Assembly: GCA_021463845.1 (NCBI GenBank)
Contig: JAJTXV010000001.1
Coordinates: 310,001-374,000 of the forward strand
DNA: 64,000 bases
From: Anaerolineales bacterium
GTDB lineage: Bacteria > Chloroflexota > Anaerolineae > Anaerolineales > UBA11579
Direction: 5' to 3'
Shown: piece after piece, positions 1 through 64,000 of the stretch
How positions within the stretch are numbered: position 1 is the stretch's first letter
Layout of the letters: the number at the start of each line of letters is the position of its first letter
The notes under the pieces: model-generated
Database searches by the model: none
Seen by the model: the letters and a program-made list of their open reading frames with translations, nothing else
Told to the model about the DNA's origin: nothing
Program-made: the position numbers and the translations under genes

Positions 1-1773
1 CTGCACCGCATCCACCACGGCTGGGTCCACGGTGCTCATTTCACCGGTGGGGCGGCAGGCGCCGATGCCCTGCGGGTTTTCGTAGTGCTCGATGATGGCG
101 TCTTTGGTAATGTCCCAGCGCAGGTCAGGCTCAAAGTCCTGAATGATGTTGCCTTCGCCATCCACGATCTGGCGCAGCAGGGTGGGGCGCATCTGAGCGC
201 CGTCGTTGGCGATGGTGGCGGCGGAGACCAGCACCTGCAGCGGCGAAGACAATATGTAGCCCTGGCCCACGCTGGTGATGTAGGTGTCACCGGTGGACCA
301 GTTCTCGCCCTGGTTCAGACGCTTCCAGGTGGGGTCGGGTACGAGACCGTCCACTTCGTAGGGCAGCTCGACGCCGAGGGCGCTACCGTAGCCGAGGGCG
401 CGGGCGTAGGTGCCAAGGCGGCAGATGCCGAGGCCTTCGGGGATCTCGCCCTCGTAGCCGCCACCGAGCTTGTAGAAGTACACGTTGCTGGAGTTGGCGA
501 TGCCGCCATAGAAATTCAACTGGCCGAAGCCGGCGCGGTTCCAGTCCACAAATTCACGGTTCTGGCCAGCTTCGCCTTCATAGAAACGCTGGCTGACCGT
601 GATGGAGCCAGGGGTCTGGACGACGGTTTCAGGTGAGACGATGCCTTCGTTCAGCGCGCCGACGGCGGTGACGATCTTGAACACGGAGCCGGCCGGCAGC
701 TCGGCGCCGGCGGCGTGGTTGATGAGCGGCTTGGTGGCGTCGGCCAGCAGCTGCTCGTAATAGTAGGCCGGGATGAAGCGGGTCATACGGTTGTTCTCAA
801 AGGTGGGCCAGGACACCATGGCGAGCAGCTCGCCGGTGCGCGGGTTCATGGCGATGATGACACCGCTGGTCATGTGGCTGCGCGGCAAGTCGCGGAAGTA
901 GGCGTTCCACAAGCCGAGCTCTTCTTCGATGATGGCAGAGGCGGCAGCCTGCAGGCGGGCATCAATGGTGAGTACGATGTTCTCGCCGGCCACCGCTTCA
1001 ATGGGCGGCTCAAGGTCACGCAGAATTTGCCCACCGGCATCGGTCTCAACGACGCGGCGGCCGGGCGTGCCGCGCAGCAGCTCATCGAAGTACAGCTCCA
1101 GGCCGCCATAGCCCACCTTGTCGCGGTTGGGTACGAAGCCCAGGGCACGCAAGGCATCTTCTTGAACGGCGGGGATGGGGCCGAGGTAGCCGATGATGGC
1201 GGCGGACATGGAGCCGGTGGGATATTCGCGGATGGGCTCAACCACTACCTCTACGCCCGGCCAGTCCACGGCGCGCTCTTTGACGGCGAGGGCCAGCTCG
1301 CGCGAGACATTGCATTGAATAGCAACGGGGTCATACGGCGAGAAGCTGGTCTGCAGCTCGATCATCTGGCGCACGCCCAGGTTGTCGCCGCATGGAATCA
1401 GCGGGTCATCAATGCTGCCGAGACTGACAGGTTGGTCGGTAAGCTCGGCCAAGGCGAAGACGATCTCTTCGATCTCGCCCTGGTCAGTGGGCAGGTTGGC
1501 GGGCACCACGACAATGTTGTAAGAGGGCACATTCTGCGCCAAGATGACGCCGTTGCGGTCATAGATCACGCCGCGCTGCGGGGCTAGGCTGATGACTTCG
1601 GTGCGGTTGCCCTCGGCCTGGCTGAGCCAGTTCTCGTGCTCCAGCACCTGCAAGTAGAACAGGCGCAGAATGAAGACGAAGAAGACCAGCGACACAAAGC
1701 CAAAAAAGGTGAAAAGACGCCACTGCTCCAGCGAGGTTGGGGACTTGGGAGGGGATCCGTTGAGAAGGCTCAT
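1..1773 (-). CDS. mrdA: Penicillin-binding protein 2 (elongasome transpeptidase), 3' end outside window
   Basis: This class B PBP cross-links peptidoglycan during side-wall growth. 591 codons are visible. One N-terminal membrane segment (about residues 20-40) is followed by the dimerisation region and the transpeptidase domain. The SxxK active-site motif SVFK has its serine at residue 363, and the SxN motif SSN is at 428-430. The third motif (KTG/KSG) must lie beyond the left edge, so the gene is partial. The start ATG at 1773 overlaps the mreD stop in an ATGA, which suggests translational coupling. Last visible gene of the mreBCD operon; this order fits PBP2 rather than the division enzyme FtsI. 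Confidence 0.93.
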   Translation of the reverse strand, partial: MSLLNGSPPKSPTSLEQWRLFTFFGFVSLVFFVFILRLFYLQVLEHENWLSQAEGNRTEVISLAPQRGVIYDRNGVILAQNVPSYNIVVVPANLPTDQGEIEEIVFALAELTDQPVSLGSIDDPLIPCGDNLGVRQMIELQTSFSPYDPVAIQCNVSRELALAVKERAVDWPGVEVVVEPIREYPTGSMSAAIIGYLGPIPAVQEDALRALGFVPNRDKVGYGGLELYFDELLRGTPGRRVVETDAGGQILRDLEPPIEAVAGENIVLTIDARLQAAASAIIEEELGLWNAYFRDLPRSHMTSGVIIAMNPRTGELLAMVSWPTFENNRMTRFIPAYYYEQLLADATKPLINHAAGAELPAGSVFKIVTAVGALNEGIVSPETVVQTPGSITVSQRFYEGEAGQNREFVDWNRAGFGQLNFYGGIANSSNVYFYKLGGGYEGEIPEGLGICRLGTYARALGYGSALGVELPYEVDGLVPDPTWKRLNQGENWSTGDTYITSVGQGYILSSPLQVLVSAATIANDGAQMRPTLLRQIVDGEGNIIQDFEPDLRWDITKDAIIEHYENPQGIGACRPTGEMSTVDPAVVDAVQ

Positions 1774-2267
1774 GGGTTCGCTGGGCTTGAGATCAGCTTG
1801 TTGAACTCTGTGATTAAAGCATTCACGGGTAAGAGAAGGATGAGATTCAGCAGCATGGTCGGCAGGGTGATGAGATTAAAAGCATCCCCGGCCGAAATGG
1901 GGTTATCCGAAAGCCAAAGGTAACCCAGGGTAATGATGTGGATGACAAGAGTGCCCAGAATGAGGCTTGTGAGCATGGTGAGCATGCGCACCTGCCAGAC
2001 GCGGCGGTGCAGCAGCTGGCAGACCAGGGCGGCGAGCGTATAGCCGGCGATCAGCACCAGGTCGGGCAGGGCGCTGGCGTAACCCATCATCACGCCCGCC
2101 ACCAAGCCCAGACGCCAGTCAGGCCGGTTCTCCTCCTGCAGCATCCAGGTGAGCAGGATCAGCAGCACCAGGTCCACGCTGCCTTGCAGCATGCGGATGC
2201 GCGGCAGCAGCGTGATCTGCAGCAACGTAGCGCCTAGCAGGAGCAGCACAGCCATCAGGGTGCGCAT
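1770..2267 (-). CDS. mreD: Rod shape-determining protein MreD
   Basis: Small integral membrane protein of the elongasome, 165 aa, the usual size of the family. The sequence is almost wholly hydrophobic, with five or so membrane segments, starting at MRTLMAVLLLLGATLLQ. Sequence conservation in MreD is low, so the call rests on size, topology and position: 3 nt after mreC and overlapping the PBP2 start by 4 nt. Confidence 0.87.
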   Translation of the reverse strand: MRTLMAVLLLLGATLLQITLLPRIRMLQGSVDLVLLILLTWMLQEENRPDWRLGLVAGVMMGYASALPDLVLIAGYTLAALVCQLLHRRVWQVRMLTMLTSLILGTLVIHIITLGYLWLSDNPISAGDAFNLITLPTMLLNLILLLPVNALITEFNKLISSPANP

Positions 2268-2270
2268 GGG

Positions 2271-3113
2271 CTACCCTCCGCTGTCCAGCAATGGGCTGAG
2301 ATCCAGGGGTTGGAAATTGACGATGACCAGCACGATCTCGAGACGGGTAAAATCCACGGCGGATTGCACCGAGGCGGTCTGGAACAGGGCGGTCGCCTCG
2401 CGGCGCACGTTGCTGAGCTGGCCGATGAGGATGTTGCCGGGGTAGGCGCCACCGATGCCGGAGGTGAAGACCAGGTCGCCGGCTTGCAGGTTGGCATCCA
2501 GCGGGATCAGGTCAATGCTGAGCTGGCTGGTGACGCTGCCGCTCAGCAGGCCATCCACCTCAGAGGGCTGCATGCGCACGCTCACCTGGCTGCCAGGGTC
2601 AGTGATCAGCTCCACGCGCGAAGCGGTGGCGGTCACCTGGGCAATGCGGCCAACCAGGCCTTGTTGAGAAACCACGGGCATGCCGCGGCGCAGGCCATCG
2701 TCTGAGCCGCGATTGATGATGATGTAGTGCAGGAAGGGACTGGGGTCCTGACCGATGACGCCGGCGGCCTGGTAGGTGTTCTCAGGCCGGGCGCGGGCAA
2801 AATCCAGCAGGGCGGAGAGCAGCTCGCCCTCGGAGACTTGCTGCTGGAGCGTGATGATCTCGGTCTGCAGCTGAGCATTCTCAGCGCGCAGCTGTGCATT
2901 CTCCTGGCGCAAGCTGGCAATATTGACCGGAGCGTTGACAAAATCCTGAATGGCCTGAAAGCGCGTATACAGCCAGCCTTGCGCACCCTCCACGGGGCTG
3001 AGGGCGCCGGTGAACAGCGGCGTCAGGTAGCCGCCCAGCGCCAGCAGCAGAATGCCGGCAGCCGCGACGATAAGGGCAACGAGACGGTAGGGATTATTGC
3101 GAGAGGGGCGCAT
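2271..3113 (-). CDS. mreC: Rod shape-determining protein MreC
   Basis: Extracytoplasmic scaffold linking MreB and PBP2, 280 aa. One N-terminal membrane helix (about residues 10-32) is followed by a coiled coil (about 65-95, with repeated LRxENAQL heptads) and the paired beta-barrel domain, including the family-typical stretch GLVGRIAQVT and VSVRMQPS. Lies between mreB (67 nt upstream) and mreD (3 nt downstream) in the same operon. Confidence 0.93.
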   Translation of the reverse strand: MRPSRNNPYRLVALIVAAAGILLLALGGYLTPLFTGALSPVEGAQGWLYTRFQAIQDFVNAPVNIASLRQENAQLRAENAQLQTEIITLQQQVSEGELLSALLDFARARPENTYQAAGVIGQDPSPFLHYIIINRGSDDGLRRGMPVVSQQGLVGRIAQVTATASRVELITDPGSQVSVRMQPSEVDGLLSGSVTSQLSIDLIPLDANLQAGDLVFTSGIGGAYPGNILIGQLSNVRREATALFQTASVQSAVDFTRLEIVLVIVNFQPLDLSPLLDSGG

Positions 3114-3180
3114 GGTGAACCGCAGAAATCATATCGCTAGAAGCTGCCTGCGGGCGGGCAGCAGGGGCGCTTAGGCGCCT

Positions 3181-4245
3181 TTAATCCATCTGGATCAGGA
3201 AGTGGCGGTAGGCCTCAATATCATCCAGCACCAGGCCGGCGCCGCGGGCCACGCAGGTGAGCGGGTCATCCGCCACCCAACAGCGCAGGCGCAGCTCGTC
3301 GCTGAGGCGCTCGGAGAGGCCTTGCAGCAGGGCGCCGCCGCCACACATGCACACGCCGTTGTCCATCACATCGCCCACCATTTCGGGCGGCACATCGTCC
3401 AGGGCTTCTTTGACGGCCTGGATGATCTGGTCCACTGGCCCGCTGAGCGCCTCGCGAATTTCGATCGAGGAGATCTCCAGCGTTTCGGGCAGCCCGGTCA
3501 CCAGGTTACGGCCGCGCACGGTGGTGGTCTTCTCTTCTTTGAGCGGGAAGGCTGAACCGATCTTGATCTTGACCTGCTCGGCGGCGCGCTCGCCGATGAG
3601 GATGTTGTACTTGTTGCGTATGTACTGGACGATGGCCTGGTCGAGCTCGTCGCCGGCGATGCGCAGGCTGCGGTTGGCCACCACCGAGCCGAGCGAGAAC
3701 ACGGTCACCTCAGAGGTGCCGCCGCCAATATCCAACACCACGCTGCCGCCCACCTGGTTGATGGGTAGGCCAACGGCCAGGGCCGAAGCGGTCGGCTCCT
3801 CGATGAGGTAGACCTCGCGAGCGCCGGCCAGCAGGGCGGCGTCGTTCACGGCGCGCTTTTCGACTTCAGTGACGCCGGTGGGCACGCCCACGACGACGCG
3901 CGGGCGGGGCAGGGGCACGATGCTCTGCTCGTGGGCCTTGCCGATGAAGTGGGCCAGCATGGCTTCGGTAATTTCAAATTCGGAGATGACGCCATCCCGC
4001 AGGGGGCGGATGACTACGACGTTCTTGGGGGCTCGGCCGGCCATTTCTTTGGCTACCTGGCCGACGGCGGCCTTGTCGCCCACCATGATGGGGATGCGGG
4101 ATTTCTTCTCAACTGCGACCCAGGAGGGCTCATTGATGACAATGCCTTTGCCGCGCACGAACACCAGGGTATTGGCGGTGCCGAGGTCAATGCCAATATC
4201 CAGCGAGAAGAAGCCAAGGATCCAGTTGAGGGGGTTAAAGGCCAT
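3181..4245 (-). CDS. mreB: Rod shape-determining protein MreB (actin homologue)
   Basis: ATP-binding filament protein that organises side-wall synthesis under the membrane. The phosphate-1 motif is DLGTANTLVFVRG, with the phosphate-2 motif VLDIGGGTSEVTVFS further on and a GGGALLQGL adenosine motif near the C-terminus. I choose ATG 4245 (MAFNPLNW, 354 aa), since the amphipathic N-terminus of MreB normally begins here; a TTG at 4272 would add nine residues without family support. First gene of mreB-mreC-mreD-mrdA. A perfect 8-bp hairpin sits about 30 nt upstream in the leader. Confidence 0.95.
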   Translation of the reverse strand: MAFNPLNWILGFFSLDIGIDLGTANTLVFVRGKGIVINEPSWVAVEKKSRIPIMVGDKAAVGQVAKEMAGRAPKNVVVIRPLRDGVISEFEITEAMLAHFIGKAHEQSIVPLPRPRVVVGVPTGVTEVEKRAVNDAALLAGAREVYLIEEPTASALAVGLPINQVGGSVVLDIGGGTSEVTVFSLGSVVANRSLRIAGDELDQAIVQYIRNKYNILIGERAAEQVKIKIGSAFPLKEEKTTTVRGRNLVTGLPETLEISSIEIREALSGPVDQIIQAVKEALDDVPPEMVGDVMDNGVCMCGGGALLQGLSERLSDELRLRCWVADDPLTCVARGAGLVLDDIEAYRHFLIQMD

Positions 4246-4274
4246 GGGCACCCCGGGAGCAGGCCAATGCAAAG

Positions 4275-4294
4275 CACCCTGCCGTAGCAGGGTG
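4275..4294 (-). other. Hairpin in the mreB leader
   Basis: CACCCTGC at 4275-4282 and GCAGGGTG at 4287-4294 form a perfect 8-bp stem with a CGTA loop. It lies about 30 nt before the mreB ATG and has no T-run behind it, so it looks like a leader structure, not a terminator. Role unknown. Confidence 0.5.
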
Positions 4295-4401
4295 GGGGTA
4301 TTGTGAGGGTGACAACTTCTTCATTATGTGTAAGCAGTGCGTGAACTGACTGCGGGACCTTGCAGAAAAATCAAGTGATTTTACCATGCAGGCAGGGCAG
4401 C

Positions 4402-4464
4402 CGTTCACCTAACTGGCAATCGTTCACCCAGCTTGAACAATTGGCTTGTTATGCTAGGTATAAT
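4402..4464 (+). promoter_or_regulatory. Putative glmS promoter with upstream direct repeats
   Basis: TATAAT at 4459-4464 lies about 67 nt before the ribozyme cleavage site. No good -35 is seen at the normal distance (TTGAAC at 4433-4438 is 20 nt away). Two direct copies of CGTTCACC at 4402-4409 and 4421-4428, with 19-bp periodicity, could be sites for an activator. They also lie in the upstream region of the divergent mreB gene. Confidence 0.45.
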
Positions 4465-4519
4465 CATGCCTACTTGAGATAAGTCTGAGGTGAAAACGAG
4501 CCGATAGCCTAAAAACACG

Positions 4520-4870
4520 ATCGAGGGAACAGCGCACGGCCCGGCATTTGTGGCAAAAACCACGGCCGGGTGACGAGGTTGAGTTGGGTTCTTGCGGAGC
4601 TACGCTCCGCTGGAGAAACGGAAAGCACGTTTCTCCACGCTTCACGGCGAAGATAAGTAGCCCCTGACGGGGTTGCGAAAATCGAATAGAAGTGCAGTTT
4701 ACGCTTTTTACAAACTGCATTAGTAACAGCGCCGCAACGAAGTTGCCGGCGCAGTTGCGTAGATCAGCGGATGCCACTCCGGGAGACCCGCCCCCGAATT
4801 TCCCTCCAAAATAGAAGCTGGCGCACAACGCCGCGTGGGTAACCATGCGGACAAACGCCCCAGCAGCGGC
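4520..4870 (+). ncRNA. glmS-type self-cleaving ribozyme/riboswitch with large insertion
   Basis: The leader between promoter and glmS has the ordered parts of the glucosamine-6-phosphate-dependent glmS ribozyme. The cleavage context AGCGC has its predicted cut between A4531 and G4532. P1 is CCCGGC 4540-4545 with GCCGGG 4565-4570, capped by GTGG/CCAC. The conserved TGACGAGG is at 4571-4578 and AGCGGATGCC at 4766-4775. A P2-like pairing joins GAGTTGG 4581-4587 to CCACTC 4774-4779. P4 is GCTGG 4817-4821 with CCAGC 4860-4864. P4.1 is CCGCGTGG 4831-4838 with CCATGCGG 4843-4850, capped by a GTAA loop and followed by ACAAAC. About 170-180 nt of extra hairpins (4590-4765) separate the two conserved core halves, which are close together in known examples. 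One core pair appears to be A-A instead of C-G. Known members are mostly from Firmicutes. The position directly before glmS supports the call. Confidence 0.8.
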
Positions 4871-4899
4871 CTGTAGACAATTGTTGGAGGATTCTGTCC

Positions 4900-6741
4900 A
4901 TGTGTGGAATTGTTGGTTATATCGGCCCGCGGGATGCGACGCCGATCATTTTGAACGGGTTGAAGCGCCTGGAATACCGCGGCTACGACTCAGCTGGCAT
5001 TGCTGTGCTTGAGGATGAGCATATCGAGATCCGGCGGGATGCGGGCAAGCTGGACCGCCTGTTCAGCACGGTAGCCGAGCAGCCCCTGCACGGCCAGCTG
5101 GGCATCGGCCACACCCGTTGGGCCACCCACGGTGAGCCCAACGTGCGCAACGCTCACCCGCACACCAGCGCCTCGGGCGAGGTTGTGCTGGTGCACAACG
5201 GCATCGTGGAGAACTACCTTGCGCTGCGTGAGGAGTTGGAAGCCGAGGGGGTCGAGTTCAAGTCTGACACCGATACCGAAGTTATCGTGCAGCTGGTGGA
5301 CCGCTTCATGGCCAAGGATGGCAGCCTGGAGGACGCCGCCCGCCAGGTGCTGCGCATGATCCGCGGCCATCACGGCATCGTACTGTTCAGCTCACGTCAG
5401 CCAGACCGCATCGTGGCGGCCCGCATGGGCAACGCCGGCGGCGTGGTGGTGGGCTTTGGCAAGGATGAGATGTTCATCTCATCTGACCTGCCGGCTATTC
5501 TGGAGCATACACGTGAAGTCGTGTTCCTGGAGTCTGGCCAGATGGCCGTGGTGACGCGCGAAGGCATGCGCCTGAGCAACCTGCAGGGCGAGACCCTGGA
5601 GCCGCATGTGGATGTCATCTTCTGGGACCCGGTGGCGGCTGAGAAGGGCGAGTATCGCCACTTCATGCAGAAGGAAATTCACGAACAGGTGCGTTCGTTA
5701 ACTGACACCATCTCCGGCCGGGTGGATTTTGAGACTGGGCGCATTCTGCTGCCTGACCTCAAGCTCAGTGAGAAGTTCGTCAAGGACCTGGAGAAGATCT
5801 ACATCATTGCTTGCGGAACGGCGGGCTATGCCGGGCAGATCGGCGCCAAGTATATTGAGCGCATCGCCAAGATCCCGGTGGAGTTTGACATCGCCTCCGA
5901 GTTCCGTTACCGCGACCCGCTGATCACCGACAAGATGGCCGTGCTGGCCATCAGCCAGTCAGGCGAGACAGCCGACACGCTGGCCGCCATGGCGGAGGGG
6001 CGCAAGCGCGGCGCAACGCTGTGGGCCAATATCAACATGATCGGCTCGCAGGCCATGCGCATTGCGGATGGCTACATTTCCATGCAGACCGGGCCGGAGA
6101 TCGGCGTTGCCTCGACCAAGGCGTATACCGCTCCGATCGTCAATCTATACATGCTGGCTATCTTGCTGGGCGAACTGCGCGGCACGCTGGATGACAATAC
6201 CCGCCGCGCCCTGGTGGCTGAGCTCAGCCATGTGCCTGAATGGGTCTCGGCCTGCCTGGAGCGCGAGGCCGAAGTAGAAGAAGTGGCCAAGGCTATCAAG
6301 GACATCACGCATTGTCTGTATCTCGGCCGCGGCATCAACACTTCTACCGCGTATGAAGGCGCCCTCAAGCTCAAGGAACTCTCGTATATCCATGCCGAGG
6401 GCTACCCCGCCGGCGAGATGAAACACGGCCCGATCGCTCTGGTGGATGAGGACATGCCGGTGATCGTGGTGGCCCCGCAAGATGATTTGTACGAGAAGAT
6501 GATCAGCCAGATCGAGCAGGCCAAGGCGCGCGGCGGCAAAGTGGTGGCGGTGGCCACGGTGGGGGATACGCTCATCCCCACGTTGGCGGACCATGTGCTC
6601 TGGATCCCCAAGACGCATCCGCTGCTCTCGCCAGTAGCTGCGGTCATCCCGCTGCAGATGCTGGCGTATCACATCGCCAGCCTGCGCGGGCTGGATGTGG
6701 ACCAGCCGCGCAACCTGGCCAAGAGCGTGACGGTCGAGTAG
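4900..6741 (+). CDS. glmS: Glutamine--fructose-6-phosphate aminotransferase (isomerising)
   Basis: Makes glucosamine-6-phosphate, the first step towards UDP-GlcNAc and peptidoglycan. 613 aa, the normal length. The N-terminal glutamine amidotransferase domain begins MCGIVGYIG, with catalytic Cys2 exposed after Met removal. Two SIS sugar-isomerase domains follow (about residues 290-430 and 460-600), with SQSGETADT in the first, and the C-terminus PRNLAKSVTVE is typical. A GGAGG at 4886-4890 is 9 nt before the ATG. Expression is probably controlled by the ribozyme-like leader; a strong terminator follows. Confidence 0.97.
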   Translation: MCGIVGYIGPRDATPIILNGLKRLEYRGYDSAGIAVLEDEHIEIRRDAGKLDRLFSTVAEQPLHGQLGIGHTRWATHGEPNVRNAHPHTSASGEVVLVHNGIVENYLALREELEAEGVEFKSDTDTEVIVQLVDRFMAKDGSLEDAARQVLRMIRGHHGIVLFSSRQPDRIVAARMGNAGGVVVGFGKDEMFISSDLPAILEHTREVVFLESGQMAVVTREGMRLSNLQGETLEPHVDVIFWDPVAAEKGEYRHFMQKEIHEQVRSLTDTISGRVDFETGRILLPDLKLSEKFVKDLEKIYIIACGTAGYAGQIGAKYIERIAKIPVEFDIASEFRYRDPLITDKMAVLAISQSGETADTLAAMAEGRKRGATLWANINMIGSQAMRIADGYISMQTGPEIGVASTKAYTAPIVNLYMLAILLGELRGTLDDNTRRALVAELSHVPEWVSACLEREAEVEEVAKAIKDITHCLYLGRGINTSTAYEGALKLKELSYIHAEGYPAGEMKHGPIALVDEDMPVIVVAPQDDLYEKMISQIEQAKARGGKVVAVATVGDTLIPTLADHVLWIPKTHPLLSPVAAVIPLQMLAYHIASLRGLDVDQPRNLAKSVTVE

Positions 6742-6761
6742 CGCGAGTGTGCAAGATCAAA

Positions 6762-6792
6762 ACGGGTGGGCATTTGCCCACCCGTTTTTTTT
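6762..6792 (+). terminator. Rho-independent terminator of glmS
   Basis: A 10-bp GC-rich stem (ACGGGTGGGC at 6762-6771 with GCCCACCCGT at 6776-6785) is followed by eight Ts. Confidence 0.93.
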
Positions 6793-6856
6793 ATTTGTCA
6801 TCCAAGTCGGCTGCCGGTGATGACAGAGCAACTCCAGCGAATTCTGTGCTTCTGGC

Positions 6857-7162
6857 TTAGTCTTCAGCAGCTTTTTTCAATGTAAGCAACTTCTCTTGCC
6901 AGAAGACATTGTATTTCTCCATCCAACTGTGTACTTCGGTTAGAGGAGCAGGGTCGACGCGGTACCAAAGCTCGCGGCCGCGTTGTTCCGCAAGCACCAG
7001 GCCGCTGCTGCGCAGCACGCGCAGGTGCTTGCTGACGGCTGGCCTGCTGATGCGTGGAAACTGTGCAGCAATTTCGCCTGCTCGCAGCGGACCTGCGAGC
7101 AGGGTATCAAGGATGCGCCGGCGGGTCGGGTCGGCGATGGCGTGAAAGGCAGACTTAGCCAT
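6857..7162 (-). CDS. ArsR-family winged-helix regulator
   Basis: 101 aa, a single helix-turn-helix domain. The N-terminus SAFHAIADPTRRRILDTL and the recognition segment ISRPAVSKHLRVLRSSGLV are typical of the ArsR subgroup that partners SRPBCC proteins. I see no metal-binding Cys motif, so it is unlikely to be a metal sensor. The SRPBCC gene lies upstream on the same strand. The start region of this gene is present 2.2 times in tandem (79-bp unit), and a 28-codon frame in the second copy ends on top of this start codon. A dyad upstream of the SRPBCC gene is its likely operator. Confidence 0.88.
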   Translation of the reverse strand: MAKSAFHAIADPTRRRILDTLLAGPLRAGEIAAQFPRISRPAVSKHLRVLRSSGLVLAEQRGRELWYRVDPAPLTEVHSWMEKYNVFWQEKLLTLKKAAED

Positions 7163-7305
7163 TGTTCACTGCACAAAGCCAGCAGTAGACAACAGCTATA
7201 GAGCGCCGGTCGGCGATAGCGTGAAAGGCAGACTTAGTCATTGTTCGCTGTACAAAGCCAGCAGTGGGCAGCGGCTACAGAGCGCCGGTCGGCGATGGCG
7301 TGAAA
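7129..7305. repeat. 79-bp tandem repeat (2.2 copies) covering the arsR start
   Basis: Unit 1 is 7129-7207, unit 2 is 7208-7286, and a partial third copy is at about 7287-7305. Units 1 and 2 differ at roughly nine positions. Each full unit holds the first ten or so arsR codons (reading M-A/T-KSAFHAIAD) and the sequence just before the start. Only unit 1 is in frame with the whole gene. Confidence 0.9.
7155..7241 (-). CDS. Possible 28-aa leader frame made by the arsR start duplication
   Basis: The duplicated arsR start in repeat unit 2 opens at ATG 7241 with MTKSAFHAIAD, then runs into unit 1 in a different frame and stops at 7157-7155. That stop is just inside the arsR start (7162-7160). Translation ending there could feed ribosomes onto arsR. 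No Shine-Dalgarno is seen, so translation is unproven and this may be a relic. Confidence 0.3.
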   Translation of the reverse strand: MTKSAFHAIADRRSIAVVYCWLCAVNNG

Positions 7306-7331
7306 AGCTGAGGCACCTACGCGAGCCGTCA

Positions 7332-7796
7332 CTAGCTTGCCTCTACTGCTTTCTTCAGATCGTTCAGATTCTCGGCAATTGTCCAGCCCTGGATATGGCC
7401 CTCATATTGGCTCTTGCTAGCTTCACCCAGCGCCTCGAAACCCGTGTGGGTCAGGCTGACGAGTGTGCCAGCACCTTGTGGCTGTAGCCGCAGGGTTACC
7501 AGGGTGCTTGTGTTCCACGGCGTGCCGTTCTCCGGATCGCTCTTCCAGGTGAAGGCTAGCTCACGCTCTGGTTCAAGTTTCGTTACTTCGCCAGTGAAGC
7601 GGTAAGGCCCCTCGCCGGGCAAATTGCCTTTCATCTCAAAACGCCCGCCCAGCTTGTGCTCGAAGACCAGATTGCGCGCCAGCCAAAGGTTCATACCTTC
7701 CACGCTGGCCATCAGGCTCCAGACCTTGGTGGGTGGAGCATCAATATAAATCTCGAACTCTATCTTTAGTTCATGTGGGGAATGTTTGGCCAGCAT
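7332..7796 (-). CDS. SRPBCC (AHSA1-like) domain protein
   Basis: 154 aa, a START/Bet v1-type ligand-binding fold. The N-terminus EFEIYIDAPPTKVWSLM and the later TGFEALGEASKSQYEGHIQGW are typical of the activator-of-Hsp90 homologue family often encoded with ArsR regulators. Ligand and activity are unknown. A GGAGGG sits just before the start at 7796. The gene is first in the operon and arsR follows about 170 nt downstream, the reverse of the usual order. Confidence 0.85.
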   Translation of the reverse strand: MLAKHSPHELKIEFEIYIDAPPTKVWSLMASVEGMNLWLARNLVFEHKLGGRFEMKGNLPGEGPYRFTGEVTKLEPERELAFTWKSDPENGTPWNTSTLVTLRLQPQGAGTLVSLTHTGFEALGEASKSQYEGHIQGWTIAENLNDLKKAVEAS

Positions 7797-7803
7797 AAGC
7801 CCT

Positions 7804-7836
7804 CCGATATGTAACTAACTGGTTACAGAATATCGG
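7804..7836. promoter_or_regulatory. Nested dyad, probable ArsR operator
   Basis: CCGATAT (7804-7810) and ATATCGG (7830-7836) enclose GTAAC (7811-7815) and GTTAC (7822-7826). The dyad lies directly upstream of the SRPBCC gene's Shine-Dalgarno. The symmetry fits a dimeric winged-helix regulator; assignment to the neighbouring ArsR is inference. Confidence 0.6.
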
Positions 7837-7886
7837 CTTTCACGGCCCTTGTCAAGCGGAAGCACCGCGACTAACCATGCTGTTCC

Positions 7887-8201
7887 TTAGAAGATCGTAC
7901 GCCACACCAGAAAGGCCGCCATGCCCACCACAATGGTGAGCAGCAGGTTCTTGGTGCGCCAGGAAATGAGAATGGCGATCAAGCTGGCAGGCAGCATAGC
8001 ATTGTCCAGTGCCAGGTTCGGGGCGCCCTCGTCCAGCAGCACAATGGGAGCGATGATGGCGGCCAGCACGGCGGGCGGCACGTAGTGCAGGGCGCGCCGT
8101 ACGCCAGCGGGCAGCTCGCGGCGGCTGAGAGTGATGAGCACCGGGATGCGCGTGGCCATGGTGGCCAGCGCCATGCCCAACAGCAGCCAGAACTCGCTCA
8201 T
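7887..8201 (-). CDS. azlD: AzlD-type branched-chain amino acid exporter subunit
   Basis: 104 aa with four hydrophobic segments. The segment [17 protein letters not shown] with [13 protein letters not shown] is typical of AzlD, the small partner of AzlC in amino acid efflux at the membrane. Its start overlaps the azlC stop by 4 nt. Substrate is inferred from the family only. Confidence 0.88.
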
Positions 8202-8917
8202 GCGGGCTCCTTGCGGCCCCAGGCTTGCTCTGCCAGCAGGCCGGCCACGATGCCGAGCACGGCGGCCAGCAGCAGACCGCTGCGGTGCGGCAAGCTGTTA
8301 GCCAGCAGCGCGGTGCCAGCGGCCACCAGCACAGAGATGAGCTCGGGGCGGCCTTTGAGCATGGGCACCAGCATGCCGATGAAGGTGACGACGAGGGCAA
8401 ACTCCAGGCCCCAGCTGGCCGGGTCGGGGATGGCCTGGCCCGCGGCGATGCCAACCCAGGTGGCGATCTGCCAGTTGAGGAACATGGCGATCTCGCTGCC
8501 GACCAGATACCACTTGCGGTCTTCGGGCGTGCTGCGTGCTTCGAAGCCGTTGGCGGCCACCACAAAGGATTCATCCGTAAGCCAGAAGCCGAGAGGTACC
8601 AGCCAGCGCGTGGGCAGACCCTTGAGTTGGGGAGCCAGGGTGGCGGCGTACAGGATGTGGCGCGCATTCACCACGAAGGTGGTGAGCGCAATCACCAGCA
8701 AGGGCGTGCTTGCGGCCACCAGGCTGACTGCAATGAATTGGGCTGAGCCGGCAAACACCACTGCGGACATGGCGGCGGTGGCCAAAGGGCTCAGCCCACT
8801 GGCGATACCCAGTGCGCCGTAGATGAGGCCGAAGGGCCACGCGCCGACCAGCAGCGGGAAAGTATCCCGTGCGCCGGCGAGGAAGTGCAGTTTGCGATTG
8901 GATGGCGAGGGAGGCAT
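8198..8917 (-). CDS. azlC: AzlC-type branched-chain amino acid permease
   Basis: 239 aa, membrane protein with about six to seven helices. The motifs [28 protein letters not shown] and [11 protein letters not shown] identify the AzlC family. Forms an exporter with AzlD, encoded next with a 4-nt overlap. A TAGAAT box lies 9 nt before the ATG (minus strand) and no Shine-Dalgarno is seen, so the mRNA may be leaderless. Confidence 0.9.
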
Positions 8918-8954
8918 GCCGCCAGAATTCTAACAGGCAGGCTACTTTCGGGCG

Positions 8955-10025
8955 CTACATGATCGGGGCGAAGGGGTCGTTCTCGTCTGGCTCGGGCTCG
9001 GCAGCTGGGCGCTGGATGAAGAAGCTGGCTACGACCACGCTAAGAATACTGATCATGGCTATACCCACCACCAATTGCACGCTACTGTCAGCTGAATTTT
9101 CGCTTTCTTGCTGCAGCAGTTCCTGCTGCGCTTGCGCCACGGCGGCTTGTACCGTGGCGTCGGTATCCCCCGCCGAAAGCACGGTTACCGTGGCGGTGGG
9201 GGTTGGCGTCAGTGTCGGCGTGGGGCTGGGTGTGGCGTTGGGGTCCTCGGTGGGGGCGCGGGTGGCGACGCTGCCAGCGGGCGCTACGATCACTTCGTCG
9301 CCCGGATGCAGCACTTCCCATTCGGTGAAGCCGTTCAGATCCAGGAGTTGCTGCAGGGGCACCTCATACACCGCCGCCACCGTCCACAGTGTTTGCCCGG
9401 TGCGGATGATGTGCATGATCGAGCCGTCTGGCTGGGGTTCGGCCTTGGTGACCGGGATCATGATCTGCACGGGCGGCTGGCTGCTTTGCCCGCTGGGTGC
9501 GGCTGGAGTGCCAGCGCCGGAGGGAGCGGCCACGCCACCGGCGCTGTAGCCTGTTACACACACGAAGTAATAGCGGGTCGTACCATCATTGGCGACGCCG
9601 CAGCCAATGTGTATGTAGGTGGAGGCGATCATGGTGGGGTTGTGATTAGGTGACTGCTTCCACCACGCAATGGCGCTTTGGGCGGTTTCACCCATGCCGT
9701 ACTTGGCGATCTCTGAAATGAAGATGGTGGAACCGCCGCCGTAGCCAGCCGCGTAGGCGCGGTCACGTGGGCGGGTACCACCCGGACCGGTGTGGATGTC
9801 ACCACCCGTAGCGCCTTGCGTTGACGCAAGGTAGTCGGCCTGGCCCTGAGCCAGCTGGTAGAGCAGAGGATTCTCCTCGTAAGGAGGCAAACCGAATTCA
9901 GCGCGGTAGGCGTTGATAAGCGCCACCACTTCGCCGGGCGAGCTTTGCGGCTCGGGAGCGAAACCAGGGGCGGCGCTGATGAAGAGCAGAGAGAGGAGAG
10001 ACAGCCAGCGTAGCAGAGTAGGCAT
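8955..10025 (-). CDS. Surface protein: CAP domain + LysM + C-terminal membrane anchor
   Basis: 356 aa. A signal peptide (about residues 1-20) is followed by a CAP/SCP-PR1 domain (about 30-165, with HTGPGGTRPRDRA and NHNPTMIASTYIHIGCG). A LysM repeat follows (about 205-255, beginning IIRTGQTLWTVAAVYEV), then a Pro/Thr-rich linker, one membrane helix (about 310-332) and a short acidic tail. The LysM suggests binding to peptidoglycan or another GlcNAc polymer. The role of bacterial CAP proteins is poorly known. It is predicted to sit outside the cell, held by its C-terminal helix. Confidence 0.82.
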   Translation of the reverse strand: MPTLLRWLSLLSLLFISAAPGFAPEPQSSPGEVVALINAYRAEFGLPPYEENPLLYQLAQGQADYLASTQGATGGDIHTGPGGTRPRDRAYAAGYGGGSTIFISEIAKYGMGETAQSAIAWWKQSPNHNPTMIASTYIHIGCGVANDGTTRYYFVCVTGYSAGGVAAPSGAGTPAAPSGQSSQPPVQIMIPVTKAEPQPDGSIMHIIRTGQTLWTVAAVYEVPLQQLLDLNGFTEWEVLHPGDEVIVAPAGSVATRAPTEDPNATPSPTPTLTPTPTATVTVLSAGDTDATVQAAVAQAQQELLQQESENSADSSVQLVVGIAMISILSVVVASFFIQRPAAEPEPDENDPFAPIM

Positions 10026-10200
10026 AAGTACTAACTACAAATGCTACCACTTTGCCCTTGCAGGCTGATGAACGCGCGGTGAGCGCAATGAAAGACACTG
10101 TTATCGCGTATTAGGCCAATGTCTATTTTCAAAGCTGTTAACGCTTTAGCGCGCACAATTTCATAGAATTGATTCATTACCGCGCCCAGGGAGGGACTGC

Positions 10201-10986
10201 ATGAATAGTCGCAGAATTTCATTTTGGCGCTGGCTAGCGTTGCTGCTCACATTGCTACTGGTGCCAGCTGTCTGTGTGATGGCGGCATTTGCGAGCCAAT
10301 TGCAAATCACTTCGCCGTATTTCAGTCTCAGCTTTGGGCCGCCGCGGGTCCAAGGCGAGCCGCCTCTGATCGTGCTGACTGGCGGGCCAAACTTTCCGCC
10401 GGTGGTGAATGCTGAGCCGCCCACTGGCGGGCCGCCCAACACTGGCGGCTCGCAGCAACCCCCAGGCAACAATCCCGCCAATCCTGCGGGCAGCAGTTGC
10501 CTGCTGGGCTTATTGTGCTTGAGCGTGGATGCAGGCGTGGGTAGCACGCCCATCCTGAATCTGGATCTCGGCAAAGATGCAACGAGCACAGTCGCCTCTG
10601 TATTGAATCTGGGCCAGGGCAGCAATCAGTGCCTGCTGGGGATCTTGTGCATCAGCACGGCCACGGCCGTTAGCCAAGCGGCGCAGAGCACTGCCTCCGC
10701 CGGCTGTCAGGGCGTGGCCTGTGTGGATGTTGATGCAGGTGTAGGCGGGGAGGGCGGCGATGTTGCCTTGCAAGTAGGCGCAGAGCTGCCTGTGGTCGGC
10801 ACCCAGTTGAATGTGGACGCCAACGTGGGCAGCCAGGGCGTGCAGGTGGGCGCCGATGACTCCAGCGAGAACAATGATAATGATCAAGGCCTCAACATTA
10901 ATTTACTCAACGCAGTGGAAGTAGGCGTGGGTGGGGGAACCGGCGGTGTATCGATCGGTCTTAACCTGCCTGGCTTGTTTCCCTAG
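10201..10986 (+). CDS. Secreted protein of unknown function with Cys-pair repeats
   Basis: 261 aa, not recognised. A membrane-spanning signal (about residues 9-31) precedes a Pro/Gly-rich linker. Three Cys-pair units follow: CLLGLLC then SVDAGVG, CLLGILC, and CQGVAC then DVDAGVG, with a further NVDANVG. The C-terminal part is Gly-rich with valine alternation, suggesting beta structure. The Cys pairs could form small disulphide loops. A GGGAGG lies just before the ATG. Monocistronic, ended by a perfect hairpin. Confidence 0.75.
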   Translation: MNSRRISFWRWLALLLTLLLVPAVCVMAAFASQLQITSPYFSLSFGPPRVQGEPPLIVLTGGPNFPPVVNAEPPTGGPPNTGGSQQPPGNNPANPAGSSCLLGLLCLSVDAGVGSTPILNLDLGKDATSTVASVLNLGQGSNQCLLGILCISTATAVSQAAQSTASAGCQGVACVDVDAGVGGEGGDVALQVGAELPVVGTQLNVDANVGSQGVQVGADDSSENNDNDQGLNINLLNAVEVGVGGGTGGVSIGLNLPGLFP

Positions 10987-11001
10987 ACTTTGACGCAGCA
11001 A

Positions 11002-11030
11002 AAAGAGCGCCGCTATTAGCGGCGCTCTTT
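11002..11030. terminator. Bidirectional terminator between two convergent genes
   Basis: A perfect 13-bp stem (AAAGAGCGCCGCT at 11002-11014 with AGCGGCGCTCTTT at 11018-11030) has A/T flanks on both sides. The stop of the minus-strand regulator falls in the loop, so its last codons form one arm. Confidence 0.85.
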
Positions 11031-11615
11031 GATTCTAAAAATGCACTGCGGAGTGCCCTGGGGGCCGGGTTGCAGCTTGCTGGCCTGCTGGGCGTCTGCG
11101 CCCAGCAGTTCTTCCAACATATAAGCGTCTACCTGGCACAGCTCCGGGTGCTGGTCAATGATGGCGGCGAAAGGGCAATGCCCCAGCACCACCTGCGGGC
11201 CGTCCGGCCGCGCCTCCCAGCGCGGCCGGTAGCCCATCGGCTCCAGCTGGCGTATGGCCGCTACCAGCCGCTGGCTGGTGCTGCGGGCAGGGCGAGCGGT
11301 CTGGCTGGTCTGCGTGCCCAGCAGGCGCTGCGCCAATGGACGCAGGCTGGCGGGCCGCTGGCCTTGCAGCAGGGCGCGGCTAAGCCCGGCCAGGTGGTTA
11401 GGCTTGGCCTGCGTTGTGAGGGCGTACACCAGCTGCGGCCGCCCTCGGCCGCTGGCGGCGGGCTGGCTGACAGCGATCAGGCCGCGCTGCTCCAGGATGC
11501 GCAGGTGGCGGCGCAGGTTTTGGGTACTCATGCCGAAGGCCTGCGCCATCTGCTGGGCGCTTGCGCTGCCGCGCGTGCTGAGGAAGTCGAGGATGCTTTG
11601 GCGGGTGGATTGCAT
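11016..11615 (-). CDS. SufR-like winged-helix regulator (COG2345 type)
   Basis: 199 aa. The N-terminal helix-turn-helix (about residues 1-60) contains SAQQMAQAFGMSTQNLRRHL. The C-terminal sensor domain has GHCPFAAI and HPELCQVDAYMLEELLG. SufR proteins bind an Fe-S cluster with four cysteines. Here C147 and C160 keep the C-x12-C spacing and C191 is near the fourth position, but the third is missing, so cluster binding is uncertain. It is divergent from iscX-nuoBCDI, whose products carry Fe-S clusters, and may regulate them. Confidence 0.8.
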   Translation of the reverse strand: MQSTRQSILDFLSTRGSASAQQMAQAFGMSTQNLRRHLRILEQRGLIAVSQPAASGRGRPQLVYALTTQAKPNHLAGLSRALLQGQRPASLRPLAQRLLGTQTSQTARPARSTSQRLVAAIRQLEPMGYRPRWEARPDGPQVVLGHCPFAAIIDQHPELCQVDAYMLEELLGADAQQASKLQPGPQGTPQCIFRIKERR

Positions 11616-11619
11616 AAGG

Positions 11620-11700
11620 CGAGTGAATAGTGAGCAGTAATGAGTGATTAGGAAGTACAGTGTGCCTGAGTACTGTTCACTGCTCAGTCATCACTGGTAT
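11620..11700. repeat. Imperfect inverted copies of a TGAGCAGT intergenic element
   Basis: The left arm has GTGAGCAGTAATGAGTGAT. The right arm read in reverse has GATGACTGAGCAGTGAACAG. Closely related words occur at 60722-60806. Probably a dispersed intergenic repeat; it also lies where an operator for the flanking divergent genes would be expected. Confidence 0.5.
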
Positions 11701-11756
11701 TTTACCAAATAAATATTTACTTTATTCACAGGCGTTGACTCAAATGTTCAACCATG

Positions 11757-11762
11757 TATAAT
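11757..11762 (+). promoter_or_regulatory. -10 box for the iscX-nuo operon
   Basis: TATAAT lies 25 nt before the iscX ATG, in an AT-rich stretch (11700-11765) that stands out from its surroundings. No clear -35 is seen. A GGGAG precedes the start. Confidence 0.55.
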
Positions 11763-11787
11763 GTGAACGAAAGAACAATCGGGAGCG

Positions 11788-12000
11788 ATGGCCCAGCAAC
11801 TGTATTGGGACGCCATATATGAGATCGTGCTGGCGTTGAAAGAACGCCACCCGGACGAGACCCTTGAAGGTGTCTCGCTGGGCGACATCTTTCAGTGGAC
11901 GATCGCTCTGCCCGGCTTTGCGGATGACCCCGAGCTGGCCAACGATGAGATCCTGGCAGGCATTTACCAGGAGTGGTTCGAAGAGATCAACCCGGTGTGA
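11788..12000 (+). CDS. iscX: IscX-like Fe-S assembly protein
   Basis: 70 aa. Aligns by eye with E. coli IscX: the HPDETLEGVSLGDIFQWTI block, the acidic GFADDPELANDEIL block and the C-terminal WFEEI match in order. IscX binds IscS and iron and tunes cluster assembly. Here it is not beside isc genes but 39 nt upstream of nuoB on the same strand, which suggests service to the Fe-S-rich complex I subunits that follow. Confidence 0.82.
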   Translation: MAQQLYWDAIYEIVLALKERHPDETLEGVSLGDIFQWTIALPGFADDPELANDEILAGIYQEWFEEINPV

Positions 12001-12039
12001 GCCGGGGTAGTGGACAAATGCTAGTGGAGATGAACGTAC

Positions 12040-12717
12040 ATGACTGACACCAATCCCACCGTGAACAGCGCCGGCTACGAAGTTCCGCCGGAGTTGCGCC
12101 AGAACGTGGCCATCACTACGCTGGACAAGATCTGGAACATGGGCCGCCGCTACTCTGTGTGGCCGATGATGTTCGGCCTGGCCTGCTGCGCCATCGAGAT
12201 GATCTGTACTGCGGCCAGCCGTTATGACCTGGCTCGTTTCGGTATGGAAGTGATGCGCCCCAGCCCGCGCCAGTCTGACCTGATGATCGTGTCAGGCACG
12301 GTCACCAAGAAAATGATCCCGCAGATCGTGCGTCTGTATAACCAGATGCCAGAGCCCAAGTACGTGTTGGCGATGGGCGCCTGCGCTTCCGGCGGCGGCC
12401 CGTTCAAGGAAGGCTACAACGTAGTCTCCGGCGTGGACCAGTACGTGCCGGTGGATGTATATGTGCCCGGTTGCCCGCCGACTCCGCAGGCGCTGCTGCA
12501 TGGCCTGATGAAGCTGCAAGAGAAGATCGACTCCGAATCCATCACCAGTGTGCGCTGGTACGGCAAGGATGACATCCCGGCCATCCCGGTGCCGCTGCTG
12601 GGGCCGGATCTGATCGACCCGCGTGACAACGAACTCATCAAGCAGGAAACCAGCAAGAAGCCGGCTGCCCCCGCAGCGGCCGCTGCGCCTGCACCCGCCG
12701 CGGAAGCGGCCAACTAA
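12040..12717 (+). CDS. nuoB: NADH-quinone oxidoreductase subunit B
   Basis: 225 aa. Carries the N2 cluster ligands: tandem C49-C50 in [10 protein letters not shown]115 in GACASGGG and C145 in VPGCPPTP. N2 is the last Fe-S cluster before quinone. The C-terminal 25 or so residues are a low-complexity Ala/Pro tail, similar to the tail of NuoI here. 9 nt before nuoCD. No nuoA lies upstream. Confidence 0.96.
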
Positions 12718-12726
12718 GAGGCAAGC

Positions 12727-14508
12727 ATGACTGATGCTACTACTGCCGCCCCCGTTGAGCAGAGCGAACTGGAAAAGCGCTTTCCCGACGCCGTAAAGGC
12801 GGACGCGCGCCCCGGCTATGCCGGCTTTGTGGTTGAGACCAGCAAGCTGGTCGAAATTGCCACTGCGCTGCGCGACGAGATGGGCTACGACTATCTCTCC
12901 TCCGTCACTGCGGTGGACTATTACTCAGACGCGCCCAATGCCGAGAACTTCATTGAAGTGGTGTACCACTTCTATAAATCCACTGGCGGTGGGGCGCTGG
13001 TGCTCAAGGTCCAGACCCCGCGTGACAACTCGGTGGTGCCTTCGCTCACTCCGCTGTACCCCGGTGCAGACTTCCAGGAGCGCGAAGCGTACGACCTGTA
13101 TGGCGTGAACTTTGAAGGCCACCCGGATCAGCGCCGCATCCTGATGTGGGAAGGCTTTGCCGGCCACCCCATGCGCAAGGATTGGAAAGAAGCCTTCTAC
13201 GAAGAGGAAGTCAAGCCCTTCAAGAACCGCTGGCCTGAAGGCCAGGTCTATCGCATTGAAGACCGCAACCCGTTCAACAAGAACAACAAATACCCGCAGG
13301 GCTTTGACCCGGTTGGTTTCAAAGAGACGGATGATCCCAAGCTCTACGAAGTGCTGGAGCGCGCCGCCCGTGAATACAGCGAGGACATCGACACCGAACA
13401 GGTGGTGGTGAACCTCGGGCCGCAGCATCCCTCGACCCACGGCGTGTTCCGTATGGCGGTGCGCCTGGACGGCGAGACCATCGTGGCCCTCAAGCCGGTG
13501 ATGGGTTACCTGCACCGCAATCACGAGAAGATCGGCGAGCGCAACACCTGGACGATGAACATGCCGTTCACTGACCGCTTGGACTACCTTTCCTCCATGA
13601 GCAATAACTTCGGTTATGCCCTGGCGGTGGAGAAGCTGATGGGTGACAAAGCTGCTCCCCCGGAGCGGGCCGAGTACCTGCGCGTCATCATGGCTGAGCT
13701 GACCCGCATCAGCAACCACTTGTGGGCGGTCGGCTTCCTGCTCAATGACTTGGGCGCCTTCTTTACTCCGTCGCTGTACGCCATTCAGGAGCGCGAGCTC
13801 ATTCTGGACATTTTCGAGGCCACGACCGGCTCGCGCATGATGTGCAACTACTTCCGCTTCGGTGGCGTGGCTCGTGACCTGCCCGAAGGCGTCTACGCCA
13901 AGATCAAGGACCTGGTGTTCGAGCGCCTGCCGCGCAAGATCGACGAGTTGGACATCTATCTTTCCGAGAACGAGCTGGTGCGCAGCCGCTCGGAGGGTGT
14001 GGGCGTAATCACTCCAGAGGAGGCGATCGCCTTCTCCACCGCCGGCCCGGTGTTGCGTGCCTCAGGCGTGCCGTACGATATCCGCCGTGCCGATCCCTAT
14101 AGCATCTATGATCGCTTCAAGTTCGATGTAAAGGTGCGCTACCACGGCGATGTGTACGACCGCTACATGATCCGCATTGACGAAATGCGCCAAAGCCTCG
14201 ACATCCTCAAGCAGGCCATTCCGGACCTGCCGGGTGGGGCGGCTGGCGGCGAAGTGATGAACGGCAAGAACCCCTATCAGGTGCGTGTACCGGCTGGCGA
14301 GTCGTACGGCCGTGTGGAAGGCCCGAAAGGCGAGCTGGGCTATTACATTGTGTCCAACGGCAAGGGCAACCCGGCCCGTTACCATGTGCGCGCCCCAAGC
14401 TTCATCAATCTGACTGTGCTTGAGAAGATGTGCGTGGGCCAGAAGGTGGCCGACGTAGTGGTCAACCTCGGTTCCATTGATATTGTGCTTGGCGAAGTAG
14501 ACCGCTAA
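12727..14508 (+). CDS. nuoCD: NADH-quinone oxidoreductase fused subunits C/D
   Basis: 593 aa fusion. The NuoC (30-kDa) part is about residues 1-195, with EREAYDLYGVNFEGHPD and RRILMWEGF. The NuoD (49-kDa) part is about 215-593, beginning VVNLGPQHPSTHGV and ending GSIDIVLGEVDR, with the quinone-site histidines in that first motif. The fusion is known in E. coli. NuoD packs on NuoB to form the quinone pocket. Followed by nuoI after 21 nt. Confidence 0.96.
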   Translation: MTDATTAAPVEQSELEKRFPDAVKADARPGYAGFVVETSKLVEIATALRDEMGYDYLSSVTAVDYYSDAPNAENFIEVVYHFYKSTGGGALVLKVQTPRDNSVVPSLTPLYPGADFQEREAYDLYGVNFEGHPDQRRILMWEGFAGHPMRKDWKEAFYEEEVKPFKNRWPEGQVYRIEDRNPFNKNNKYPQGFDPVGFKETDDPKLYEVLERAAREYSEDIDTEQVVVNLGPQHPSTHGVFRMAVRLDGETIVALKPVMGYLHRNHEKIGERNTWTMNMPFTDRLDYLSSMSNNFGYALAVEKLMGDKAAPPERAEYLRVIMAELTRISNHLWAVGFLLNDLGAFFTPSLYAIQERELILDIFEATTGSRMMCNYFRFGGVARDLPEGVYAKIKDLVFERLPRKIDELDIYLSENELVRSRSEGVGVITPEEAIAFSTAGPVLRASGVPYDIRRADPYSIYDRFKFDVKVRYHGDVYDRYMIRIDEMRQSLDILKQAIPDLPGGAAGGEVMNGKNPYQVRVPAGESYGRVEGPKGELGYYIVSNGKGNPARYHVRAPSFINLTVLEKMCVGQKVADVVVNLGSIDIVLGEVDR

Positions 14509-14529
14509 GGCAGGCTGGAGATAAAGACT

Positions 14530-15204
14530 ATGTACGGACTCGGTATTCTCAAAGGCATGTGGGTGACCCTGACCCACTTCATCGACTCGTATGTCGAAGA
14601 CATCAAGTGGCTGGGCCGCAACCGTTACTATTCGAAAGAAGGTATCCAGCACCGCCGCAGCAAGGACACCAAAGGCATCTTCACCGTGCAGTATCCTGAG
14701 GAGAAGCTGCCGGTGCCCGAAGAGTTTCGCTTCATTCCCTTCCTGGTCTACGATGTAGACGCCGATGGCAACAAGCAGGACCGCTGCACCTCGTGCGGTA
14801 TCTGTGCCAAAGTCTGCCCGCCGCAGTGCATCTGGATCGTGCGCACGGAAGATCCCGTGACCAAGCGTCCTGTGCCGGAGCCGGTGGACTTCTTCGTGGA
14901 TGTGGATATCTGCATGAACTGTGGCTATTGCGCGGAGTACTGCCCGTTCGATGCCATCAAGATGGACCACGACTACGAGATGGCCTCGTTCGATCGCCAT
15001 GCTGAGCACATCTTCAACAAAGAGAAGCTCTCCAAGCCCGCCAGCTACTACGCCGGCATTCGCCCCACGAACTACAATCGTGAGGAGACCCTGAAGGCTG
15101 AAGAGGCCGCCAAGAAGGCCGCAGCGGCCGCAGCCAAGGCAGCCGCTGCAGCTGCCGCTCCGCCCGCGGGCAGCCCGCCGCCGGCGGCGCCCACGGCTGG
15201 ATAA
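14530..15204 (+). CDS. nuoI: NADH-quinone oxidoreductase subunit I (2x[4Fe-4S])
   Basis: 224 aa. Two ferredoxin motifs: C86-C89-C92-C96 (CTSCGICAKVCP) and C128-C131-C134-C138 (CMNCGYCAEYCP), for clusters N6a and N6b. The N-terminal amphipathic stretch contacts the membrane arm. A C-terminal Ala/Lys then Pro-rich extension of about 40 residues is beyond the usual family end. Last gene before a hairpin; nuoH, which often lies between nuoD and nuoI, is absent. Confidence 0.95.
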   Translation: MYGLGILKGMWVTLTHFIDSYVEDIKWLGRNRYYSKEGIQHRRSKDTKGIFTVQYPEEKLPVPEEFRFIPFLVYDVDADGNKQDRCTSCGICAKVCPPQCIWIVRTEDPVTKRPVPEPVDFFVDVDICMNCGYCAEYCPFDAIKMDHDYEMASFDRHAEHIFNKEKLSKPASYYAGIRPTNYNREETLKAEEAAKKAAAAAAKAAAAAAAPPAGSPPPAAPTAG

Positions 15205-15229
15205 GGCTGTACGATAGAGCTACAAATAC

Positions 15230-15256
15230 ACGAAGCGAGGTTATGCCTCGCTTCGT
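15230..15256 (+). terminator. Probable terminator after nuoI
   Basis: A perfect 11-bp stem (ACGAAGCGAGG at 15230-15240 with CCTCGCTTCGT at 15246-15256) has a TTATG loop. The T-run is poor, so termination may be partial and let transcription reach the next gene 5 nt later. Confidence 0.6.
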
Positions 15257-15261
15257 TGTAA

Positions 15262-15579
15262 ATGCATATGTATAACGAAGATACTGAACTGCTGTACCCG
15301 CTACGCGTAACCCCTGCCATCCGTGATCTCCACGGGGCGGAGTGGCGCCGCGCCGCCGAGAAGGCCTACAAGTCCGGCCCGGATGGGCAGGACGCGGTGG
15401 TGTTCGTACTGGCCATGGCGCGGGTCAATGGCTGCCATAACTGCAACGCTGACTCGTTCCGCGCCATGAAGGGCTGCACAGAATGCTCGCAGGACAACGT
15501 GCGCCGCTTCCGCGGCGGCGAAAAGGGGCTGCTCAAGCAAATTGACAAGGCAGCCAAGGATCTGGGGGAAGAAGAGTAG
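15262..15579 (+). CDS. Conserved-looking small Cys-rich protein, function unknown
   Basis: 105 aa, not recognised with confidence. It has NGCHNC and GCTEC (two CxxC motifs 14 residues apart) in a mainly helical protein, which could hold zinc or act in redox. The helix-CxxC layout recalls AhpD-like folds, but the catalytic pattern is not clear. A second in-frame ATG follows two codons later. Lies just after the nuoI hairpin and convergent to the nucleotidyltransferase gene. Confidence 0.65.
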   Translation: MHMYNEDTELLYPLRVTPAIRDLHGAEWRRAAEKAYKSGPDGQDAVVFVLAMARVNGCHNCNADSFRAMKGCTECSQDNVRRFRGGEKGLLKQIDKAAKDLGEEE

Positions 15580-15583
15580 GCTG

Positions 15584-16168
15584 TTAGCTTTGCAAAGCTT
15601 TTGTCAGCAGCGCTGTGATACCTAGTTGCGCTGCTGTTTGCTTTAAGTATTCAAGGTCTAGAAGTTCGCCTTGAACCGCAATAAGCCCCAAGATATCGCG
15701 CCACTGCTGCTCAGACACTTCACCACCTTGCTGATACCACTCCAGCTTTGCCAATATCGTATCTTCTGGGCTGGCGATCACTGCCTGCGCGGCTGGTTGG
15801 TCTGAAAGATGCACAGTTTTGCTGCGGAGGAATTGCTGTTGTGTGAACTTGCGTTCCTGTGGAATAAAGATATCAATTTTAAACATTGTATCTTTGTGAA
15901 GAATGTTGAAACTGGAACGCTGGGTGATGGCAGTTGCCACCATGAGTTCATCGATAAAGAATTCATTCTGAAGGGCGGCTTTCAGCGGGGCAGCGTGCCC
16001 GGCCTCGAGTTTCGCAATGATGTCAGAATCTTGGGTAGTGCGCACCATGCCATGAAAGCTGCTAGCCAGTGACCCGCCAATGAAGTAAGGAACATTGAGC
16101 GAGTCCAGCACGCGGGTCACTTTTAGCGTGATGGAGATCGGGTCAATATCTGTCGGGATGTGGTCCAT
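15584..16168 (-). CDS. Nucleotidyltransferase-fold protein (AbiEii/MNT-like)
   Basis: 194 aa from ATG 16168 (MDHIPTD). The segment PYFIGGSLASSFHGMVR followed by TQDSDII fits the G-G/S...D-x-D pattern of minimal nucleotidyltransferases. The later SPEDTILAKLEWYQQGGE is typical of the same group. Such proteins occur as toxins or as stand-alone enzymes; the target is unknown. Overlaps the end of the 84-aa gene upstream by 26 nt, so the two are likely co-translated. Confidence 0.75.
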   Translation of the reverse strand: MDHIPTDIDPISITLKVTRVLDSLNVPYFIGGSLASSFHGMVRTTQDSDIIAKLEAGHAAPLKAALQNEFFIDELMVATAITQRSSFNILHKDTMFKIDIFIPQERKFTQQQFLRSKTVHLSDQPAAQAVIASPEDTILAKLEWYQQGGEVSEQQWRDILGLIAVQGELLDLEYLKQTAAQLGITALLTKALQS

Positions 16169-16397
16169 AGAAATGAGTCGCCATATCCTCGCCCAATACC
16201 AATCCTGCCAACCGGCGCTGAAGTTCGGCGGGTCCGGCTTGCGGGTGGCGCTGGCGCAATCCAGCCAGCGCAAGCTGGCGTGAAGAGCGCATCAGTGCAG
16301 TCAGCAATTGGGCTTTGCGCCAAGGCGGCATAGCTCGTAACGCGCGTGCTTGCAGCACTTCGATTTCCGGGTGTGTGTCAGGATAGTAGCTGGCCAC
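16143..16397 (-). CDS. Small helical partner of the nucleotidyltransferase
   Basis: 84 aa from GTG 16397. Opens with YYPDTHPEIEVLQARALR and continues through a helical stretch with LALAGLRQRHPQAG. Proteins of this kind often precede nucleotidyltransferase genes in Chloroflexota and Cyanobacteria (recalled, not searched). A TATACT box lies exactly 6 nt before the GTG and there is no Shine-Dalgarno, so the mRNA is probably leaderless. Could be the antitoxin-like member of a pair; not demonstrated. Confidence 0.7.
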   Translation of the reverse strand: MASYYPDTHPEIEVLQARALRAMPPWRKAQLLTALMRSSRQLALAGLRQRHPQAGPAELQRRLAGLVLGEDMATHFYGPHPDRY

Positions 16398-16403
16398 CCT
16401 GCG

Positions 16404-16424
16404 AGTATACAGCAGCTTTATAAT
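16404..16424. promoter_or_regulatory. Back-to-back -10 boxes of two leaderless genes
   Basis: TATACT on the minus strand (16409-16404) serves the GTG at 16397. TATAAT on the plus strand (16419-16424) serves the mrp ATG at 16431. Both have 6-nt spacers, and only 33 bp separate the two start codons. Each -35 region would fall on or inside the other gene's start. Confidence 0.7.
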
Positions 16425-16430
16425 AGTCTT

Positions 16431-17513
16431 ATGTCCAAAGAACTCACCAACGAATCTGTATTGGCGGCTCTGGCCAAAGTCAAAGAGCCTGCTGTTCAAA
16501 AAGACTTTGTGCTGCTCAGCGCGGTGCAAAAGCTTGACGTGAAGGGCGACAATGTGGCTCTGACGCTGGGGTTGATCAGCCCCAATCATCCCTTCCAAAA
16601 CGAGATCGAGAAAGACGTGCGCAAAGCGCTGGAAAAAGCTGGCGCGAAAAAGATCGATCTTGACTTTGCCCTGCAGGTGCCCGGCGACGGGCGGCCGCGG
16701 GCTGGTTATGCGGCCGGGATCAAGAACACCGTGGCGATTGCCTCCGGCAAGGGTGGGGTAGGCAAGAGCACGGTTTCGGTCAATGTCGCCACCGCGTTGG
16801 CCAAAGCTGGCGCCCGGGTCGGCTTGCTCGACTCCGATGTCTACGGCCCCAATGTACCCACGATGATGGGCGTCAAGCACCTGCCGGCGCCGCCGGATGC
16901 CAGCGGCCACCTGCTGCCGGCCGAAGCCTACGGCGTGAAAATGATGTCAATCGGCTTCCTGGTGAAACCGGAGCAGGCCATGGTGTGGCGCGGCCCGATG
17001 CTGCACAACGCCATCCGCCAGTTCATCAATGATGTGGAGTGGGGCGAGCTGGACTATCTGATCGTCGATATGCCACCCGGCACCGGCGATGTACAGCTCA
17101 GCCTGGCGCAGACCACGCCGCTCAGCGGCGGGGTCATTGTCACGCTGCCGCAGCAAGTCTCCACCGATGATGCCCGCCGTGGGGCCGAGATGTTCCGCCA
17201 GCTGCGCGTGCCGCTGATGGGTATCGTCGAGAATATGAGCTACCTTGAGCTGCCGGATGGCAAGCGCATGGAAGTCTTCGGCAAAGGTGGCGGTGAGGCT
17301 CTGGCGGCAGAGTTCGGCGTGCCGTTCATTGGCGCGGTGCCGATGGAACCGCAGGTGCGCGCCGGCGGCGACGATGGCAAGCCCATTGTGGTCAGCCACC
17401 CTGATTCGCCCGCAGCGCGTGCGCTAACCGAGATCGCCGCCGATATTGCCCTGCGCACTTCGGTGGCCGCTTTGGCTGCGCAGAGCCAGGCTTTTTCCAT
17501 TAAAATTGAGTAA
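16431..17513 (+). CDS. mrp: Mrp/ApbC-type Fe-S carrier P-loop ATPase
   Basis: 360 aa from ATG 16431. The N-terminal MIP18/DUF59 domain (about residues 1-85) is followed by a deviant Walker A, GKGGVGKST (about 107-115), and MPPGTGDVQL further on. The usual CxxC near the C-terminus of ApbC/Nbp35 proteins is not seen, as in some Mrp members. Thought to carry Fe-S clusters to apoproteins. Leaderless promoter. ricT follows after a hairpin. Confidence 0.92.
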   Translation: MSKELTNESVLAALAKVKEPAVQKDFVLLSAVQKLDVKGDNVALTLGLISPNHPFQNEIEKDVRKALEKAGAKKIDLDFALQVPGDGRPRAGYAAGIKNTVAIASGKGGVGKSTVSVNVATALAKAGARVGLLDSDVYGPNVPTMMGVKHLPAPPDASGHLLPAEAYGVKMMSIGFLVKPEQAMVWRGPMLHNAIRQFINDVEWGELDYLIVDMPPGTGDVQLSLAQTTPLSGGVIVTLPQQVSTDDARRGAEMFRQLRVPLMGIVENMSYLELPDGKRMEVFGKGGGEALAAEFGVPFIGAVPMEPQVRAGGDDGKPIVVSHPDSPAARALTEIAADIALRTSVAALAAQSQAFSIKIE

Positions 17514-17536
17514 CGCATCACCCCAAAAGAAAGGTA

Positions 17537-17563
17537 CGCTGTGCAGGCGCAGCCTGCACAGCG
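17537..17563 (+). other. Intercistronic hairpin between mrp and ricT
   Basis: A perfect 12-bp stem, CGCTGTGCAGGC (17537-17548) with GCCTGCACAGCG (17552-17563), closes a GCA loop. No T-run follows, and it ends 12 nt before the ricT ATG, where it could limit ribosome access or stabilise the upstream mRNA. Confidence 0.6.
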
Positions 17564-17575
17564 TTGTGGCACATT

Positions 17576-18544
17576 ATGAGCGAATCGCCCCAGCAGCCCG
17601 AAGCAACGGCCAGCGCGCCGTTGATCGTTGGCATACGTTTTCAAAAGATCGGCAAGCTGTATCACTTTGACGCCAGCAAGGAGCCCGAGCTCAAGCCGGG
17701 CGACTATGCGATCGTCGAGACCAGCCGCGGTATCCAGATCGGCCAGGTAGTCCAGCGCCTGGAGGAGCCGCCTGCGCCTCCGCAGCAGGGTACCTGGAAG
17801 CCGATCGAGCGTAAGGCTTCCGTCGGAGACCTGGAAGTCCACAAGAACATTCAGAAAAAAGAGATCGAAGCCATGATCGAGGCGCGCGCCGCGGCCTCCA
17901 AACTGAACTATCGCGGCATCAAGATCGTCAAAGCTGAATTCAGCTTTGACCGCAAGATGCTGACCTTCCTCTATAACACAGAGGAAGACAAAGACATGGA
18001 TTTGGGCAAATTGCGCAAAGAGATGCTCAAGCTGTACAACAACACCAACATCGAAATGCGCCGGGTCGGCCCGCGCGATGTCGCCAAGATCCTGGGTGGC
18101 ATGGGCGCCTGCGGCCTCGAAAGCCGCTGCTGCTCCACCTTCTTGACCGACTTTAGCCCCATCTCGATCAAGATGGCCAAGGCGCAGGGTATCTCGCTGG
18201 ATCCCGGCGAGATCACTGGTATGTGCGGGCGTTTGCGCTGCTGCCTGATCTATGAGTACGAACAGTATGTGGAAGCGCGCAAGACCCTGCCCAAGCGCGG
18301 TAAGGAAGTGCAGACCCCGTTGGGCCGCGGCAAGGTAGTGGATGTGGTGCCGCTGAAGCAGGCCGTGTTGGTGGCGCTGCCTGAGGGCAAGCGCGCCGAG
18401 TTCCTCAAACATGAGATCGAGCCGTGGGATGAGCTGGAGGCGCTGCGCCGCAAGAGCGAAGCGCCGTGCGACCGCCATGAGAATGGCGGCTGCGATTGCG
18501 GCAAGGCCAACTACAGCACTGCGCAGAAAAAGACTGACGACTAA
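17576..18544 (+). CDS. ricT: PSP1-domain protein, RicT/YaaT family
   Basis: 322 aa from ATG 17576. The PSP1 core with CGLESRCCSTFL and MCGRLRCCLIYE is the Cys-rich signature of RicT. In Bacillus, RicT joins RicA and RicF in a complex with Fe-S clusters that stimulates RNase Y. The C-terminal tail adds further cysteines (CDRHENGGCDCGK). No ricA or ricF nearby. Position after mrp, an Fe-S carrier, fits a cluster-bearing protein. Confidence 0.87.
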   Translation: MSESPQQPEATASAPLIVGIRFQKIGKLYHFDASKEPELKPGDYAIVETSRGIQIGQVVQRLEEPPAPPQQGTWKPIERKASVGDLEVHKNIQKKEIEAMIEARAAASKLNYRGIKIVKAEFSFDRKMLTFLYNTEEDKDMDLGKLRKEMLKLYNNTNIEMRRVGPRDVAKILGGMGACGLESRCCSTFLTDFSPISIKMAKAQGISLDPGEITGMCGRLRCCLIYEYEQYVEARKTLPKRGKEVQTPLGRGKVVDVVPLKQAVLVALPEGKRAEFLKHEIEPWDELEALRRKSEAPCDRHENGGCDCGKANYSTAQKKTDD

Positions 18545-18548
18545 ACAA

Positions 18549-18576
18549 AAAAACGCCCGCAACAGCGGGCGTTTTT
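18549..18576. terminator. Bidirectional terminator
   Basis: The stem ACGCCCGC (18553-18560) with GCGGGCGT (18565-18572) has A-runs on the left and T-runs on the right. It serves ricT and the convergent cupredoxin gene. Confidence 0.88.
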
Positions 18577-18597
18577 CTTGCTTGTTTCGCGTTCAGG

Positions 18598-19047
18598 CTA
18601 GTCTTCAACCACGATAGTGCCAGACATGCCGGAATGTCCAGCCCCGCCGTGGAACTGGCAGTGATAGTCATAGGTGCCAGGCGTATCAAAGGTGAAGCTG
18701 AAGCTGTCGCCTTGGCCCAGGGTGCTGCTGCCAAAGCTGCCATCGTCGGCAGTTACGGTATGCGGCGCGTCCTCATTGTTGCGCCAGGTTACGGTTGTGC
18801 CGGTCTTGATCGTTAGCGTTTCAGGGCCGAAGGAGAAATTGGCGATCGCGACGGTAGCGCCATCTCCGTTGGTCTCCTCCTCTGCCGGCTCATCAGTGGG
18901 AGCCTCGGTAGCCGCCGGCGCGGCCGTATGCTCCACATGCGTTGTTGCAGTGGCGGCCGGCGCCTCAGGAGCGGGGCTACCGCAGGCGCTGAGTAGCAGA
19001 AGCAGGACGGTGGCGAAAGCTATGCGTTTGAACATGGGCGAATTCAT
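18598..19047 (-). CDS. Cupredoxin (plastocyanin/amicyanin-like) lipoprotein
   Basis: 149 aa. A signal peptide with lipobox LSAC (Cys22) is followed by an acidic Thr/Pro/Glu linker and a blue-copper domain (about 63-149). Likely copper ligands are His96 in APHTV, Cys130 and His133. The ligand loop reads HCQFHGGAGHSGMSG, so the methionine (M141) is three residues later than in plastocyanin and His138 sits at the usual Met position. Probably a membrane-anchored electron carrier. No oxidase genes nearby. Confidence 0.87.
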   Translation of the reverse strand: MNSPMFKRIAFATVLLLLLSACGSPAPEAPAATATTHVEHTAAPAATEAPTDEPAEEETNGDGATVAIANFSFGPETLTIKTGTTVTWRNNEDAPHTVTADDGSFGSSTLGQGDSFSFTFDTPGTYDYHCQFHGGAGHSGMSGTIVVED

Positions 19048-19156
19048 TACAAGACCTCCTCGTGGTTTCTGTCAGTATAGGTAGCCAATTTAAGTCCTGG
19101 ATTAGTGGCGGCTAATTTTAGAACTTGGGCTCACTAAGCACCGGCGGCGCGGCCTG

Positions 19157-19162
19157 TATACT
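19157..19162 (+). promoter_or_regulatory. -10 box of a leaderless gene
   Basis: TATACT ends 6 nt before the GTG start at 19169, and no Shine-Dalgarno is present. Confidence 0.6.
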
Positions 19163-19168
19163 TGGCCT

Positions 19169-20014
19169 GTGCGGGCCGTTTCTCTTGTTCCATCGATCAC
19201 TGAAAGCTTGTTTGAGCTTGGCTTAGGTCATAGCGTCGTCGCCATCACGGACTACTGCATCTACCCGGCCGAGGCGTTGGCTGGCTTGCCGCGCATCGGC
19301 GGCACCAAGAACCCGCGCCTGCCTGAAATAGTGGCGCTGCAGCCGGATGTCGTCTTTGCCAACCAGGAAGAGAACACCCAGGCGGCGGTGGAAGGGCTGC
19401 GGGCGGCTGGCGTCAACGTAGTGCTGCATTTCCCGCAGACGGTGGAACAGGCGGTGGTGGACCTGGCCAGCATCGCGGCTCTGTTTGGCAGCCCGGCCGC
19501 CCAGCAGCGCGTAGCGCAGCTGGCACAGCAGGTGGCCGCCGCCCGCCAGCAGGCGCCCCGACCGCTGCGCACCTTTGTGCCCGTTTGGTACGAAGAGGGT
19601 GATCCGCAATGGTGGATGACGCTCAACGAGCACACCTTCACCCATGATGTGCTGGCTTTGTGCGGTTTCGAGAATGTGTTTGCAGCGCGCGAACGCCGCT
19701 ACCCACTGGCAGCCGACCTGAGCAGCGAGCCGGCCAAGCTGGCAGAAGGCCGTGATACGCGTTACCCGCGCGTGACCGCGGCCGAGATCCGTGCAGCGCA
19801 GCTGCAGGCTGCGCTGCTGCCATCCGAGCCTTATGCGTTTGCTGCGCAGGATGCGCAGCGCTTGGCGGATGCGGTTGGCGGACAGCTGGCAATAGAGCGC
19901 ATCCGCTTGGTAGACGGCAGTCTACTGACCTGGCCGGGCACGCGCCTGGGCCTGGCCATCTCTGCATTGCAAGCTTTACATGCCGACCTGATGAGCCAAC
20001 CCGCCAGCAAGTAG
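19169..20014 (+). CDS. BtuF/FepB-type metal-receptor-fold protein without signal peptide
   Basis: 281 aa. The fold is that of class III substrate-binding proteins: RAVSLVPSITESLFELGLG at the start, RIGGTKNPRLPEIVALQPD, then a second lobe with SLLTWPGTRLGLA. Such proteins bind cobalamin or ferric chelates for ABC import. No signal peptide is present from the GTG start and none is found upstream in frame, so it may be cytoplasmic. No permease or ATPase genes are adjacent. Confidence 0.78.
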   Translation: MRAVSLVPSITESLFELGLGHSVVAITDYCIYPAEALAGLPRIGGTKNPRLPEIVALQPDVVFANQEENTQAAVEGLRAAGVNVVLHFPQTVEQAVVDLASIAALFGSPAAQQRVAQLAQQVAAARQQAPRPLRTFVPVWYEEGDPQWWMTLNEHTFTHDVLALCGFENVFAARERRYPLAADLSSEPAKLAEGRDTRYPRVTAAEIRAAQLQAALLPSEPYAFAAQDAQRLADAVGGQLAIERIRLVDGSLLTWPGTRLGLAISALQALHADLMSQPASK

Positions 20015-20052
20015 AATTGCTCCGTCGCATTTCCATAGAGATACACAGCCCA

Positions 20053-20955
20053 ATGAATTCACACAGCCGTACCGGCATCTTGCTTGGCCTACTGGCCGCC
20101 GCCATCTGGGGCGGCATGTATGTTGTCAGCAAGGTTGTGCTGGAGGTCGTGCCGCCTTTCACCTTGCTGACCTTGCGCTTACTGCTGGGCATCGCAAGTC
20201 TGGCCGCTTGGATCCGCTGGCAAGGCAGCTGGCCGCAGCTAAGCCGCGGCCAGTGGCTGCGGCTGCTTGGGGTGGGCGTGCTAGGCTATGGCGTTTCGCT
20301 GGGCTTTCAGTTTGCGGGCACGCAGCTTTCAACCGCGGCCAACGGCGCCGTGATCACGGCCGCCACGCCAGCCTTTGTATTTTTGTTTGCCTGGTTGCTG
20401 CTGCGCGAACGTATTGGCCGGCGCCAGGTGGCCGCCTTGCTGCTGTCAACCGTTGGCGTATTGTTGATCATTGACCCGTTCAGGGCTGGTGTGTATACCG
20501 AGTTGGGCTTGGGCAATCTGCTCCTGGTGGGCGCGGCGGTGACCTGGGCGTTGTATTCGGTGTTGGTGCGCCAATCCACGCAGCAGCTGCACCCGCTGGC
20601 CTTCACACTGATCGCTTTCATCGGCGGCTTGCTGGTCACTGTGCCTGCAGCAGCTGTTGAACTACGTACGCACACCATCGGGACTCTTAGCGCCGGAATG
20701 CTTGCTGGCATCCTGTATCTTGGTGTTATCTCCACCGCGGTTGCGGCCTATATGTGGAACAAGGCTTTTGCCGTGCTGCCGGCTGGAATGGCTGCGCTGA
20801 CTTTCTTCGCCCAGCCCGTAGTAGGGGCAGGGCTGGGCATCGGCCTGCTGGGTGAGCCGTTCACTGTGCAGTTTGCGGCTGGCGCGGCTCTCATCCTGCT
20901 CTGCTTGTGGATGGCTGCCCAGCCCGATAGAATCTCAACCAAACCGGCTGCCTAA
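20053..20955 (+). CDS. EamA/DMT-family transporter
   Basis: 300 aa from ATG 20053, with ten predicted membrane helices as two EamA repeats. The N-terminal helix contains GLLAAAIWGGMYVVSK and the second half ends with QPVVGAGLGIGLLGEP, the family's usual landmark. Drug or metabolite export is likely; the substrate cannot be told. An in-frame upstream start at 20017 is possible. 38 nt after the substrate-binding-like gene. Confidence 0.86.
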   Translation: MNSHSRTGILLGLLAAAIWGGMYVVSKVVLEVVPPFTLLTLRLLLGIASLAAWIRWQGSWPQLSRGQWLRLLGVGVLGYGVSLGFQFAGTQLSTAANGAVITAATPAFVFLFAWLLLRERIGRRQVAALLLSTVGVLLIIDPFRAGVYTELGLGNLLLVGAAVTWALYSVLVRQSTQQLHPLAFTLIAFIGGLLVTVPAAAVELRTHTIGTLSAGMLAGILYLGVISTAVAAYMWNKAFAVLPAGMAALTFFAQPVVGAGLGIGLLGEPFTVQFAAGAALILLCLWMAAQPDRISTKPAA

Positions 20956-20976
20956 GCAGCCGCACGGAGGCAGTAC

Positions 20977-22089
20977 TTGCGTCAATTTGTTTTGCGTCCC
21001 CTGGGCCTCGTTGTCCTCATTGCATTCGCCTTGCTTCTTCCCATCAGCCTCGCCTTTAGAGAACTGAGCACACTGGTGTTCGATGCTGAGGCCACCAAAA
21101 GCATGGTGCGGGAGCATCTGGCAAGCGGCCAAATGGCCTCCACACTGGCCCAGCAGTTGACCCGCCAGATCTTCTTGTCGGAAGACGGGCAGGATACGCT
21201 GACCGGCGCATTTGTGCGCAATACCCTGTCTGAACTCAGCGAAGACGATTGGCGCGCCATCACGGCGCTCACCATGCCCGCCAATTTGGTGGACGATACG
21301 GTGGATGATGTGGTCAATGGCTACACCGAATGGCTGGATGGTGATGCACCCTTGCCCGAGATCAGGGTGGGGCTGGAGGGTTGGAAAGCAAACATTGAGG
21401 AGAATGCCGGGCCGGTGCTAGGCGTTGTGCTGGATGCGCTGCCAGAGTGCAGCGGAAGCCAGGTGGCCAGCATGGTGCTCGGCGCGCTGCAATCCTTCGA
21501 GACCCTGCTGAGCCAGATCAGCGGCTGTCGCCCGCCGGAGCCTGTGTATTCTGCCTTGCTTGACAATGCGGGCACCATTTTTGAGGTTAGCCTGAGCCAG
21601 GCGCCCGATTCGGTGGATGTGGGCGCGCTGGGGCAGCTGGCCGGCGCTCCGGAGGAGCTGGCTCAACTGAAAGACGGGTTGGTGCAGCTGCGCCGCGTGC
21701 TCTTGTGGGGATGGCTGGCGATAGCCGGCCTGGGTCTGCTGGGGGCGCTGCTAGCCGCCCGCGGCTGGGAGCAAGTGCTGGCTTGGTTTGGCGGCCCGTT
21801 GTTGTTCGCAGGCTTGCTGACTTTTATCTTTGGTATTGCGCTGGAAGTGTTCTCGTTGCAATTCGTTGACGCACTTTTTGCTGGGCCATTGTTACGCGAG
21901 GGTGGGGCGCCAGCCGTATTGGGTGCGGCTGTGGCTGGCGGCGCCCTTGACTTTGTTGGCGGGCCGCTGATGATACAAGGCCTCATTCTCATCGCGGCAG
22001 GTGCCGTGGCCGCCTATGCAGGCTATTCATTGTCACGCAGGCACTCCTCGCCCGGCATATCCATCAATCGCAAGAGGATTGGTTGGTAA
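20977..22089 (+). CDS. Membrane protein of unknown function
   Basis: 370 aa from TTG 20977, chosen because GGAGG lies 7 nt before it. One N-terminal helix (about 8-28) leads to an outside domain of about 215 residues with two cysteines (in PECSGS and SGCRPP) that could bond. Three to four C-terminal helices and a basic tail follow. Not recognised; no catalytic motif seen. Ends at a strong terminator. Confidence 0.75.
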   Translation: MRQFVLRPLGLVVLIAFALLLPISLAFRELSTLVFDAEATKSMVREHLASGQMASTLAQQLTRQIFLSEDGQDTLTGAFVRNTLSELSEDDWRAITALTMPANLVDDTVDDVVNGYTEWLDGDAPLPEIRVGLEGWKANIEENAGPVLGVVLDALPECSGSQVASMVLGALQSFETLLSQISGCRPPEPVYSALLDNAGTIFEVSLSQAPDSVDVGALGQLAGAPEELAQLKDGLVQLRRVLLWGWLAIAGLGLLGALLAARGWEQVLAWFGGPLLFAGLLTFIFGIALEVFSLQFVDALFAGPLLREGGAPAVLGAAVAGGALDFVGGPLMIQGLILIAAGAVAAYAGYSLSRRHSSPGISINRKRIGW

Positions 22090-22091
22090 AA

Positions 22092-22117
22092 AAAAGCCCC
22101 GGCATGCCGGGGCTTTT
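22092..22117. terminator. Bidirectional terminator
   Basis: AAAAGCCCCGGC (22092-22103) pairs with GCCGGGGCTTTT (22106-22117), with more As on the left. It separates the membrane-protein gene from convergent pyk. Confidence 0.9.
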
Positions 22118-22120
22118 GCT

Positions 22121-23596
22121 TTACGTGGCGGGGGCTTCGCGCTTATAGAGCTTGTTGCGGTCCTGGCCCAGGGTGTGCAACATCACCAGGTTTGGCGGGC
22201 GCATGTCGCCGATAGGATAGCCGGAGATCACGACCACCTTTTGGCCGGGCTTCAAATCGTGTAGACCAAGAGTGTTGGTTTCGATGCTCTCCAGCATTTC
22301 ATCAATACTGTGCGACAGGGCCACCATGATGGGCACCACACCGGAATAGACGGCCATGCGGTTATAGGTCTTGCGTTCCGGCGTCAGTGCCAGGATCGGC
22401 ACACGCGGAAAGGCTTTGGACATCAGCAGGGCAGTGCGGCCGGATTCGGTGAATACGGTGATTGCCGCCACGTTCACATCCTGCGCCAGCTCGCGCGCCG
22501 CACGTGTGATCGAGATCGCATCTTCGCGCTCAAGCGAAGGCTCGCTGCCCTTCCAGTGGCCCCACTTGTATTGGTGCAGCTCAGACTCGTGGATGATGGC
22601 TTCCATCATGCGCACGGTTTCCACTGGATAGCTACCCATGGCGGTCTCGCCGGAGAGCATCACGGCATCCGTACCGTCGAAGATGGCGTTGGCCACGTCG
22701 GATGCCTCGGCGCGGGTAGGGCGCGGGTTCAGGATCATGGATTCGAGCATCTGAGTGGCCGTGATCACGATCTTGCCGGCCTGGTTGGCCGCGTCAATGA
22801 TCTGCTTTTGGGCGATCGGCACGTATTCGGGCGGCAGCTCCACGCCCAGATCACCGCGTGCCACCATAACCCCGTTAGCCGCGGCGACGATCTCGGTCAG
22901 GTTCTCCAGTGCCTCGCTGCGCTCCAGCTTGGCGATGATGGGCACATCCATACGGTCGGGAGCGGGGGCATGCTGGTTGATGAAGGCGCGCACGCGCTTT
23001 ACATCTTCGGCCGTGCGCACGAAGGAAATGGCAACCATGTCCACGCCCAGTTCCAGGCCCTTGGCCAGGTCTTGTTCGTCTTTGTGGGTCAAGCCGGGCA
23101 CATCAATATACGCGCCGGGCAGGTTGATACCCTTGTTTGACTTGAGCGTGCCACCGATGACCACTTCGGCCTGGATGGTGGTATCGGTCACATCGCCGGC
23201 GCGCAGCTCCAGGCGGCCGTCATCCAGCAGGATACGCCCGCCCTTTTTTACGAAGCGCGGCAGGTCGGCAAAGTCCACCGGGATGGCGCCGTTGCTGTCG
23301 TCAATAGTACTGAGCGTGATCCAATCGCCTCGAGTCAGGATGACGCTGCCATTGGCCAAGTCGCCCACGCGGATCTTAGGACCTTGCAGGTCTTGCAGAA
23401 TGGCGACGGGTGCGTCCAGCGCTTCGGCAGCCGCCCGCACACGTTGGATGAGTTGCTCATATTCGGCATGCGTGCCGTGCGAGAAATTGAGGCGCGCCAC
23501 GCTCATGCCCGCGGCGATCATGCGCTCCAGCGTGGCACTATCCTGGCTGGATGGCCCCAGCGTGGCAACGATCTTGGCTCGGCGTTCTTTCAACAT
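22121..23596 (-). CDS. pyk: Pyruvate kinase
   Basis: Converts phosphoenolpyruvate and ADP to pyruvate and ATP. 491 aa from ATG 23596 (MLKERRAKIVATLGPSS); an in-frame start 36 nt upstream adds residues without homology. Active-site signature MVARGDLGVELP and ITATQMLESM; the C-terminal domain ends LYKREAPAT, without the extra PEP-utiliser domain of some Gram-positive enzymes. The tRNA gene lies just upstream. Confidence 0.96.
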   Translation of the reverse strand: MLKERRAKIVATLGPSSQDSATLERMIAAGMSVARLNFSHGTHAEYEQLIQRVRAAAEALDAPVAILQDLQGPKIRVGDLANGSVILTRGDWITLSTIDDSNGAIPVDFADLPRFVKKGGRILLDDGRLELRAGDVTDTTIQAEVVIGGTLKSNKGINLPGAYIDVPGLTHKDEQDLAKGLELGVDMVAISFVRTAEDVKRVRAFINQHAPAPDRMDVPIIAKLERSEALENLTEIVAAANGVMVARGDLGVELPPEYVPIAQKQIIDAANQAGKIVITATQMLESMILNPRPTRAEASDVANAIFDGTDAVMLSGETAMGSYPVETVRMMEAIIHESELHQYKWGHWKGSEPSLEREDAISITRAARELAQDVNVAAITVFTESGRTALLMSKAFPRVPILALTPERKTYNRMAVYSGVVPIMVALSHSIDEMLESIETNTLGLHDLKPGQKVVVISGYPIGDMRPPNLVMLHTLGQDRNKLYKREAPAT

Positions 23597-23648
23597 GGAG
23601 TTAATAACCCGCAAAAGCGGGAGTGGTTGCACAAAATTGCAAACTAGA

Positions 23649-23719
23649 GCGGGTGATGGGATTCGAACCCACGAATGCTTGCTTGGGAAGCAAGTGCCTT
23701 ACCACTTGGCGACACCCGC
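23649..23719 (-). tRNA. tRNA-Gly (anticodon CCC)
   Basis: 71 nt. The acceptor stem GCGGGTG pairs with CACCCGC. The anticodon arm CTTGC-TTCCCAA-GCAAG puts CCC at positions 34-36. The T arm contains GGGTTCGAATCCC. The CCA end is not encoded. Confidence 0.95.
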
Positions 23720-23770
23720 GTGGAGGGTGATTATAACGCTTGAACAAAGGCTGCTATCAGGACTGCTAGA

Positions 23771-25006
23771 TCAGTCCTTTCTAGACCCCAGTGACTGCCT
23801 TTGGCGATAACGGCTCAATCCCCATAGTGTCGCAAGAGCCAGGTAGCCAGGGAATAGGCCTTTATAGATCGCTTCAGCCCAATTGATGTGAAAGCCGTAT
23901 TGATGCACCAAGCCTAGGACAAACACCACAATCCCTGCAAAATACAGGGTCAGCAAACCCCACACCACCTTGCGGGTCTGCATAGGCCAGTGTCCCTGCA
24001 ACGCCGTGCACAGCAGAACGACTGCGCATGGAGCAACCACCAGGTGGATCATGCCCAGCATTGGCAAAGCCAACCAGCCGATGCTCAAGCTGTATACAAG
24101 CAGCAGCTCAAACGCGCCATGGCTTGGCTCTGCGCTTCGCCAGCGCAATGTCAGTGCCACCACGCTGACTAAGAGCAAAGCCGCAACTGCTTGATGTGGA
24201 TTCCATAGCGTATCCAGAACTGAAGCCACCTTATAGCGAGGGCTGGCGACGTAAACCTGCGCCATAGCTAGGAAATCACCAACCCAGCCTGGCTGCAACA
24301 CCTCGGCGAACAGCCACAAGCCTGCGCTGGCTGCTGTCAGGCCGCCCAGCAGGCGCCACCGTCTGCGCTCCCGCAGAGCCCAGAGTGCAAGGAAGAGCAA
24401 TGGAGCCAGCGTGGCCTGGGGCTTGAAGCTCAAGCCCGCTGCCAGTGCCCCAGCGATGCCCAGCCGCCCCTTGCGCAGCATCCAATAGCTGGCGCCCAGG
24501 CTTAGTGCTGCGATGGCATTGAATTGTGACCAAATGACGTTTTGCCACATGGGGATTGACAGCATGCCCAGGGCTAATACCAGCGTGCGCCCCTCGATCT
24601 TCCTCGGCCAGCCTGCTTCGGACATCATCAGCCAGGTTCCCAAAAAGAACATCCACTGCACACAAAGCGTCCATACAAAGTGGGCTGCTTGAAAAGGTAG
24701 AGCAGCGAGCGGCAGAACAATGATTAACAGCGTAGCTGGGTAATAGAACAAGCCATCATGCAGGTGTACGGTATTGTTGAATTCGGCCATCATTTCAATG
24801 CCGTTTTGCATGCTGTAGACACTTCTTCCGTGGTCCAAATAGGCTTTGGCTGCATGCCATAAAGGAAACAGATCGGAACGCATTCGTACGGCTTCTTCTC
24901 TGTTGAGCAAGTAGCTCAACGTTACGGAAAGTAGCAAGCCGGTGAAGGCAAGCAGGAGCAGCTTGCCGCGCTGTGTTCGCTCTGGATTGGGGGCGCGCCT
25001 AGGCAT
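23771..25006 (-). CDS. GT87/DUF2029-like integral membrane glycosyltransferase
   Basis: 411 aa from ATG 25006. Around ten membrane helices. The first outside loop has FPLWHAAKAYLDHGRSVYS, like the catalytic-loop region of polyprenol-phosphate-mannose-dependent transferases (GT87), and later IWSQFNAIAALSLGA. Acceptor unknown. Its start lies 8 nt inside the end of the upstream gene, a related membrane protein, so the pair is probably co-translated. Confidence 0.75.
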   Translation of the reverse strand: MPRRAPNPERTQRGKLLLLAFTGLLLSVTLSYLLNREEAVRMRSDLFPLWHAAKAYLDHGRSVYSMQNGIEMMAEFNNTVHLHDGLFYYPATLLIIVLPLAALPFQAAHFVWTLCVQWMFFLGTWLMMSEAGWPRKIEGRTLVLALGMLSIPMWQNVIWSQFNAIAALSLGASYWMLRKGRLGIAGALAAGLSFKPQATLAPLLFLALWALRERRRWRLLGGLTAASAGLWLFAEVLQPGWVGDFLAMAQVYVASPRYKVASVLDTLWNPHQAVAALLLVSVVALTLRWRSAEPSHGAFELLLVYSLSIGWLALPMLGMIHLVVAPCAVVLLCTALQGHWPMQTRKVVWGLLTLYFAGIVVFVLGLVHQYGFHINWAEAIYKGLFPGYLALATLWGLSRYRQRQSLGSRKD

Positions 25007-25979
25007 TGCTTGCTCCGGTTCGCGTGCGCAGCCACTCCCACATAGCCGGCGCACCGATGTAAAGATAGATGCCTGCCGGGATTATGGCTAGCGCCTTTAG
25101 ACCAGGCCAGGAGTATTGCGCATACAAATAGAAGCCTATGTTTCCTGCAAGTGGAACCCAGCTGATCGGAAACACGAACAAAGCAAGCAGATCAGTGTGT
25201 TGGAAATAGGGCAGAGCCAGCGCAGTCGTAGCCACGAGCATGATCAGCCGCTGTGTTTTTGGCAGCGGCAAAAGCAGGGGAGGGATCCAAAGCAGTAATG
25301 AAGAGTCGCCCAGCCACTGCCACAGGGTGATGCTGCCAAGATCATTTGGTGGATTGCTGAGGATGGTGCTGGCGACTTGCAGCGGCCAGGCAGGGTAAGC
25401 AGCCAAGGACAGCAGAAAGGCCAGGCCTGGTACCAGAGCCAGACGCAGCCACTCTCGCCTCGAAAGCCCGGCCAGCGATCCCAGGATCAAGCCTAAAGGT
25501 ATACCTAAGTGGAACTTTGTCAGAAGCAAGGTCAATCCCAAGCCGGCCAGCGTCAGCCGCCGGTGGGCGAGCCCCCACCAGTAAACAGCCAGACCGCCCA
25601 ATAGGATGCCCGTGATGTTGCCATAGTAGATTGTGTACAGCATTTGGTACGTCAGCAGAGCCAGGGGGGCTTTAGACCCAGCGTTGAAAACGCGCGTGGC
25701 AGCAAATACCCCCGCAATGCATGCCAAATTCCAGATTACAAAGGCAACTACTGGGTCAACAAGGCCCAGCAAACGGTAAACAGGAAGGATCCAAGATGCG
25801 TAAAAGTGGAAACTTGTATCACCCTGGCCGGCGCGCAGATAATTGTGAAGATCGTATCCCGAATCTGCCCCCGCAAAAACAAACACCGATGCAACGCACA
25901 GCGCCAGTGCAAAAAGCTCAAGCAGGCTCAATCGTTGGCCAAGGCGTTTGTCAATGCTTTCGGCATCAAACAGGCTCAT
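24999..25979 (-). CDS. GT87-like membrane protein, second member of pair
   Basis: 326 aa from ATG 25979. About nine membrane helices. The first loop has SGYDLHNYLRAGQGD, and ILLGGLAVYWWGLAHRR with LLTKFHLGIPLGLILG follow. Resembles the DUF2029/GT87 group, but weaker than its neighbour. A TATACT box (25991-25986) is exactly 6 nt from the ATG, indicating a leaderless message. Likely works in the same cell-surface glycosylation step as the next gene. Confidence 0.68.
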   Translation of the reverse strand: MSLFDAESIDKRLGQRLSLLELFALALCVASVFVFAGADSGYDLHNYLRAGQGDTSFHFYASWILPVYRLLGLVDPVVAFVIWNLACIAGVFAATRVFNAGSKAPLALLTYQMLYTIYYGNITGILLGGLAVYWWGLAHRRLTLAGLGLTLLLTKFHLGIPLGLILGSLAGLSRREWLRLALVPGLAFLLSLAAYPAWPLQVASTILSNPPNDLGSITLWQWLGDSSLLLWIPPLLLPLPKTQRLIMLVATTALALPYFQHTDLLALFVFPISWVPLAGNIGFYLYAQYSWPGLKALAIIPAGIYLYIGAPAMWEWLRTRTGASNA

Positions 25980-26103
25980 ACTTTGAGTATAAGCGCGCCA
26001 TCTCGAATGGATCTGCATATGAGTGTGATACCCCGATGTGTCATTTTGTTACTTCACATCGTTTCTAACAATGCAGCAAGCTGGAGTGAAGTAGTGTTGC
26101 CGA

Positions 26104-26109
26104 TATAAT
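26104..26109 (+). promoter_or_regulatory. -10 box upstream of the Na/Pi-type transporter gene
   Basis: TATAAT ends 21 nt before the GTG start, so any leader would be only about 15 nt. No clear -35. Confidence 0.5.
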
Positions 26110-26130
26110 CCAGCATTCCAAAAGTAAACA

Positions 26131-27210
26131 GTGCAAAATAGAGCTCTTCTACATCCCCAGCTAAAGAGAGTCATTGGACTGCTGGGCAAGCTTGCCTTGC
26201 TGCTGTTCAGCCTGTGGCTGTTCATTCTGGCAATAAGCCTTATGAAGGCCGGCGCCCGTGAGCTCGGCCCGTTAATCCAATCCGTCTTCTCACTGCGAAA
26301 TTTTGCCAATAGCCTTGGCTTTGGCTGGCTGTTTGCCTATGGGGTGATGAGTGGCTCGCCAGTGGCGGCGGCCGCGCTTACTTTCTTTGATGCCGGCCTG
26401 GTGCGTGACTTGGACGCGTTCGCCATGATCACAGGCAGCCGCCTGGGCGCCAGCCTGATCGTGCTGCTGATCGGCTTTGCCTATGTGCTGCGCGGGCGCA
26501 ACCGCGCCGAGAGCCTGGGGATGGGGCTTGTCTCGTTCTGTGTCACCGGGAGCACGTATTTGGTCGCCTTGGTGCCTGGCTACTTCTTGCTTTCTAGGAA
26601 TGTGCTTGACGGTGTCCAATTTCGAGCTGGTACTCAGCTCACATCAGTCATCGATGCAGTGGTTGATCCCATTGTGAGCTGGTTTGAAGCCTGGCTGCCC
26701 GGTGGGCTCTTGTTTATCCTCGGGATAGGTGTGATCCTTCTCAGTTTCCGTCTCTTTGATGACTTGCTGCCAACAGAGGCCATCAAAAACAGCCGCTTTG
26801 GCCGCCTCTCGCAGCTAGCCTACCGGCCTATTGTTATGTTCTTGCTGGGGTCTCTGATTACACTGATCTCAATGTCAGTGAGCGTTTCGATTTCAATTCT
26901 GGTGCCGCTTAGCAACCGCGGCCTGTTGCGCCGCGAGAATGTGATCCCATACATCATGGGCGCAAACATCACAACCTTTATCGATACGTTGCTTGCAGCC
27001 GTTTTGCTGGGGAACCCGCGCGCTTTCACTGTGGTGTTGGTTGAAATGATCAGTATTTCGCTGGTGTCGGCTTTCGTGCTTGTATTCTTTTATGTCAGGT
27101 ATGAACGGGCTGTGCTTCTTTTTGTCAGCTGGTTGACACGCCAGAATCGTAATCTGGCTGGCTTTATTGTGCTTATCTTCCTGGTTCCTGTGTTAATGCT
27201 CGTAGTATAA
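26131..27210 (+). CDS. Na/Pi-cotransporter-like membrane protein
   Basis: 359 aa, GTG start. Eight or so membrane helices, with two related blocks typical of the NptA/PF02690 fold: GSPVAAAALTFFDAGLV early and YIMGANITTFIDTLLAAVL late. Phosphate is the family substrate, but the first block departs from the usual Q-SSSA signature, so another anion is possible. Followed after 10 nt by a universal stress protein gene, probably one operon. Confidence 0.7.
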   Translation: MQNRALLHPQLKRVIGLLGKLALLLFSLWLFILAISLMKAGARELGPLIQSVFSLRNFANSLGFGWLFAYGVMSGSPVAAAALTFFDAGLVRDLDAFAMITGSRLGASLIVLLIGFAYVLRGRNRAESLGMGLVSFCVTGSTYLVALVPGYFLLSRNVLDGVQFRAGTQLTSVIDAVVDPIVSWFEAWLPGGLLFILGIGVILLSFRLFDDLLPTEAIKNSRFGRLSQLAYRPIVMFLLGSLITLISMSVSVSISILVPLSNRGLLRRENVIPYIMGANITTFIDTLLAAVLLGNPRAFTVVLVEMISISLVSAFVLVFFYVRYERAVLLFVSWLTRQNRNLAGFIVLIFLVPVLMLVV

Positions 27211-27220
27211 GGACTGCATC

Positions 27221-28048
27221 ATGCGCGTGCTCATTGCTACTTATCCACATGCCCACGACCCAGCCGTACTCTCCTATGGTCTTGAGCTTGCCAAGGCCTG
27301 CCGCGCGGAGTGCACCTTGGCGTATGTGATTGCCCGGCCAGGTGAGCGCACCGCAGGCCAGGCAGCGTTGGCGGCCCAGGTGCAGCAGGCGCAGCAACTG
27401 GGCCTGCTCCCACAAGCTGAGCTTTGCCTCGGCCAGGCTGATGAACAGATCGTACACCTGGCTACCCAGGACGGTAGCACGTTGATCATATTGGGTGAAA
27501 GCAAGCCAGACCGCTTTTTTGGGCAGCTGCTTGCCCCCGCCAGCGAACGCGTGCTGGCCAACGCACCGTGCCCTGTTCTGCTGGTGTGCGGTCCAGCGCC
27601 CCGGCAGCCGCGCAAGATATTGTTCCTTCACGGTGGCCAGCAAGCCCTGCAAACTCTCCCTGTGTTTCTAAGTAGCGCTGGCAGCATTCTGCAGCCAGAT
27701 GGCCAGGTGACTTTACTGCATGTAATGTCGCACATGGGCGCCGGTCACCAGGTCAGCGGTTGGGAGCTGGCTGCGGACGCCAATGAGCTGATCAGTAGAA
27801 AGACCGCCGAAGGCGAATGGTTGCAGCAAAGTATGGCTTTGTTGCAACCATTCGGCGTTGGCGTGACCCCTAAGGTTCGCCACGGCCTCGTTGTGGATGA
27901 GATCTTGGCCGAGATCAAGCAGGGAGATTACGACACGATTGTCCTGGGCAGCCACGGCAGCGGAACCTGGCAGGACTTCCTGATTGACAATGTGACTAAG
28001 CAGGTAATTGACGGCACGCAGCTGCCCGTGTTAGTTGTGCCTCGCTAG
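27221..28048 (+). CDS. Tandem universal stress protein (two UspA domains)
   Basis: 275 aa with two Usp repeats (about 1-128 and 132-275). The second keeps the ATP-binding signature as VLGSHGSGTWQDFLIDNV; the first is degenerate there (ILGESKPDRFFGQLL). Many Usp genes sit beside transporters as here and may modulate them; that role is inference. Ends at a 16-bp terminator. Confidence 0.87.
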   Translation: MRVLIATYPHAHDPAVLSYGLELAKACRAECTLAYVIARPGERTAGQAALAAQVQQAQQLGLLPQAELCLGQADEQIVHLATQDGSTLIILGESKPDRFFGQLLAPASERVLANAPCPVLLVCGPAPRQPRKILFLHGGQQALQTLPVFLSSAGSILQPDGQVTLLHVMSHMGAGHQVSGWELAADANELISRKTAEGEWLQQSMALLQPFGVGVTPKVRHGLVVDEILAEIKQGDYDTIVLGSHGSGTWQDFLIDNVTKQVIDGTQLPVLVVPR

Positions 28049-28050
28049 AT

Positions 28051-28086
28051 AAAGAAAGAGCCTCCCAGTCGGGAGGCTCTTTCTTT
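28051..28086. terminator. Strong bidirectional terminator
   Basis: A perfect 16-bp stem (28051-28066 with 28071-28086, core GAGCCTCCC/GGGAGGCTC) separates the Usp gene from convergent korB. Confidence 0.93.
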
Positions 28087-28099
28087 ATGCATCTTCGGT

Positions 28100-29149
28100 C
28101 TAGAACATCATCGCGTTGGCTTTTTCGATCATGCTCTTGTCAGGGCGCAGATCAGCCTCGGTCATGCGGTTCAACGGGCGGTTGGTCGAGAGTTCGGCCA
28201 CATCGGTCAGCGAGGGCTGGTTGGGCTCCACGTAGATCAGGCCGGTCAGCAGCACCGCTTCGTTGCGGGCATCCTCGATCAGCTTCATGGCGGCCGAGCG
28301 GCTCGTCGGGTCGTGCTCGCGGTCCAGCTTCTTGAGCACGATCGTGGCCCCGTCGTGCATGGTCACGGTCTTGGTCGTGCCTTCGGGGAACTCGTCGAGC
28401 TGGATCTCCTGCTCGCGCGGCACGAAAGTGAAGTCGTGCAAGGGTTCCTGGTGCTCGCGGCCCCAGCCGTACGAGTGGCGCGAGTCGTCTTCGTTGTTGA
28501 AAGTGACGCAGGGGCTGATGATGTCGAGGATGGCCAGGCCGTTGTGGCTCAGAGCCGCCTTGATCAGCGCCTTCACTTGGTTAGCGTCGCCGGCGAACGA
28601 GCGAGCCACAAAGGTGGCGCCGGAGGCCATGGCCTCTTCGACCACATCCACCGGGGTAAACGGGTTGAGGCCCTGATACTTGAGGCGCAGGCCCTTCTCG
28701 GCCGTGGCCGAGAACTGGCCCTTGGTCAGGCCGTAGACGCCGTTGTTCTCTACTATGTACACCATGGGCACGTTACGGCGCATGATGTGCTTGAACTGGC
28801 CCATGCCGATGTTGGTGGTGTCGCCGTCACCGCTGACGGCCAGGGCGCGCAAGCGCTTATCGCCGAACATGGCGCCGGTGGCCACCGAGGGCATGCGGCC
28901 GTGCAGGCTGTTGAAGCCGAAGCTGCGGTTCAGGAAGTAAGCCGGGCTCTTGCTGGAGCAGCCGATGCCGCTCAGCTTGATCATCTCTTCCGGCACCACG
29001 TTCAGCTCATAGGCCGCCGCAATGATCTGGTTGGAGATGGAGTTGTGACCACAGCCGGCGCACAGCGTGGTGGGGGCGCCGCGATAGTCGTTCTTGGATA
29101 GCCCAACCAGGTTGAGCTGCACGTTTGGCATTTGTGCGGTTTCAGTCAT
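28100..29149 (-). CDS. korB: 2-oxoacid:ferredoxin oxidoreductase, beta subunit
   Basis: 349 aa. TPP-binding subunit: TTLCAGCGHNSISNQI near the start, then SGDGDTTNIGMGQFKHIMRR and VENNGVYGLTKGQ, the GDG...NNxxYG cofactor motif. With the alpha subunit it oxidises a 2-oxoacid (2-oxoglutarate is most likely from the two-subunit layout) to an acyl-CoA while reducing ferredoxin. Starts 2 nt after the alpha gene. No delta ferredoxin subunit is present. Confidence 0.92.
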   Translation of the reverse strand: MTETAQMPNVQLNLVGLSKNDYRGAPTTLCAGCGHNSISNQIIAAAYELNVVPEEMIKLSGIGCSSKSPAYFLNRSFGFNSLHGRMPSVATGAMFGDKRLRALAVSGDGDTTNIGMGQFKHIMRRNVPMVYIVENNGVYGLTKGQFSATAEKGLRLKYQGLNPFTPVDVVEEAMASGATFVARSFAGDANQVKALIKAALSHNGLAILDIISPCVTFNNEDDSRHSYGWGREHQEPLHDFTFVPREQEIQLDEFPEGTTKTVTMHDGATIVLKKLDREHDPTSRSAAMKLIEDARNEAVLLTGLIYVEPNQPSLTDVAELSTNRPLNRMTEADLRPDKSMIEKANAMMF

Positions 29150-29151
29150 GG

Positions 29152-30975
29152 CTACTTCTCCTGAAGCTCTACGGCTTCCTTGACCCAGTTGGCGGTCAGC
29201 GGCATGCCGTCATGTTTGGCGAGTGAGATCAGTTTCATAGTGTGCTCGGGGTATTCGAGGCGCAGGATCATGTTCATCTGGCCGTCGCGGTTCATCTCTA
29301 CTACGTACACACGCTCGTGCTTCTCAATGAAGTCCTTGACCTCGTTGGTGAAGGGCACGGCGCGCAGGCGCAGGTAGTCAGTCTCCATGCCGTTCTCAGC
29401 CAGGTAGTCACTCGCTTCCAGGATCGCTTCGTGGGTGGAGCCGTAGGAGATGATGCCGACCTTGTTGCCGTTGTCGAGGATCTCTGGCTTGGGCATGTAG
29501 TTGGCAGCCGTCTCAAACTTGTGCTTAAGGCGGGCCATGTTCTTTTCCCAGTCTTCGCTGCGCTCGCTGTACTTGGCGTTGTCATTGTGGCCCGTGCCGC
29601 GTGCAAACCAGGCGCTGCGCGCGTGCTTGTTGCCTGGCGCGGTGCGGTAGGGGATACCGTCGCCATCCACATCCTTGTAGCGCTGCCAGTCGCTCAGCTT
29701 CTCCAAGTCCTCTTCCCACAATATCTTGCCACGGTCCATCGGCGTGTTGGGGTACTCGAACGGCTTGGTCATCCAGGTGTTCATGCCCAGGTCCAGGTCG
29801 CTCATCACGAACACGGGGGTCTGCATGCGCTCGGCAATGTCGAACGACTTCCAGCCGAACTCGAAGCACTCACTGGCCGAACCCGGCAGCAGCATGATGT
29901 GCTTGGTGTCGCCGTGGCCCAGGAAATAGGTCGAGATGATGTCGCCCTGCGAAGTACGCGTGGGCAAACCGGTGCTGGGGCCAACCCGCTGGATGTCCCA
30001 GATCACGACCGGGATCTCCGCATAGGCCGCCAGACCCACGAACTCGGTCATCAGGCTGATGCCCGGGCCGGAGGTCGAGGTCAGCGAGCGCAGGCCAGAC
30101 CAGCCGGCGCCCACCGCCATACCAATCGCGGCCAATTCGTCCTCAGCCTGGACAATGCCGTAGGTCTTGCCGTCCTGGCCTTCTTTGTCACGGAACTTGG
30201 CGATGTTCTGGCTCACACCCTCCGCCAGGCTGGAGGCCGGGGTGATGGGGTACCAGGCCATGAATTGCACGCCGCCGAAGATGGAGCCCAGCGCGCCGGC
30301 CGTGTTGCCGTCAGCCATGATGAAGCCCTTGGTTTCGTCCATGGCTTCCACGCGGAACGGGTCGGTCTTTGTCAGGTTGGTCTTGGCCCACTCGTAGGCG
30401 GCCTCGATCACGCCCATGTTGATGGCGATCGGTTTCTCTTTGCCGTCAAAGTGGTACTCCAGCGCCTCGCGGATCTTGGACATGTCGATCTCGAGCATAT
30501 GGGCCAGCACGCCTACATAAGCCATGTTGGCAACATAGTCGCGCAGGGTTGCGGGGGCGGTGGAGTCCTTGGCAAACTTCTTGGCCGGGAAGGAGTACAC
30601 GGAGATGTCCGTGCGATTGACTTCGAACTTCAGATGGTCGCCGTAGTAGAAGGCGCCGCCAGGGGCAACACTGGCCAAGTCCTCAATGAAGGTGTCTTCG
30701 TTCATTGCCACCACGATCTCGTGCTCGGCGCGGCGGGCGAGGTAGCCCTTCTTGCTGACACGGATGGTGTACCAGGTGGGCAGCCCCTGAATGTTGGAGG
30801 GGAACAGGTTCTTGCCCGAGACGGGAATGCCCATCTTGAACAAGGCGCGCAGCAGCGTCAGATTCGAGGTCTGGCTGCCCGAGCCGTTCTTGGTGGCCAC
30901 GGTCATCGAGAAATCGTTGACCACGGCTTTGCCTGTTCCTGGTTGTTGCTTTTCTTGCACCTGCGGTGTTGCCAT
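29152..30975 (-). CDS. korA: 2-oxoacid:ferredoxin oxidoreductase, fused gamma-alpha subunit
   Basis: 607 aa from ATG 30975, chosen for the GGAGAAGG Shine-Dalgarno. The gamma domain is about residues 15-190 (GSGSQTSNLTLLRALFKMG). The alpha pyrimidine-binding domain then has MAWYPITPASSLAEG and LTSTSGPGISLMTEF, and the C-terminal domain contains VYVVEMNRDGQM. Together with korB it links the TCA cycle to ferredoxin, alongside SucCD elsewhere in the window. Preceded by a GntR gene with 19 nt between. Confidence 0.93.
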   Translation of the reverse strand: MATPQVQEKQQPGTGKAVVNDFSMTVATKNGSGSQTSNLTLLRALFKMGIPVSGKNLFPSNIQGLPTWYTIRVSKKGYLARRAEHEIVVAMNEDTFIEDLASVAPGGAFYYGDHLKFEVNRTDISVYSFPAKKFAKDSTAPATLRDYVANMAYVGVLAHMLEIDMSKIREALEYHFDGKEKPIAINMGVIEAAYEWAKTNLTKTDPFRVEAMDETKGFIMADGNTAGALGSIFGGVQFMAWYPITPASSLAEGVSQNIAKFRDKEGQDGKTYGIVQAEDELAAIGMAVGAGWSGLRSLTSTSGPGISLMTEFVGLAAYAEIPVVIWDIQRVGPSTGLPTRTSQGDIISTYFLGHGDTKHIMLLPGSASECFEFGWKSFDIAERMQTPVFVMSDLDLGMNTWMTKPFEYPNTPMDRGKILWEEDLEKLSDWQRYKDVDGDGIPYRTAPGNKHARSAWFARGTGHNDNAKYSERSEDWEKNMARLKHKFETAANYMPKPEILDNGNKVGIISYGSTHEAILEASDYLAENGMETDYLRLRAVPFTNEVKDFIEKHERVYVVEMNRDGQMNMILRLEYPEHTMKLISLAKHDGMPLTANWVKEAVELQEK

Positions 30976-30994
30976 TCCTTCTCCTTGGTTGACG

Positions 30995-31654
30995 TTATTC
31001 GTCACGCTCATCGATGAGGTCAAAGTGGCCGTTGAGCAACTGATGGCCACGCTCAAAATCTTTATTGGCAATTGCTTCAACGATCTGGCGGTGTGAACTC
31101 CACACCTGCACCTGGTAAGCCAGGCCAGTGTAACGGCTCAGGCCTACTTGCTCGTAGGCTTCCCAATACGCTTCCAGCAAGCCTAGCACGAACGGGTTCT
31201 CCAGGTGGCGATAGATCACCAGGTGCAGCTCGCGGTGCTCGGCATGCGGCACGCGGATCGGCTCCACCTGCAGCATCTCTTCGGCGCGGTCCACCAGCGT
31301 GCGCAGATGGGTAACATCTTCATCCGTCAGGCGTTCTACTGCTTCGTACCAGTAGGCGCGCTCCAGGTGACGGCGCACATCCGAGAAGCGGTCAAAGGCC
31401 GCCCGGTCACGGTCCATTGCGTAGAACAGGCTCTCGCGTACCGCCGGGGCGAAGGTGTAGGGCAGGCGCTTGATGCCGGTGCGCGGCCGCACCTCCACGA
31501 AACCGAGGGCGCGGGCCACTTGCAATTGTTCGCGTAGTACAGAAATGCTCACGCCGTGCTCTGCGCTCAGCTCTTGCAGGGAGGGCAGGCGGTCGCTACC
31601 GTTGCCATTGGCAAGGTACTTGATAAAGTCGAAGGAAGTAGTTTCTTTGAGCAT
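30995..31654 (-). CDS. GntR-family regulator (FadR/FCD type)
   Basis: 219 aa. The winged helix is about residues 10-75 (LPSLQELSAEHGVSISVLRE), followed by an all-helical FCD effector domain with metal-ligand-type residues in EHRELHLVIYRHLENPF. Lies directly upstream of korAB on the same strand and probably controls it in response to an organic acid. A nested palindrome in its leader suggests autoregulation. Confidence 0.9.
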   Translation of the reverse strand: MLKETTSFDFIKYLANGNGSDRLPSLQELSAEHGVSISVLREQLQVARALGFVEVRPRTGIKRLPYTFAPAVRESLFYAMDRDRAAFDRFSDVRRHLERAYWYEAVERLTDEDVTHLRTLVDRAEEMLQVEPIRVPHAEHRELHLVIYRHLENPFVLGLLEAYWEAYEQVGLSRYTGLAYQVQVWSSHRQIVEAIANKDFERGHQLLNGHFDLIDERDE

Positions 31655-31660
31655 AAAGCC

Positions 31661-31706
31661 TCTGATTGAATAAGTGCTTATTAATCAGATTATTATGAGG
31701 ATTATA
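31661..31706 (-). promoter_or_regulatory. Promoter and palindromic operator of the GntR-korAB operon
   Basis: A TATAAT box on the minus strand (31706-31701) is followed by AATAAGTGCTTATT (31669-31682), itself nested inside TCTGATT (31661-31667) and AATCAGA (31683-31689). The dyad falls within the first transcribed bases, a normal site for a repressor. Confidence 0.7.
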
Positions 31707-31825
31707 GTATATCTGTATTGAACACAAGAGTCAAGCCGTAAACAACATTGTGACTTGACGATGCCTTTTGATGCCCGTATTATGCCCCTAACTCCGCCGC
31801 GGTGTTTACAGCCAATAGGTGCCTA

Positions 31826-33259
31826 ATGACCAACCAGACGGACCGTATTCACATCATCCCTTTCATAAACCAAAGCCTGGGCAACTCCATGTACCTGGTG
31901 GCAGACCCAGCCAGCAAGCTGGCCGTGGTGATTGACCCTGAACGTGACGTCGAGAAGTTTGTCACTGCCGCCCAGGAGCATGGCTATGCCATTCGCTACG
32001 GGCTGGAGACGCACTTACACGCTGACTTCATTTCCGGCGTGCACGAATTGCAGGCTAGCCTGCACGCGGCTGACCCTGCCGCCGAGTACGAGATCGGCGC
32101 CAGCGCGGCCGGCAACAGCGAATTCCCACACCGCGCTCTGAATGAGGGCGATGTCATTTTGCTGGGCGAGCTGGAGCTGCGCGTTGCCAGCAGCCCCGGC
32201 CACAGCCGCGAGCACATCAGCTTCATCGCCTATGCCCAGGGCAGTGACGAGCCCCTGGCGTTGTTCAGCGGCGGCTCGCTCATCGTGGGCGGCACCGGCC
32301 GCACAGACCTGCACGGCGAGGAAAACACTATCCCGCTGGCACGCGCCTTGTTCGCAACCATGCAGAAGTTTGCCGCGCTGCCGGATGATCTGGCCGTCTA
32401 TCCCACCCACGGCGCCGGGTCGTTCTGCAACACGGCCGCCGGCGGCGAGCGCACCTCAACCATCGGCAAAGAACGCCAAACCAATCCCTTCTTCCAGATC
32501 ACAGACGAAGAAGAGTTTGTGGGGGCCGCTACCGATGGTTTAGGCAATTTTCCTGACTACTACAGGCGTCTCCCAGCTGTGAACCGCAAAGGCCCTCGCG
32601 TACTCGGCGGCGTGCCGCAGCCTGCCGCGCTCACCCCGGCCCAGCTGCAGGCCGAGGTGCAGGCCGGCGCGGTGGTCTTGGATGTACGTGACGCTGATCG
32701 CTTCCTGGCCGCGCACATCCCGCACTCCTTTGGCATTCCCGTGTTTGCGCCGCTCAGCACCTGGGCGGGCTGGGTGCTGCCGCCCGAGGCGCGCATCCTT
32801 ATCGTCGCCGATGCGCCGGCTGAGCTCAACGAGGCTGTACTCCAGCTGATCCGTGTCGGCTTTGACGATGTGCTCGGCTACCTGGATGGCGGCCTGGCCG
32901 CCTGGCAGGCCGAAGGGCTGCCGACCACCAGCGTGGAGAACATTGCCGCCCCGCAGCTGAAAGAATGGATGGATGCCCACAGCGCGCCCTCTATCTTGGA
33001 TGTGCGCCTGCAGCACGAGTGGGACAGCGGACGTCTGCCCGGCGCCCGCTTGCTGGAGGCTGGCTTGCTGCAGGAAGCAGCCGTGGAGCAGGTGGGCAGC
33101 CCGCAGGAGCCGCTGCTGGTGCACTGCAAGGCCGGCACGCGTTCCACCATCGCCATCTCCTTGCTGGAGCGCAAAGGCTTCACCAACCTGCTGGCGCTCG
33201 ACGAAGGCATTGAAGCCTGGAAACAGGCCGGATACCAGGTGGTCAACGGCAAGAACTGA
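31826..33259 (+). CDS. Metallo-beta-lactamase fold / double rhodanese protein
   Basis: 477 aa from ATG 31826. The MBL domain (about 1-250) has ETHLHADFISG, the variant of the HxHxD motif found in persulfide-dioxygenase relatives, and SPGHSREHISF. Two rhodanese domains follow. The first (about 270-365) lacks a catalytic Cys (ILIVADAPAEL); the second (about 375-475) keeps it in VHCKAGTRST. Likely handles sulfane sulfur (CstB/ETHE1-like chemistry). Terminated shortly before the LexA-box gene. Confidence 0.88.
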   Translation: MTNQTDRIHIIPFINQSLGNSMYLVADPASKLAVVIDPERDVEKFVTAAQEHGYAIRYGLETHLHADFISGVHELQASLHAADPAAEYEIGASAAGNSEFPHRALNEGDVILLGELELRVASSPGHSREHISFIAYAQGSDEPLALFSGGSLIVGGTGRTDLHGEENTIPLARALFATMQKFAALPDDLAVYPTHGAGSFCNTAAGGERTSTIGKERQTNPFFQITDEEEFVGAATDGLGNFPDYYRRLPAVNRKGPRVLGGVPQPAALTPAQLQAEVQAGAVVLDVRDADRFLAAHIPHSFGIPVFAPLSTWAGWVLPPEARILIVADAPAELNEAVLQLIRVGFDDVLGYLDGGLAAWQAEGLPTTSVENIAAPQLKEWMDAHSAPSILDVRLQHEWDSGRLPGARLLEAGLLQEAAVEQVGSPQEPLLVHCKAGTRSTIAISLLERKGFTNLLALDEGIEAWKQAGYQVVNGKN

Positions 33260-33272
33260 AGCTGCCAGGGTA

Positions 33273-33301
33273 TTGACAACTGAACAAGTGTTCTATATAC
33301 T
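33273..33301 (+). promoter_or_regulatory. Consensus promoter with a LexA-type box between -35 and -10
   Basis: TTGACA (33273-33278) and TATACT (33296-33301) are separated by exactly 17 bp. The spacer holds GAAC-AAGT-GTTC (33282-33293), which matches the GAAC-RNRY-GTTC SOS box of Gram-positive LexA. A repressor bound there would block the polymerase. Confidence 0.75.
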
Positions 33302-33322
33302 GGGTGCATAGTGAGGTGTGCT

Positions 33323-33526
33323 ATGCAAACTCATGAGCGATCCAACCCCCCAAAAGACCAGCAAGCCGCTATCGAGCAGTTGGCTAATGCGGTAGTGAGC
33401 CTGAGTGCCCAGCGCCAGCATCTGCGTGACTACCGCCAGCGGGCCGAGCGCAGCAGCCTGGTCAACCAGGCCCTGCAAGCCTATCGGGACTATACCCGTT
33501 TGCAGGGCGAACCCGGAGCAGCTTAA
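33323..33526 (+). CDS. Small helical protein under a probable LexA-controlled promoter
   Basis: 67 aa from ATG 33323, with GAGGTG 4 nt before it. No signal peptide or membrane helix. Largely helical and charged (QQAAIEQLANAVVSL, RQHLRDYRQRAERSSL), ending in a short Ala/Gly tail. Not recognised. Its promoter has a perfect -35 and an SOS-type box, so it is probably induced by DNA damage. Terminator immediately after; single-gene unit. Confidence 0.7.
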   Translation: MQTHERSNPPKDQQAAIEQLANAVVSLSAQRQHLRDYRQRAERSSLVNQALQAYRDYTRLQGEPGAA

Positions 33527-33543
33527 CCCGGAAGCTTAAAAAC

Positions 33544-33570
33544 AAACCAGCCTCATATCGAGGCTGGTTT
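33544..33570 (+). terminator. Terminator of the LexA-box gene
   Basis: AAACCAGCCTC (33544-33554) pairs with GAGGCTGGTTT (33560-33570), followed by more Ts. It may also serve the convergent gene. Confidence 0.85.
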
Positions 33571-33601
33571 TCTATCAGCATAAAGTCAAGTCAGAGTTTA
33601 T

Positions 33602-34267
33602 CTAGTCTGCCCACGGGTGGCTGCATTGCAGCCCAAAGCTACTCTGTGCCCATGCATCCCAGCGGGTAATCAGCTCAAACACACTCACGCTGCTCTGCAG
33701 GTGGTCTGGCATCAGCGCCACCCAGACGTCCAGCTGCTCCGGCTGCCAGGCGGCCGCGCACAGACTTTGCACCAGCTGTACCTGCTGCTGCAGGGCAGCC
33801 TGCGGCTCGGCCGCGGGCGCCAGCAGCGTTAGCGGGCTGCCGGTTAGGCTGCTCAATGTTTGCAGTGCCGTTTGGTCCAGCACAAAGATCTCGTCAAAGG
33901 TTATGTTGGCCGCGCCCACCGGCTCTAGAGCCGCGATGGTTTCACTGTGGGTGCTTGTCAGGCGCAGCTCCGCATGCGGCTGTGCATAGGCAGACCCGCT
34001 TTGCAACGGGGCGGGGTACAGCGGGCTCCACTCCAGGCTGCCAGTCTGTGTGCGCTGCACCTCCCAGGCCGCCAGCAGCAGTGGCTGCCCAGCGGCCAGA
34101 TCGTCCACCACCACAACCAGGCTACTTTGCTTGGCCGGAGTTTTGGCTGTGCCGGTCTCAGCAGCCAGGGCGCTGCCCAGGCTGCCTGCCAGCAGGCCGC
34201 TCAGCACGCCCACGCCTACAAAGGCCAGGAACAGCGTGCGGCGCGTAAGGCTAAAACGGCCGATCAC
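33602..34267 (-). CDS. Exported or membrane-anchored protein of unknown function (ftsZ operon)
   Basis: 221 aa from GTG 34267, whose start overlaps the stop of the preceding gene (GTGA). Basic N-terminus then a membrane segment or signal peptide (FLAFVGVGVLSGLLAGSLG) ending near ALAAETG. The outer domain resembles loosely the LytR-CpsA-Psr fold (SLVVVVDDLAAGQ, FDEIFVLDQTALQTL) but lacks its arginine signature. Last gene of the ftsZ operon; function unknown. Confidence 0.7.
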   Translation of the reverse strand: MIGRFSLTRRTLFLAFVGVGVLSGLLAGSLGSALAAETGTAKTPAKQSSLVVVVDDLAAGQPLLLAAWEVQRTQTGSLEWSPLYPAPLQSGSAYAQPHAELRLTSTHSETIAALEPVGAANITFDEIFVLDQTALQTLSSLTGSPLTLLAPAAEPQAALQQQVQLVQSLCAAAWQPEQLDVWVALMPDHLQSSVSVFELITRWDAWAQSSFGLQCSHPWAD

Positions 34268-34599
34268 AACACACCTGCCAACCATAGCCCGATCACCAGA
34301 CCCAGCCCCCAGCCAACGATCGCTATCACGACCCAGCTTTCGGCCAGGCGTGCTACGAGGCCCGGCTGGTTCCAGATTGGCTCGGCGTACAAGTCTTCGG
34401 CGGCGTACTCGACCCGCAACGTGCGCTGGGCTTCCATATCCATGGCGCGTTCGCTGGCGCGCTGGGCCGCGTTGGCGGCGGCGCGCAACACGCGGCCGCC
34501 TACCGGGCGCAACGCGCCCAGCGGTCTGAGCGCGCTCAACGCGCCCACTGCCAGCTGCCACGCCTTGAGTTCAAGCCACTCGCCAACGTGCGTCAACAT
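34264..34599 (-). CDS. Small single-pass membrane protein (ftsZ operon)
   Basis: 111 aa. The N-terminal two thirds are basic and helical (GRVLRAAANAAQRASERAMD). One C-terminal membrane helix with Gly-rich faces (VGWGLGLVIGLWLAGVL) ends the protein, so it is tail-anchored with the helical part in the cytoplasm. Not recognised. 4 nt after the 77-aa gene and overlapping the next gene by 4 nt. Confidence 0.68.
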   Translation of the reverse strand: MLTHVGEWLELKAWQLAVGALSALRPLGALRPVGGRVLRAAANAAQRASERAMDMEAQRTLRVEYAAEDLYAEPIWNQPGLVARLAESWVVIAIVGWGLGLVIGLWLAGVL

Positions 34600-34603
34600 A
34601 CAT

Positions 34604-34837
34604 TCACCGTGAGGTGGTGACTTTCAAAACCTTGCCGCGTTCGTCTGCGACCACGCGCACGGTCCGTGCCAGGTTCGGCCCGCTGGAAGCGGCCCGCCCC
34701 TTGAAGGTGAGCAGATACGTAGCGTTGCCCGCGCTTTTGGCGCTGGCCTGCGTCCGCACTACCGGCTGTTCTCCCGCCAGTTCAGGGAACTGGCGGTGGA
34801 TCTGCCGGGAAATTGTTTTGATGGTCTCGGTATCCAT
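34604..34837 (-). CDS. Small protein directly downstream of ftsZ
   Basis: 77 aa, starting 1 nt after the ftsZ stop, so translation is likely coupled. Soluble; an N-terminal helix (TIKTISRQIHRQFPELAG) then an alternating pattern suggesting a small beta sheet (YLLTFKGRA, TVRVVADERGKVLKV). Not recognised; candidate FtsZ partner by position only. Confidence 0.68.
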   Translation of the reverse strand: MDTETIKTISRQIHRQFPELAGEQPVVRTQASAKSAGNATYLLTFKGRAASSGPNLARTVRVVADERGKVLKVTTSR

Positions 34838-34838
34838 G

Positions 34839-36131
34839 CTATTCGCCTACTCGCAGGTTGAAGCGGGCGCGCTTGCGCATAAAAGCCGGCACGTCCAGAT
34901 CATTGAGCACATCCACCGGCATGGCCGGCATGCTCTCAGCGATCATCTCGACCGGTACAGGCTTGGCTTCAATGCCCGCCTGGAATGCACTCTCGCTCGG
35001 CTCGGTGACTTCGTCGTCAATGATGTCGTCTTGCATCTCTGCCGGCATGCCAGCGCCCACAGCAGCCATGGCCGGCACTGCCGCTTTCATCTGGGCTGGC
35101 GCGGTCTTGAAAGCTACCGGTTGCAGCTTCTCAGCGCCGGGCAGCACTTCTTCCAGGCTCTTTGCGCCAATGCCGGTCACCACCAGGATCACCTGGGTGC
35201 GCTCGGTCAGGCGCTCATCGCTCGAGACGCCCATCACCACTTCCACGTCTTCGTTCACCAGCTCGCGCAGGTAACCCAGCGCCTCACCGACTTCGAACAG
35301 GGTCAGGTCGTCGCCGCCGCTAAAGTTGGCGATCACGCCCGAAGCGTCCTTGAGCGAGACGCTCTCCAGCAGCGGGTGGTTGAGGGCCTGCTGCACTGCC
35401 GCCACGGCTTTGCCGGGGCCAGTGCCCTGGCCGATCGCCATCAGCGCGCCGCCGCCCTTCAGCATCATGTTGCGTACATGCGCAAAGTCCACATTGATCA
35501 GGCCGGGTTGGGTCACCAGCTCAGCAATACCCTGCACCGATTGGCGCAGCACATCATCCGCCATGCGGAAGGCCGTCTCCAACGGCAGGTCCTGCGGAGC
35601 TACATACAGCAAGCGGTCATTCGGAATGGCGATCAGCGTGTCCGTGTTGGGCTGCAGCATGGCCAGGCCATCCTGTGCGTTCTTGAGGCGGCGGCCCATC
35701 TCAAAGCTGAAGGGCATCGTCACCACCGCGATCGTTACCGCGCCCAGTTCGCGCGCCACTTCGCCGGCGATGGCGATCGAGCCGGTGCCGGTGCCGCCGC
35801 CCATGCCCGCCGTCAGGAACACCATGTCGGCGCCTTCCAGGGCGGCTTCCAGTTCTTTGCGGCTCTCGATCGCCGCCTGGCGGCCGATCTCAGGGTTGCC
35901 GCCGGCGCCCAGGCCGCGGGTCAGCATGGGGCCAAGCTGCACCTTGGTGGGCGCCAGGCTCTTCTGCAGCACTTGATAGTCAGTGTTGGCTGCGATGAAA
36001 TCGATGTTCTCGAGACCCAGCTCGATCATGCGGTCCACGGCGTTGCCGCCGCCGCCGCCCAGGCCGACGACTTTGATCACCGGGCCGAGCTTGGTCTTGG
36101 TGGGTTGGGTTTCCAGGTTGAAGTCTTCCAT
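34839..36131 (-). CDS. ftsZ: Cell division protein FtsZ
   Basis: GTPase that forms the division ring. 430 aa from ATG 36131, preceded by AAGGAG. N-terminal KVVGLGGGGGNAVDRM, tubulin signature GGGTGTGS (111-118) and the T7-loop region with FAHVRNMMLKGGGA are present. A variable linker of about 95 residues leads to the C-terminal peptide LDVPAFMRKR, the FtsA/ZipA/SepF-binding site in other bacteria. No ftsA or ftsQ lies nearby; instead a 445-aa barrel-like protein precedes it and three uncharacterised genes follow. Confidence 0.96.
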   Translation of the reverse strand: MEDFNLETQPTKTKLGPVIKVVGLGGGGGNAVDRMIELGLENIDFIAANTDYQVLQKSLAPTKVQLGPMLTRGLGAGGNPEIGRQAAIESRKELEAALEGADMVFLTAGMGGGTGTGSIAIAGEVARELGAVTIAVVTMPFSFEMGRRLKNAQDGLAMLQPNTDTLIAIPNDRLLYVAPQDLPLETAFRMADDVLRQSVQGIAELVTQPGLINVDFAHVRNMMLKGGGALMAIGQGTGPGKAVAAVQQALNHPLLESVSLKDASGVIANFSGGDDLTLFEVGEALGYLRELVNEDVEVVMGVSSDERLTERTQVILVVTGIGAKSLEEVLPGAEKLQPVAFKTAPAQMKAAVPAMAAVGAGMPAEMQDDIIDDEVTEPSESAFQAGIEAKPVPVEMIAESMPAMPVDVLNDLDVPAFMRKRARFNLRVGE

Positions 36132-36148
36132 CTTGTGCTCCTTGCGGC

Positions 36149-37486
36149 TCAGGCCGCGGCCGGCAGGTTCTCTACCTGGCATCCGGCTTGGATCAGTTCG
36201 CGTAATGTAGCGTCAGAGAAAGCCTGCAGCCCGCCGGCCAGCGTCACGCGCTGGGCCAGCATCGCCTCGGCCAGTGAAAATCCGATCGTGGGTTGGTGCT
36301 GGGCAATGAAGGCCGCCGCCTCTTGCAGCGGCCAGGTGGCCTCGGGCAGCAGCAGGTAATGGCGAATGCTGCGCGGCGTGCCGGGCACGCTGGCGGCAAA
36401 TTTGGCAGCCGGCATGGCGTGGCTCACGGCCTCGCTGTGCGGTACAAATGCTTCCGGCTCATACGCAGCTTCCGCTTCAAGCGTCGGGAAGCTGTGTGCA
36501 GCCATGCGGCCGGGCTCCAGGGCCGCGTCAGCGATCGCATTCGGCATGCCGTCCATATCGAACCAGGCCTGGCCTGCTTCGGGGCTGTCCGCGTCGGCGG
36601 CCAGCAGCCACAGGCCGGCAGCCACCACGTTGCCGGGCAGATCGGCGCCCTTTAGCGTTTCGATCAGTTGCTGGGTAATGGCCCGGTCGGCTTGGCCGTG
36701 CGGCTGGCTGCCGGTTGCCACCAGGATCATCGGTAGCGTGCGGCCGATGGCCGCCAGGCTGACCGCGTTGTACCAATCAAAAATGCGGAAGCCGCGCTGG
36801 TCCTGGCTGTTCTCCGGCGTGGAGTAGGGCAGGGTGGCGGGCCAGCGTTCCGGGCCGCCTTCACCCCAATTCAGCCCTTTTTCGCCCACCCAGGCATACG
36901 CGCCCAGAGCCAGATTGGCCAGCAGCATTTCTTCGCCGCGCTGGTCCAGTGCTTCCAATGCGCCGCGCACAAAGGCGGTATCCCAATAATCGCCGCCCGG
37001 CTCCAGCGGGGGGAAGACCGGCGTCAGGCCAGCTTCGATGGCCGCATTGGCCAACGGCGTGAACAGTTCCAGGAAGCGAGGCACCAGCCCGCGCTGCGTC
37101 CAGCCCGTGGCCGGCCACTGGCTGCGCAGGTTGGGCTTGTCGAACAACACCGCGTAGCGGACGCCCCATTTGGCGTACGCCTCAAACAAACCCTGCAGTG
37201 CGTCCGCATCCGCCGCGCCGTCCAGCTCCAGCTGGAAGTGCAGCACTGGCTCAATGCCGGCCTGCACCAGGCTGCGAATGAAGTCTTCGGGGATGGCGCG
37301 CTCAGCTGTTGCGTGCAGAACCACCCAGTGGGCGCCCATCGCTTGCAGCTTGGGCAGCCAGGTCAGCAGGTCCGCGCTCTGGTAGTGCGTGGTGTTGGGG
37401 AAGTAGTGCACCCCAAAGCGGCCGCGGCTGGCCATGCCTTTAAATGAGTTCTCTTGCACCGTTATGTCCAACATCATGCTGGACAT
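36149..37486 (-). CDS. TIM-barrel-like protein upstream of ftsZ, function unknown
   Basis: 445 aa. Has the look of a glycoside-hydrolase-type barrel: GRFGVHYFPN, WLPKLQAMGAHWVVLHA, GIEPVLHFQLEL, TPVFPPLEPGGDYWD and WAYVGEK-like GAYAWVGEKGLNWG follow the strand-helix order. A Pro/Ala C-terminal region may be a separate helical domain. Catalytic acids cannot be placed. No signal peptide. The true start may be ATG 37474 or 37435. Ends 17 nt before ftsZ. Confidence 0.65.
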   Translation of the reverse strand: MSSMMLDITVQENSFKGMASRGRFGVHYFPNTTHYQSADLLTWLPKLQAMGAHWVVLHATAERAIPEDFIRSLVQAGIEPVLHFQLELDGAADADALQGLFEAYAKWGVRYAVLFDKPNLRSQWPATGWTQRGLVPRFLELFTPLANAAIEAGLTPVFPPLEPGGDYWDTAFVRGALEALDQRGEEMLLANLALGAYAWVGEKGLNWGEGGPERWPATLPYSTPENSQDQRGFRIFDWYNAVSLAAIGRTLPMILVATGSQPHGQADRAITQQLIETLKGADLPGNVVAAGLWLLAADADSPEAGQAWFDMDGMPNAIADAALEPGRMAAHSFPTLEAEAAYEPEAFVPHSEAVSHAMPAAKFAASVPGTPRSIRHYLLLPEATWPLQEAAAFIAQHQPTIGFSLAEAMLAQRVTLAGGLQAFSDATLRELIQAGCQVENLPAAA

Positions 37487-37498
37487 GGATGCAAGAGA
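37450..37498. promoter_or_regulatory. Large nested dyad at the head of the ftsZ operon
   Basis: TCTCTTGCA (37450-37458) and TGCAAGAGA (37490-37498) enclose a near-perfect 21-bp palindrome, TGTCCA...TGGACA (37465-37485). It overlaps the first possible start codons of the 445-aa gene and could be an operator or an mRNA hairpin. Confidence 0.5.
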
Positions 37499-37562
37499 CG
37501 TGCCAACCCTTCAATTTCTGCCCTGTGGGCTCCGGGTTGGGTAAACCTCTATGTTGTAGCGC

Positions 37563-38207
37563 CTAGAAGCAGGCCAGGCCGGCTCCTGGGCAGCGGGCGG
37601 CGATCAGCGCAAGCGCCGCCGCCATGAAGGCGAAGCCTGCGAGCGCACCGATCACGGTCTGCGGCAGGTCATGCCGGTCTGTGTACACACGCGCCCACAG
37701 CACCAGCGGTACCAGCAGGAAGAATGGGGCAGCTGCCGGGCCGAACAGCGCCCACAGCAGCAGCACGAAGGCGGCGATGCCGGCGCCGTGCCCGCTGATC
37801 TTCCACTTCAGCGTGATCAGCAGCATCAGCAGGCCTTGCAGCGCGCCCACATAAGTGAACGCCTGGATCACGAACGGCGCATCCGAAAAGTACATGATGA
37901 TGCTGGCCACCGTGAACACAATGAAGATGAACGCCATCGGCTTGATGCGCTCCGTGCGCTCCTTCATGTGGAAGTCGCTCACTTCGCCCTTACGCATCAG
38001 GTAGATCAGGTACAGCAGGGGCAGAACAAAGCCGAAGCCTGCGTACACCCCGGCCCAGGGCCAAAAGCGCTCATCGTTGATCTGGATGCCCATCAAGTAC
38101 ATGCTGGCGAAGCTCAGCACGGCCGGGCTGGTGAGCACGGAAATGGCCTTGGCCAAGACCCACAAGGGGTCGCGTTGTGCGGTGGTTACTGTTTGCATCT
38201 TCGGCAT
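37563..38207 (-). CDS. PAP2-superfamily membrane protein
   Basis: 214 aa, six membrane helices. The PAP2 motifs are present in late form: KISGHGAG (motif 2) and RVYTDRHDLPQTVIGA (motif 3, R...RH...Q). The first motif (KxxxxxxRP) shows as RTERIKPMAF, so catalysis is plausible though not certain. Substrates in the family are lipid phosphates such as undecaprenyl diphosphate. Monocistronic; ATG 38198 is an alternative start. Confidence 0.77.
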   Translation of the reverse strand: MPKMQTVTTAQRDPLWVLAKAISVLTSPAVLSFASMYLMGIQINDERFWPWAGVYAGFGFVLPLLYLIYLMRKGEVSDFHMKERTERIKPMAFIFIVFTVASIIMYFSDAPFVIQAFTYVGALQGLLMLLITLKWKISGHGAGIAAFVLLLWALFGPAAAPFFLLVPLVLWARVYTDRHDLPQTVIGALAGFAFMAAALALIAARCPGAGLACF

Positions 38208-38307
38208 AATCGTAGTTCACAGCCTTTAAAGGGGAATGAAGCAATGGCGAATGTATTGTTAACAAGTTTAACCGCCTTTGGATGCGCGCATATGGTAAAA
38301 ACGCAGC

Positions 38308-39231
38308 ATGATTTTGGTCACCGGTGGCCCGGGCTTCATTGGTCAACGTTTGATTGACCGCCTGGTGCAGGAGGGCCACCAAGTGCGCGCCCTCATCCGC
38401 CCATCCAGCCGCACACCTCGGCTGCCGCACGGCGTAGCCGTGCAGGCTGCCATCAGCAGCTTGGCGGATACCCGCGGCCTGCGGGCCGCCCTGGTGGGCG
38501 TGGATACCGTCTACCACCTGGCTGGCATTGACTGGGCCGACGCCGGTGATGATCTGCGCACCACCGACATTGACGGCACACGCAACTTGCTGCAAGCATC
38601 CCAGGATGCTGGCGTCCGGCGCCTGGTCTACCTCAGCCACCTGGATGCTGACCGCGCCGCGGCCTATCCGGCCCTCAAGACCAAGGGCATCGCCGAAGAG
38701 TTCATCCGCCAAAGCCCGATCCCGCACACCATCCTGCGTTCAGCCATTGTATATGGCCCGAACGATCACTTCACCACGCGCCTGGCCCAACTGCTGGCCT
38801 ATGTGCCGCGCATCTTCCCGCTGCCGGGCGACGGCGCTGCGCTCCTGCAGCCCATCTGGGTCGAAGACCTGGTGACCTGCCTGGCCTGGTGCCTGGAAGA
38901 TGACGAGACCCTCGGCCAAACCTACCAGGTGGGCGGGCCGGAGCACATCTCATACAAGCGCATTGTTGAGCTGGTGATGGAACGCAGCGGCCAACCCCGC
39001 CGTCTGCTGCCGGTGCGCCCTTCGTACCTGCGCATCCTCAACGTCCTGCTGCACACCATGGCGCCGCGCTTGCCCGTTTCCAGCTATTGGCTCGATTACC
39101 TGGCGGCTGACCGCATTTGTGAGTTGGACATCGTGCCGCGCGTCTTCCATCTCATGCCCGCTCGCTTCCCACAGCGGATCGAATATCTGCAAGGCGTGGA
39201 TTGGAAACTCAATCTACGCCAGAGCTACTAG
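38308..39231 (+). CDS. Extended SDR / NAD(P)-binding epimerase-like protein
   Basis: 307 aa. N-terminal Rossmann motif VTGGPGFIGQRL, then DTVYHLAGIDWADAGDD and the YPALK pattern that fits the catalytic YxxxK. Resembles the atypical group related to NDUFA9, which often binds NAD(P) without clear sugar-epimerase activity. Substrate unknown. TAAAAA lies 6 nt before the ATG, possibly leaderless. Confidence 0.8.
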   Translation: MILVTGGPGFIGQRLIDRLVQEGHQVRALIRPSSRTPRLPHGVAVQAAISSLADTRGLRAALVGVDTVYHLAGIDWADAGDDLRTTDIDGTRNLLQASQDAGVRRLVYLSHLDADRAAAYPALKTKGIAEEFIRQSPIPHTILRSAIVYGPNDHFTTRLAQLLAYVPRIFPLPGDGAALLQPIWVEDLVTCLAWCLEDDETLGQTYQVGGPEHISYKRIVELVMERSGQPRRLLPVRPSYLRILNVLLHTMAPRLPVSSYWLDYLAADRICELDIVPRVFHLMPARFPQRIEYLQGVDWKLNLRQSY

Positions 39232-39278
39232 CGCACAGCCTGCCGCTGATTCGGCTGGCGCGTACCAGCGCCCCTCTA

Positions 39279-39284
39279 TATACT
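39279..39284 (+). promoter_or_regulatory. -10 box of a leaderless gene
   Basis: TATACT ends 8 nt before the cyclase ATG at 39293, with no Shine-Dalgarno between. Confidence 0.55.
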
Positions 39285-39292
39285 GCCTGCAG

Positions 39293-39931
39293 ATGCGCAC
39301 CTACGATGTAACCCTCACCATCAATCCTTCCATGCCGGTGTGGCCTGGTGACCCGGGCGTCACGCTGGAGCGCGTCCAAAAGATCGAAGACGGCTCGGTA
39401 GCCAATGTCTCGCGCATCGAGATGGGTGTGCACACCGGCACGCATGTAGATGCCCCATATCACTTCATCAAAGACGGCAGCACGGTCGAACGGCTCTCAC
39501 TCAAGACCCTGATCGGGCGCGCCTATGTAGTGCATCTGGACGACAGCGTTGACCGCATCCTGCCTGAGCATCTGGAGGCGGCTGGCATTCCGCCGCGCAC
39601 CCAGCGCGTCCTCATCCGCACGCGCAACTCCAAGCACTGGGCCAAAGCCGACTACAAGCCTTTCGACGAAGACTATGTCGGCGTAGATGTCAGCGCCGCC
39701 CAATATCTGGTGAAGCGCGGCGTCAAGCTGGTGGGGGTGGACTACTTGTCCGTAGCTCCGTTCCCCGAGCCGCAGCCGACGCATGTGGCCCTGCTGAGAG
39801 CGGGCGTCGTCATCGTCGAGGGGCTCAATCTCTCGCAGATCGCCCAGGGGCGCTACAACTTCTGGTGCCTGCCGCTCAAGCTCGACAAATCAGACGGAGC
39901 GCCCGCCCGCGCTGTGCTCGTAGGCGTGTAA
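39293..39931 (+). CDS. Cyclase-family metal hydrolase (kynurenine formamidase-like)
   Basis: 212 aa from ATG 39293. The metal-binding signature reads HTGTHVDAPYHF. Earlier PSMPVWPGDPGV and later VEGLNLSQIAQG complete the family pattern. Members hydrolyse N-formylkynurenine or act in other amide/lactone chemistry; no tryptophan-degradation genes are nearby, so the substrate is open. First gene of a likely three-gene unit with two acetyltransferases. Confidence 0.85.
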   Translation: MRTYDVTLTINPSMPVWPGDPGVTLERVQKIEDGSVANVSRIEMGVHTGTHVDAPYHFIKDGSTVERLSLKTLIGRAYVVHLDDSVDRILPEHLEAAGIPPRTQRVLIRTRNSKHWAKADYKPFDEDYVGVDVSAAQYLVKRGVKLVGVDYLSVAPFPEPQPTHVALLRAGVVIVEGLNLSQIAQGRYNFWCLPLKLDKSDGAPARAVLVGV

Positions 39932-39934
39932 GCC

Positions 39935-40522
39935 TTGCCAGAGATCTCGCTGCGCCCGGCGGCCAGCGATGATGCTGCCGCCATATTAGACATTTATGCG
40001 CCAGTCGTGCGCGACACCGCCGCCTCATTTGAAGTCAAGCCACCCTCCGTCACAGATATGCAGGCCCGCGTCCAGACCATCCTGGCCGATTACCCATGGC
40101 TGGTAGCCGAACGTGATGGACGTATTCTCGGGTATGCCTATGCCAGCCGTCACCGCCCGCGCCCTGCGTATCAGTGGGTGGTCGAGACCTCCATCTATGT
40201 TCACCCTGATGCCCGCCGCCAGGGCTTGGCGGCCAGGCTGTACACCGCCTTGTTTGACATCCTGCAGCTGCAGGGCTTGTACAAGGCCTATGCCGTGATC
40301 ACGCTGCCTGGCCTCAGCAGCGTAGGCCTGCATGAGTCGCTCGGCTTCCGGCAGTTCGCCGTGTACAAGGCCGTGGGCTTCAAGCTGGGCGCCTGGCGTG
40401 ACGTAGGCTGGTGGGAGCGGGTGCTGCGCCCGGCGCAGCACCCGCCCGAAGCGCCCATCCCGTTCAGTGTGCTGGCGGCCAGCCCGCAGATCGCTGGCAT
40501 TCTGCAGGGGCAGGCTGCATGA
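39935..40522 (+). CDS. GNAT acetyltransferase (phosphinothricin-acetyltransferase-like)
   Basis: 195 aa from TTG 39935, 3 nt after the cyclase stop. The acetyl-CoA site reads VHPDARRQGLAARL, with SVGLHESLGF matching the PAT/YncA group. The C-terminus is longer than usual by about 20 residues. Substrate unknown; the group acetylates amino-acid analogues. Overlaps the next gene by 4 nt (ATGA). Confidence 0.83.
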   Translation: MPEISLRPAASDDAAAILDIYAPVVRDTAASFEVKPPSVTDMQARVQTILADYPWLVAERDGRILGYAYASRHRPRPAYQWVVETSIYVHPDARRQGLAARLYTALFDILQLQGLYKAYAVITLPGLSSVGLHESLGFRQFAVYKAVGFKLGAWRDVGWWERVLRPAQHPPEAPIPFSVLAASPQIAGILQGQAA

Positions 40523-41028
40523 ACGTGCGCCCTGCTACACCCGCGGATGCAGCTGAAGTTGCTCGCGTGCATGTGGCTAGCTTTCGCGATGCCCATGCCG
40601 GCTTGCTGCCCGAAGACTTCCTGCAAGCCTTGTCAGTAGACGCCCGCGAAGAGATGTGGCAGCGCATGCTCACCGAGCGGGCAGACACGCATTTCCTCTT
40701 CGTGGCTGTAGAAGGCGAGCGCATCATTGGCTTCACCGCTGGCGGCCCGGCGGCAGCCGAGCCGCCAGGCTACTGCGGCTTGATCTTTACGATCTACCTG
40801 CTGCCCGAAGCGCAAGGGCAGGGCGCCGGCCGCAGTCTGCTGGAGCGCACGCTGCAGGAATTCCAGCAGCGCCAGTGCCTGCGTGTGATCCTGTGGGTGC
40901 TCAAGGAGAATGCCAAGGCGCGCGGCTTCTACGAGCATATGGGCGGCCAGCTGGTGGATGAGAAGCAGGAAGCCTTTGCAGGCGTGCCCACCAACCAAGT
41001 GGCCTACGCCTGGCAACTGCCCGCTTAA
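40519..41028 (+). CDS. GNAT-family N-acetyltransferase
   Basis: 169 aa from ATG 40519. IRP-type N-terminus (NVRPATPADAAEVARVHV), acetyl-CoA loop LPEAQGQGAGRSLLERTL and ENAKARGFYEHMGG are classic. Substrate unknown. Its stop overlaps the convergent DUF309 gene's stop by 4 nt. Confidence 0.88.
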   Translation: MNVRPATPADAAEVARVHVASFRDAHAGLLPEDFLQALSVDAREEMWQRMLTERADTHFLFVAVEGERIIGFTAGGPAAAEPPGYCGLIFTIYLLPEAQGQGAGRSLLERTLQEFQQRQCLRVILWVLKENAKARGFYEHMGGQLVDEKQEAFAGVPTNQVAYAWQLPA

Positions 41029-41456
41029 CTTACTAGCTGTACTTTCTTCAAAAGAGTCTTGTCATATTCCCCCAATCGTTCTGGCCCCAGCCGCCGAGCG
41101 GCGGCCATGGCGGCTTCTACATCGCTGCGCAGCTGGTCTACATCTACGCCGCGGCACACGGGCGGCCAGGGGCGCAGCCACTTCTTGCAGCGCTCGTACA
41201 TCTTGGCCATGCCCAGATAATTATTGCGCTCGATCTGCAAGTACATCACGCCGGCCTGCAAGATGCCCTTGTAGAGATGGCGGGCAGGGCCGCTTTCCTC
41301 TTTCCAGGCCGCTTCCAGCGCTTCGTGGGCTTCCCAATACTGCCCGGCGTTGAACAGCTCGATGCCGCGCAGGGCCTCGGCGTGCAGCGGGCCGGCGCAG
41401 GCCGCCGGCAGCTGCTCTGGCGTTACGAAGACTTCGTCTGGGTTACGCACGGCCAT
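41025..41456 (-). CDS. DUF309 protein
   Basis: 143 aa, all helical. The signature LFNAGQYWEAHEALEAAW (with E-x-H-E-type residues) defines DUF309, a small fold of unknown function. A TATACT box (41468-41463) lies 6 nt before the ATG, so it is probably leaderless. Divergence from other genes is short: the terminator of the next operon lies right beside its promoter. Confidence 0.85.
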   Translation of the reverse strand: MAVRNPDEVFVTPEQLPAACAGPLHAEALRGIELFNAGQYWEAHEALEAAWKEESGPARHLYKGILQAGVMYLQIERNNYLGMAKMYERCKKWLRPWPPVCRGVDVDQLRSDVEAAMAAARRLGPERLGEYDKTLLKKVQLVS

Positions 41457-41479
41457 GCGGCGAGTATAGCCCAGTGACC

Positions 41480-41507
41480 AAACCGCCGAGGATATCCTCG
41501 GCGGTTT
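41480..41507. terminator. Terminator of the DUF4097/DUF2089 operon
   Basis: A perfect 28-bp palindrome built on AAACCGCCGAGGAT and its complement, just past the last gene of the minus-strand operon (stop at 41533). Confidence 0.8.
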
Positions 41508-41532
41508 CGGTACTGCTTGCTTGCGATGAGGC

Positions 41533-41916
41533 CTATTCGATAAAGATCTCGACGTGCTGGCCGTCTTCCTCGTCCTCGATGTCCACGACTTTGCCGATGG
41601 CGCCGCTGCGGATGGCGCTCATTATGTCGGCCTGGGCTACCTCGGGCACAAAGTTGGAGGCGATGTTGATGCCGGCGTCCACCAGTGAGAGCGGCAGGCT
41701 GACGCTGACTTTGGCCTTGCCGGTGTTCATGTCCGTCACGCGCACCCGCAGGTTGCGGGCTTCCTCGCCGGGGCCAGGGGCGCGGCCCATGGCGGCCGCC
41801 GGACGCCCGCCGGCGCTGCGGTTAAGCGCCTCCAGTAATTTGGCGCCATCCTCAGGGCTGATCTTTTCATCCCTGATCATCTGCAGGATCTTGATGCGTT
41901 CTTCGCTGCTTGCCAT
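41533..41916 (-). CDS. SHOCT-like/YvlB-like small protein
   Basis: 127 aa. The N-terminal bihelical motif (EERIKILQMIRDEKISPEDG, residues 5-24) matches the motif in the three genes upstream. The rest (about 50-127) is a soluble beta-containing domain with NLRVRVTDMNTGKAKVSVSLP, like the C-terminal part of DUF4097-linked YvlB-type proteins. Last gene of the operon. Function unknown. Confidence 0.75.
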   Translation of the reverse strand: MASSEERIKILQMIRDEKISPEDGAKLLEALNRSAGGRPAAAMGRAPGPGEEARNLRVRVTDMNTGKAKVSVSLPLSLVDAGINIASNFVPEVAQADIMSAIRSGAIGKVVDIEDEEDGQHVEIFIE

Positions 41917-41925
41917 GGTTGTCTC

Positions 41926-42558
41926 CTAGCCTTCGTCTTTCGTTTGTTCTTCGTCATCCCGGTTGATGACCAGCCACGCTTCGCCGCGCTTGGCGAAGCG
42001 TTCAATAATGCGCACCGGCAGGGGCAGGCTGATGAAAACATTGCGGTTGCCCTCTTTACGCGAGCGCACGTTCAGTTGCATCCACTCGCCGTTACGCGCC
42101 GCCCAGCCTAAGGCCAGCGCAGCCAGACCCACGGCGAAGGGCAGCCACAGGCAGAAGAACCCGAAGGTGAGCCCGCTGCGCTGCAAGATCATGCCCATCC
42201 ACAGGGCCGCCAGCAGGGTAACTGACAGGCCGGCGATGAATAGAAAGCTACCCATGACGCTGTTGCGTTTGATGGGAGAGAAGCTCACAAAATCGTCGGC
42301 TTCATCGTCCTGATTCGAGCGGCTGTGGCGCCTCTGGTCGCTGCTGCGCTTGCCGCCCGCTTGCTGCATCAACTGGCTGGCGGCGTCATCTGCGCTGAGC
42401 GTGCCAGCCTCAACCTGCTCCAGAATGCCCATACGGGTGGGCGGGGCCGGCCGGGGAATATCCATCAAGCCCGACAGCATCTTTTCAGCATCAGCCGGGC
42501 TGATCTCGCCGCGCTCCAGCTTTTGTAAAATTTCCATGCGTTCGCGTGAATTAGGCAT
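41926..42558 (-). CDS. Membrane protein with two SHOCT-like motifs
   Basis: 210 aa. Two bihelical motifs, at about 5-25 (ERMEILQKLERGEISPADAE) and 42-63 (MGILEQVEAGTLSADDAASQ), precede a polar linker and two membrane helices (about 103-125 and 130-150). A C-terminal domain (about 160-200) contains VFISLPLPVRIIERFAKRG, similar to the core of the next gene's product. Overlaps the upstream gene by 8 nt. Confidence 0.75.
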   Translation of the reverse strand: MPNSRERMEILQKLERGEISPADAEKMLSGLMDIPRPAPPTRMGILEQVEAGTLSADDAASQLMQQAGGKRSSDQRRHSRSNQDDEADDFVSFSPIKRNSVMGSFLFIAGLSVTLLAALWMGMILQRSGLTFGFFCLWLPFAVGLAALALGWAARNGEWMQLNVRSRKEGNRNVFISLPLPVRIIERFAKRGEAWLVINRDDEEQTKDEG

Positions 42559-43813
42559 CAGGGTCCTCGGGCAGGTCAGGCATCTGCGGGGCTACCGGTG
42601 CAGTAGGCGGCGTGGGTGGAGTTGGCGGAGTAGGCGGCACCGGAGGGGTGGGCGGTACCGGAGGAGTCGCTCCCTGGCGGCCTTCGATGGTGTTGAGCAG
42701 CATCTCGGCCTGAGCCACGCTGATCTTCTGATCCTGCACCATCTGCAGGATCAGCATACGCTCCTGCTCGCTGATGGGAGCGGCCTTTTTGGGAGTCACC
42801 ACTACCGGGCCGCGGGGATTGCGCACCACCACGCGGCTGTTGATGCGGCGCTGGGCCTCGTCAATGCGGCGCTGGGCGCGGCGGGTGGCGCGGGCGGTGG
42901 TGTCACGCAAGCGGTTCTGCAGGTCACGCAGCTGTTGGTTCACATTCTCCATCTGGGCGTCGATCTGGGCGCTGACCTGGTCAGTGATCTCGCCAGCCAG
43001 GCCGGCGTTGACTTCGATCATGTCCAGATCCAGGTCAAGATCGAGGTCCAGGTCGTCGAGATCCTCGCCGCCGCGGCTGCGGAAGTCCACCAGGCCCATG
43101 GCCTTCAGGTGAATTCCACGCCCGCCATCCCCCAGGGTGAACTGGTGACTTTCGGCCTGGATGTGGCTCTTGCCCTGGCGGGTGTTGAGGTGAATGCTGT
43201 TGCCAGCGCTTTCCAGATGCACGTCGGCGTCACCTGAATCGGACAGCTTGCAGAACACATTGCCGCCGGCCTCCACATGCACATCGCCGCTGTCCGTATC
43301 CAGGCGCAGGTCGGCGTTGCCATCCACGCTGGCGATCACATCGCCTTCGATGTTGCGCAGCGAGAGATTGCCGTGCACTGAACTGACCCGCAGGTCACCA
43401 TCTACATTGCGCACACTGGTATTGCCGGAGACTTCGTCGGCGCTCAGGCTGCCTTCGATGTTGCGGGCGGTCAGATCGCCGGAGACATTGTCGGCCTTTG
43501 TATCGCCCGTGCCGCGCAGGGTCAGCGAGCCCGAGACGTTGTTGATGAACACGGTGCCTTCGAGATTTTGGATGTACACGTCACGCGTGACGTCTTCCAC
43601 CGTGAGGGTGCTGCCGCTGGGCACGCGCAGCACACAGTCATTGGTGGCGCTCAGGGTTACGCTGTCAGGCGTGCTGTTGATCTGAACATCCTGTTCGCTG
43701 CGCACCTCAATGCGCACGCGCTCTTCATCCCAGCCGCGTACCTGCAGGGAGCCTTGCACGCTCTCGACGGTGATCATCGGGGAGTCGCTGCTGCCAATTT
43801 CCATCCGTGCCAT
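42551..43813 (-). CDS. DUF4097 beta-helix protein with C-terminal SHOCT-like motif
   Basis: 420 aa. The first 250 residues are a right-handed beta-solenoid-like DUF4097 region with many short repeats such as VSGDLTARNIEGSLSADEVS. Then an acidic segment, a coiled coil (about 285-325), the bihelical motif EQERMLILQMVQDQKIS and a Pro/Thr tail (PPTPPTPP). No signal peptide, so the solenoid is predicted to be cytoplasmic. LiaX-like envelope-stress proteins of Firmicutes carry the same DUF. Confidence 0.8.
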   Translation of the reverse strand: MARMEIGSSDSPMITVESVQGSLQVRGWDEERVRIEVRSEQDVQINSTPDSVTLSATNDCVLRVPSGSTLTVEDVTRDVYIQNLEGTVFINNVSGSLTLRGTGDTKADNVSGDLTARNIEGSLSADEVSGNTSVRNVDGDLRVSSVHGNLSLRNIEGDVIASVDGNADLRLDTDSGDVHVEAGGNVFCKLSDSGDADVHLESAGNSIHLNTRQGKSHIQAESHQFTLGDGGRGIHLKAMGLVDFRSRGGEDLDDLDLDLDLDLDMIEVNAGLAGEITDQVSAQIDAQMENVNQQLRDLQNRLRDTTARATRRAQRRIDEAQRRINSRVVVRNPRGPVVVTPKKAAPISEQERMLILQMVQDQKISVAQAEMLLNTIEGRQGATPPVPPTPPVPPTPPTPPTPPTAPVAPQMPDLPEDPDA

Positions 43814-43815
43814 AG

Positions 43816-44202
43816 CTAGTTTCCTTCTTCCTCTTGGATTAGGCGTAATGCCTCGTCATAGCTGATCTTGCCGCGCTCCAGGTCATCCACAATGCGTTTG
43901 CGGTCATCCTCGCTCAGGCCGGCGAATTCGTCTTCGCCGGGTTCGAAGCCCAGGGCGCGGATGACTTCCATCAGGCGGTTACGGATGGTGGGGTAGGAGA
44001 GCTTGAGATCAGCCTCCATACGCGTGATCTTGCCCTCATTGCGCACGAACAACTCAACGAAGGCAAGCTGCTCTTCGTTGAGCTGGCTGAAGGGGCCGCT
44101 GGCAAAGCGCCCCTGCAGGCTCGTGTCGCATTCGCGGCAACGCAAGCTGGTGATGACCAGCTCGCCGTTGCACACCGGGCAAGCGTTGGGTGTGTGGTGC
44201 AT
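43816..44202 (-). CDS. DUF2089 zinc-ribbon/HTH protein
   Basis: 128 aa from ATG 44202. The zinc ribbon CPVC...CREC is at the N-terminus. A helix-turn-helix-like middle part (LSYPTIRNRLMEVIRALGF) and the C-terminal bihelical motif RKRIVDDLERGKISYDEALR follow. Probably the DNA-binding regulator of its own operon, inferred from the HTH and position. 5 nt after the 84-aa gene. Confidence 0.83.
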   Translation of the reverse strand: MHHTPNACPVCNGELVITSLRCRECDTSLQGRFASGPFSQLNEEQLAFVELFVRNEGKITRMEADLKLSYPTIRNRLMEVIRALGFEPGEDEFAGLSEDDRKRIVDDLERGKISYDEALRLIQEEEGN

Positions 44203-44207
44203 AGCGG

Positions 44208-44462
44208 TTAGTTGGCGATGCCGCTGTTGGCCGCCTGGCGCAGCTGAACCGGCGTGGCGGGGCGAGCCAGCTTGCGCGGCTTGATCCATGCGCCCAGAGA
44301 GAACAGGGCGCTGGCAGCCTCGCTGCGCAGCTGGTCAACCAGGCTGCTGGCCACGACGTAGTGCTGGCCCTCGGCCAGGGTGTGGCCCTGGGCCTGCTGG
44401 GCAGCCGAGCGTGCGGCTTCGCCGGCGGGGGTGAAACTGGTGTTGTGGAAATTGCTGTACAT
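44208..44462 (-). CDS. Small protein heading the DUF2089/DUF4097 operon
   Basis: 84 aa, ATG 44462 with GGAGG 5 nt before it. Opens MYSNFHNTSFTPAGEAARSA and has one amphipathic region (SSLVDQLRSEAASALFSLG). No recognised domain. It sits directly behind the operon's strong promoter. Confidence 0.68.
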   Translation of the reverse strand: MYSNFHNTSFTPAGEAARSAAQQAQGHTLAEGQHYVVASSLVDQLRSEAASALFSLGAWIKPRKLARPATPVQLRQAANSGIAN

Positions 44463-44526
44463 ACTGCCTCCTAAAACCTAAACCAAACCTTGTAAATCCT
44501 TATTTTTGCTTGCTCAATCATGCAGA

Positions 44527-44554
44527 AGTATACATGAATATTTGAAATTGTCAA
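44527..44554 (-). promoter_or_regulatory. Strong promoter of the DUF2089/DUF4097 operon
   Basis: On the minus strand, TTGACA (44554-44549) and TATACT (44532-44527) are 16 bp apart. The upstream 44555-44640 is very AT-rich for this genome, like an UP element. The leader is about 60 nt. Confidence 0.75.
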
Positions 44555-44640
44555 GCAATTTGCTTAGAAATACTTAAAACTCCTTCAGAAATCTCAAAAA
44601 TGGCCTTAAAAACAGCGATTTAGGGGCAAAAGCTTTAATC

Positions 44641-45007
44641 ATCATCATGTTTTTTTTAGGGGAGGGGGTAGTGGTGTTAAAGGTTAATACTTTTCCGCCC
44701 CTTGAACTTTCCCCTTTGTGTGCAGGCTTTATAGCGCAGGTTTGTCAGGTAGTGAGGAATGTGGGAGGGATGTCAAGGATTTGTGGCGGCTGGCTTAGAG
44801 CGAAGCAGAGCTATTGCATGGGGGAAGTGGCAGATTGCCACGTCGCAACAAGCGGCTCGCCAAAGGCAGGCTCGCCCTGTTGCTCCTCGCAATGACGGAT
44901 AAGGCGTACGCTGCTATGCGGCTCGTTCGGAATGACGGTGCTTGGGAACGGTGAAGACTAAGACTTATGCGATTTGAACGGGCTTGAACTGGAAGGGGGA
45001 TGGCGAA
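44641..45007. repeat. Non-coding stretch with a dispersed intergenic repeat
   Basis: No credible gene. 44825-44935 contains CAGATTGCCACGTCG ... CTCCTCGCAATGACGG and a second TCGGAATGACGG, the type of intergenic repeat scattered in many bacterial genomes. It holds an inner inverted piece (GCAACA ... TGTTGC). Confidence 0.5.
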
Positions 45008-45931
45008 TCAGCGAATGGTGGCGGGTTGGCCGTCGACCATGACGGTTTGGCCGGGCTCGAATGGCTTGCGTAGGACGGCCAGCGCCAGCGGCCCGAGCGT
45101 TGGTGAGACGGCCGCCGAGCTGACCTGGCCGATGGTGCGGCCATCCAGGCTGACGCTGGCGCCGGGCTGCATGGCCGAGTCGGCGCTGAGCTGGGCCAGG
45201 CCGCGGGCAACCTTGTCGTAGGTGACCTGGCGGGCCAGCACTTCCTGCCCGGTGTAGCAGCCCTTGCTGGCCGAGACATAGCGGCCGAGGCCAACTTCGA
45301 AGGGGGTATTGGCATCCGTAAACTCAGGATCGCCGGCCCGGCCAGCTTCGATGCGCAGTTGTTCACGCGAGGCAAAGTCAAGCTCGGGCAGGGCGGCCCA
45401 GTCTGCGGGCAAGTCAAGCGTCGATGGCAGCAGGAGGCGGATGCAATATTCATCCTGAATGGCGTAGAGGGCCTGATCCTGCCAGGAGGCGCTGACCACT
45501 TCGTCGAGGGCGCTGGGCTGCTGGGCAAAGCCCAGGCTGGCCAGCGCACTGCGCACCTGCGGGCCGTAGAGTTCGAACTGGGTCCAGGCGGCACTGGCGT
45601 CTTCCAGCGTCACCTGGTCGTTGAAGAACAGGTGACGCTTGAAATACGCCGCCAGGCCAGGCGCATGGCCGGGCTGGGTCAGGAGCAGGAAATGCTCGCC
45701 GTGTTGCAGCAGGGTGAAGACTTCCAGAATGCGGGCGCTGGGGTTGGTGAGCACGGTGGGCACGGCCCGCTGCGGGCTGAGCAGGCCGACATCATTGGTG
45801 GTCTGGCGCTGCACATAGTCTGTTCGGGTGGCGCCGCCCAGCAGGAGGGTGCCGGGCTGCGGCAGGCGGTACCAGGCCGCGGTGTGGGTGGCGGCCTGGG
45901 TGCTGGGGGCGGTGGGCGCGGGGGTGCTCAT
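45008..45931 (-). CDS. ygfZ: YgfZ/GcvT-like folate-binding Fe-S maintenance protein
   Basis: 307 aa. The YgfZ signature KGCYTGQE (about residue 224 onward) with its conserved Cys is present, in a GcvT-like fold. YgfZ uses a folate to keep certain Fe-S enzymes active, such as MiaB and succinate dehydrogenase in E. coli. A TAAAAT box lies 9 nt before the ATG without Shine-Dalgarno. Isolated gene, flanked by two non-coding stretches. Confidence 0.86.
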   Translation of the reverse strand: MSTPAPTAPSTQAATHTAAWYRLPQPGTLLLGGATRTDYVQRQTTNDVGLLSPQRAVPTVLTNPSARILEVFTLLQHGEHFLLLTQPGHAPGLAAYFKRHLFFNDQVTLEDASAAWTQFELYGPQVRSALASLGFAQQPSALDEVVSASWQDQALYAIQDEYCIRLLLPSTLDLPADWAALPELDFASREQLRIEAGRAGDPEFTDANTPFEVGLGRYVSASKGCYTGQEVLARQVTYDKVARGLAQLSADSAMQPGASVSLDGRTIGQVSSAAVSPTLGPLALAVLRKPFEPGQTVMVDGQPATIR

Positions 45932-46269
45932 GTTGGGTGGATTTTACCCGTTAGCGCGAGTCCACTAATTTGTTTGCAAACAAGAGAGTTTGCGTTTTCT
46001 TTCTTTTCAGGGGCTCTGCCCCTGTGACCCCGCTTAGGGGGAATTACACTTCGTGTTAGCAGTTCCCCCAGCGTTGCTCCGCAGCGCAGAACCCCCTCCA
46101 GACGGTAATCGTGGTGTTTGCAGTCTAGGTGGACTTCAGTGAGACCCGCGTTGCATGCGATGAGTGCATTTAAAATTTGCGTGTATGCAAGCATTGCATC
46201 TGGCGGAGTATGCGCACGCCGCGTATATAATCGCAGTAATCTTTCCACCCTTCACAACATCTATACATT
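45932..46269. other. Structured intergenic region before trxB
   Basis: No gene that I trust. It has several hairpins: AGGGGC-TCT-GCCCCT (46011-46025) and GGGGGAA...TTCCCCC (46046-46078) with an inner ACAC-TTC-GTGT. TATAAT at 46226-46231 is a likely trxB promoter, giving a leader of about 30 nt. Confidence 0.5.
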
Positions 46270-47223
46270 ATGGAAGCCAATCAGACTGACAAACAACTCC
46301 CACAGGAGCACGTCAAGGTGCTCATTCTTGGCTCTGGCCCGGCTGGGTTGGCGGCGGCGCTGTATACCGCCCGTGCCCAACTGCAGCCGGTGGTGCTGGC
46401 TGGCCAGGAATACGGCGGCCAGGTTTCGCTGACCCATACCATTGAGAACTATCCCGGCTTTCCGGATGCGGTGGGCGGCCCCGAGCTGACCGAGCTGTTC
46501 CGCAAGCAGGCCGAGCATTTTGGCGCCAAAACCGTGTTCGATACCGCGGTCAAGGTGGACCTCAGCCAGCGCCCCTTCAAGGTCACCAGCTACGCCACTG
46601 AATATGTGGCGGATACGCTGATCATTGCCACCGGCGCCACGCCGCGCCATTTGCAAGTGCCGGGCGAGACCGAGTTCACCGGCCGCGGCGTCTCGTATTG
46701 CGGCACCTGTGACGGATTTTTCTTCAAGGACAAGGACATCGTGGTGGTGGGTGGCGGCGACAGCGCCATGGAAGAAGGCACTTTTCTGACCCGCTTTGCC
46801 AACAACGTAACCCTTATTCACCGCCGGGATGATTTCCGGGCCGGCGAGCTGCTGCTGCAGCGGGCCAAGGACAACCCCAAGATGAAGTTCATCACCAATA
46901 CGGTGGTGAACAAGATCGAGGGCAATGGCACGGTGCAGACCGTGGAGCTGGAGAACGTGGAGACCGGCGAGAAGCAGCCCTTCACTACGGATGGCGTGTT
47001 CATTTTCATCGGCCACACGCCCAACACCCAGCTGTTCGTAGACCAGCTGGAGATGGATGCGGGCGGCTACCTGGTGGCCAACCGCTACATGGAGACCAAT
47101 GTGCCCGGCGTGTTTGCGGCCGGTGAGGTGGCCGACCCGCACTTCCGCCAGGTAATTACCTCGGCAGGCATGGGCGCGGCGGCCGGCATCCAGGCCACCC
47201 GCTTTCTGGAAGCTAACGAATAA
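46270..47223 (+). CDS. trxB: Thioredoxin reductase
   Basis: 317 aa FAD/NAD(P)H-dependent flavoprotein. FAD motif GSGPAGLAAALYTARA; redox-active C144-x-x-C147 in YCGTCDGF; NAD(P)H motif VVGGGDSAMEEGTFL; C-terminal FAD block GVFAAGEVADPHFRQ. Reduces thioredoxin. No trxA beside it. Ended by an 11-bp hairpin terminator. Confidence 0.95.
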   Translation: MEANQTDKQLPQEHVKVLILGSGPAGLAAALYTARAQLQPVVLAGQEYGGQVSLTHTIENYPGFPDAVGGPELTELFRKQAEHFGAKTVFDTAVKVDLSQRPFKVTSYATEYVADTLIIATGATPRHLQVPGETEFTGRGVSYCGTCDGFFFKDKDIVVVGGGDSAMEEGTFLTRFANNVTLIHRRDDFRAGELLLQRAKDNPKMKFITNTVVNKIEGNGTVQTVELENVETGEKQPFTTDGVFIFIGHTPNTQLFVDQLEMDAGGYLVANRYMETNVPGVFAAGEVADPHFRQVITSAGMGAAAGIQATRFLEANE

Positions 47224-47266
47224 CCCACGAGTAGCGCAGGCCAGGCTGAACAAGATGCAAGGTACA

Positions 47267-47297
47267 AGCGTCCTCAATAATTGAGGACGCTTTGTTT
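47267..47297 (+). terminator. Terminator of trxB
   Basis: AGCGTCCTCAA (47267-47277) pairs with TTGAGGACGCT (47281-47291), followed by a T-rich tail. Confidence 0.9.
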
Positions 47298-47330
47298 TGT
47301 GGGCCGGGCGGAGGCCAAATGTTGTCGGTG

Positions 47331-47336
47331 ATATAA
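47331..47336 (+). promoter_or_regulatory. -10 box of the mdh-gltA operon
   Basis: TATAAT lies 52 nt before the mdh ATG; GGAG lies just before the start. No convincing -35. Confidence 0.5.
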
Positions 47337-47388
47337 TCGCCGCGTTCGTACAAAAAACCATAATTCCCAAATCAAAGCGGAGAAGTGA

Positions 47389-48315
47389 ATGTCGCACAAG
47401 ATTACGATCGTAGGCGCGGGCATGACTGGAGCCACCGCCGCCCACTGGCTGGCAGAGCGTGAGCTGGCCGATATTGCACTGATCGACGTTGTCGAGGGCA
47501 TGCCGCAGGGCAAAGCTCTCGATTTGTTCCAGGCCATGCCGGTGATCGGCAAGGACGTCAAGATCGAAGGCAGCAATGACTACGCTGCCAGCGAAGGCTC
47601 TGACATCGTGGTCATCACTGCCGGTCTGCCGCGCAAGCCGGGCATGAGCCGTGACGACCTGTTGGCTACCAATGCCGACATCGTCAAGAAGGCCACCGAG
47701 GAGACCCTCAAGCGCTCCCCGAATGCGATCTATATCATCCTGACCAACCCGCTGGACGCCATGTGCTATGTGGCCATGAAGGCCGGCGGCCTGCCGCGCG
47801 AGCGCGTGATCGGCCAGGCCGGCATCCTCGACTCGGCCCGCATGCGCGCGTTTGTGGCGATGGAGCTGGGCGTCAGCGTCGAGAACATCTTCTGCTACGT
47901 GCTGGGCGGCCACGGCGACAGCATGGTGCCGCTCACCCGCCACTCCAACGTGGCGGGCGTGCCGCTCAACGAGACCATGCCGACTGACCGGCTGGCGGCG
48001 ATCGTGGACCGCACCCGCAAGGGCGGCGGCGAGATCGTCTCGCTGCTCAAGAACGGCAGCGCGTTCTACGCGCCCTCGGTGGCGGTGGCCCAGATGGCCG
48101 AAGCCATTTTGAAGAACAAGCAGCTGATCGCCCCGTGCGCTGTGTACATGAACGGCGAATACGGCTTGAAGGACATCTTCTTCGGCGTGCCGGCTCAGTT
48201 GGGCCGCAAGGGCCTGGAAAAAGTGATCGAGTACAGCCTGAACGCTGAAGAGAAGCAAATGCTGGATAACTCTGCCGCTGAAGTGCGCGAACTGACCGCA
48301 GCGCTGAAGCTGTAA
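47389..48315 (+). CDS. mdh: Malate dehydrogenase (LDH-like type)
   Basis: 308 aa. NAD motif VGAGMTGATAAHWLAE, substrate-discriminating arginine in GLPRKPGMSRDD, catalytic His in LGGHGDSMVPL. The arginine in that loop favours oxaloacetate over pyruvate, so malate rather than lactate dehydrogenase. Followed after 21 nt by citrate synthase, the next TCA step. Confidence 0.94.
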   Translation: MSHKITIVGAGMTGATAAHWLAERELADIALIDVVEGMPQGKALDLFQAMPVIGKDVKIEGSNDYAASEGSDIVVITAGLPRKPGMSRDDLLATNADIVKKATEETLKRSPNAIYIILTNPLDAMCYVAMKAGGLPRERVIGQAGILDSARMRAFVAMELGVSVENIFCYVLGGHGDSMVPLTRHSNVAGVPLNETMPTDRLAAIVDRTRKGGGEIVSLLKNGSAFYAPSVAVAQMAEAILKNKQLIAPCAVYMNGEYGLKDIFFGVPAQLGRKGLEKVIEYSLNAEEKQMLDNSAAEVRELTAALKL

Positions 48316-48336
48316 ACCCACAGATCGGAGCAGGGC

Positions 48337-49626
48337 ATGGCAAAAGACACCCTTAGCATCAAGGACAATCGCACCGGGCAGGAGTATGAGCTGCCGATCT
48401 GGGAAGGCACGATCAAGGCCATTGACCTGCGCCAGATCAAGACCGGGCCGGAAGACTTTGGCCTGATGACGTATGACCCGGCTTTCATGAACACGGCCAG
48501 CACCAAGAGCGAGATCACCTACCTGGATGGCGACAACGGCATTCTGCGCTACCGGGGCTACCCGATCGAGCAGCTGGCTGAGAAGTGTACGTATCTGGAA
48601 GTGGCCTACCTGATCCTGTACGGCGAATTGCCCAACAAGGACCAGCTGGCCCAGTGGGTGCACGACATCACGCACCACACCATCATCCACGAGAACATCA
48701 AGCACTTCATGCAGAACTTCCGCTACGATGCCCACCCGATGGGCATGTTCATTGCCACGGTAGCGGCGCTTTCCACTTTTTATCCTGAAGCGAATCAAAT
48801 TAACGACACCAGCGTGCGCACCATCCAGATCCAGCGGCTGATCGCCAAAGTGCCCACGATCGCGGCGTTCTCGTACCGCCACAGCCGCGGCCTGCCGTTC
48901 ATCTACCCTGACAACAACCTGAGCTACCCGGGCAACTTCTTGAGCATGATGTTCAAGATGATGGAGCAGAACTACGAGCCCAACCCGGTGCTGGAGCGTG
49001 CGCTGGATGTGCTCTTCATCCTGCATGCGGACCACGAGCAGAACTGCAGCACCAGCGCCATGCGCTCGATCGGCTCGAGCAAGGTCGACCCGTACTCCGC
49101 CATGGCGGGGGCGGCGGCGGCCCTGTACGGGCCGCTGCACGGCGGCGCCAACGAGGCTGTGCTGCGCATGCTGAGCCAGATCGGCGATGTCAAGAACATC
49201 CCCGGCTTCATCGAGAAGGTGAAGAAGGGCGAAGGCCGCCTGATGGGCTTCGGCCACCGCGTGTATAAGAACTACGACCCGCGCGCCAAGATCATCAAGC
49301 AGGTGGCCGAAGACGTCTTCAAGGTGACCGGCCGCAATGCCCTGCTGGATATTGCGGTGGAGCTCGAGCAGATCGCTTTGAGCGACGAATACTTCATTTC
49401 ACGCAAGCTGTATCCGAATGTGGACTTCTACTCCGGCATCATCTACCAGGCCATGGGCCTGCCGGTGGCCTTCTTCCCGGTGATGTTCGCCATCCCGCGC
49501 ACGGTGGGCTGGCTGGCGCAATGGCAGGAGATGCTGCTGGACGATGAGCAGAAGATCGCCCGCCCGCGCCAGGTGTACCTGGGCCAGGACCAGCGCGACT
49601 TCGTGCCGATGGACAAGCGCAAGTAG
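48337..49626 (+). CDS. gltA: Citrate synthase (GltA type)
   Basis: 429 aa, the long type with an N-terminal beta domain as in E. coli GltA. Catalytic residues are visible in HADHEQNCSTSAMR (His), GFGHRVYKNYDPRA (His) and NVDFYSG (Asp). Condenses oxaloacetate and acetyl-CoA. Co-transcribed with mdh; bidirectional terminator follows. Confidence 0.96.
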   Translation: MAKDTLSIKDNRTGQEYELPIWEGTIKAIDLRQIKTGPEDFGLMTYDPAFMNTASTKSEITYLDGDNGILRYRGYPIEQLAEKCTYLEVAYLILYGELPNKDQLAQWVHDITHHTIIHENIKHFMQNFRYDAHPMGMFIATVAALSTFYPEANQINDTSVRTIQIQRLIAKVPTIAAFSYRHSRGLPFIYPDNNLSYPGNFLSMMFKMMEQNYEPNPVLERALDVLFILHADHEQNCSTSAMRSIGSSKVDPYSAMAGAAAALYGPLHGGANEAVLRMLSQIGDVKNIPGFIEKVKKGEGRLMGFGHRVYKNYDPRAKIIKQVAEDVFKVTGRNALLDIAVELEQIALSDEYFISRKLYPNVDFYSGIIYQAMGLPVAFFPVMFAIPRTVGWLAQWQEMLLDDEQKIARPRQVYLGQDQRDFVPMDKRK

Positions 49627-49642
49627 CGCTGCCCGCGAAACT

Positions 49643-49672
49643 AAAAAGCCCGCTCATATGAGCGGGCTTTTT
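49643..49672. terminator. Bidirectional terminator after gltA
   Basis: AAAAAGCCCGCTCAT and its complement form a 15-bp palindrome; the A and T tails suit both convergent genes. Confidence 0.9.
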
Positions 49673-49687
49673 GTTTTGCAGGGATGG

Positions 49688-50863
49688 TTACGGCGTAGGC
49701 GTAGACTGGGCGGGAGCGCCGCTGCCGTTCCAGGTGAAGGTGCGCACCAGGCTGGCGGGGCCGCCCTGGATGTAGACGGGCAGGCCGTCGGCATCCACAC
49801 CGATCTGGGCCACGGTCACCACGTACCAGCGGAAGATGTGCGGGCGGCCATCCGTGGGGCGGAACGAGGTGGGAACCGAGAAGGTGGTGTCCTTGACCTC
49901 GTCAGTGATGTGCAGGTTGCGGCCGCTGGTCACGTCTACGATGGTGACCTGGTAGTACTCATTGTTGCGCAAGGCGCCAACCGAGGCCCACTGCAGCGCG
50001 ATCGTGTCGCTGCTGGAGGTGAAGGCGTCGCCGTCCACCGGCAGCAGCAGCTCAGGGGCCGGGTAGGGCGGGGCCACGGTGGGGGTCACCGTGGAGACGC
50101 CGACGAAGGTACGCATGCACAGCGGGATGGCCAGGCGCTGGCCCTCGAAGGTGCCGTCTGAGGTCAGGTTGTTCCAGCTCATGATGGCTTCCATGGGTAC
50201 GCCGTAAGTGACCGCGATCAGGCTGAGCGATTCGCCGGCCTGGACGACATAGCTCTGCACGTCACAGGCGGCGATGGTGGCTTCCATCTCGCCCAGGGTG
50301 GCGGTTGCTTGTGGAGTGGCGGTGAAAGTGGGCTGCGGGATCAACAGGGCCTGCCCGATGAACAGGCTGCAGTTGGCATCCAGCGAATTTTGCAGAATGA
50401 TGGAGGCGGCGCTCACATTGAAGGCGAAGCCAATGCCGCCACACGTATCCAGTTGCTGGACGGTGTAGGACAACGGCGTATAGGTAGGCTCAGGGGTGGA
50501 GGTGGCCGTGGGCGTCTCGGGCGTCTCGGTGGCGGTGACGGTGGGCGTGGCGGTGGCGGTGCCCTCGACTTCGGGGGCCAGCAGGCGCCCGGTCTGCGAG
50601 AGGGCCGCATAGGCTACGCCGCTGCCGACCAGCAGCAGCAGGACCAGCAAGCCAATGGCGACCGGCAGGCTGAGGCGCAGCTCGGGCAGGCTGGTGCGCC
50701 CGCCGATGGGCGCATCGGCCTTGGCGGCCTTTTTGGTGATGGGGGTGCTGCCAGCTACGAATTGGTGGCCGCACACCAGGCAGCGAGGTGCGTTCTCACT
50801 TACGCGGGTGCCACAACTGGGGCAAATTTTGGTGGGGGTGGAGCGAGGTTTGTCGGTTGCCAT
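49688..50863 (-). CDS. Zinc ribbon - membrane helix - LysM surface protein
   Basis: 391 aa from ATG 50863. Zinc ribbon near the N-terminus (CPSCGTRVSENAPRCLVCG), then a membrane helix (about 57-80), a Thr/Pro linker, two LysM-type repeats (about 130-175, carrying two cysteines, and about 195-245, beginning YVVQAGESLSLIAVTY) and a C-terminal beta sandwich. The ribbon should be in the cytoplasm and LysM outside. TATAAT (50879-50874) is 10 nt from the ATG, so perhaps leaderless. Confidence 0.78.
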   Translation of the reverse strand: MATDKPRSTPTKICPSCGTRVSENAPRCLVCGHQFVAGSTPITKKAAKADAPIGGRTSLPELRLSLPVAIGLLVLLLLVGSGVAYAALSQTGRLLAPEVEGTATATPTVTATETPETPTATSTPEPTYTPLSYTVQQLDTCGGIGFAFNVSAASIILQNSLDANCSLFIGQALLIPQPTFTATPQATATLGEMEATIAACDVQSYVVQAGESLSLIAVTYGVPMEAIMSWNNLTSDGTFEGQRLAIPLCMRTFVGVSTVTPTVAPPYPAPELLLPVDGDAFTSSSDTIALQWASVGALRNNEYYQVTIVDVTSGRNLHITDEVKDTTFSVPTSFRPTDGRPHIFRWYVVTVAQIGVDADGLPVYIQGGPASLVRTFTWNGSGAPAQSTPTP

Positions 50864-50986
50864 AAACTGGGCGATTATATCAAGCACCCCAAGGGCCGGA
50901 TGAGAGTCGAGTGAGGAGAAGGGATGAGAATAGAGATTCGAGATTGAGAGCAAATCTCCACTCTCTATTTGCAAAGGCTCACTGGT

Positions 50987-50992
50987 TATACT
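50987..50992 (+). promoter_or_regulatory. -10 box of leaderless hemW
   Basis: TATACT ends 7 nt before the hemW ATG at 51000, with no Shine-Dalgarno. Confidence 0.6.
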
Positions 50993-50999
50993 CGCTCTG

Positions 51000-52193
51000 A
51001 TGCAACCCACCAGCCTATATCTGCACATCCCATTTTGCCGCCACCGCTGCGGCTATTGCGATTTCAATACATATGCCGGGCTGGACAACCTGATCCCGGC
51101 GTATACGGATGCGCTGATCGCCGAGGCGGAGTGGCTGGCTGCGGCGGCGGGCGAGCGCCTGCCGGTGCACACGATCTTCTTGGGCGGCGGCACACCCTCG
51201 CTGCTGCCGCTGGAGGGCATGCAGCGCTTGCTGCAGGCGCTGCATGCGGCCTACGATGTGGCGCCGGAGGCCGAGATCTCGCTGGAGGCCAACCCGGGCA
51301 CGCTGAGCCCGGAATATTTGGCCGGCCTGCGGGCGGCGGGCTTCAACCGCATCAGCCTGGGCGTGCAGTCGGCCAGCCCGCACGAGCTGCTGGTGCTGGA
51401 GCGCGAGCACGACTTCAGCGATGTGGTCAACTCGGTCAAATGGGCGCGGCAAGCCGGGTTTGAGAACCTGAACCTGGACTGGATCTTTGGCCTGCCGGGG
51501 CAGAGCCTGGCCAGCTGGCAGCGCAATCTGGAGCTGGCGATCGGCCTGGCCCCTGAGCACCTTTCGCTGTATGCGCTGAGCATTGAGCACGGCACGCCGT
51601 TCAAGGAACTGGACACGCGCGGCCTGCTGGCCCTGCCGGATGGGGACGCGGCTGCCGAAATGTACGAGCTGGCCGACAGCATGCTGGGCGGGGCGGGCTT
51701 CGTGCAGTACGAGATCTCCAACTGGGCCAAGCCGGGCGCAGACGGCCAGCCGCTGGCCTGCCGCCACAACCTGCAATACTGGCGTAACCTGCCGTATGCC
51801 GGGCTGGGGGCGGGGGCGCACGGCTTTTTGGCCGGACACCGCACCGCCAATGTGCTGGCGCCGGCCGCCTACATCAAGCGCATGCGTGAGGCTGTGCAAG
51901 CCGGCGGGCCTACGGCAGCGCAGCTGCCCAGAACACCGGCTACGGCCAGCGCCGAGCCGGTGGACGCGCACCGCGAGATGGGCGAGACGATGATGATGGG
52001 CCTGCGCCTGGTGCGCGAGGGCGTCTCGCAGGCGGGCTTCGCCGAGCGCTTTGGCAGCACGCTGGAGCAGGCGTATGGGCGCAGCATCCGTGCGCTGCAG
52101 CAGCGCGGCCTGCTGGAAACGGCGTCAGGCGTCTTGCGCCTGACGCAGCAAGGCCGCTTGCTGGGCAACCAGGTCTTTATGGAGTTTGTCTAA
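51000..52193 (+). CDS. hemW: HemW-type radical SAM protein
   Basis: 397 aa. The radical SAM motif CRHRCGYC holds C13, C17 and C20, followed by DFNTYAG, and FLGGGTPSLLP comes next. The C-terminal HemW domain ends QQGRLLGNQVFMEFV. The extra fourth Cys of coproporphyrinogen oxidase HemN is not at the usual place, so a haem-chaperone HemW is more likely. Starts divergent from the LysM gene and probably precedes the ATPase gene independently. Confidence 0.88.
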   Translation: MQPTSLYLHIPFCRHRCGYCDFNTYAGLDNLIPAYTDALIAEAEWLAAAAGERLPVHTIFLGGGTPSLLPLEGMQRLLQALHAAYDVAPEAEISLEANPGTLSPEYLAGLRAAGFNRISLGVQSASPHELLVLEREHDFSDVVNSVKWARQAGFENLNLDWIFGLPGQSLASWQRNLELAIGLAPEHLSLYALSIEHGTPFKELDTRGLLALPDGDAAAEMYELADSMLGGAGFVQYEISNWAKPGADGQPLACRHNLQYWRNLPYAGLGAGAHGFLAGHRTANVLAPAAYIKRMREAVQAGGPTAAQLPRTPATASAEPVDAHREMGETMMMGLRLVREGVSQAGFAERFGSTLEQAYGRSIRALQQRGLLETASGVLRLTQQGRLLGNQVFMEFV

Positions 52194-52201
52194 GGCGATG
52201 T

Positions 52202-52207
52202 TATTAT
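52202..52207 (+). promoter_or_regulatory. -10 box of the HerA-like ATPase gene
   Basis: TATTAT ends 7 nt before the ATG at 52215, no Shine-Dalgarno; another probable leaderless start. Confidence 0.45.
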
Positions 52208-52214
52208 TTCGCCC

Positions 52215-54770
52215 ATGGCAAAGAAAGTAACCAAGAAAACTGCAGCCAAGAAGACTGCAAGCAAGAAACCCACGCCCAGCAAAGCCAGTGCCACGCCGGG
52301 CGCGTTGAATACCAAGGGGAAGTTTTACCTTGGCAAGCTCCACGACCTAAAGAAGAATCAAAAAACCGACGAGCTGGTGCTGTATGACCCGGCTGACCTG
52401 ACGACGCACGGCGTTGTTTTCGGTATGACCGGCTCCGGCAAGACCGGCCTGTGCATTGGCATTCTGGAAGAAGCCGCGCTGCAGGGCATCCCGGCCTTGA
52501 TGATCGACCCCAAGGGCGACATTACCAACTTGCTGCTGCACTTCCCCAACCTCCAACCGGCTGATTTTGAGCCCTGGATCAACCCTGACGAAGCCAAGCG
52601 GGCCGGGCAGGACGTGCAAACGGCCGCGGCGGCCACCGCCCAGCTGTGGAGCAAGGGCCTGGCCGATTGGGGCATCGGGCCGGAGCGCATCCAGGCGCTG
52701 GCGGACTCGGCGGAGTTTGCGGTGTATACGCCGGGCTCGGACGCTGGCTACCCGGTCAGCATCCTGGCGTCGCTGCAGGCGCCGCAGGAAGACTGGAACG
52801 AGCACCGCGAGGCGATCCGCGAGCGCATCGCCTCGACTGCCACGGCCATCCTGGGCCTGGTGGGCTTTGATGATGTAGACCCGGTGAAATCCCGCGAGCA
52901 TATCCTGCTGGCGAATCTGTTCGAGCAGGCCTGGTCGGCGGGGCGCGACCTGGGCTTGGGTGATCTCATTCGCCAGGTGCAAAACCCGCCGATCAGCAAG
53001 CTGGGCGTGCTGGACCTGGACCAATTCTTTCCGGCTAAAGAGCGCGGCGCGCTGGCGCTGCGTCTGAACAACATTCTGGCTGCGCCCAGCTTCCAAACCT
53101 GGCTGGAGGGCACGCCGCTCGAGATCGAGAAGCTGCTGTACACCAAGGATGGCAAACCGCGCCACAGCATCTTCCTGCTCTCGCATCTTTCAGATGCCGA
53201 GCGGATGTTCTTCATCACGCTGCTGTATTCGGCGGTGGAGACCTGGATGCGTAACCAGCGCGGCAGCGGTGCGCTGCGAGCGCTGGTGTACTTTGATGAA
53301 ATTCACGGCTACCTGCCGCCGGTGAAAGAGCCGCCCAGCAAGGCGCCCATGCTGCGCATGTTGAAGCAGGCGCGCGCTTTTGGGGTGGGCCAGCTGTTGG
53401 CCACCCAAAACCCGGTGGATGTGGACTACAAGGCGCTCTCCAACGCCGGCTCGTGGTTCATTGGCAAGCTGCAGACCGACCGTGACAAGGAGCGCTTGCT
53501 GGATGGGCTTGAAGGCGCCGCTCCGGGCGCATTCAAGCGCTCTGACTACGATAAGCAAATTTCAGCGCTGGATAAGCGCGTCTTCCTGCTGCACAATGTG
53601 CACGAGAGGCAGCCTGTTATTTTCTATACCCGCTGGGCGATGAATTACCTGGCGGGGCCGCTGACGCGCAGCCAGATCCCTGCGCTCAACAAGCTGGCCT
53701 CTGGCGCCGCTGTACTAGCGGCCAAGGCCAGCAAGCCATCATCATCAAAAGAGGAGCCGCAAATGAATTCTGAAACTGGCGCCCTGGGCCACCGGCCCAT
53801 CGTCCCCTCTGGTGTGCAAGAGATATTCATGCCCGCCGCGCTGGGCCTGGAGGCGGCCGCGCAGGCCAGCCGCCGCAGCTTGCCGGCGGATGCCAAGCGC
53901 ATTGGCCTGGCCTACCGCCCGGCCTTGCTGGCGCAGGCGCAAGTGCGCATTCTGCAGCGCAAGTACAACCTGGACTTTGAAACCCACAAGGCGGCCCTGG
54001 TGACAGATGTGCCGGCCCGCGGCCTGCGTTGGGAAGACTTTGAGCACGACCCGGTGGAGGAACGCAGCCTGGAGGGCCGCCCGCAGGACGATGAAGCCGT
54101 GTACGCGGACCTGAGCGGCACGCTGGCGGACGGCGCGCAGCTCAAGATCATGGAACGCGACTTTGCCGACTGGGTCTACCGCGCCAGCGAAGTGCAGGTG
54201 TGGGCCAACGACGAGCTGAAGGTGTACGCCGGGCCGGAACTGACCCGCGAGGAGTTTGCGGCCTTGTGCGCGCAGGAAGCGCAGGCCAAGAGCAACCAGG
54301 AAGTTGAGAAGGCCAAGCAGAAGTTTGAGACCCAGATCAAGAACTTGCAGAAGAAGCTGGAGAAGGAACGTCGCGACCTGAGCCAGGATGAGCAGAAGGC
54401 CAACCAACGCAACATCGAGGCGATGGGCACGCATCTGGAAAATGTGATCGGCCTGTTTGCCGGAAGAAGCCGGCGCCTGACCACCTCGCTGACCAAGCAT
54501 CGCATGTCCAGCGAGGCCAAGGCCCGCGTGGAAGACAGCAAAGCCACCATCACCAGCCTGGAGAAGGAAATGGAAGCTATGGGGGATGAAGTGCAGCAGG
54601 CGCTGGAAGCCATTGATGCGCGTTGGGATGCAGTGGCAGATAAGATCACCCAGATCCCGATCGCAGCGGCGCGCAAAGATATATACGTCAGCACCTTTGG
54701 CGTGGTGTGGCTGCCGTATCACCGTGTCAGTGTGGGCGGGCGCGAAGTCGAGATCCCTGCGTACGAGTAA
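52215..54770 (+). CDS. HerA/DUF853-like ATPase with long coiled-coil extension
   Basis: 851 aa. A Lys/Ala/Thr-rich head (about 1-35) could bind nucleic acid. Walker A is GMTGSGKTG (70-78), followed by MIDPKGDITNLLL, and Walker B is LVYFDEIHGYLPP (Asp near 361). The core resembles the DUF853/HerA-type helicase group (about 500 aa). The extra 350 residues contain a coiled coil (about 690-830) and a conserved-looking end (VWLPYHRVSVGG). Likely a DNA-translocating or remodelling ATPase; partner unknown. No nuclease (NurA) gene is near. Confidence 0.8.
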   Translation: MAKKVTKKTAAKKTASKKPTPSKASATPGALNTKGKFYLGKLHDLKKNQKTDELVLYDPADLTTHGVVFGMTGSGKTGLCIGILEEAALQGIPALMIDPKGDITNLLLHFPNLQPADFEPWINPDEAKRAGQDVQTAAAATAQLWSKGLADWGIGPERIQALADSAEFAVYTPGSDAGYPVSILASLQAPQEDWNEHREAIRERIASTATAILGLVGFDDVDPVKSREHILLANLFEQAWSAGRDLGLGDLIRQVQNPPISKLGVLDLDQFFPAKERGALALRLNNILAAPSFQTWLEGTPLEIEKLLYTKDGKPRHSIFLLSHLSDAERMFFITLLYSAVETWMRNQRGSGALRALVYFDEIHGYLPPVKEPPSKAPMLRMLKQARAFGVGQLLATQNPVDVDYKALSNAGSWFIGKLQTDRDKERLLDGLEGAAPGAFKRSDYDKQISALDKRVFLLHNVHERQPVIFYTRWAMNYLAGPLTRSQIPALNKLASGAAVLAAKASKPSSSKEEPQMNSETGALGHRPIVPSGVQEIFMPAALGLEAAAQASRRSLPADAKRIGLAYRPALLAQAQVRILQRKYNLDFETHKAALVTDVPARGLRWEDFEHDPVEERSLEGRPQDDEAVYADLSGTLADGAQLKIMERDFADWVYRASEVQVWANDELKVYAGPELTREEFAALCAQEAQAKSNQEVEKAKQKFETQIKNLQKKLEKERRDLSQDEQKANQRNIEAMGTHLENVIGLFAGRSRRLTTSLTKHRMSSEAKARVEDSKATITSLEKEMEAMGDEVQQALEAIDARWDAVADKITQIPIAAARKDIYVSTFGVVWLPYHRVSVGGREVEIPAYE

Positions 54771-54797
54771 AGAACAGTAGTTTCTTAGAGAGATGTT

Positions 54798-54825
54798 AAA
54801 GGCACTGGCAAAAGCCAGTGCCTTT
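54798..54825 (+). terminator. Terminator of the HerA-like gene
   Basis: AAAGGCACTGGC (54798-54809) with GCCAGTGCCTTT (54814-54825), AAAA loop. Confidence 0.88.
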
Positions 54826-54897
54826 CGTTTATGTCAGTGATAGATGCGGCGCAGCCCCGTTCTCGGTAGAAATCAACCACTTTCAACGGAGGATGCT

Positions 54898-55086
54898 ATG
54901 TTAACTTGGGCACTCACTTTTCTTGTCATCGCCATCATTGCCGGCTTGCTGGGCTTCCGTGGCGTTGAAGTGACGGCGGCCAGTATTGCGCAGTTGATCT
55001 TCACCATCTTTGTGGTGCTGCTGATCATCTCGCTGCTGTTCGGCCGTGTGCTCTTCGAGGTTTCGTACGTGCCAATGCTGGTCTAG
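54898..55086 (+). CDS. DUF1328 small membrane protein
   Basis: 62 aa from ATG 54898, GGAGG 7 nt before it. Two membrane helices with the DUF1328/YtjA pattern ([20 protein letters not shown]). Function unknown; often linked to stress responses. Its neighbour is a DUF892 ferritin-like gene, also stress-linked. Confidence 0.88.
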
Positions 55087-55105
55087 CTTCAACATGGCCG
55101 TACAC

Positions 55106-55138
55106 AAAGAGCGCCCCGATTTCGGGGCGCTCTTTTTT
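55106..55138. terminator. Bidirectional terminator
   Basis: AAAGAGCGCCCCGA (55106-55119) pairs with TCGGGGCGCTCTTT (55122-55135), followed by Ts. Confidence 0.93.
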
Positions 55139-55148
55139 TGATGCCTGG

Positions 55149-55619
55149 CTAGGCGAAGTGCTTGAGTTTCTCGAGGGCAGCCTGTTCTTCGCTGAGGGAT
55201 TCGGAGAGCAGAGCAGCTGCGTCGGCGTGGCCTAATTGGCGGGCCGACTTGATGGCGGATTCGTAGGCAACGATCTCATAGTTCTCGATCTTTTGCCCGC
55301 CGGCCACCAAAGCCTCGGTGATCAGATTCTTAGGCAGCTGTTTCTCCTTCATCACCTCGTCGCCCTCTTTGACAAGGCCTTCCATGCCTGCGCATTTAAC
55401 CCCGCCGGGCTCCCACTCCAGCGTCTTGAAAATTCGCTCGATGCGCTTGGCGTGTTCCTTAGTTTCGGCCAGGTGGGAGGAAAGCGCATCCTTGACTTCC
55501 TGCTTGTCCACAGCCTTGATGACTTTGGGCAGCGCTTCGATCAGCTGGTTCTCTGCGCTGTACAGGTCTTTGAGCTCATGGATGAAGAACTTTTCATGTG
55601 AGTCCAATGTCATGGTCAT
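55149..55619 (-). CDS. DUF892/YciE ferritin-like protein
   Basis: 156 aa, four-helix bundle. KFFIHELKDLYSAENQLIEALP at the start gives the first Glu ligands, and later E-x-x-H (ETKEHAKR) and YEIVAYESAIKSARQLG complete a possible di-iron site. Family members occur with stress proteins; activity is not established. Purine-rich leader with GGAGG before the start. Confidence 0.87.
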   Translation of the reverse strand: MTMTLDSHEKFFIHELKDLYSAENQLIEALPKVIKAVDKQEVKDALSSHLAETKEHAKRIERIFKTLEWEPGGVKCAGMEGLVKEGDEVMKEKQLPKNLITEALVAGGQKIENYEIVAYESAIKSARQLGHADAAALLSESLSEEQAALEKLKHFA

Positions 55620-55708
55620 TTTTGTGCCTCCATTGTTGTTGTCACTCTGGTCAACGAGGCACTTATATGACCGTTATTGTGGTCCCGGGTTGGGAGGTTA
55701 AGCGGGCG

Positions 55709-56728
55709 TTAGACCTCGCGGCGGCCGAGTTCCTCGGCCAGCTCGGCCAAGGCCGCGCCCGGTGCGGGCTGCGGCTTGGCGGCATGCAGGGCGTCGATAG
55801 CTTCCTGGGTCAGCTTTTCGGCTTGCTCGGTGGTGAACTGGCGGGCGCCCTCGGCCTCGAGTTGCTCGGCCAGTGCCTCCACATTGGCGGCGGTGACGCC
55901 GGCGCGCCAGCCGCGGGCAAACTCGCCCTCTTTTTGCAGGGCGTACAGCACGGGCAGCGACTTCTTGCCACTGAGCAGGTCAGTATGGGCTGACTTGCCC
56001 ATCGCGTCCGGGTTACCCCAGATGCCGAGAAGATCATCGTGCACCTGGAAGGCCAGGCCGAGCTTCTCGCCGAAGACCATGTAGGCTTTGAGGGCCGCGC
56101 CCTCGGCGCCGCCTACCAGGGCGCCCATGCGCACGCAGGCGGCGATCAGGGCGCCGGTCTTGCCCCAGATCATGGGCCAATAATCTTCGGTGGTGATGTT
56201 GGGCATGGATTCGTAGGCCAGGTCCAGGTACTGGCCCTGGGTGAGCTGCAGGCTGGTGCGCGGCAGCAAACGAGCGGCCTGTATGTAGGCCGCATCGGAT
56301 GCGGTCTCGGATAAGCCTTCAAGGGCCATGTGGGCCAGGGCGAACAGGGTGTCGCCGGCGTTGATGGCCTGCGGCATGCCCCATTTGGCCCACACGGTGG
56401 GGCGGCCGCGGCGCTGGTCACTGTTGTCCTGGATATCGTCGTGGATGAGCGAGAAGTTGTGGAGGATCTCGACCGCGGCGGCCGCCGGCAGCGCCGTGCG
56501 CCAATCGGCGCCCGCCGCAGCCGCGCTGAGCAGCACCAGGGTGGGGCGGACACGCTTGCCGCTGGCCTTGGGGCCGGCGCCTTCGCCCTCCCAGCCCATG
56601 TGGTAGCGCAGCATGGCCAGCAATTCCTGCGGGGATTGAGTGTTGGTGAGTTGGGCGGGCTGCACGGCGGCTTGCAGCGCCGCTTCAATGGCAGGCAACA
56701 GTTCGTCTTGATATGTGGCGAGCGACAT
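55709..56728 (-). CDS. Polyprenyl diphosphate synthase (GGPP/FPP type)
   Basis: 339 aa. First Asp-rich motif DDIQD within LIHDDIQDNSDQRRG, second motif as HDDLLGIWGNPDAMGKS, the DDxxG form seen in many geranylgeranyl-type synthases, with KKSLPVLYAL after it. Makes allylic isoprenoid chains from IPP. The product length cannot be set by eye. TATAAT (56742-56737) is 8 nt before the ATG, probably leaderless. Neighbour of fni. Confidence 0.9.
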   Translation of the reverse strand: MSLATYQDELLPAIEAALQAAVQPAQLTNTQSPQELLAMLRYHMGWEGEGAGPKASGKRVRPTLVLLSAAAAGADWRTALPAAAAVEILHNFSLIHDDIQDNSDQRRGRPTVWAKWGMPQAINAGDTLFALAHMALEGLSETASDAAYIQAARLLPRTSLQLTQGQYLDLAYESMPNITTEDYWPMIWGKTGALIAACVRMGALVGGAEGAALKAYMVFGEKLGLAFQVHDDLLGIWGNPDAMGKSAHTDLLSGKKSLPVLYALQKEGEFARGWRAGVTAANVEALAEQLEAEGARQFTTEQAEKLTQEAIDALHAAKPQPAPGAALAELAEELGRREV

Positions 56729-56784
56729 AGAGCTGGATTATAGACCCAGCCAGGATATTTTTTGAATTGTGTGGAGTTGGAAGC

Positions 56785-57819
56785 TTAGTCGCCGCGGTAG
56801 ATCAGCGGCACAGCCTGCAGGCTGCTGATGTTGCCAGCCCCGGCAGCGAACATGGCCACTTGCAGCTCACGGCTGACTTCGTTGATGGTTTCCACGACAG
56901 CTTTGCTGGACTTCACGGCGGCTTTGAGGAAGGGGCCGGCCATGCCGCCCAGCTCGGCGCCGAGGGCGATGCCCTTGGCAATATCCACGCCGCTGCGCAG
57001 CCCGCCGGAGGCGAAGATGCGCATGGTCTTCACGGCCTGGCGCACCTGCGTGATGCTCTCGGAGGTGGGGATGCCCCAATCTACGAATGCGGCGGCCAGG
57101 CGGGCCTGGCTGGCATTCTTGGCGCGGTGCATCTCGACCTGGCTCCATGAAGTGCCGCCCGCGCCGGCCACGTCAATGGCCTGCACGCCGGCGCGCGCCA
57201 GCTGCTTGGCCAGCTCGCCGGAAATGCCCCAGCCGACCTCTTTCACCACGATGGGCACAGGCAGCTGCTTGCACATGATCTCGATCTTCTTGAGCAGGCC
57301 GGCAAAGTTGGTATCGCCTTCAGGCTGCACCGCTTCCTGCACGGCGTTGAGGTGCAGCATCAGCGCGTCGGCTTCGGCCATATCCACGGCGCGCTGCAGG
57401 TGGTTCAGGCCGTAGCCATAGTTCAGCTGCACCGCTCCGACATTGGCGAAGAGCAGGATGTCAGGGGCAACATTGCGGACGCGGAAGGTGGTCTCGAGGG
57501 CCGGGTCTTCGATGGCGGCACGCTGGCTGCCGAGGCCGAGGGCGATGCCGGTTTGCTGGGCGGCTTCGGCCAGGGCCTGGTTGATCTGGCCGGCCTCGTC
57601 GGTGCCGCCGGTCATGGATGAGATCAGGATGGGGGCTTTAAGCTGCTTGCCGAAGACCTGGACGGATAGATCTACTTCGTCAAGGTTGAGCTCAGGCAGG
57701 GCATTGTGCAGGAAGGAATACTTCTCGAACCCCGTGGTGAGGCCAGAGCGCACATCTTCTTCAAGATTGATGCGGATGTGGTCGGCTTTTCGGGCGCCGG
57801 TACCCGTAACTTTCGCCAT
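56785..57819 (-). CDS. fni: Type 2 isopentenyl-diphosphate delta-isomerase
   Basis: 344 aa FMN-dependent enzyme converting IPP to DMAPP. N-terminal [17 protein letters not shown], then [43 protein letters not shown] and [12 protein letters not shown] match the family in order. Feeds the prenyl synthase encoded 56 nt downstream. Confidence 0.95.
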
Positions 57820-57939
57820 GTAGTAGTGTTCCTGTGGAGTGATGGCTAGTTTACCAGCCGCAAATTAGGCTGTCAATTAAGCGCCTGATTAGGTATTACT
57901 AAAGGTAGAATAACGCAGTCAAAACTTTTGGAGGCATAC

Positions 57940-58173
57940 ATGTCGGATACATTTGAACAAGTGAAGGCTACTGTCGTCGAGCTGCTCGGCGTAGACGCTG
58001 CCAAGGTCACCCGTGAGGCTCGTTTCCGTGAGGATCTCGAAGCTGACTCGCTGGACATTGTGGAGCTGATCATGGCTCTCGAGGACAAGTTGAGCATCGA
58101 GATCTCCGACGAGGACGCGCAGAGCATCACCACTGTGGGCGGCGCGGTCGACTACATCGAAGGCAAGAAGTAG
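57940..58173 (+). CDS. acpP: Acyl carrier protein
   Basis: 77 aa from ATG 57940, with TTGGAGG before it. Phosphopantetheine site Ser37 in ADSLDIVEL; acidic helix II ([17 protein letters not shown]). Carries acyl chains in fatty acid synthesis. Stands alone, without fab genes, and divergent from fni. Confidence 0.95.
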
Positions 58174-58191
58174 TCATTTTCTCAACCAACA

Positions 58192-58219
58192 AAAAAGAGC
58201 GGCGTTCGCCGCTCTTTTT
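58192..58219. terminator. Bidirectional terminator between acpP and sucD
   Basis: AAAAAGAGCGGC with GCCGCTCTTTTT around a short loop, A/T on both sides. Confidence 0.9.
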
Positions 58220-58229
58220 GTTTGCCTGG

Positions 58230-59093
58230 TTACTTGAGCATGTCCGGAATTTGCTCCGGATAGTCGGCCACGCGCACACCTGCTTTGGTGAGCGCGGCGA
58301 TCTTGTCTTCGGCGCCGCCAGCGCTGCCCTCGACGATGGCGCCGGCATGGCCCATGCGCTTGCCCGGAGGGGCGGCGCGCCCGGCAATGAAGCCGACCAC
58401 CGGCTTGGTCATGTGCTTGCTGATGTACTCGGCGGCTTTCTCTTCGTCGCTGCCGCCGATCTCACCGATCATCACAACTTTGTCGGTCAGCGGGTCTTCT
58501 TCGAACATCTGCAGGATGTCGATGAAGTTGAGGCCCTTGACCGGGTCACCGCCGATGCCCACGGTGGTGCTGGAGCCCATGCCGACCTGCTTGAGGGCGT
58601 ACAGCACCTCGTAGGTCAGCGTGCCGGAGCGGGAGACCACGCCGATGTTGCCGGGGATGGCATTGTCACCGGGGATGAAACCGATCTTGGTTTCGCCGGG
58701 GGTCAGCAGGCCCGGGCAGTTGGGGCCAATGAGCAGCACGCCCTTGGAGTCGAGATAGGCGCGCACACGCATCATGTCCTGCAAGGGGATGCCCTCGGTG
58801 AGGCAGACGATGAGGCGCACGCCGGCATCGGCGGCCTCCAGCATGGCGTCAGCGGCGGCGGCGAGCGGCACGATGATCATGCTGCAGTCGGCGCCGGTGG
58901 CGTCCACGGCCACCTTCACGGAGTCGAAGACAGGCACCTTGCCATCCAGCACCCATTCGCCACCCTTGCCGGGGCGCACGCCGCCGACGACCTGGGTGCC
59001 GTATTCCAGCATGCGCTGGGAGTGGAACAAGCCCTCGTTGCCGGTGATGCCTTGCACCACCACGCGAGTGTTTTTGTCAGCCAGAATTCCCAT
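58230..59093 (-). CDS. sucD: Succinyl-CoA synthetase alpha subunit
   Basis: 287 aa. [20 protein letters not shown] (CoA site) at the start, [18 protein letters not shown], and the phosphohistidine in [13 protein letters not shown]. Works with SucC to make ATP or GTP from succinyl-CoA; lies 28 nt after sucC. Confidence 0.96.
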
Positions 59094-59121
59094 TCGTAAT
59101 TTCCTTTCCTACTCGCCAGCG

Positions 59122-60255
59122 CTAGCGCTTGGCCGCCTGAACAGCTTTTTGGGCGGCTTCGGCCAGGGTTTCGGCCGTGATCATGTTGGCGTTGGCCAGC
59201 AGGGCGCGGCCTTCGGCGGCGTTGGTGCCCGCCAGGCGCACCACCATAGGCACGTCAGTCTTGATGGTTTTGAGCGCTTCGAGGATGCCCTTGGCCACCT
59301 CGTCGCCGCGGGTGATGCCGCCGAAGATGTTGAACAGCACAGCCTTCACATTCTTGTCCTGCAGGATGATGCGCAGGGCGGCGGCCACCTTCTCGGCGTT
59401 GGCGCCACCGCCGATGTCGAGGAAGTTGGCCGGCTCACCGCCAAACAACTTGATGATGTCCATGGTGGCCATGGCCAGACCGGCGCCGTTGACCATGCAG
59501 CCGATCTCGCCATCCAGCTGGATGTAGGTCAGGCCGCTCTTGCGGGCCTGCGTTTCGGCCGGGGTCTCCTCGTCCATGTCGCGCAGCTTGGCCAGTTTGG
59601 GCTGGCGGAAGATGGCGTTGTCGTCGATCAGCATCTTGCCGTCGATGGCCAGCAGCTCGTTGTCTTTGGTGATGACCAGCGGATTTATCTCCGCCAGGGT
59701 GGCGTCAGAGTTCTTGTAGGCTTCCCACAGGCCCTTGCAGATGGTGTGGAAGGCGGCCCAGTGGGCACGGTCGAGCTCAATGCCGACGGCCAGGTCACGA
59801 ATGTTGTAGTCTTGCAGGCCGAGCAGCGGGTTGACGTGGACGCGGATGATCTTTTCCGGGGTGGTGGCGGCGACTTCTTCAATGTCAACGCCGCCGGCGG
59901 CCGAGGCGATCATGACCGGCTGGCGGGCCGCACGGTCATTGGTGATGCCGAGGTAGATCTCGCTGGCGATGCCAATGGCAGGGTCGATCAGGACTTTGCG
60001 CACCGGCAGACCCTTGATGTCCATGCCGATGATCTCCTTGGCGGCGTCCTGGGCTTGCTTGGCGGTCTTGACCACCTTCACGCCGCCGGCCTTGCCGCGG
60101 CCGCCTACCAACACCTGAGCCTTGACGACCACTGCGCCGCCCAGCTTCTTGGCAATTTCACCGGCTTCTTTGGGGGTCTTGGCAATTTTGCCCTTGGGTA
60201 CGGGCACACCGTATTGGGCAAAGATCTTCTTGGAGTCAAACTCGTGTAGCTTCAT
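59122..60255 (-). CDS. sucC: Succinyl-CoA synthetase beta subunit
   Basis: 377 aa. ATP-grasp N-terminus ([20 protein letters not shown]), [28 protein letters not shown] and [16 protein letters not shown] are all family marks. First gene of the sucCD operon; AAAGGAG lies about 12 nt before the ATG. Confidence 0.96.
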
Positions 60256-60362
60256 ATCAGGGAAATGCTCCTTTGAAAGAGAGCGGATGTGGGTTGTGCC
60301 AAAACGGGGGCATTATAACAGAGCGAAAATGAGCCTCTGCCGGGCGCAGAGGGGCGCGGGCA

Positions 60363-60368
60363 TATAAT
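60363..60368 (+). promoter_or_regulatory. -10 box of a leaderless gene
   Basis: TATAAT ends exactly 6 nt before the ATG at 60375, no Shine-Dalgarno. Confidence 0.65.
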
Positions 60369-60374
60369 GGCTGG

Positions 60375-60728
60375 ATGTTTCGTTACGAGCACCGCAGCCA
60401 GCCGTTGCTGCCGCGCAGACTGTTCTTTCTACGAGTAGGGCGGCATGTGCTGGTGGCGCTAGGGGTGATGCTGCTGTTCCTGCTGCTGGGTACGCTGGGC
60501 TATCACTGGCTGGCGGGCCTGCCGCTGCTGGACGCGTTGCTTAACGCGGCGATGATCCTTTCCGGCATGGGGCCGGTGGATGCGCTCACGACTGACGCCG
60601 GCAAGCTGTTCGCCACGGCGTATGCGTTGGTATCAGGCCTGGTGTTTGCGTTCACCACGGGCATCATTATTTCGCCCATGCTGCACCGCGCCTTCCATCG
60701 CTTGCATATGAAGGACACTGAACAGTGA
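60375..60728 (+). CDS. Small two-TM, pore-like membrane protein
   Basis: 117 aa. Two membrane helices (about 25-47 and 82-105) flank a short re-entrant-like loop LNAAMILSGMGPVDALTT, a layout that recalls two-TM K+ channels, but the TVGYG filter is absent. Basic ends suggest both termini inside. Function unknown. Confidence 0.7.
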   Translation: MFRYEHRSQPLLPRRLFFLRVGRHVLVALGVMLLFLLLGTLGYHWLAGLPLLDALLNAAMILSGMGPVDALTTDAGKLFATAYALVSGLVFAFTTGIIISPMLHRAFHRLHMKDTEQ

Positions 60729-60806
60729 GCAGTCAACAGTAACAAGAGATTGGAGGATAGAGATTCTCCTGCTCACTCATCACTGTTCACTTTGTTACTG
60801 CTCAGG
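60722..60806. repeat. Copy of the TGAGCAGT intergenic element
   Basis: The left arm has GTGAGCAGTCAACAGTAACA. The right arm in reverse has TGAGCAGTAACAAAGTGAACAG. Related to 11620-11700. The stop codon of the next gene (60797-60795) lies inside the right arm. Confidence 0.5.
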
Positions 60807-63800
60807 GAACCACATGATCGTGGCGTTCTGGCTGTCGACGACCCAGACCCCGCCGTTGGGGTCAGCCGCGGCGCCCTGGGCGACCAGAATGTTGGCAGCC
60901 TGCTGGTCATAGCCGCCGAAGTAGTAAGCCAGCGTGCCATCCGGGTTGTAGACCAACACGCGGCCGGCCTCCGGGTCAGCAATGAAGACCTGGCTATCCT
61001 TGCCCACGCTGAGGTAAGGCTTGTTGGCGAGCGACTGGCCGTACCACCCGGCGATCTCCCACTGGGTGGCGAGGATGAAGCGGCCATCGCGATACTCCAG
61101 CACTTGCACGCGCTGGTTCCAGGTGTCGGCTACGTAAATGCGCTCAAGCGTCGCATCGTAGGCCAAGCCGACTGGTTCATCGAACTGGCCGGGTTCAAAG
61201 CCGAATTCGCCATAGTCTGATAGATGATTGCCCTGGGCGTCATACATGCGCAGACGCTTGTTGCCAGTGTCAGTGACGACTATATTGCCATCCGAGAGCA
61301 CAATGACATCACGCGGCCCCCACATGGCGCCAGAGCTTTCGTCTTGCCCGAAGTAGCCCCACATGCGCACGAACTGGCCGCTGGCGGTGAATTGCTGGAT
61401 GCGGTGGTTCCAGGTGTCGGCCACATATACGCTCTCGCCTTCGGGTGAGACAGCGACGGACCACGGCTCGTTGAAGGCGCCGCCGCCGGCCGTGCCGCTG
61501 GCGGCATCGGCGAAGCTGCCCCACACGCTCAGCACGCTGCCGTCAGGCGAGAGGCGCTGGATGCGGTGGTTGCCAGTGTCGGCCACGTAGAGCGTGCCGT
61601 CGGGCGCCACGGCCGCGTTGCGCGGGGCAATGAATTGCCCCGGCTCGCTGCCGAAGCCGCCAATGGTGAACTGCGGCGCCAGCGCCCGACCCTTGCCCTC
61701 GTACGGGTCTGCCAGCACATCTTCGCCGGTGATGCCCTGCACGCCGTAATCCCAGATCTGGGCGGCTACATCCTTGCGGATGTAGACGCGCATGGTGCGC
61801 CCGGGCGACCAGGCCTCCAGGCTGGAGTTCTGGCCCTTGTTGTCAAGATAGCTGGTGAAGTCACTGTTGAGCCAGATGTGCCACAGGTCTTCGCGCATTT
61901 GGGCGTTGCCTACATAGTCCCAGATGCGCAAGGCCACCCGGCGCAAGTATTCACCGGTGGACATCTCAGTGACCGGCCGGCCAGTGTCCGAAGTGAAGCG
62001 GAAGCCAATACTGCTGGGGGTGAAGTCAAAATAGTCTTGATTGGGCCACCAGATGCGCATGTACTCGAACATGTAATAGCTCTGGCCCACGATCGGTTCG
62101 ATCTTGCCGTAGTTGGTATCACCCACGATGATGACGGGGAACTGGCGCAGATCACGGCTGGGCTGGTCTGCGTAGTAGCGCTGGTTGGGATAGTTGCGCA
62201 GATACCACCAGAAGGGGTAGGAGGTCTCGTTGTCGTAGGCCACCTGCAGATCCAGCGTGTCGGTGGTGCGGCGCGAGATCTCTTCGATCTGGTTGATGGC
62301 TATTTTGGAGCCGGGCGCCATGTGGGCGTAGACGAGGTACTCGGTGGCCAGATCGTAGTTGCGGAAGTTGGCGCGCAGCGAAATGCGCAGCGTGAGGGCG
62401 GCCAGAGCCGCGAAGCCGACCAAAAGAGCGAGCTTGCCGATGTGCTTGCCGCTCCATTCACCCTGCAGGCCGTAGCGCAGAATGCCATACAAGCCCAACG
62501 CCAAGGCAATGAAGAAGAATAGGAAGTGATAGGTGGCCTGCAGCTGGCTTAGCTCGTTGCCCTGGAAAGGAGGCTTAGTGCCCAACAGGGATGTGAGCAC
62601 GTTGAAAGCGGCCACCAGTGAAAGCACCACAGACCCCAGCAGCAGCCAGCCGTGCTTGCTGGCAAAGCCAGCCCAGGGAATGCGGGCGATCAGGCGCGAG
62701 ACGGCCCAGGCGGCCAGCAGCAGCATGGGAATGGCGATGTGCAGGGTAAGCCAGGGCATGCGCTCGCCGGCGATGGTGTAGGCCGCCAGGGCCGAGACGG
62801 CCCAGAAGGCGAACAGCACCAGCGCTATTCGGTAACTTTCATGCGGCAGCAGGTCACGGTTCTCGTTATCGGGGCCGCGCTCGCTTTCACGCAGGCGACG
62901 CAGGCTGCGCAGGCCCATTACGCCAGCCAACAGGCTGCCGGCGGCGGCCAGGAACTCATAGGCTGGGATCTGCACGCCCCAATAATAGTAGGAGGGCTGG
63001 TTGCCGCGCTCCACGGCCTGCTGCTCGAGCCAATAGCCCAGCGAGCCCACCAGGCCGGAGAAGAAACCCACGCCGTTGCTGAAGATGGTGGTGTAGAAGG
63101 GCACGAAGATGGCGTAGAAGACCGCGCTGCTGATGAGCCAGGCGCGCCCATTGATGAGGAAGCCCAGCCCGGCGGACAGCAGCACCAACACCGCCACGAT
63201 ACCGGAGATGAAGATGAGATTGCTGGTGTCCTGATAAGCCATGGGGTCGTGGTGCAGCCAGCGGATGGGGAAGGCTGAGAGGTGCGGCAGCACCAGGGCG
63301 AAGAGCAGGCCCATCAACACGAAGGCGCGCTCCTGGCGCAAGCGCGGCAGCCCGTAACCAATGAACAGAGACGCCAGAGCCGCGATCAGGGACGCGGCGC
63401 CCAGCCCGCCGAGGATGATGGTGGTGGCCGACAGCGGCGAGTTGAACGCCGCGGCTGCCGTGTCGCCGGCGACGACAGGCTCTTCCACTTGTGTGGCGCT
63501 GACCGCGCTGGCGCCGCTCTCGCTGGCCTGGACTTGCGCTCCGATGGCGAGCATGAACAGCACCACGCTGAGCACCAGCGTCACGAAGAATATCAGCCGA
63601 GTATTTTTGCCTTTCCAGGTGCGCGGGGCGATGCGCCAGAGGAACACCAACCCCAGGAAGATCAGCGCCTGGGCCAGGTATATGAAGGATGTTTCTTTTG
63701 AGGTGAAGTGCAGGGCGTTGGCGGCCACCGCAATGTAGATGAATTTGTGCTGGCCGGTGTCCAGGTAGCGCAGAATGGCCCACAGCATCACCAGGCCAAA

Positions 63801-64000
63801 CAGGGTCACAAAGATCTCATTGCGGGCGTAGCGGCTGTAGTACATCACGTAAGGCGAAATGAGAAAGAAGAATGATGCCAACAATGCGGCGGTGCGGCCG
63901 AGGTAGCGCCGGAAGGCCCACCAGACAAAGAACACCACCGCCACGCCAAACAGCGCCTGCGGGGCGCGAGCGGTGAAATCGTTGTCGCCAAACAGAAAAT
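60795..64000 (-). CDS. TIGR03663-type membrane glycosyltransferase fused to an NHL propeller, 5' end outside window
   Basis: More than 1,060 codons, open to the right edge. The N-terminal half is a GT-C-type membrane protein with about a dozen helices (SPYVMYYSRYARNEIFVTLF, then KETSFIYLAQAL). An outside soluble region of about 220 residues follows. The C-terminal 300 residues hold about six NHL repeats, each like DGTLYVADTGNHRIQRL. GT-C enzymes move sugars from polyprenyl phosphates. The NHL part probably forms a beta-propeller outside the cell. Acceptor and role of the propeller are unknown. Confidence 0.85.
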   Translation of the reverse strand, partial: FLFGDNDFTARAPQALFGVAVVFFVWWAFRRYLGRTAALLASFFFLISPYVMYYSRYARNEIFVTLFGLVMLWAILRYLDTGQHKFIYIAVAANALHFTSKETSFIYLAQALIFLGLVFLWRIAPRTWKGKNTRLIFFVTLVLSVVLFMLAIGAQVQASESGASAVSATQVEEPVVAGDTAAAAFNSPLSATTIILGGLGAASLIAALASLFIGYGLPRLRQERAFVLMGLLFALVLPHLSAFPIRWLHHDPMAYQDTSNLIFISGIVAVLVLLSAGLGFLINGRAWLISSAVFYAIFVPFYTTIFSNGVGFFSGLVGSLGYWLEQQAVERGNQPSYYYWGVQIPAYEFLAAAGSLLAGVMGLRSLRRLRESERGPDNENRDLLPHESYRIALVLFAFWAVSALAAYTIAGERMPWLTLHIAIPMLLLAAWAVSRLIARIPWAGFASKHGWLLLGSVVLSLVAAFNVLTSLLGTKPPFQGNELSQLQATYHFLFFFIALALGLYGILRYGLQGEWSGKHIGKLALLVGFAALAALTLRISLRANFRNYDLATEYLVYAHMAPGSKIAINQIEEISRRTTDTLDLQVAYDNETSYPFWWYLRNYPNQRYYADQPSRDLRQFPVIIVGDTNYGKIEPIVGQSYYMFEYMRIWWPNQDYFDFTPSSIGFRFTSDTGRPVTEMSTGEYLRRVALRIWDYVGNAQMREDLWHIWLNSDFTSYLDNKGQNSSLEAWSPGRTMRVYIRKDVAAQIWDYGVQGITGEDVLADPYEGKGRALAPQFTIGGFGSEPGQFIAPRNAAVAPDGTLYVADTGNHRIQRLSPDGSVLSVWGSFADAASGTAGGGAFNEPWSVAVSPEGESVYVADTWNHRIQQFTASGQFVRMWGYFGQDESSGAMWGPRDVIVLSDGNIVVTDTGNKRLRMYDAQGNHLSDYGEFGFEPGQFDEPVGLAYDATLERIYVADTWNQRVQVLEYRDGRFILATQWEIAGWYGQSLANKPYLSVGKDSQVFIADPEAGRVLVYNPDGTLAYYFGGYDQQAANILVAQGAAADPNGGVWVVDSQNATIMWFPEQ

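Follow-up and report, generated by a model that had tools for sequence, protein, structure and literature searches.

The window analysed here, a stretch of 64,000 nucleotides from an Anaerolineales bacterium, contains on its forward strand the glmS gene, coding for a glutamine--fructose-6-phosphate aminotransferase. The leader of this gene, which starts at position 4900, holds an RNA of the glmS ribozyme class (4523–4890) with a core interrupted by structured insertions. Reading frames resembling mreB, mreC and mreD (1770–4272, resemblance only) run divergently from the adjoining glmS, and sequence similar to them also adjoins glmS in several relatives. A promoter scan gave nothing above chance and no full promoter match. 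The features of the locus are as follows:

4459–4464, + strand: TATAAT, a possible but weak −10 element, from sequence
4523–4529, + strand: GAGGGAA, 5' strand of helix P0, just 5' of the cut; partner, J3/4
4531–4538, + strand: cleavage site A4531/G4532 and 5' strand of P2.2 (C2-G3-C4, then A5, C6, G7)
4540–4570, + strand: P1 hairpin CCCGGC...GCCGGG, from sequence; relatives have P1 at the same place
4571–4578, + strand: TGACGAGG, as read in the initial annotation
4573–4578, + strand: ACGAGG, with the P2.1 5' strand C4574-G4575-A4576, then G4577; in all leaders inspected
4581–4587, + strand: P2 5' strand GAG-T-TGG; partner, CCACTC at 4774–4779
4590–4653, + strand: insertion 1, stem TCTT/AAGA (4590–4593/4650–4653) closing hairpins 4594–4610, 4611–4637 and 4638–4649
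4657–4676, + strand: H2 hairpin GTAGCCCC-TGAC-GGGGTTGC, covarying at all 6 pairs counted (66 relatives)
4678–4686, + strand: AAAATCGAA, with the P2.1 3' strand U4682-C4683-G4684
4691–4758, + strand: insertion 2, in the P2.1–P2.2 loop, hairpins 4691–4721 and 4723–4758, from the genus alignment
4765–4779, + strand: CAGCGGATG, P2.2 3' strand including G4770 (core G57), followed by the P2 3' strand CCACTC; in inspected leaders
4780–4796, + strand: P3, whose loop CCGC (4788–4791) forms pseudoknot P3.1 with GCGG at 4866–4869
4799–4809, + strand: J3/4 switch strand TTTCCCTCCAA, with either P0 or the Shine-Dalgarno as partner, but not both
4817–4864, + strand: P4 (4817–4823/4856–4864) enclosing P4.1 (4831–4850) with a GTAA loop (4839–4842), then ACAAA
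4884–4890, + strand: glmS Shine-Dalgarno TTGGAGG, complement of CCTCCAA in J3/4
4900–6741, + strand: glmS, 613 aa, two SIS domains and one GATase_6 domain (Pfam)

Using the core numbering of PMC7125110 and PMC11602151, A4531/G4532 corresponds to A-1/G1 and matches the cleavage site A-1/G1/C2 of the ribozyme core (PMC7125110); AGCG was present in nearly all relatives. The P2.2 pairs C4533-G4769 (C2-G56), G4534-C4768 (G3-C55) and C4535-G4767 (C4-G54) are all formed, and P2.1 pairs 4574–4576 with 4682–4684, followed by G4577, the same arrangement being found in relatives. A[AC]ATCG occurred in 118 of 120 relatives, the position of the P2.1 3' strand agrees with PMC11602151 and PMC7125110, and G4577 is the counterpart of the B. 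subtilis active-site G41 (residue roles from PMC11602151). P2, P3 and P4.1 with its GNRA loop were supported by covariation and P4 by reading of the sequence: P2 was 99.7% paired in 66 sequences (variants GAGTGG/CCACTC, GAAGG/CCTTC and GAGGG/CCCTC), P4.1 covaried at 8/8 pairs (66 relatives), and permutation of the P3.1 partners in 120 relatives supported the pseudoknot (z 7.2, 0/20000). All core elements listed in the initial annotation (cut context, P1, TGACGAGG, P4, P4.1 with the GTAA loop, and ACAAAC) were found where it had placed them; it had missed the outer stem TCTT/AAGA, the hairpin at 4638–4649, P0, the P3/P3.1 pseudoknot and the Shine-Dalgarno pairing.

Of the refuting outcomes named there, the two open to computation, absence of any covariance hit and absence of conserved pairing in relatives, did not occur. 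RF00234 matched the 5' part (4520–4644) with 20.9 bits (E 0.025), which is under the cut-off of 37, and separately matched P4.1 at 4832–4855. The weak score is explained by the split core, and relatives of the same design scored 37.2–61.9 bits, including L016 (55.5), L063 (61.6) and L067 (61.9). R1, a covariance model built from relatives, scored the window at 62.2 bits. Among 66 aligned relatives, 95.4% of the paired cells were filled by pairs, compared with 69.6% in shuffles, and 27 of the 32 pairs of the R1 structure changed on both sides (shuffles, 23.2 ± 1.3), with covariation seen in P2, H1, H2, P3 and P4.1 and compensatory changes present in the paired segments. Being itself fitted to the structure, this alignment is biased towards the R1 fold. 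Likewise, the permutation tests used throughout leave kinship in, so that their figures are not strict probabilities; many of the genomes are MAGs, and the sequences are related to one another. Since the parsing of loci was anchored on ACGAGG, CRGCGG and RGCG, conservation of these motifs in the parsed set is not independent evidence; it was also visible in the raw, unparsed leaders.

We consider it nearly certain that the leader belongs to the glmS ribozyme class, for which it qualifies by its elements and its place before glmS; it is a Chloroflexota subtype, a variant of the known class and not a new class. With the Firmicutes-type ribozyme (RF00234) it shares P2.1/P2.2, P2, P3/P3.1, P4/P4.1 with the GNRA loop, the cut context and the active-site bases, as well as its place before glmS. 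Unlike that type, it has two core insertions, P0, and a J3/4 complementary to the Shine-Dalgarno. The earlier claim that this leader, from a Chloroflexota, is a glmS-type ribozyme bearing a structured insertion is supported: covariance models match it and its paired segments covary in relatives. GlcN6P-dependent cleavage of the window RNA is highly probable, an inference for which there are no biochemical data.

One core pair had been called odd for being A-A. The pair is present (A4536/A4766, core positions 5-53) but is no defect: among loci with C4, C5 goes with G53 in 17/17 and A5 with A53 in 58/59. Because of this co-occurrence, A5/A53 is taken as a heritable alternative of P2.2, whose bulge appears to move. 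In most copies of the RNA that precede nitrogen genes (see below), position 4 is G, A or U, followed by C5, U6 and A53. These patterns would suit a single-base bulge that leaves its canonical position 6 for 5 or 4. Core mutants with shifted P2.2 bulges retain activity (PMC7125110).

The 5' strand of P0 is a perfect 7-bp match to TTCCCTC inside J3/4. Among 120 non-redundant loci, P0 was mostly located 0–4 bases from the cut, and a locus's own partners matched far better than permuted ones (z 11.6, 0/20000), with pairs such as GGGGAAGCG/CGCTTCCCC, AGGGGAT/ATCCCCT, GGAGAAA/TTTCTCC and others; as far as comparison of sequences can tell, there is little room to doubt P0. It was absent from the Chloroflexales-type members of other classes, L063, L065 and L067. 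Like the window, these have H1 and H2 at the same place, and the two that were tested (L063 and L067) exceeded the Rfam cut-off; unlike the window, they have a short J3/4 without P0.

The P0 and Shine-Dalgarno helices share part of J3/4 and differ little in duplex energy (−10.8 and −11.1 kcal/mol, respectively). The match between J3/4 and the Shine-Dalgarno in glmS leaders exceeded permuted matches (z 3.6, 9/20000). Part of this match to GGAGG is automatic, because pairing with the G-rich P0 strand already demands many C residues in J3/4, and only a test of the flanking base is free of that bias. The base beside CCTCC/GGAGG, which lies outside P0, formed a Watson-Crick pair in 25/37 leaders (A-T 17, T-A 5, G-C 3) against an expectation of 14.5 ± 2.3 (0/20000); the signal at the next flanking base was weaker (21/37 vs 14.6 expected, 293/20000). 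When the 3' domain was folded alone, J3/4 paired with the Shine-Dalgarno; the fold of the whole 3' product contained no J3/4–Shine-Dalgarno helix, pseudoknots being outside the folding model.

The explanation that we favour, with a little more than even confidence for the whole of it, is a subtype ribozyme in which cleavage drives a switch of J3/4 to the Shine-Dalgarno. Cleavage, ligand, switching and order of events are inferred. GlcN6P would bind the preserved core, and the RNA would cleave its own chain at A4531/G4532. In the uncut RNA, the P0 strand would pair with J3/4; the cut would detach the short 5' fragment from the mRNA, and therefore the Shine-Dalgarno could displace it from J3/4. 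Paired in this way, the Shine-Dalgarno would be hidden and translation of glmS would drop. RNase J is encoded in the genome (577 bits), and decay may therefore add to the repression of glmS. We regard the coupling of cleavage to Shine-Dalgarno masking, taken by itself, as an even bet; a point against the mechanism is that the 7-bp, GC-rich P0 may let go of the 5' fragment slowly. GlcN6P ribozymes have been contrasted with riboswitches using expression platforms (PMC2258182). Unlike the class as described there, the Chloroflexota versions appear to have such a platform, and sequence comparison supports two kinds of it, alongside the ribozyme fold, P0, the J3/4–Shine-Dalgarno pairing and the conserved core bases.

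The most serious competitor, which we nevertheless judge unlikely, is an ordinary glmS ribozyme that represses glmS in the Firmicutes manner, solely via decay by RNase J, with P0 doing no more than steadying the fold and the J3/4–Shine-Dalgarno match being a by-product of a C-rich strand. The presence of RNase J and the conserved core bases are compatible with it, and any CCTCC fits a GGAGG Shine-Dalgarno, but it does not account for a flanking base outside P0 that covaries with three pair types, nor for the nitrogen-gene copies, in which J3/4 pairs with an element that is not a Shine-Dalgarno, located before a terminator, in 34/38 leaders. For the cleavage-driven J3/4 switch, these copies are a supporting parallel, as they use J3/4 with a different downstream element plus a terminator.

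Such a second glmS-class RNA is located in the window's own genome (G000:C1:130716-130903), before glutamate synthase-domain genes (PF01645; GXGXG and GATase_6 domains). Downstream of this copy, GGAAGG and a terminator-like hairpin, ATGGGCACGCCATGTGCCCATTTTTG, were seen (G000:C1:130659-130903, L001/L070). Four other members of the genus also showed a second match. A chance origin of the copy in this genome was rejected, since several genus members keep it, some similar leaders pass the Rfam cut-off, and glnA or glutamate synthase genes follow in dozens of genomes. Among the matches listed from the pattern scan described below, the first recognised downstream gene was glnA in 35/80, a glutamate synthase gene in 8/80, glmS in 13/80 and none in 8/80, and an AraC/Ada-type or EamA gene came first in 16/80, glnA then following wherever the contig was long enough. 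At L071, L073, L074, L080-L082, L084, L085, L096, L110 and L133, AraC/Ada-type and EamA transporter genes are located between the RNA and glnA, and the pair looks as if inserted into the RNA–glnA unit. The RF00234 cut-off was exceeded by two leaders of glnA and by one further leader of a gene other than glmS (47.7, 42.9 and 47.6 bits, respectively). The glnA glutamine riboswitch of Rfam likewise precedes glnA, in other bacteria; unlike it, the leaders scanned matched RF00234 or nothing, none of seven nitrogen-gene loci matching the glnA riboswitch family at Rfam cut-offs and two of the seven giving RF00234. R2, a model of the nitrogen-gene type, picked up glmS-type loci as well, which a single class would predict; in the R2-searched sample, hardly any genome outside the window's order had two matches. 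McCown, Roth and Breaker (2011, RNA 17:728) are said to have found all but two glmS ribozymes in glmS mRNAs. No literature joining glmS ribozymes with Anaerolineae was found within a partial coverage, and the few papers naming both glmS ribozymes and glutamine synthetase appear, in the parts available, not to describe such leaders.

Leaders of glnA and glutamate synthase genes usually have CCCTTCC as J3/4 and, further downstream, the conserved element GGAAGGG. Seven bases perfectly complementary to J3/4 were present in 34 of the 38 non-redundant GGAAGGG leaders (shuffled, 9.2), and an intrinsic terminator followed GGAAGGG in 34/38 (shuffled, 1.5), compared with 3/45 glmS leaders. GGGCN can pair with the 5' arm of the terminator (z 3.7, 8/20000); as an antiterminator of 4–6 pairs it would be weak, and this is the least certain step. 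In these leaders the freed J3/4 would capture GGAAGGG, so that the terminator could form.

Extended to all copies, the Anaerolineales glmS ribozyme might be a regulon-wide GlcN6P sensor whose cut frees a strand that hides a Shine-Dalgarno or seizes an antiterminator, a proposal that we hold only tentatively, at slightly less than even confidence. The targets (glmS, glutamine supply and, in single cases, a DegT sugar aminotransferase, a CofD-like and an SIS protein) fit GlcN6P as the ligand. If the proposal is true, the glmS ribozyme, the textbook example of a ribozyme that depends on a metabolite, drives classical expression platforms and links the amino-sugar level to nitrogen assimilation; one lineage would have combined self-cleavage with translation and transcription switches, the cut becoming strand displacement, and GlcN6P would regulate glutamine synthetase mRNA. 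In E. coli, GlcN6P is a feedback inhibitor of the glutamine synthetase protein. Two cultured strains, Bellilinea caldifistulae and Levilinea saccharolytica, have the glnA type and make the reading testable. Further glmS-class RNAs were found before a DegT/DnrJ/EryC1 sugar aminotransferase gene (L041 and L057), before a CofD-domain gene resembling YvcK/GlmR (L165), and, above the Rfam glmS cut-off, before a large FAD-oxidase-like gene (L089).

It could also be that the fold was retained without being a ribozyme, as a non-cleaving switch or one that answers a different ligand; this applies most of all to the nitrogen-gene copies, in which P2.2 differs (positions 4–6 mostly GCT, ACT or TAT vs CAT) and the base preceding ACGAGG is unconstrained. 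This is improbable: A-1, G1, C2, ACGAGG, AUCG and GCGG are conserved in both the glmS and the nitrogen-gene types, the bulge shifts are of the kind that keeps activity in core mutants (PMC7125110), and targets in glutamine supply or amino sugars suit GlcN6P.

The five extra hairpins that the initial annotation had placed in the core are present (4594–4610, 4611–4637, 4657–4676, 4691–4721 and 4723–4758). As an oddity the structured insertion is real but not peculiar to this organism, Chloroflexota versions generally having hairpins there. Insertion 1 follows the P2 5' strand and precedes the P2.1 3' strand; at this site the majority of relatives carry one hairpin or two, H1 and H2, with a GNRA loop in H1 in 75/116. 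The distance from ACGAGG to CRGCGG had a median of 72 nt and a minimum of 45 in 120 non-redundant relatives and exceeded 150 nt only in the window's genus, in which the single H1 of the phylum is enlarged to a four-way junction and the P2.1–P2.2 loop usually carries two hairpins, with compensatory changes. Six genus members share the shape of insertion 1, in which 14/33 pairs showed changes on both sides in at least one sequence; in insertion 2, 7/26 pairs were kept in this way in at least one sequence of the genus alignment, and several relatives have only a few bases in its place. The second copies L220, L221 and L223 (of G008, G007 and G002, respectively) are enlarged too, with hairpins at the two insertion sites of the glmS copy. 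McCown et al. (2011) reportedly described Deinococcus-Thermus variants with additional core stems and changed supporting parts.

That the insertion hosts a second sensor, as had been suggested, recognising a different metabolite or a protein, is very improbable and was rejected: its bulk and stable folding (−46 and −31 kcal/mol for the two parts) speak for it, but its size and sequence vary freely within one genus while the stems are kept, core-keeping relatives have just a simple hairpin or two instead, and the relatives compared revealed no conserved loop or aptamer-like motif apart from the frequent GNRA loops of H1. The inserted hairpins would rather be peripheral scaffolding.

R1 matched in 159/249 genomes of the class and in 58/301 genomes across the phylum, other classes included, and scanning named genomes for a DNA pattern gave at least 119 stretches; owing to the search filters, these counts are lower bounds. 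Among the 80 matches listed from the pattern scan, all were from Chloroflexota except three Bipolaricaulota MAGs and one match in Paenibacillus (L148), which lies inside a coding-like stretch, lacks the core and was taken as chance. In the three MAGs labelled Bipolaricaulota (L129, L137 and L144), whose RNA may be due to transfer or to mis-binning, it precedes a gene coding for SIS and GTPase domains.
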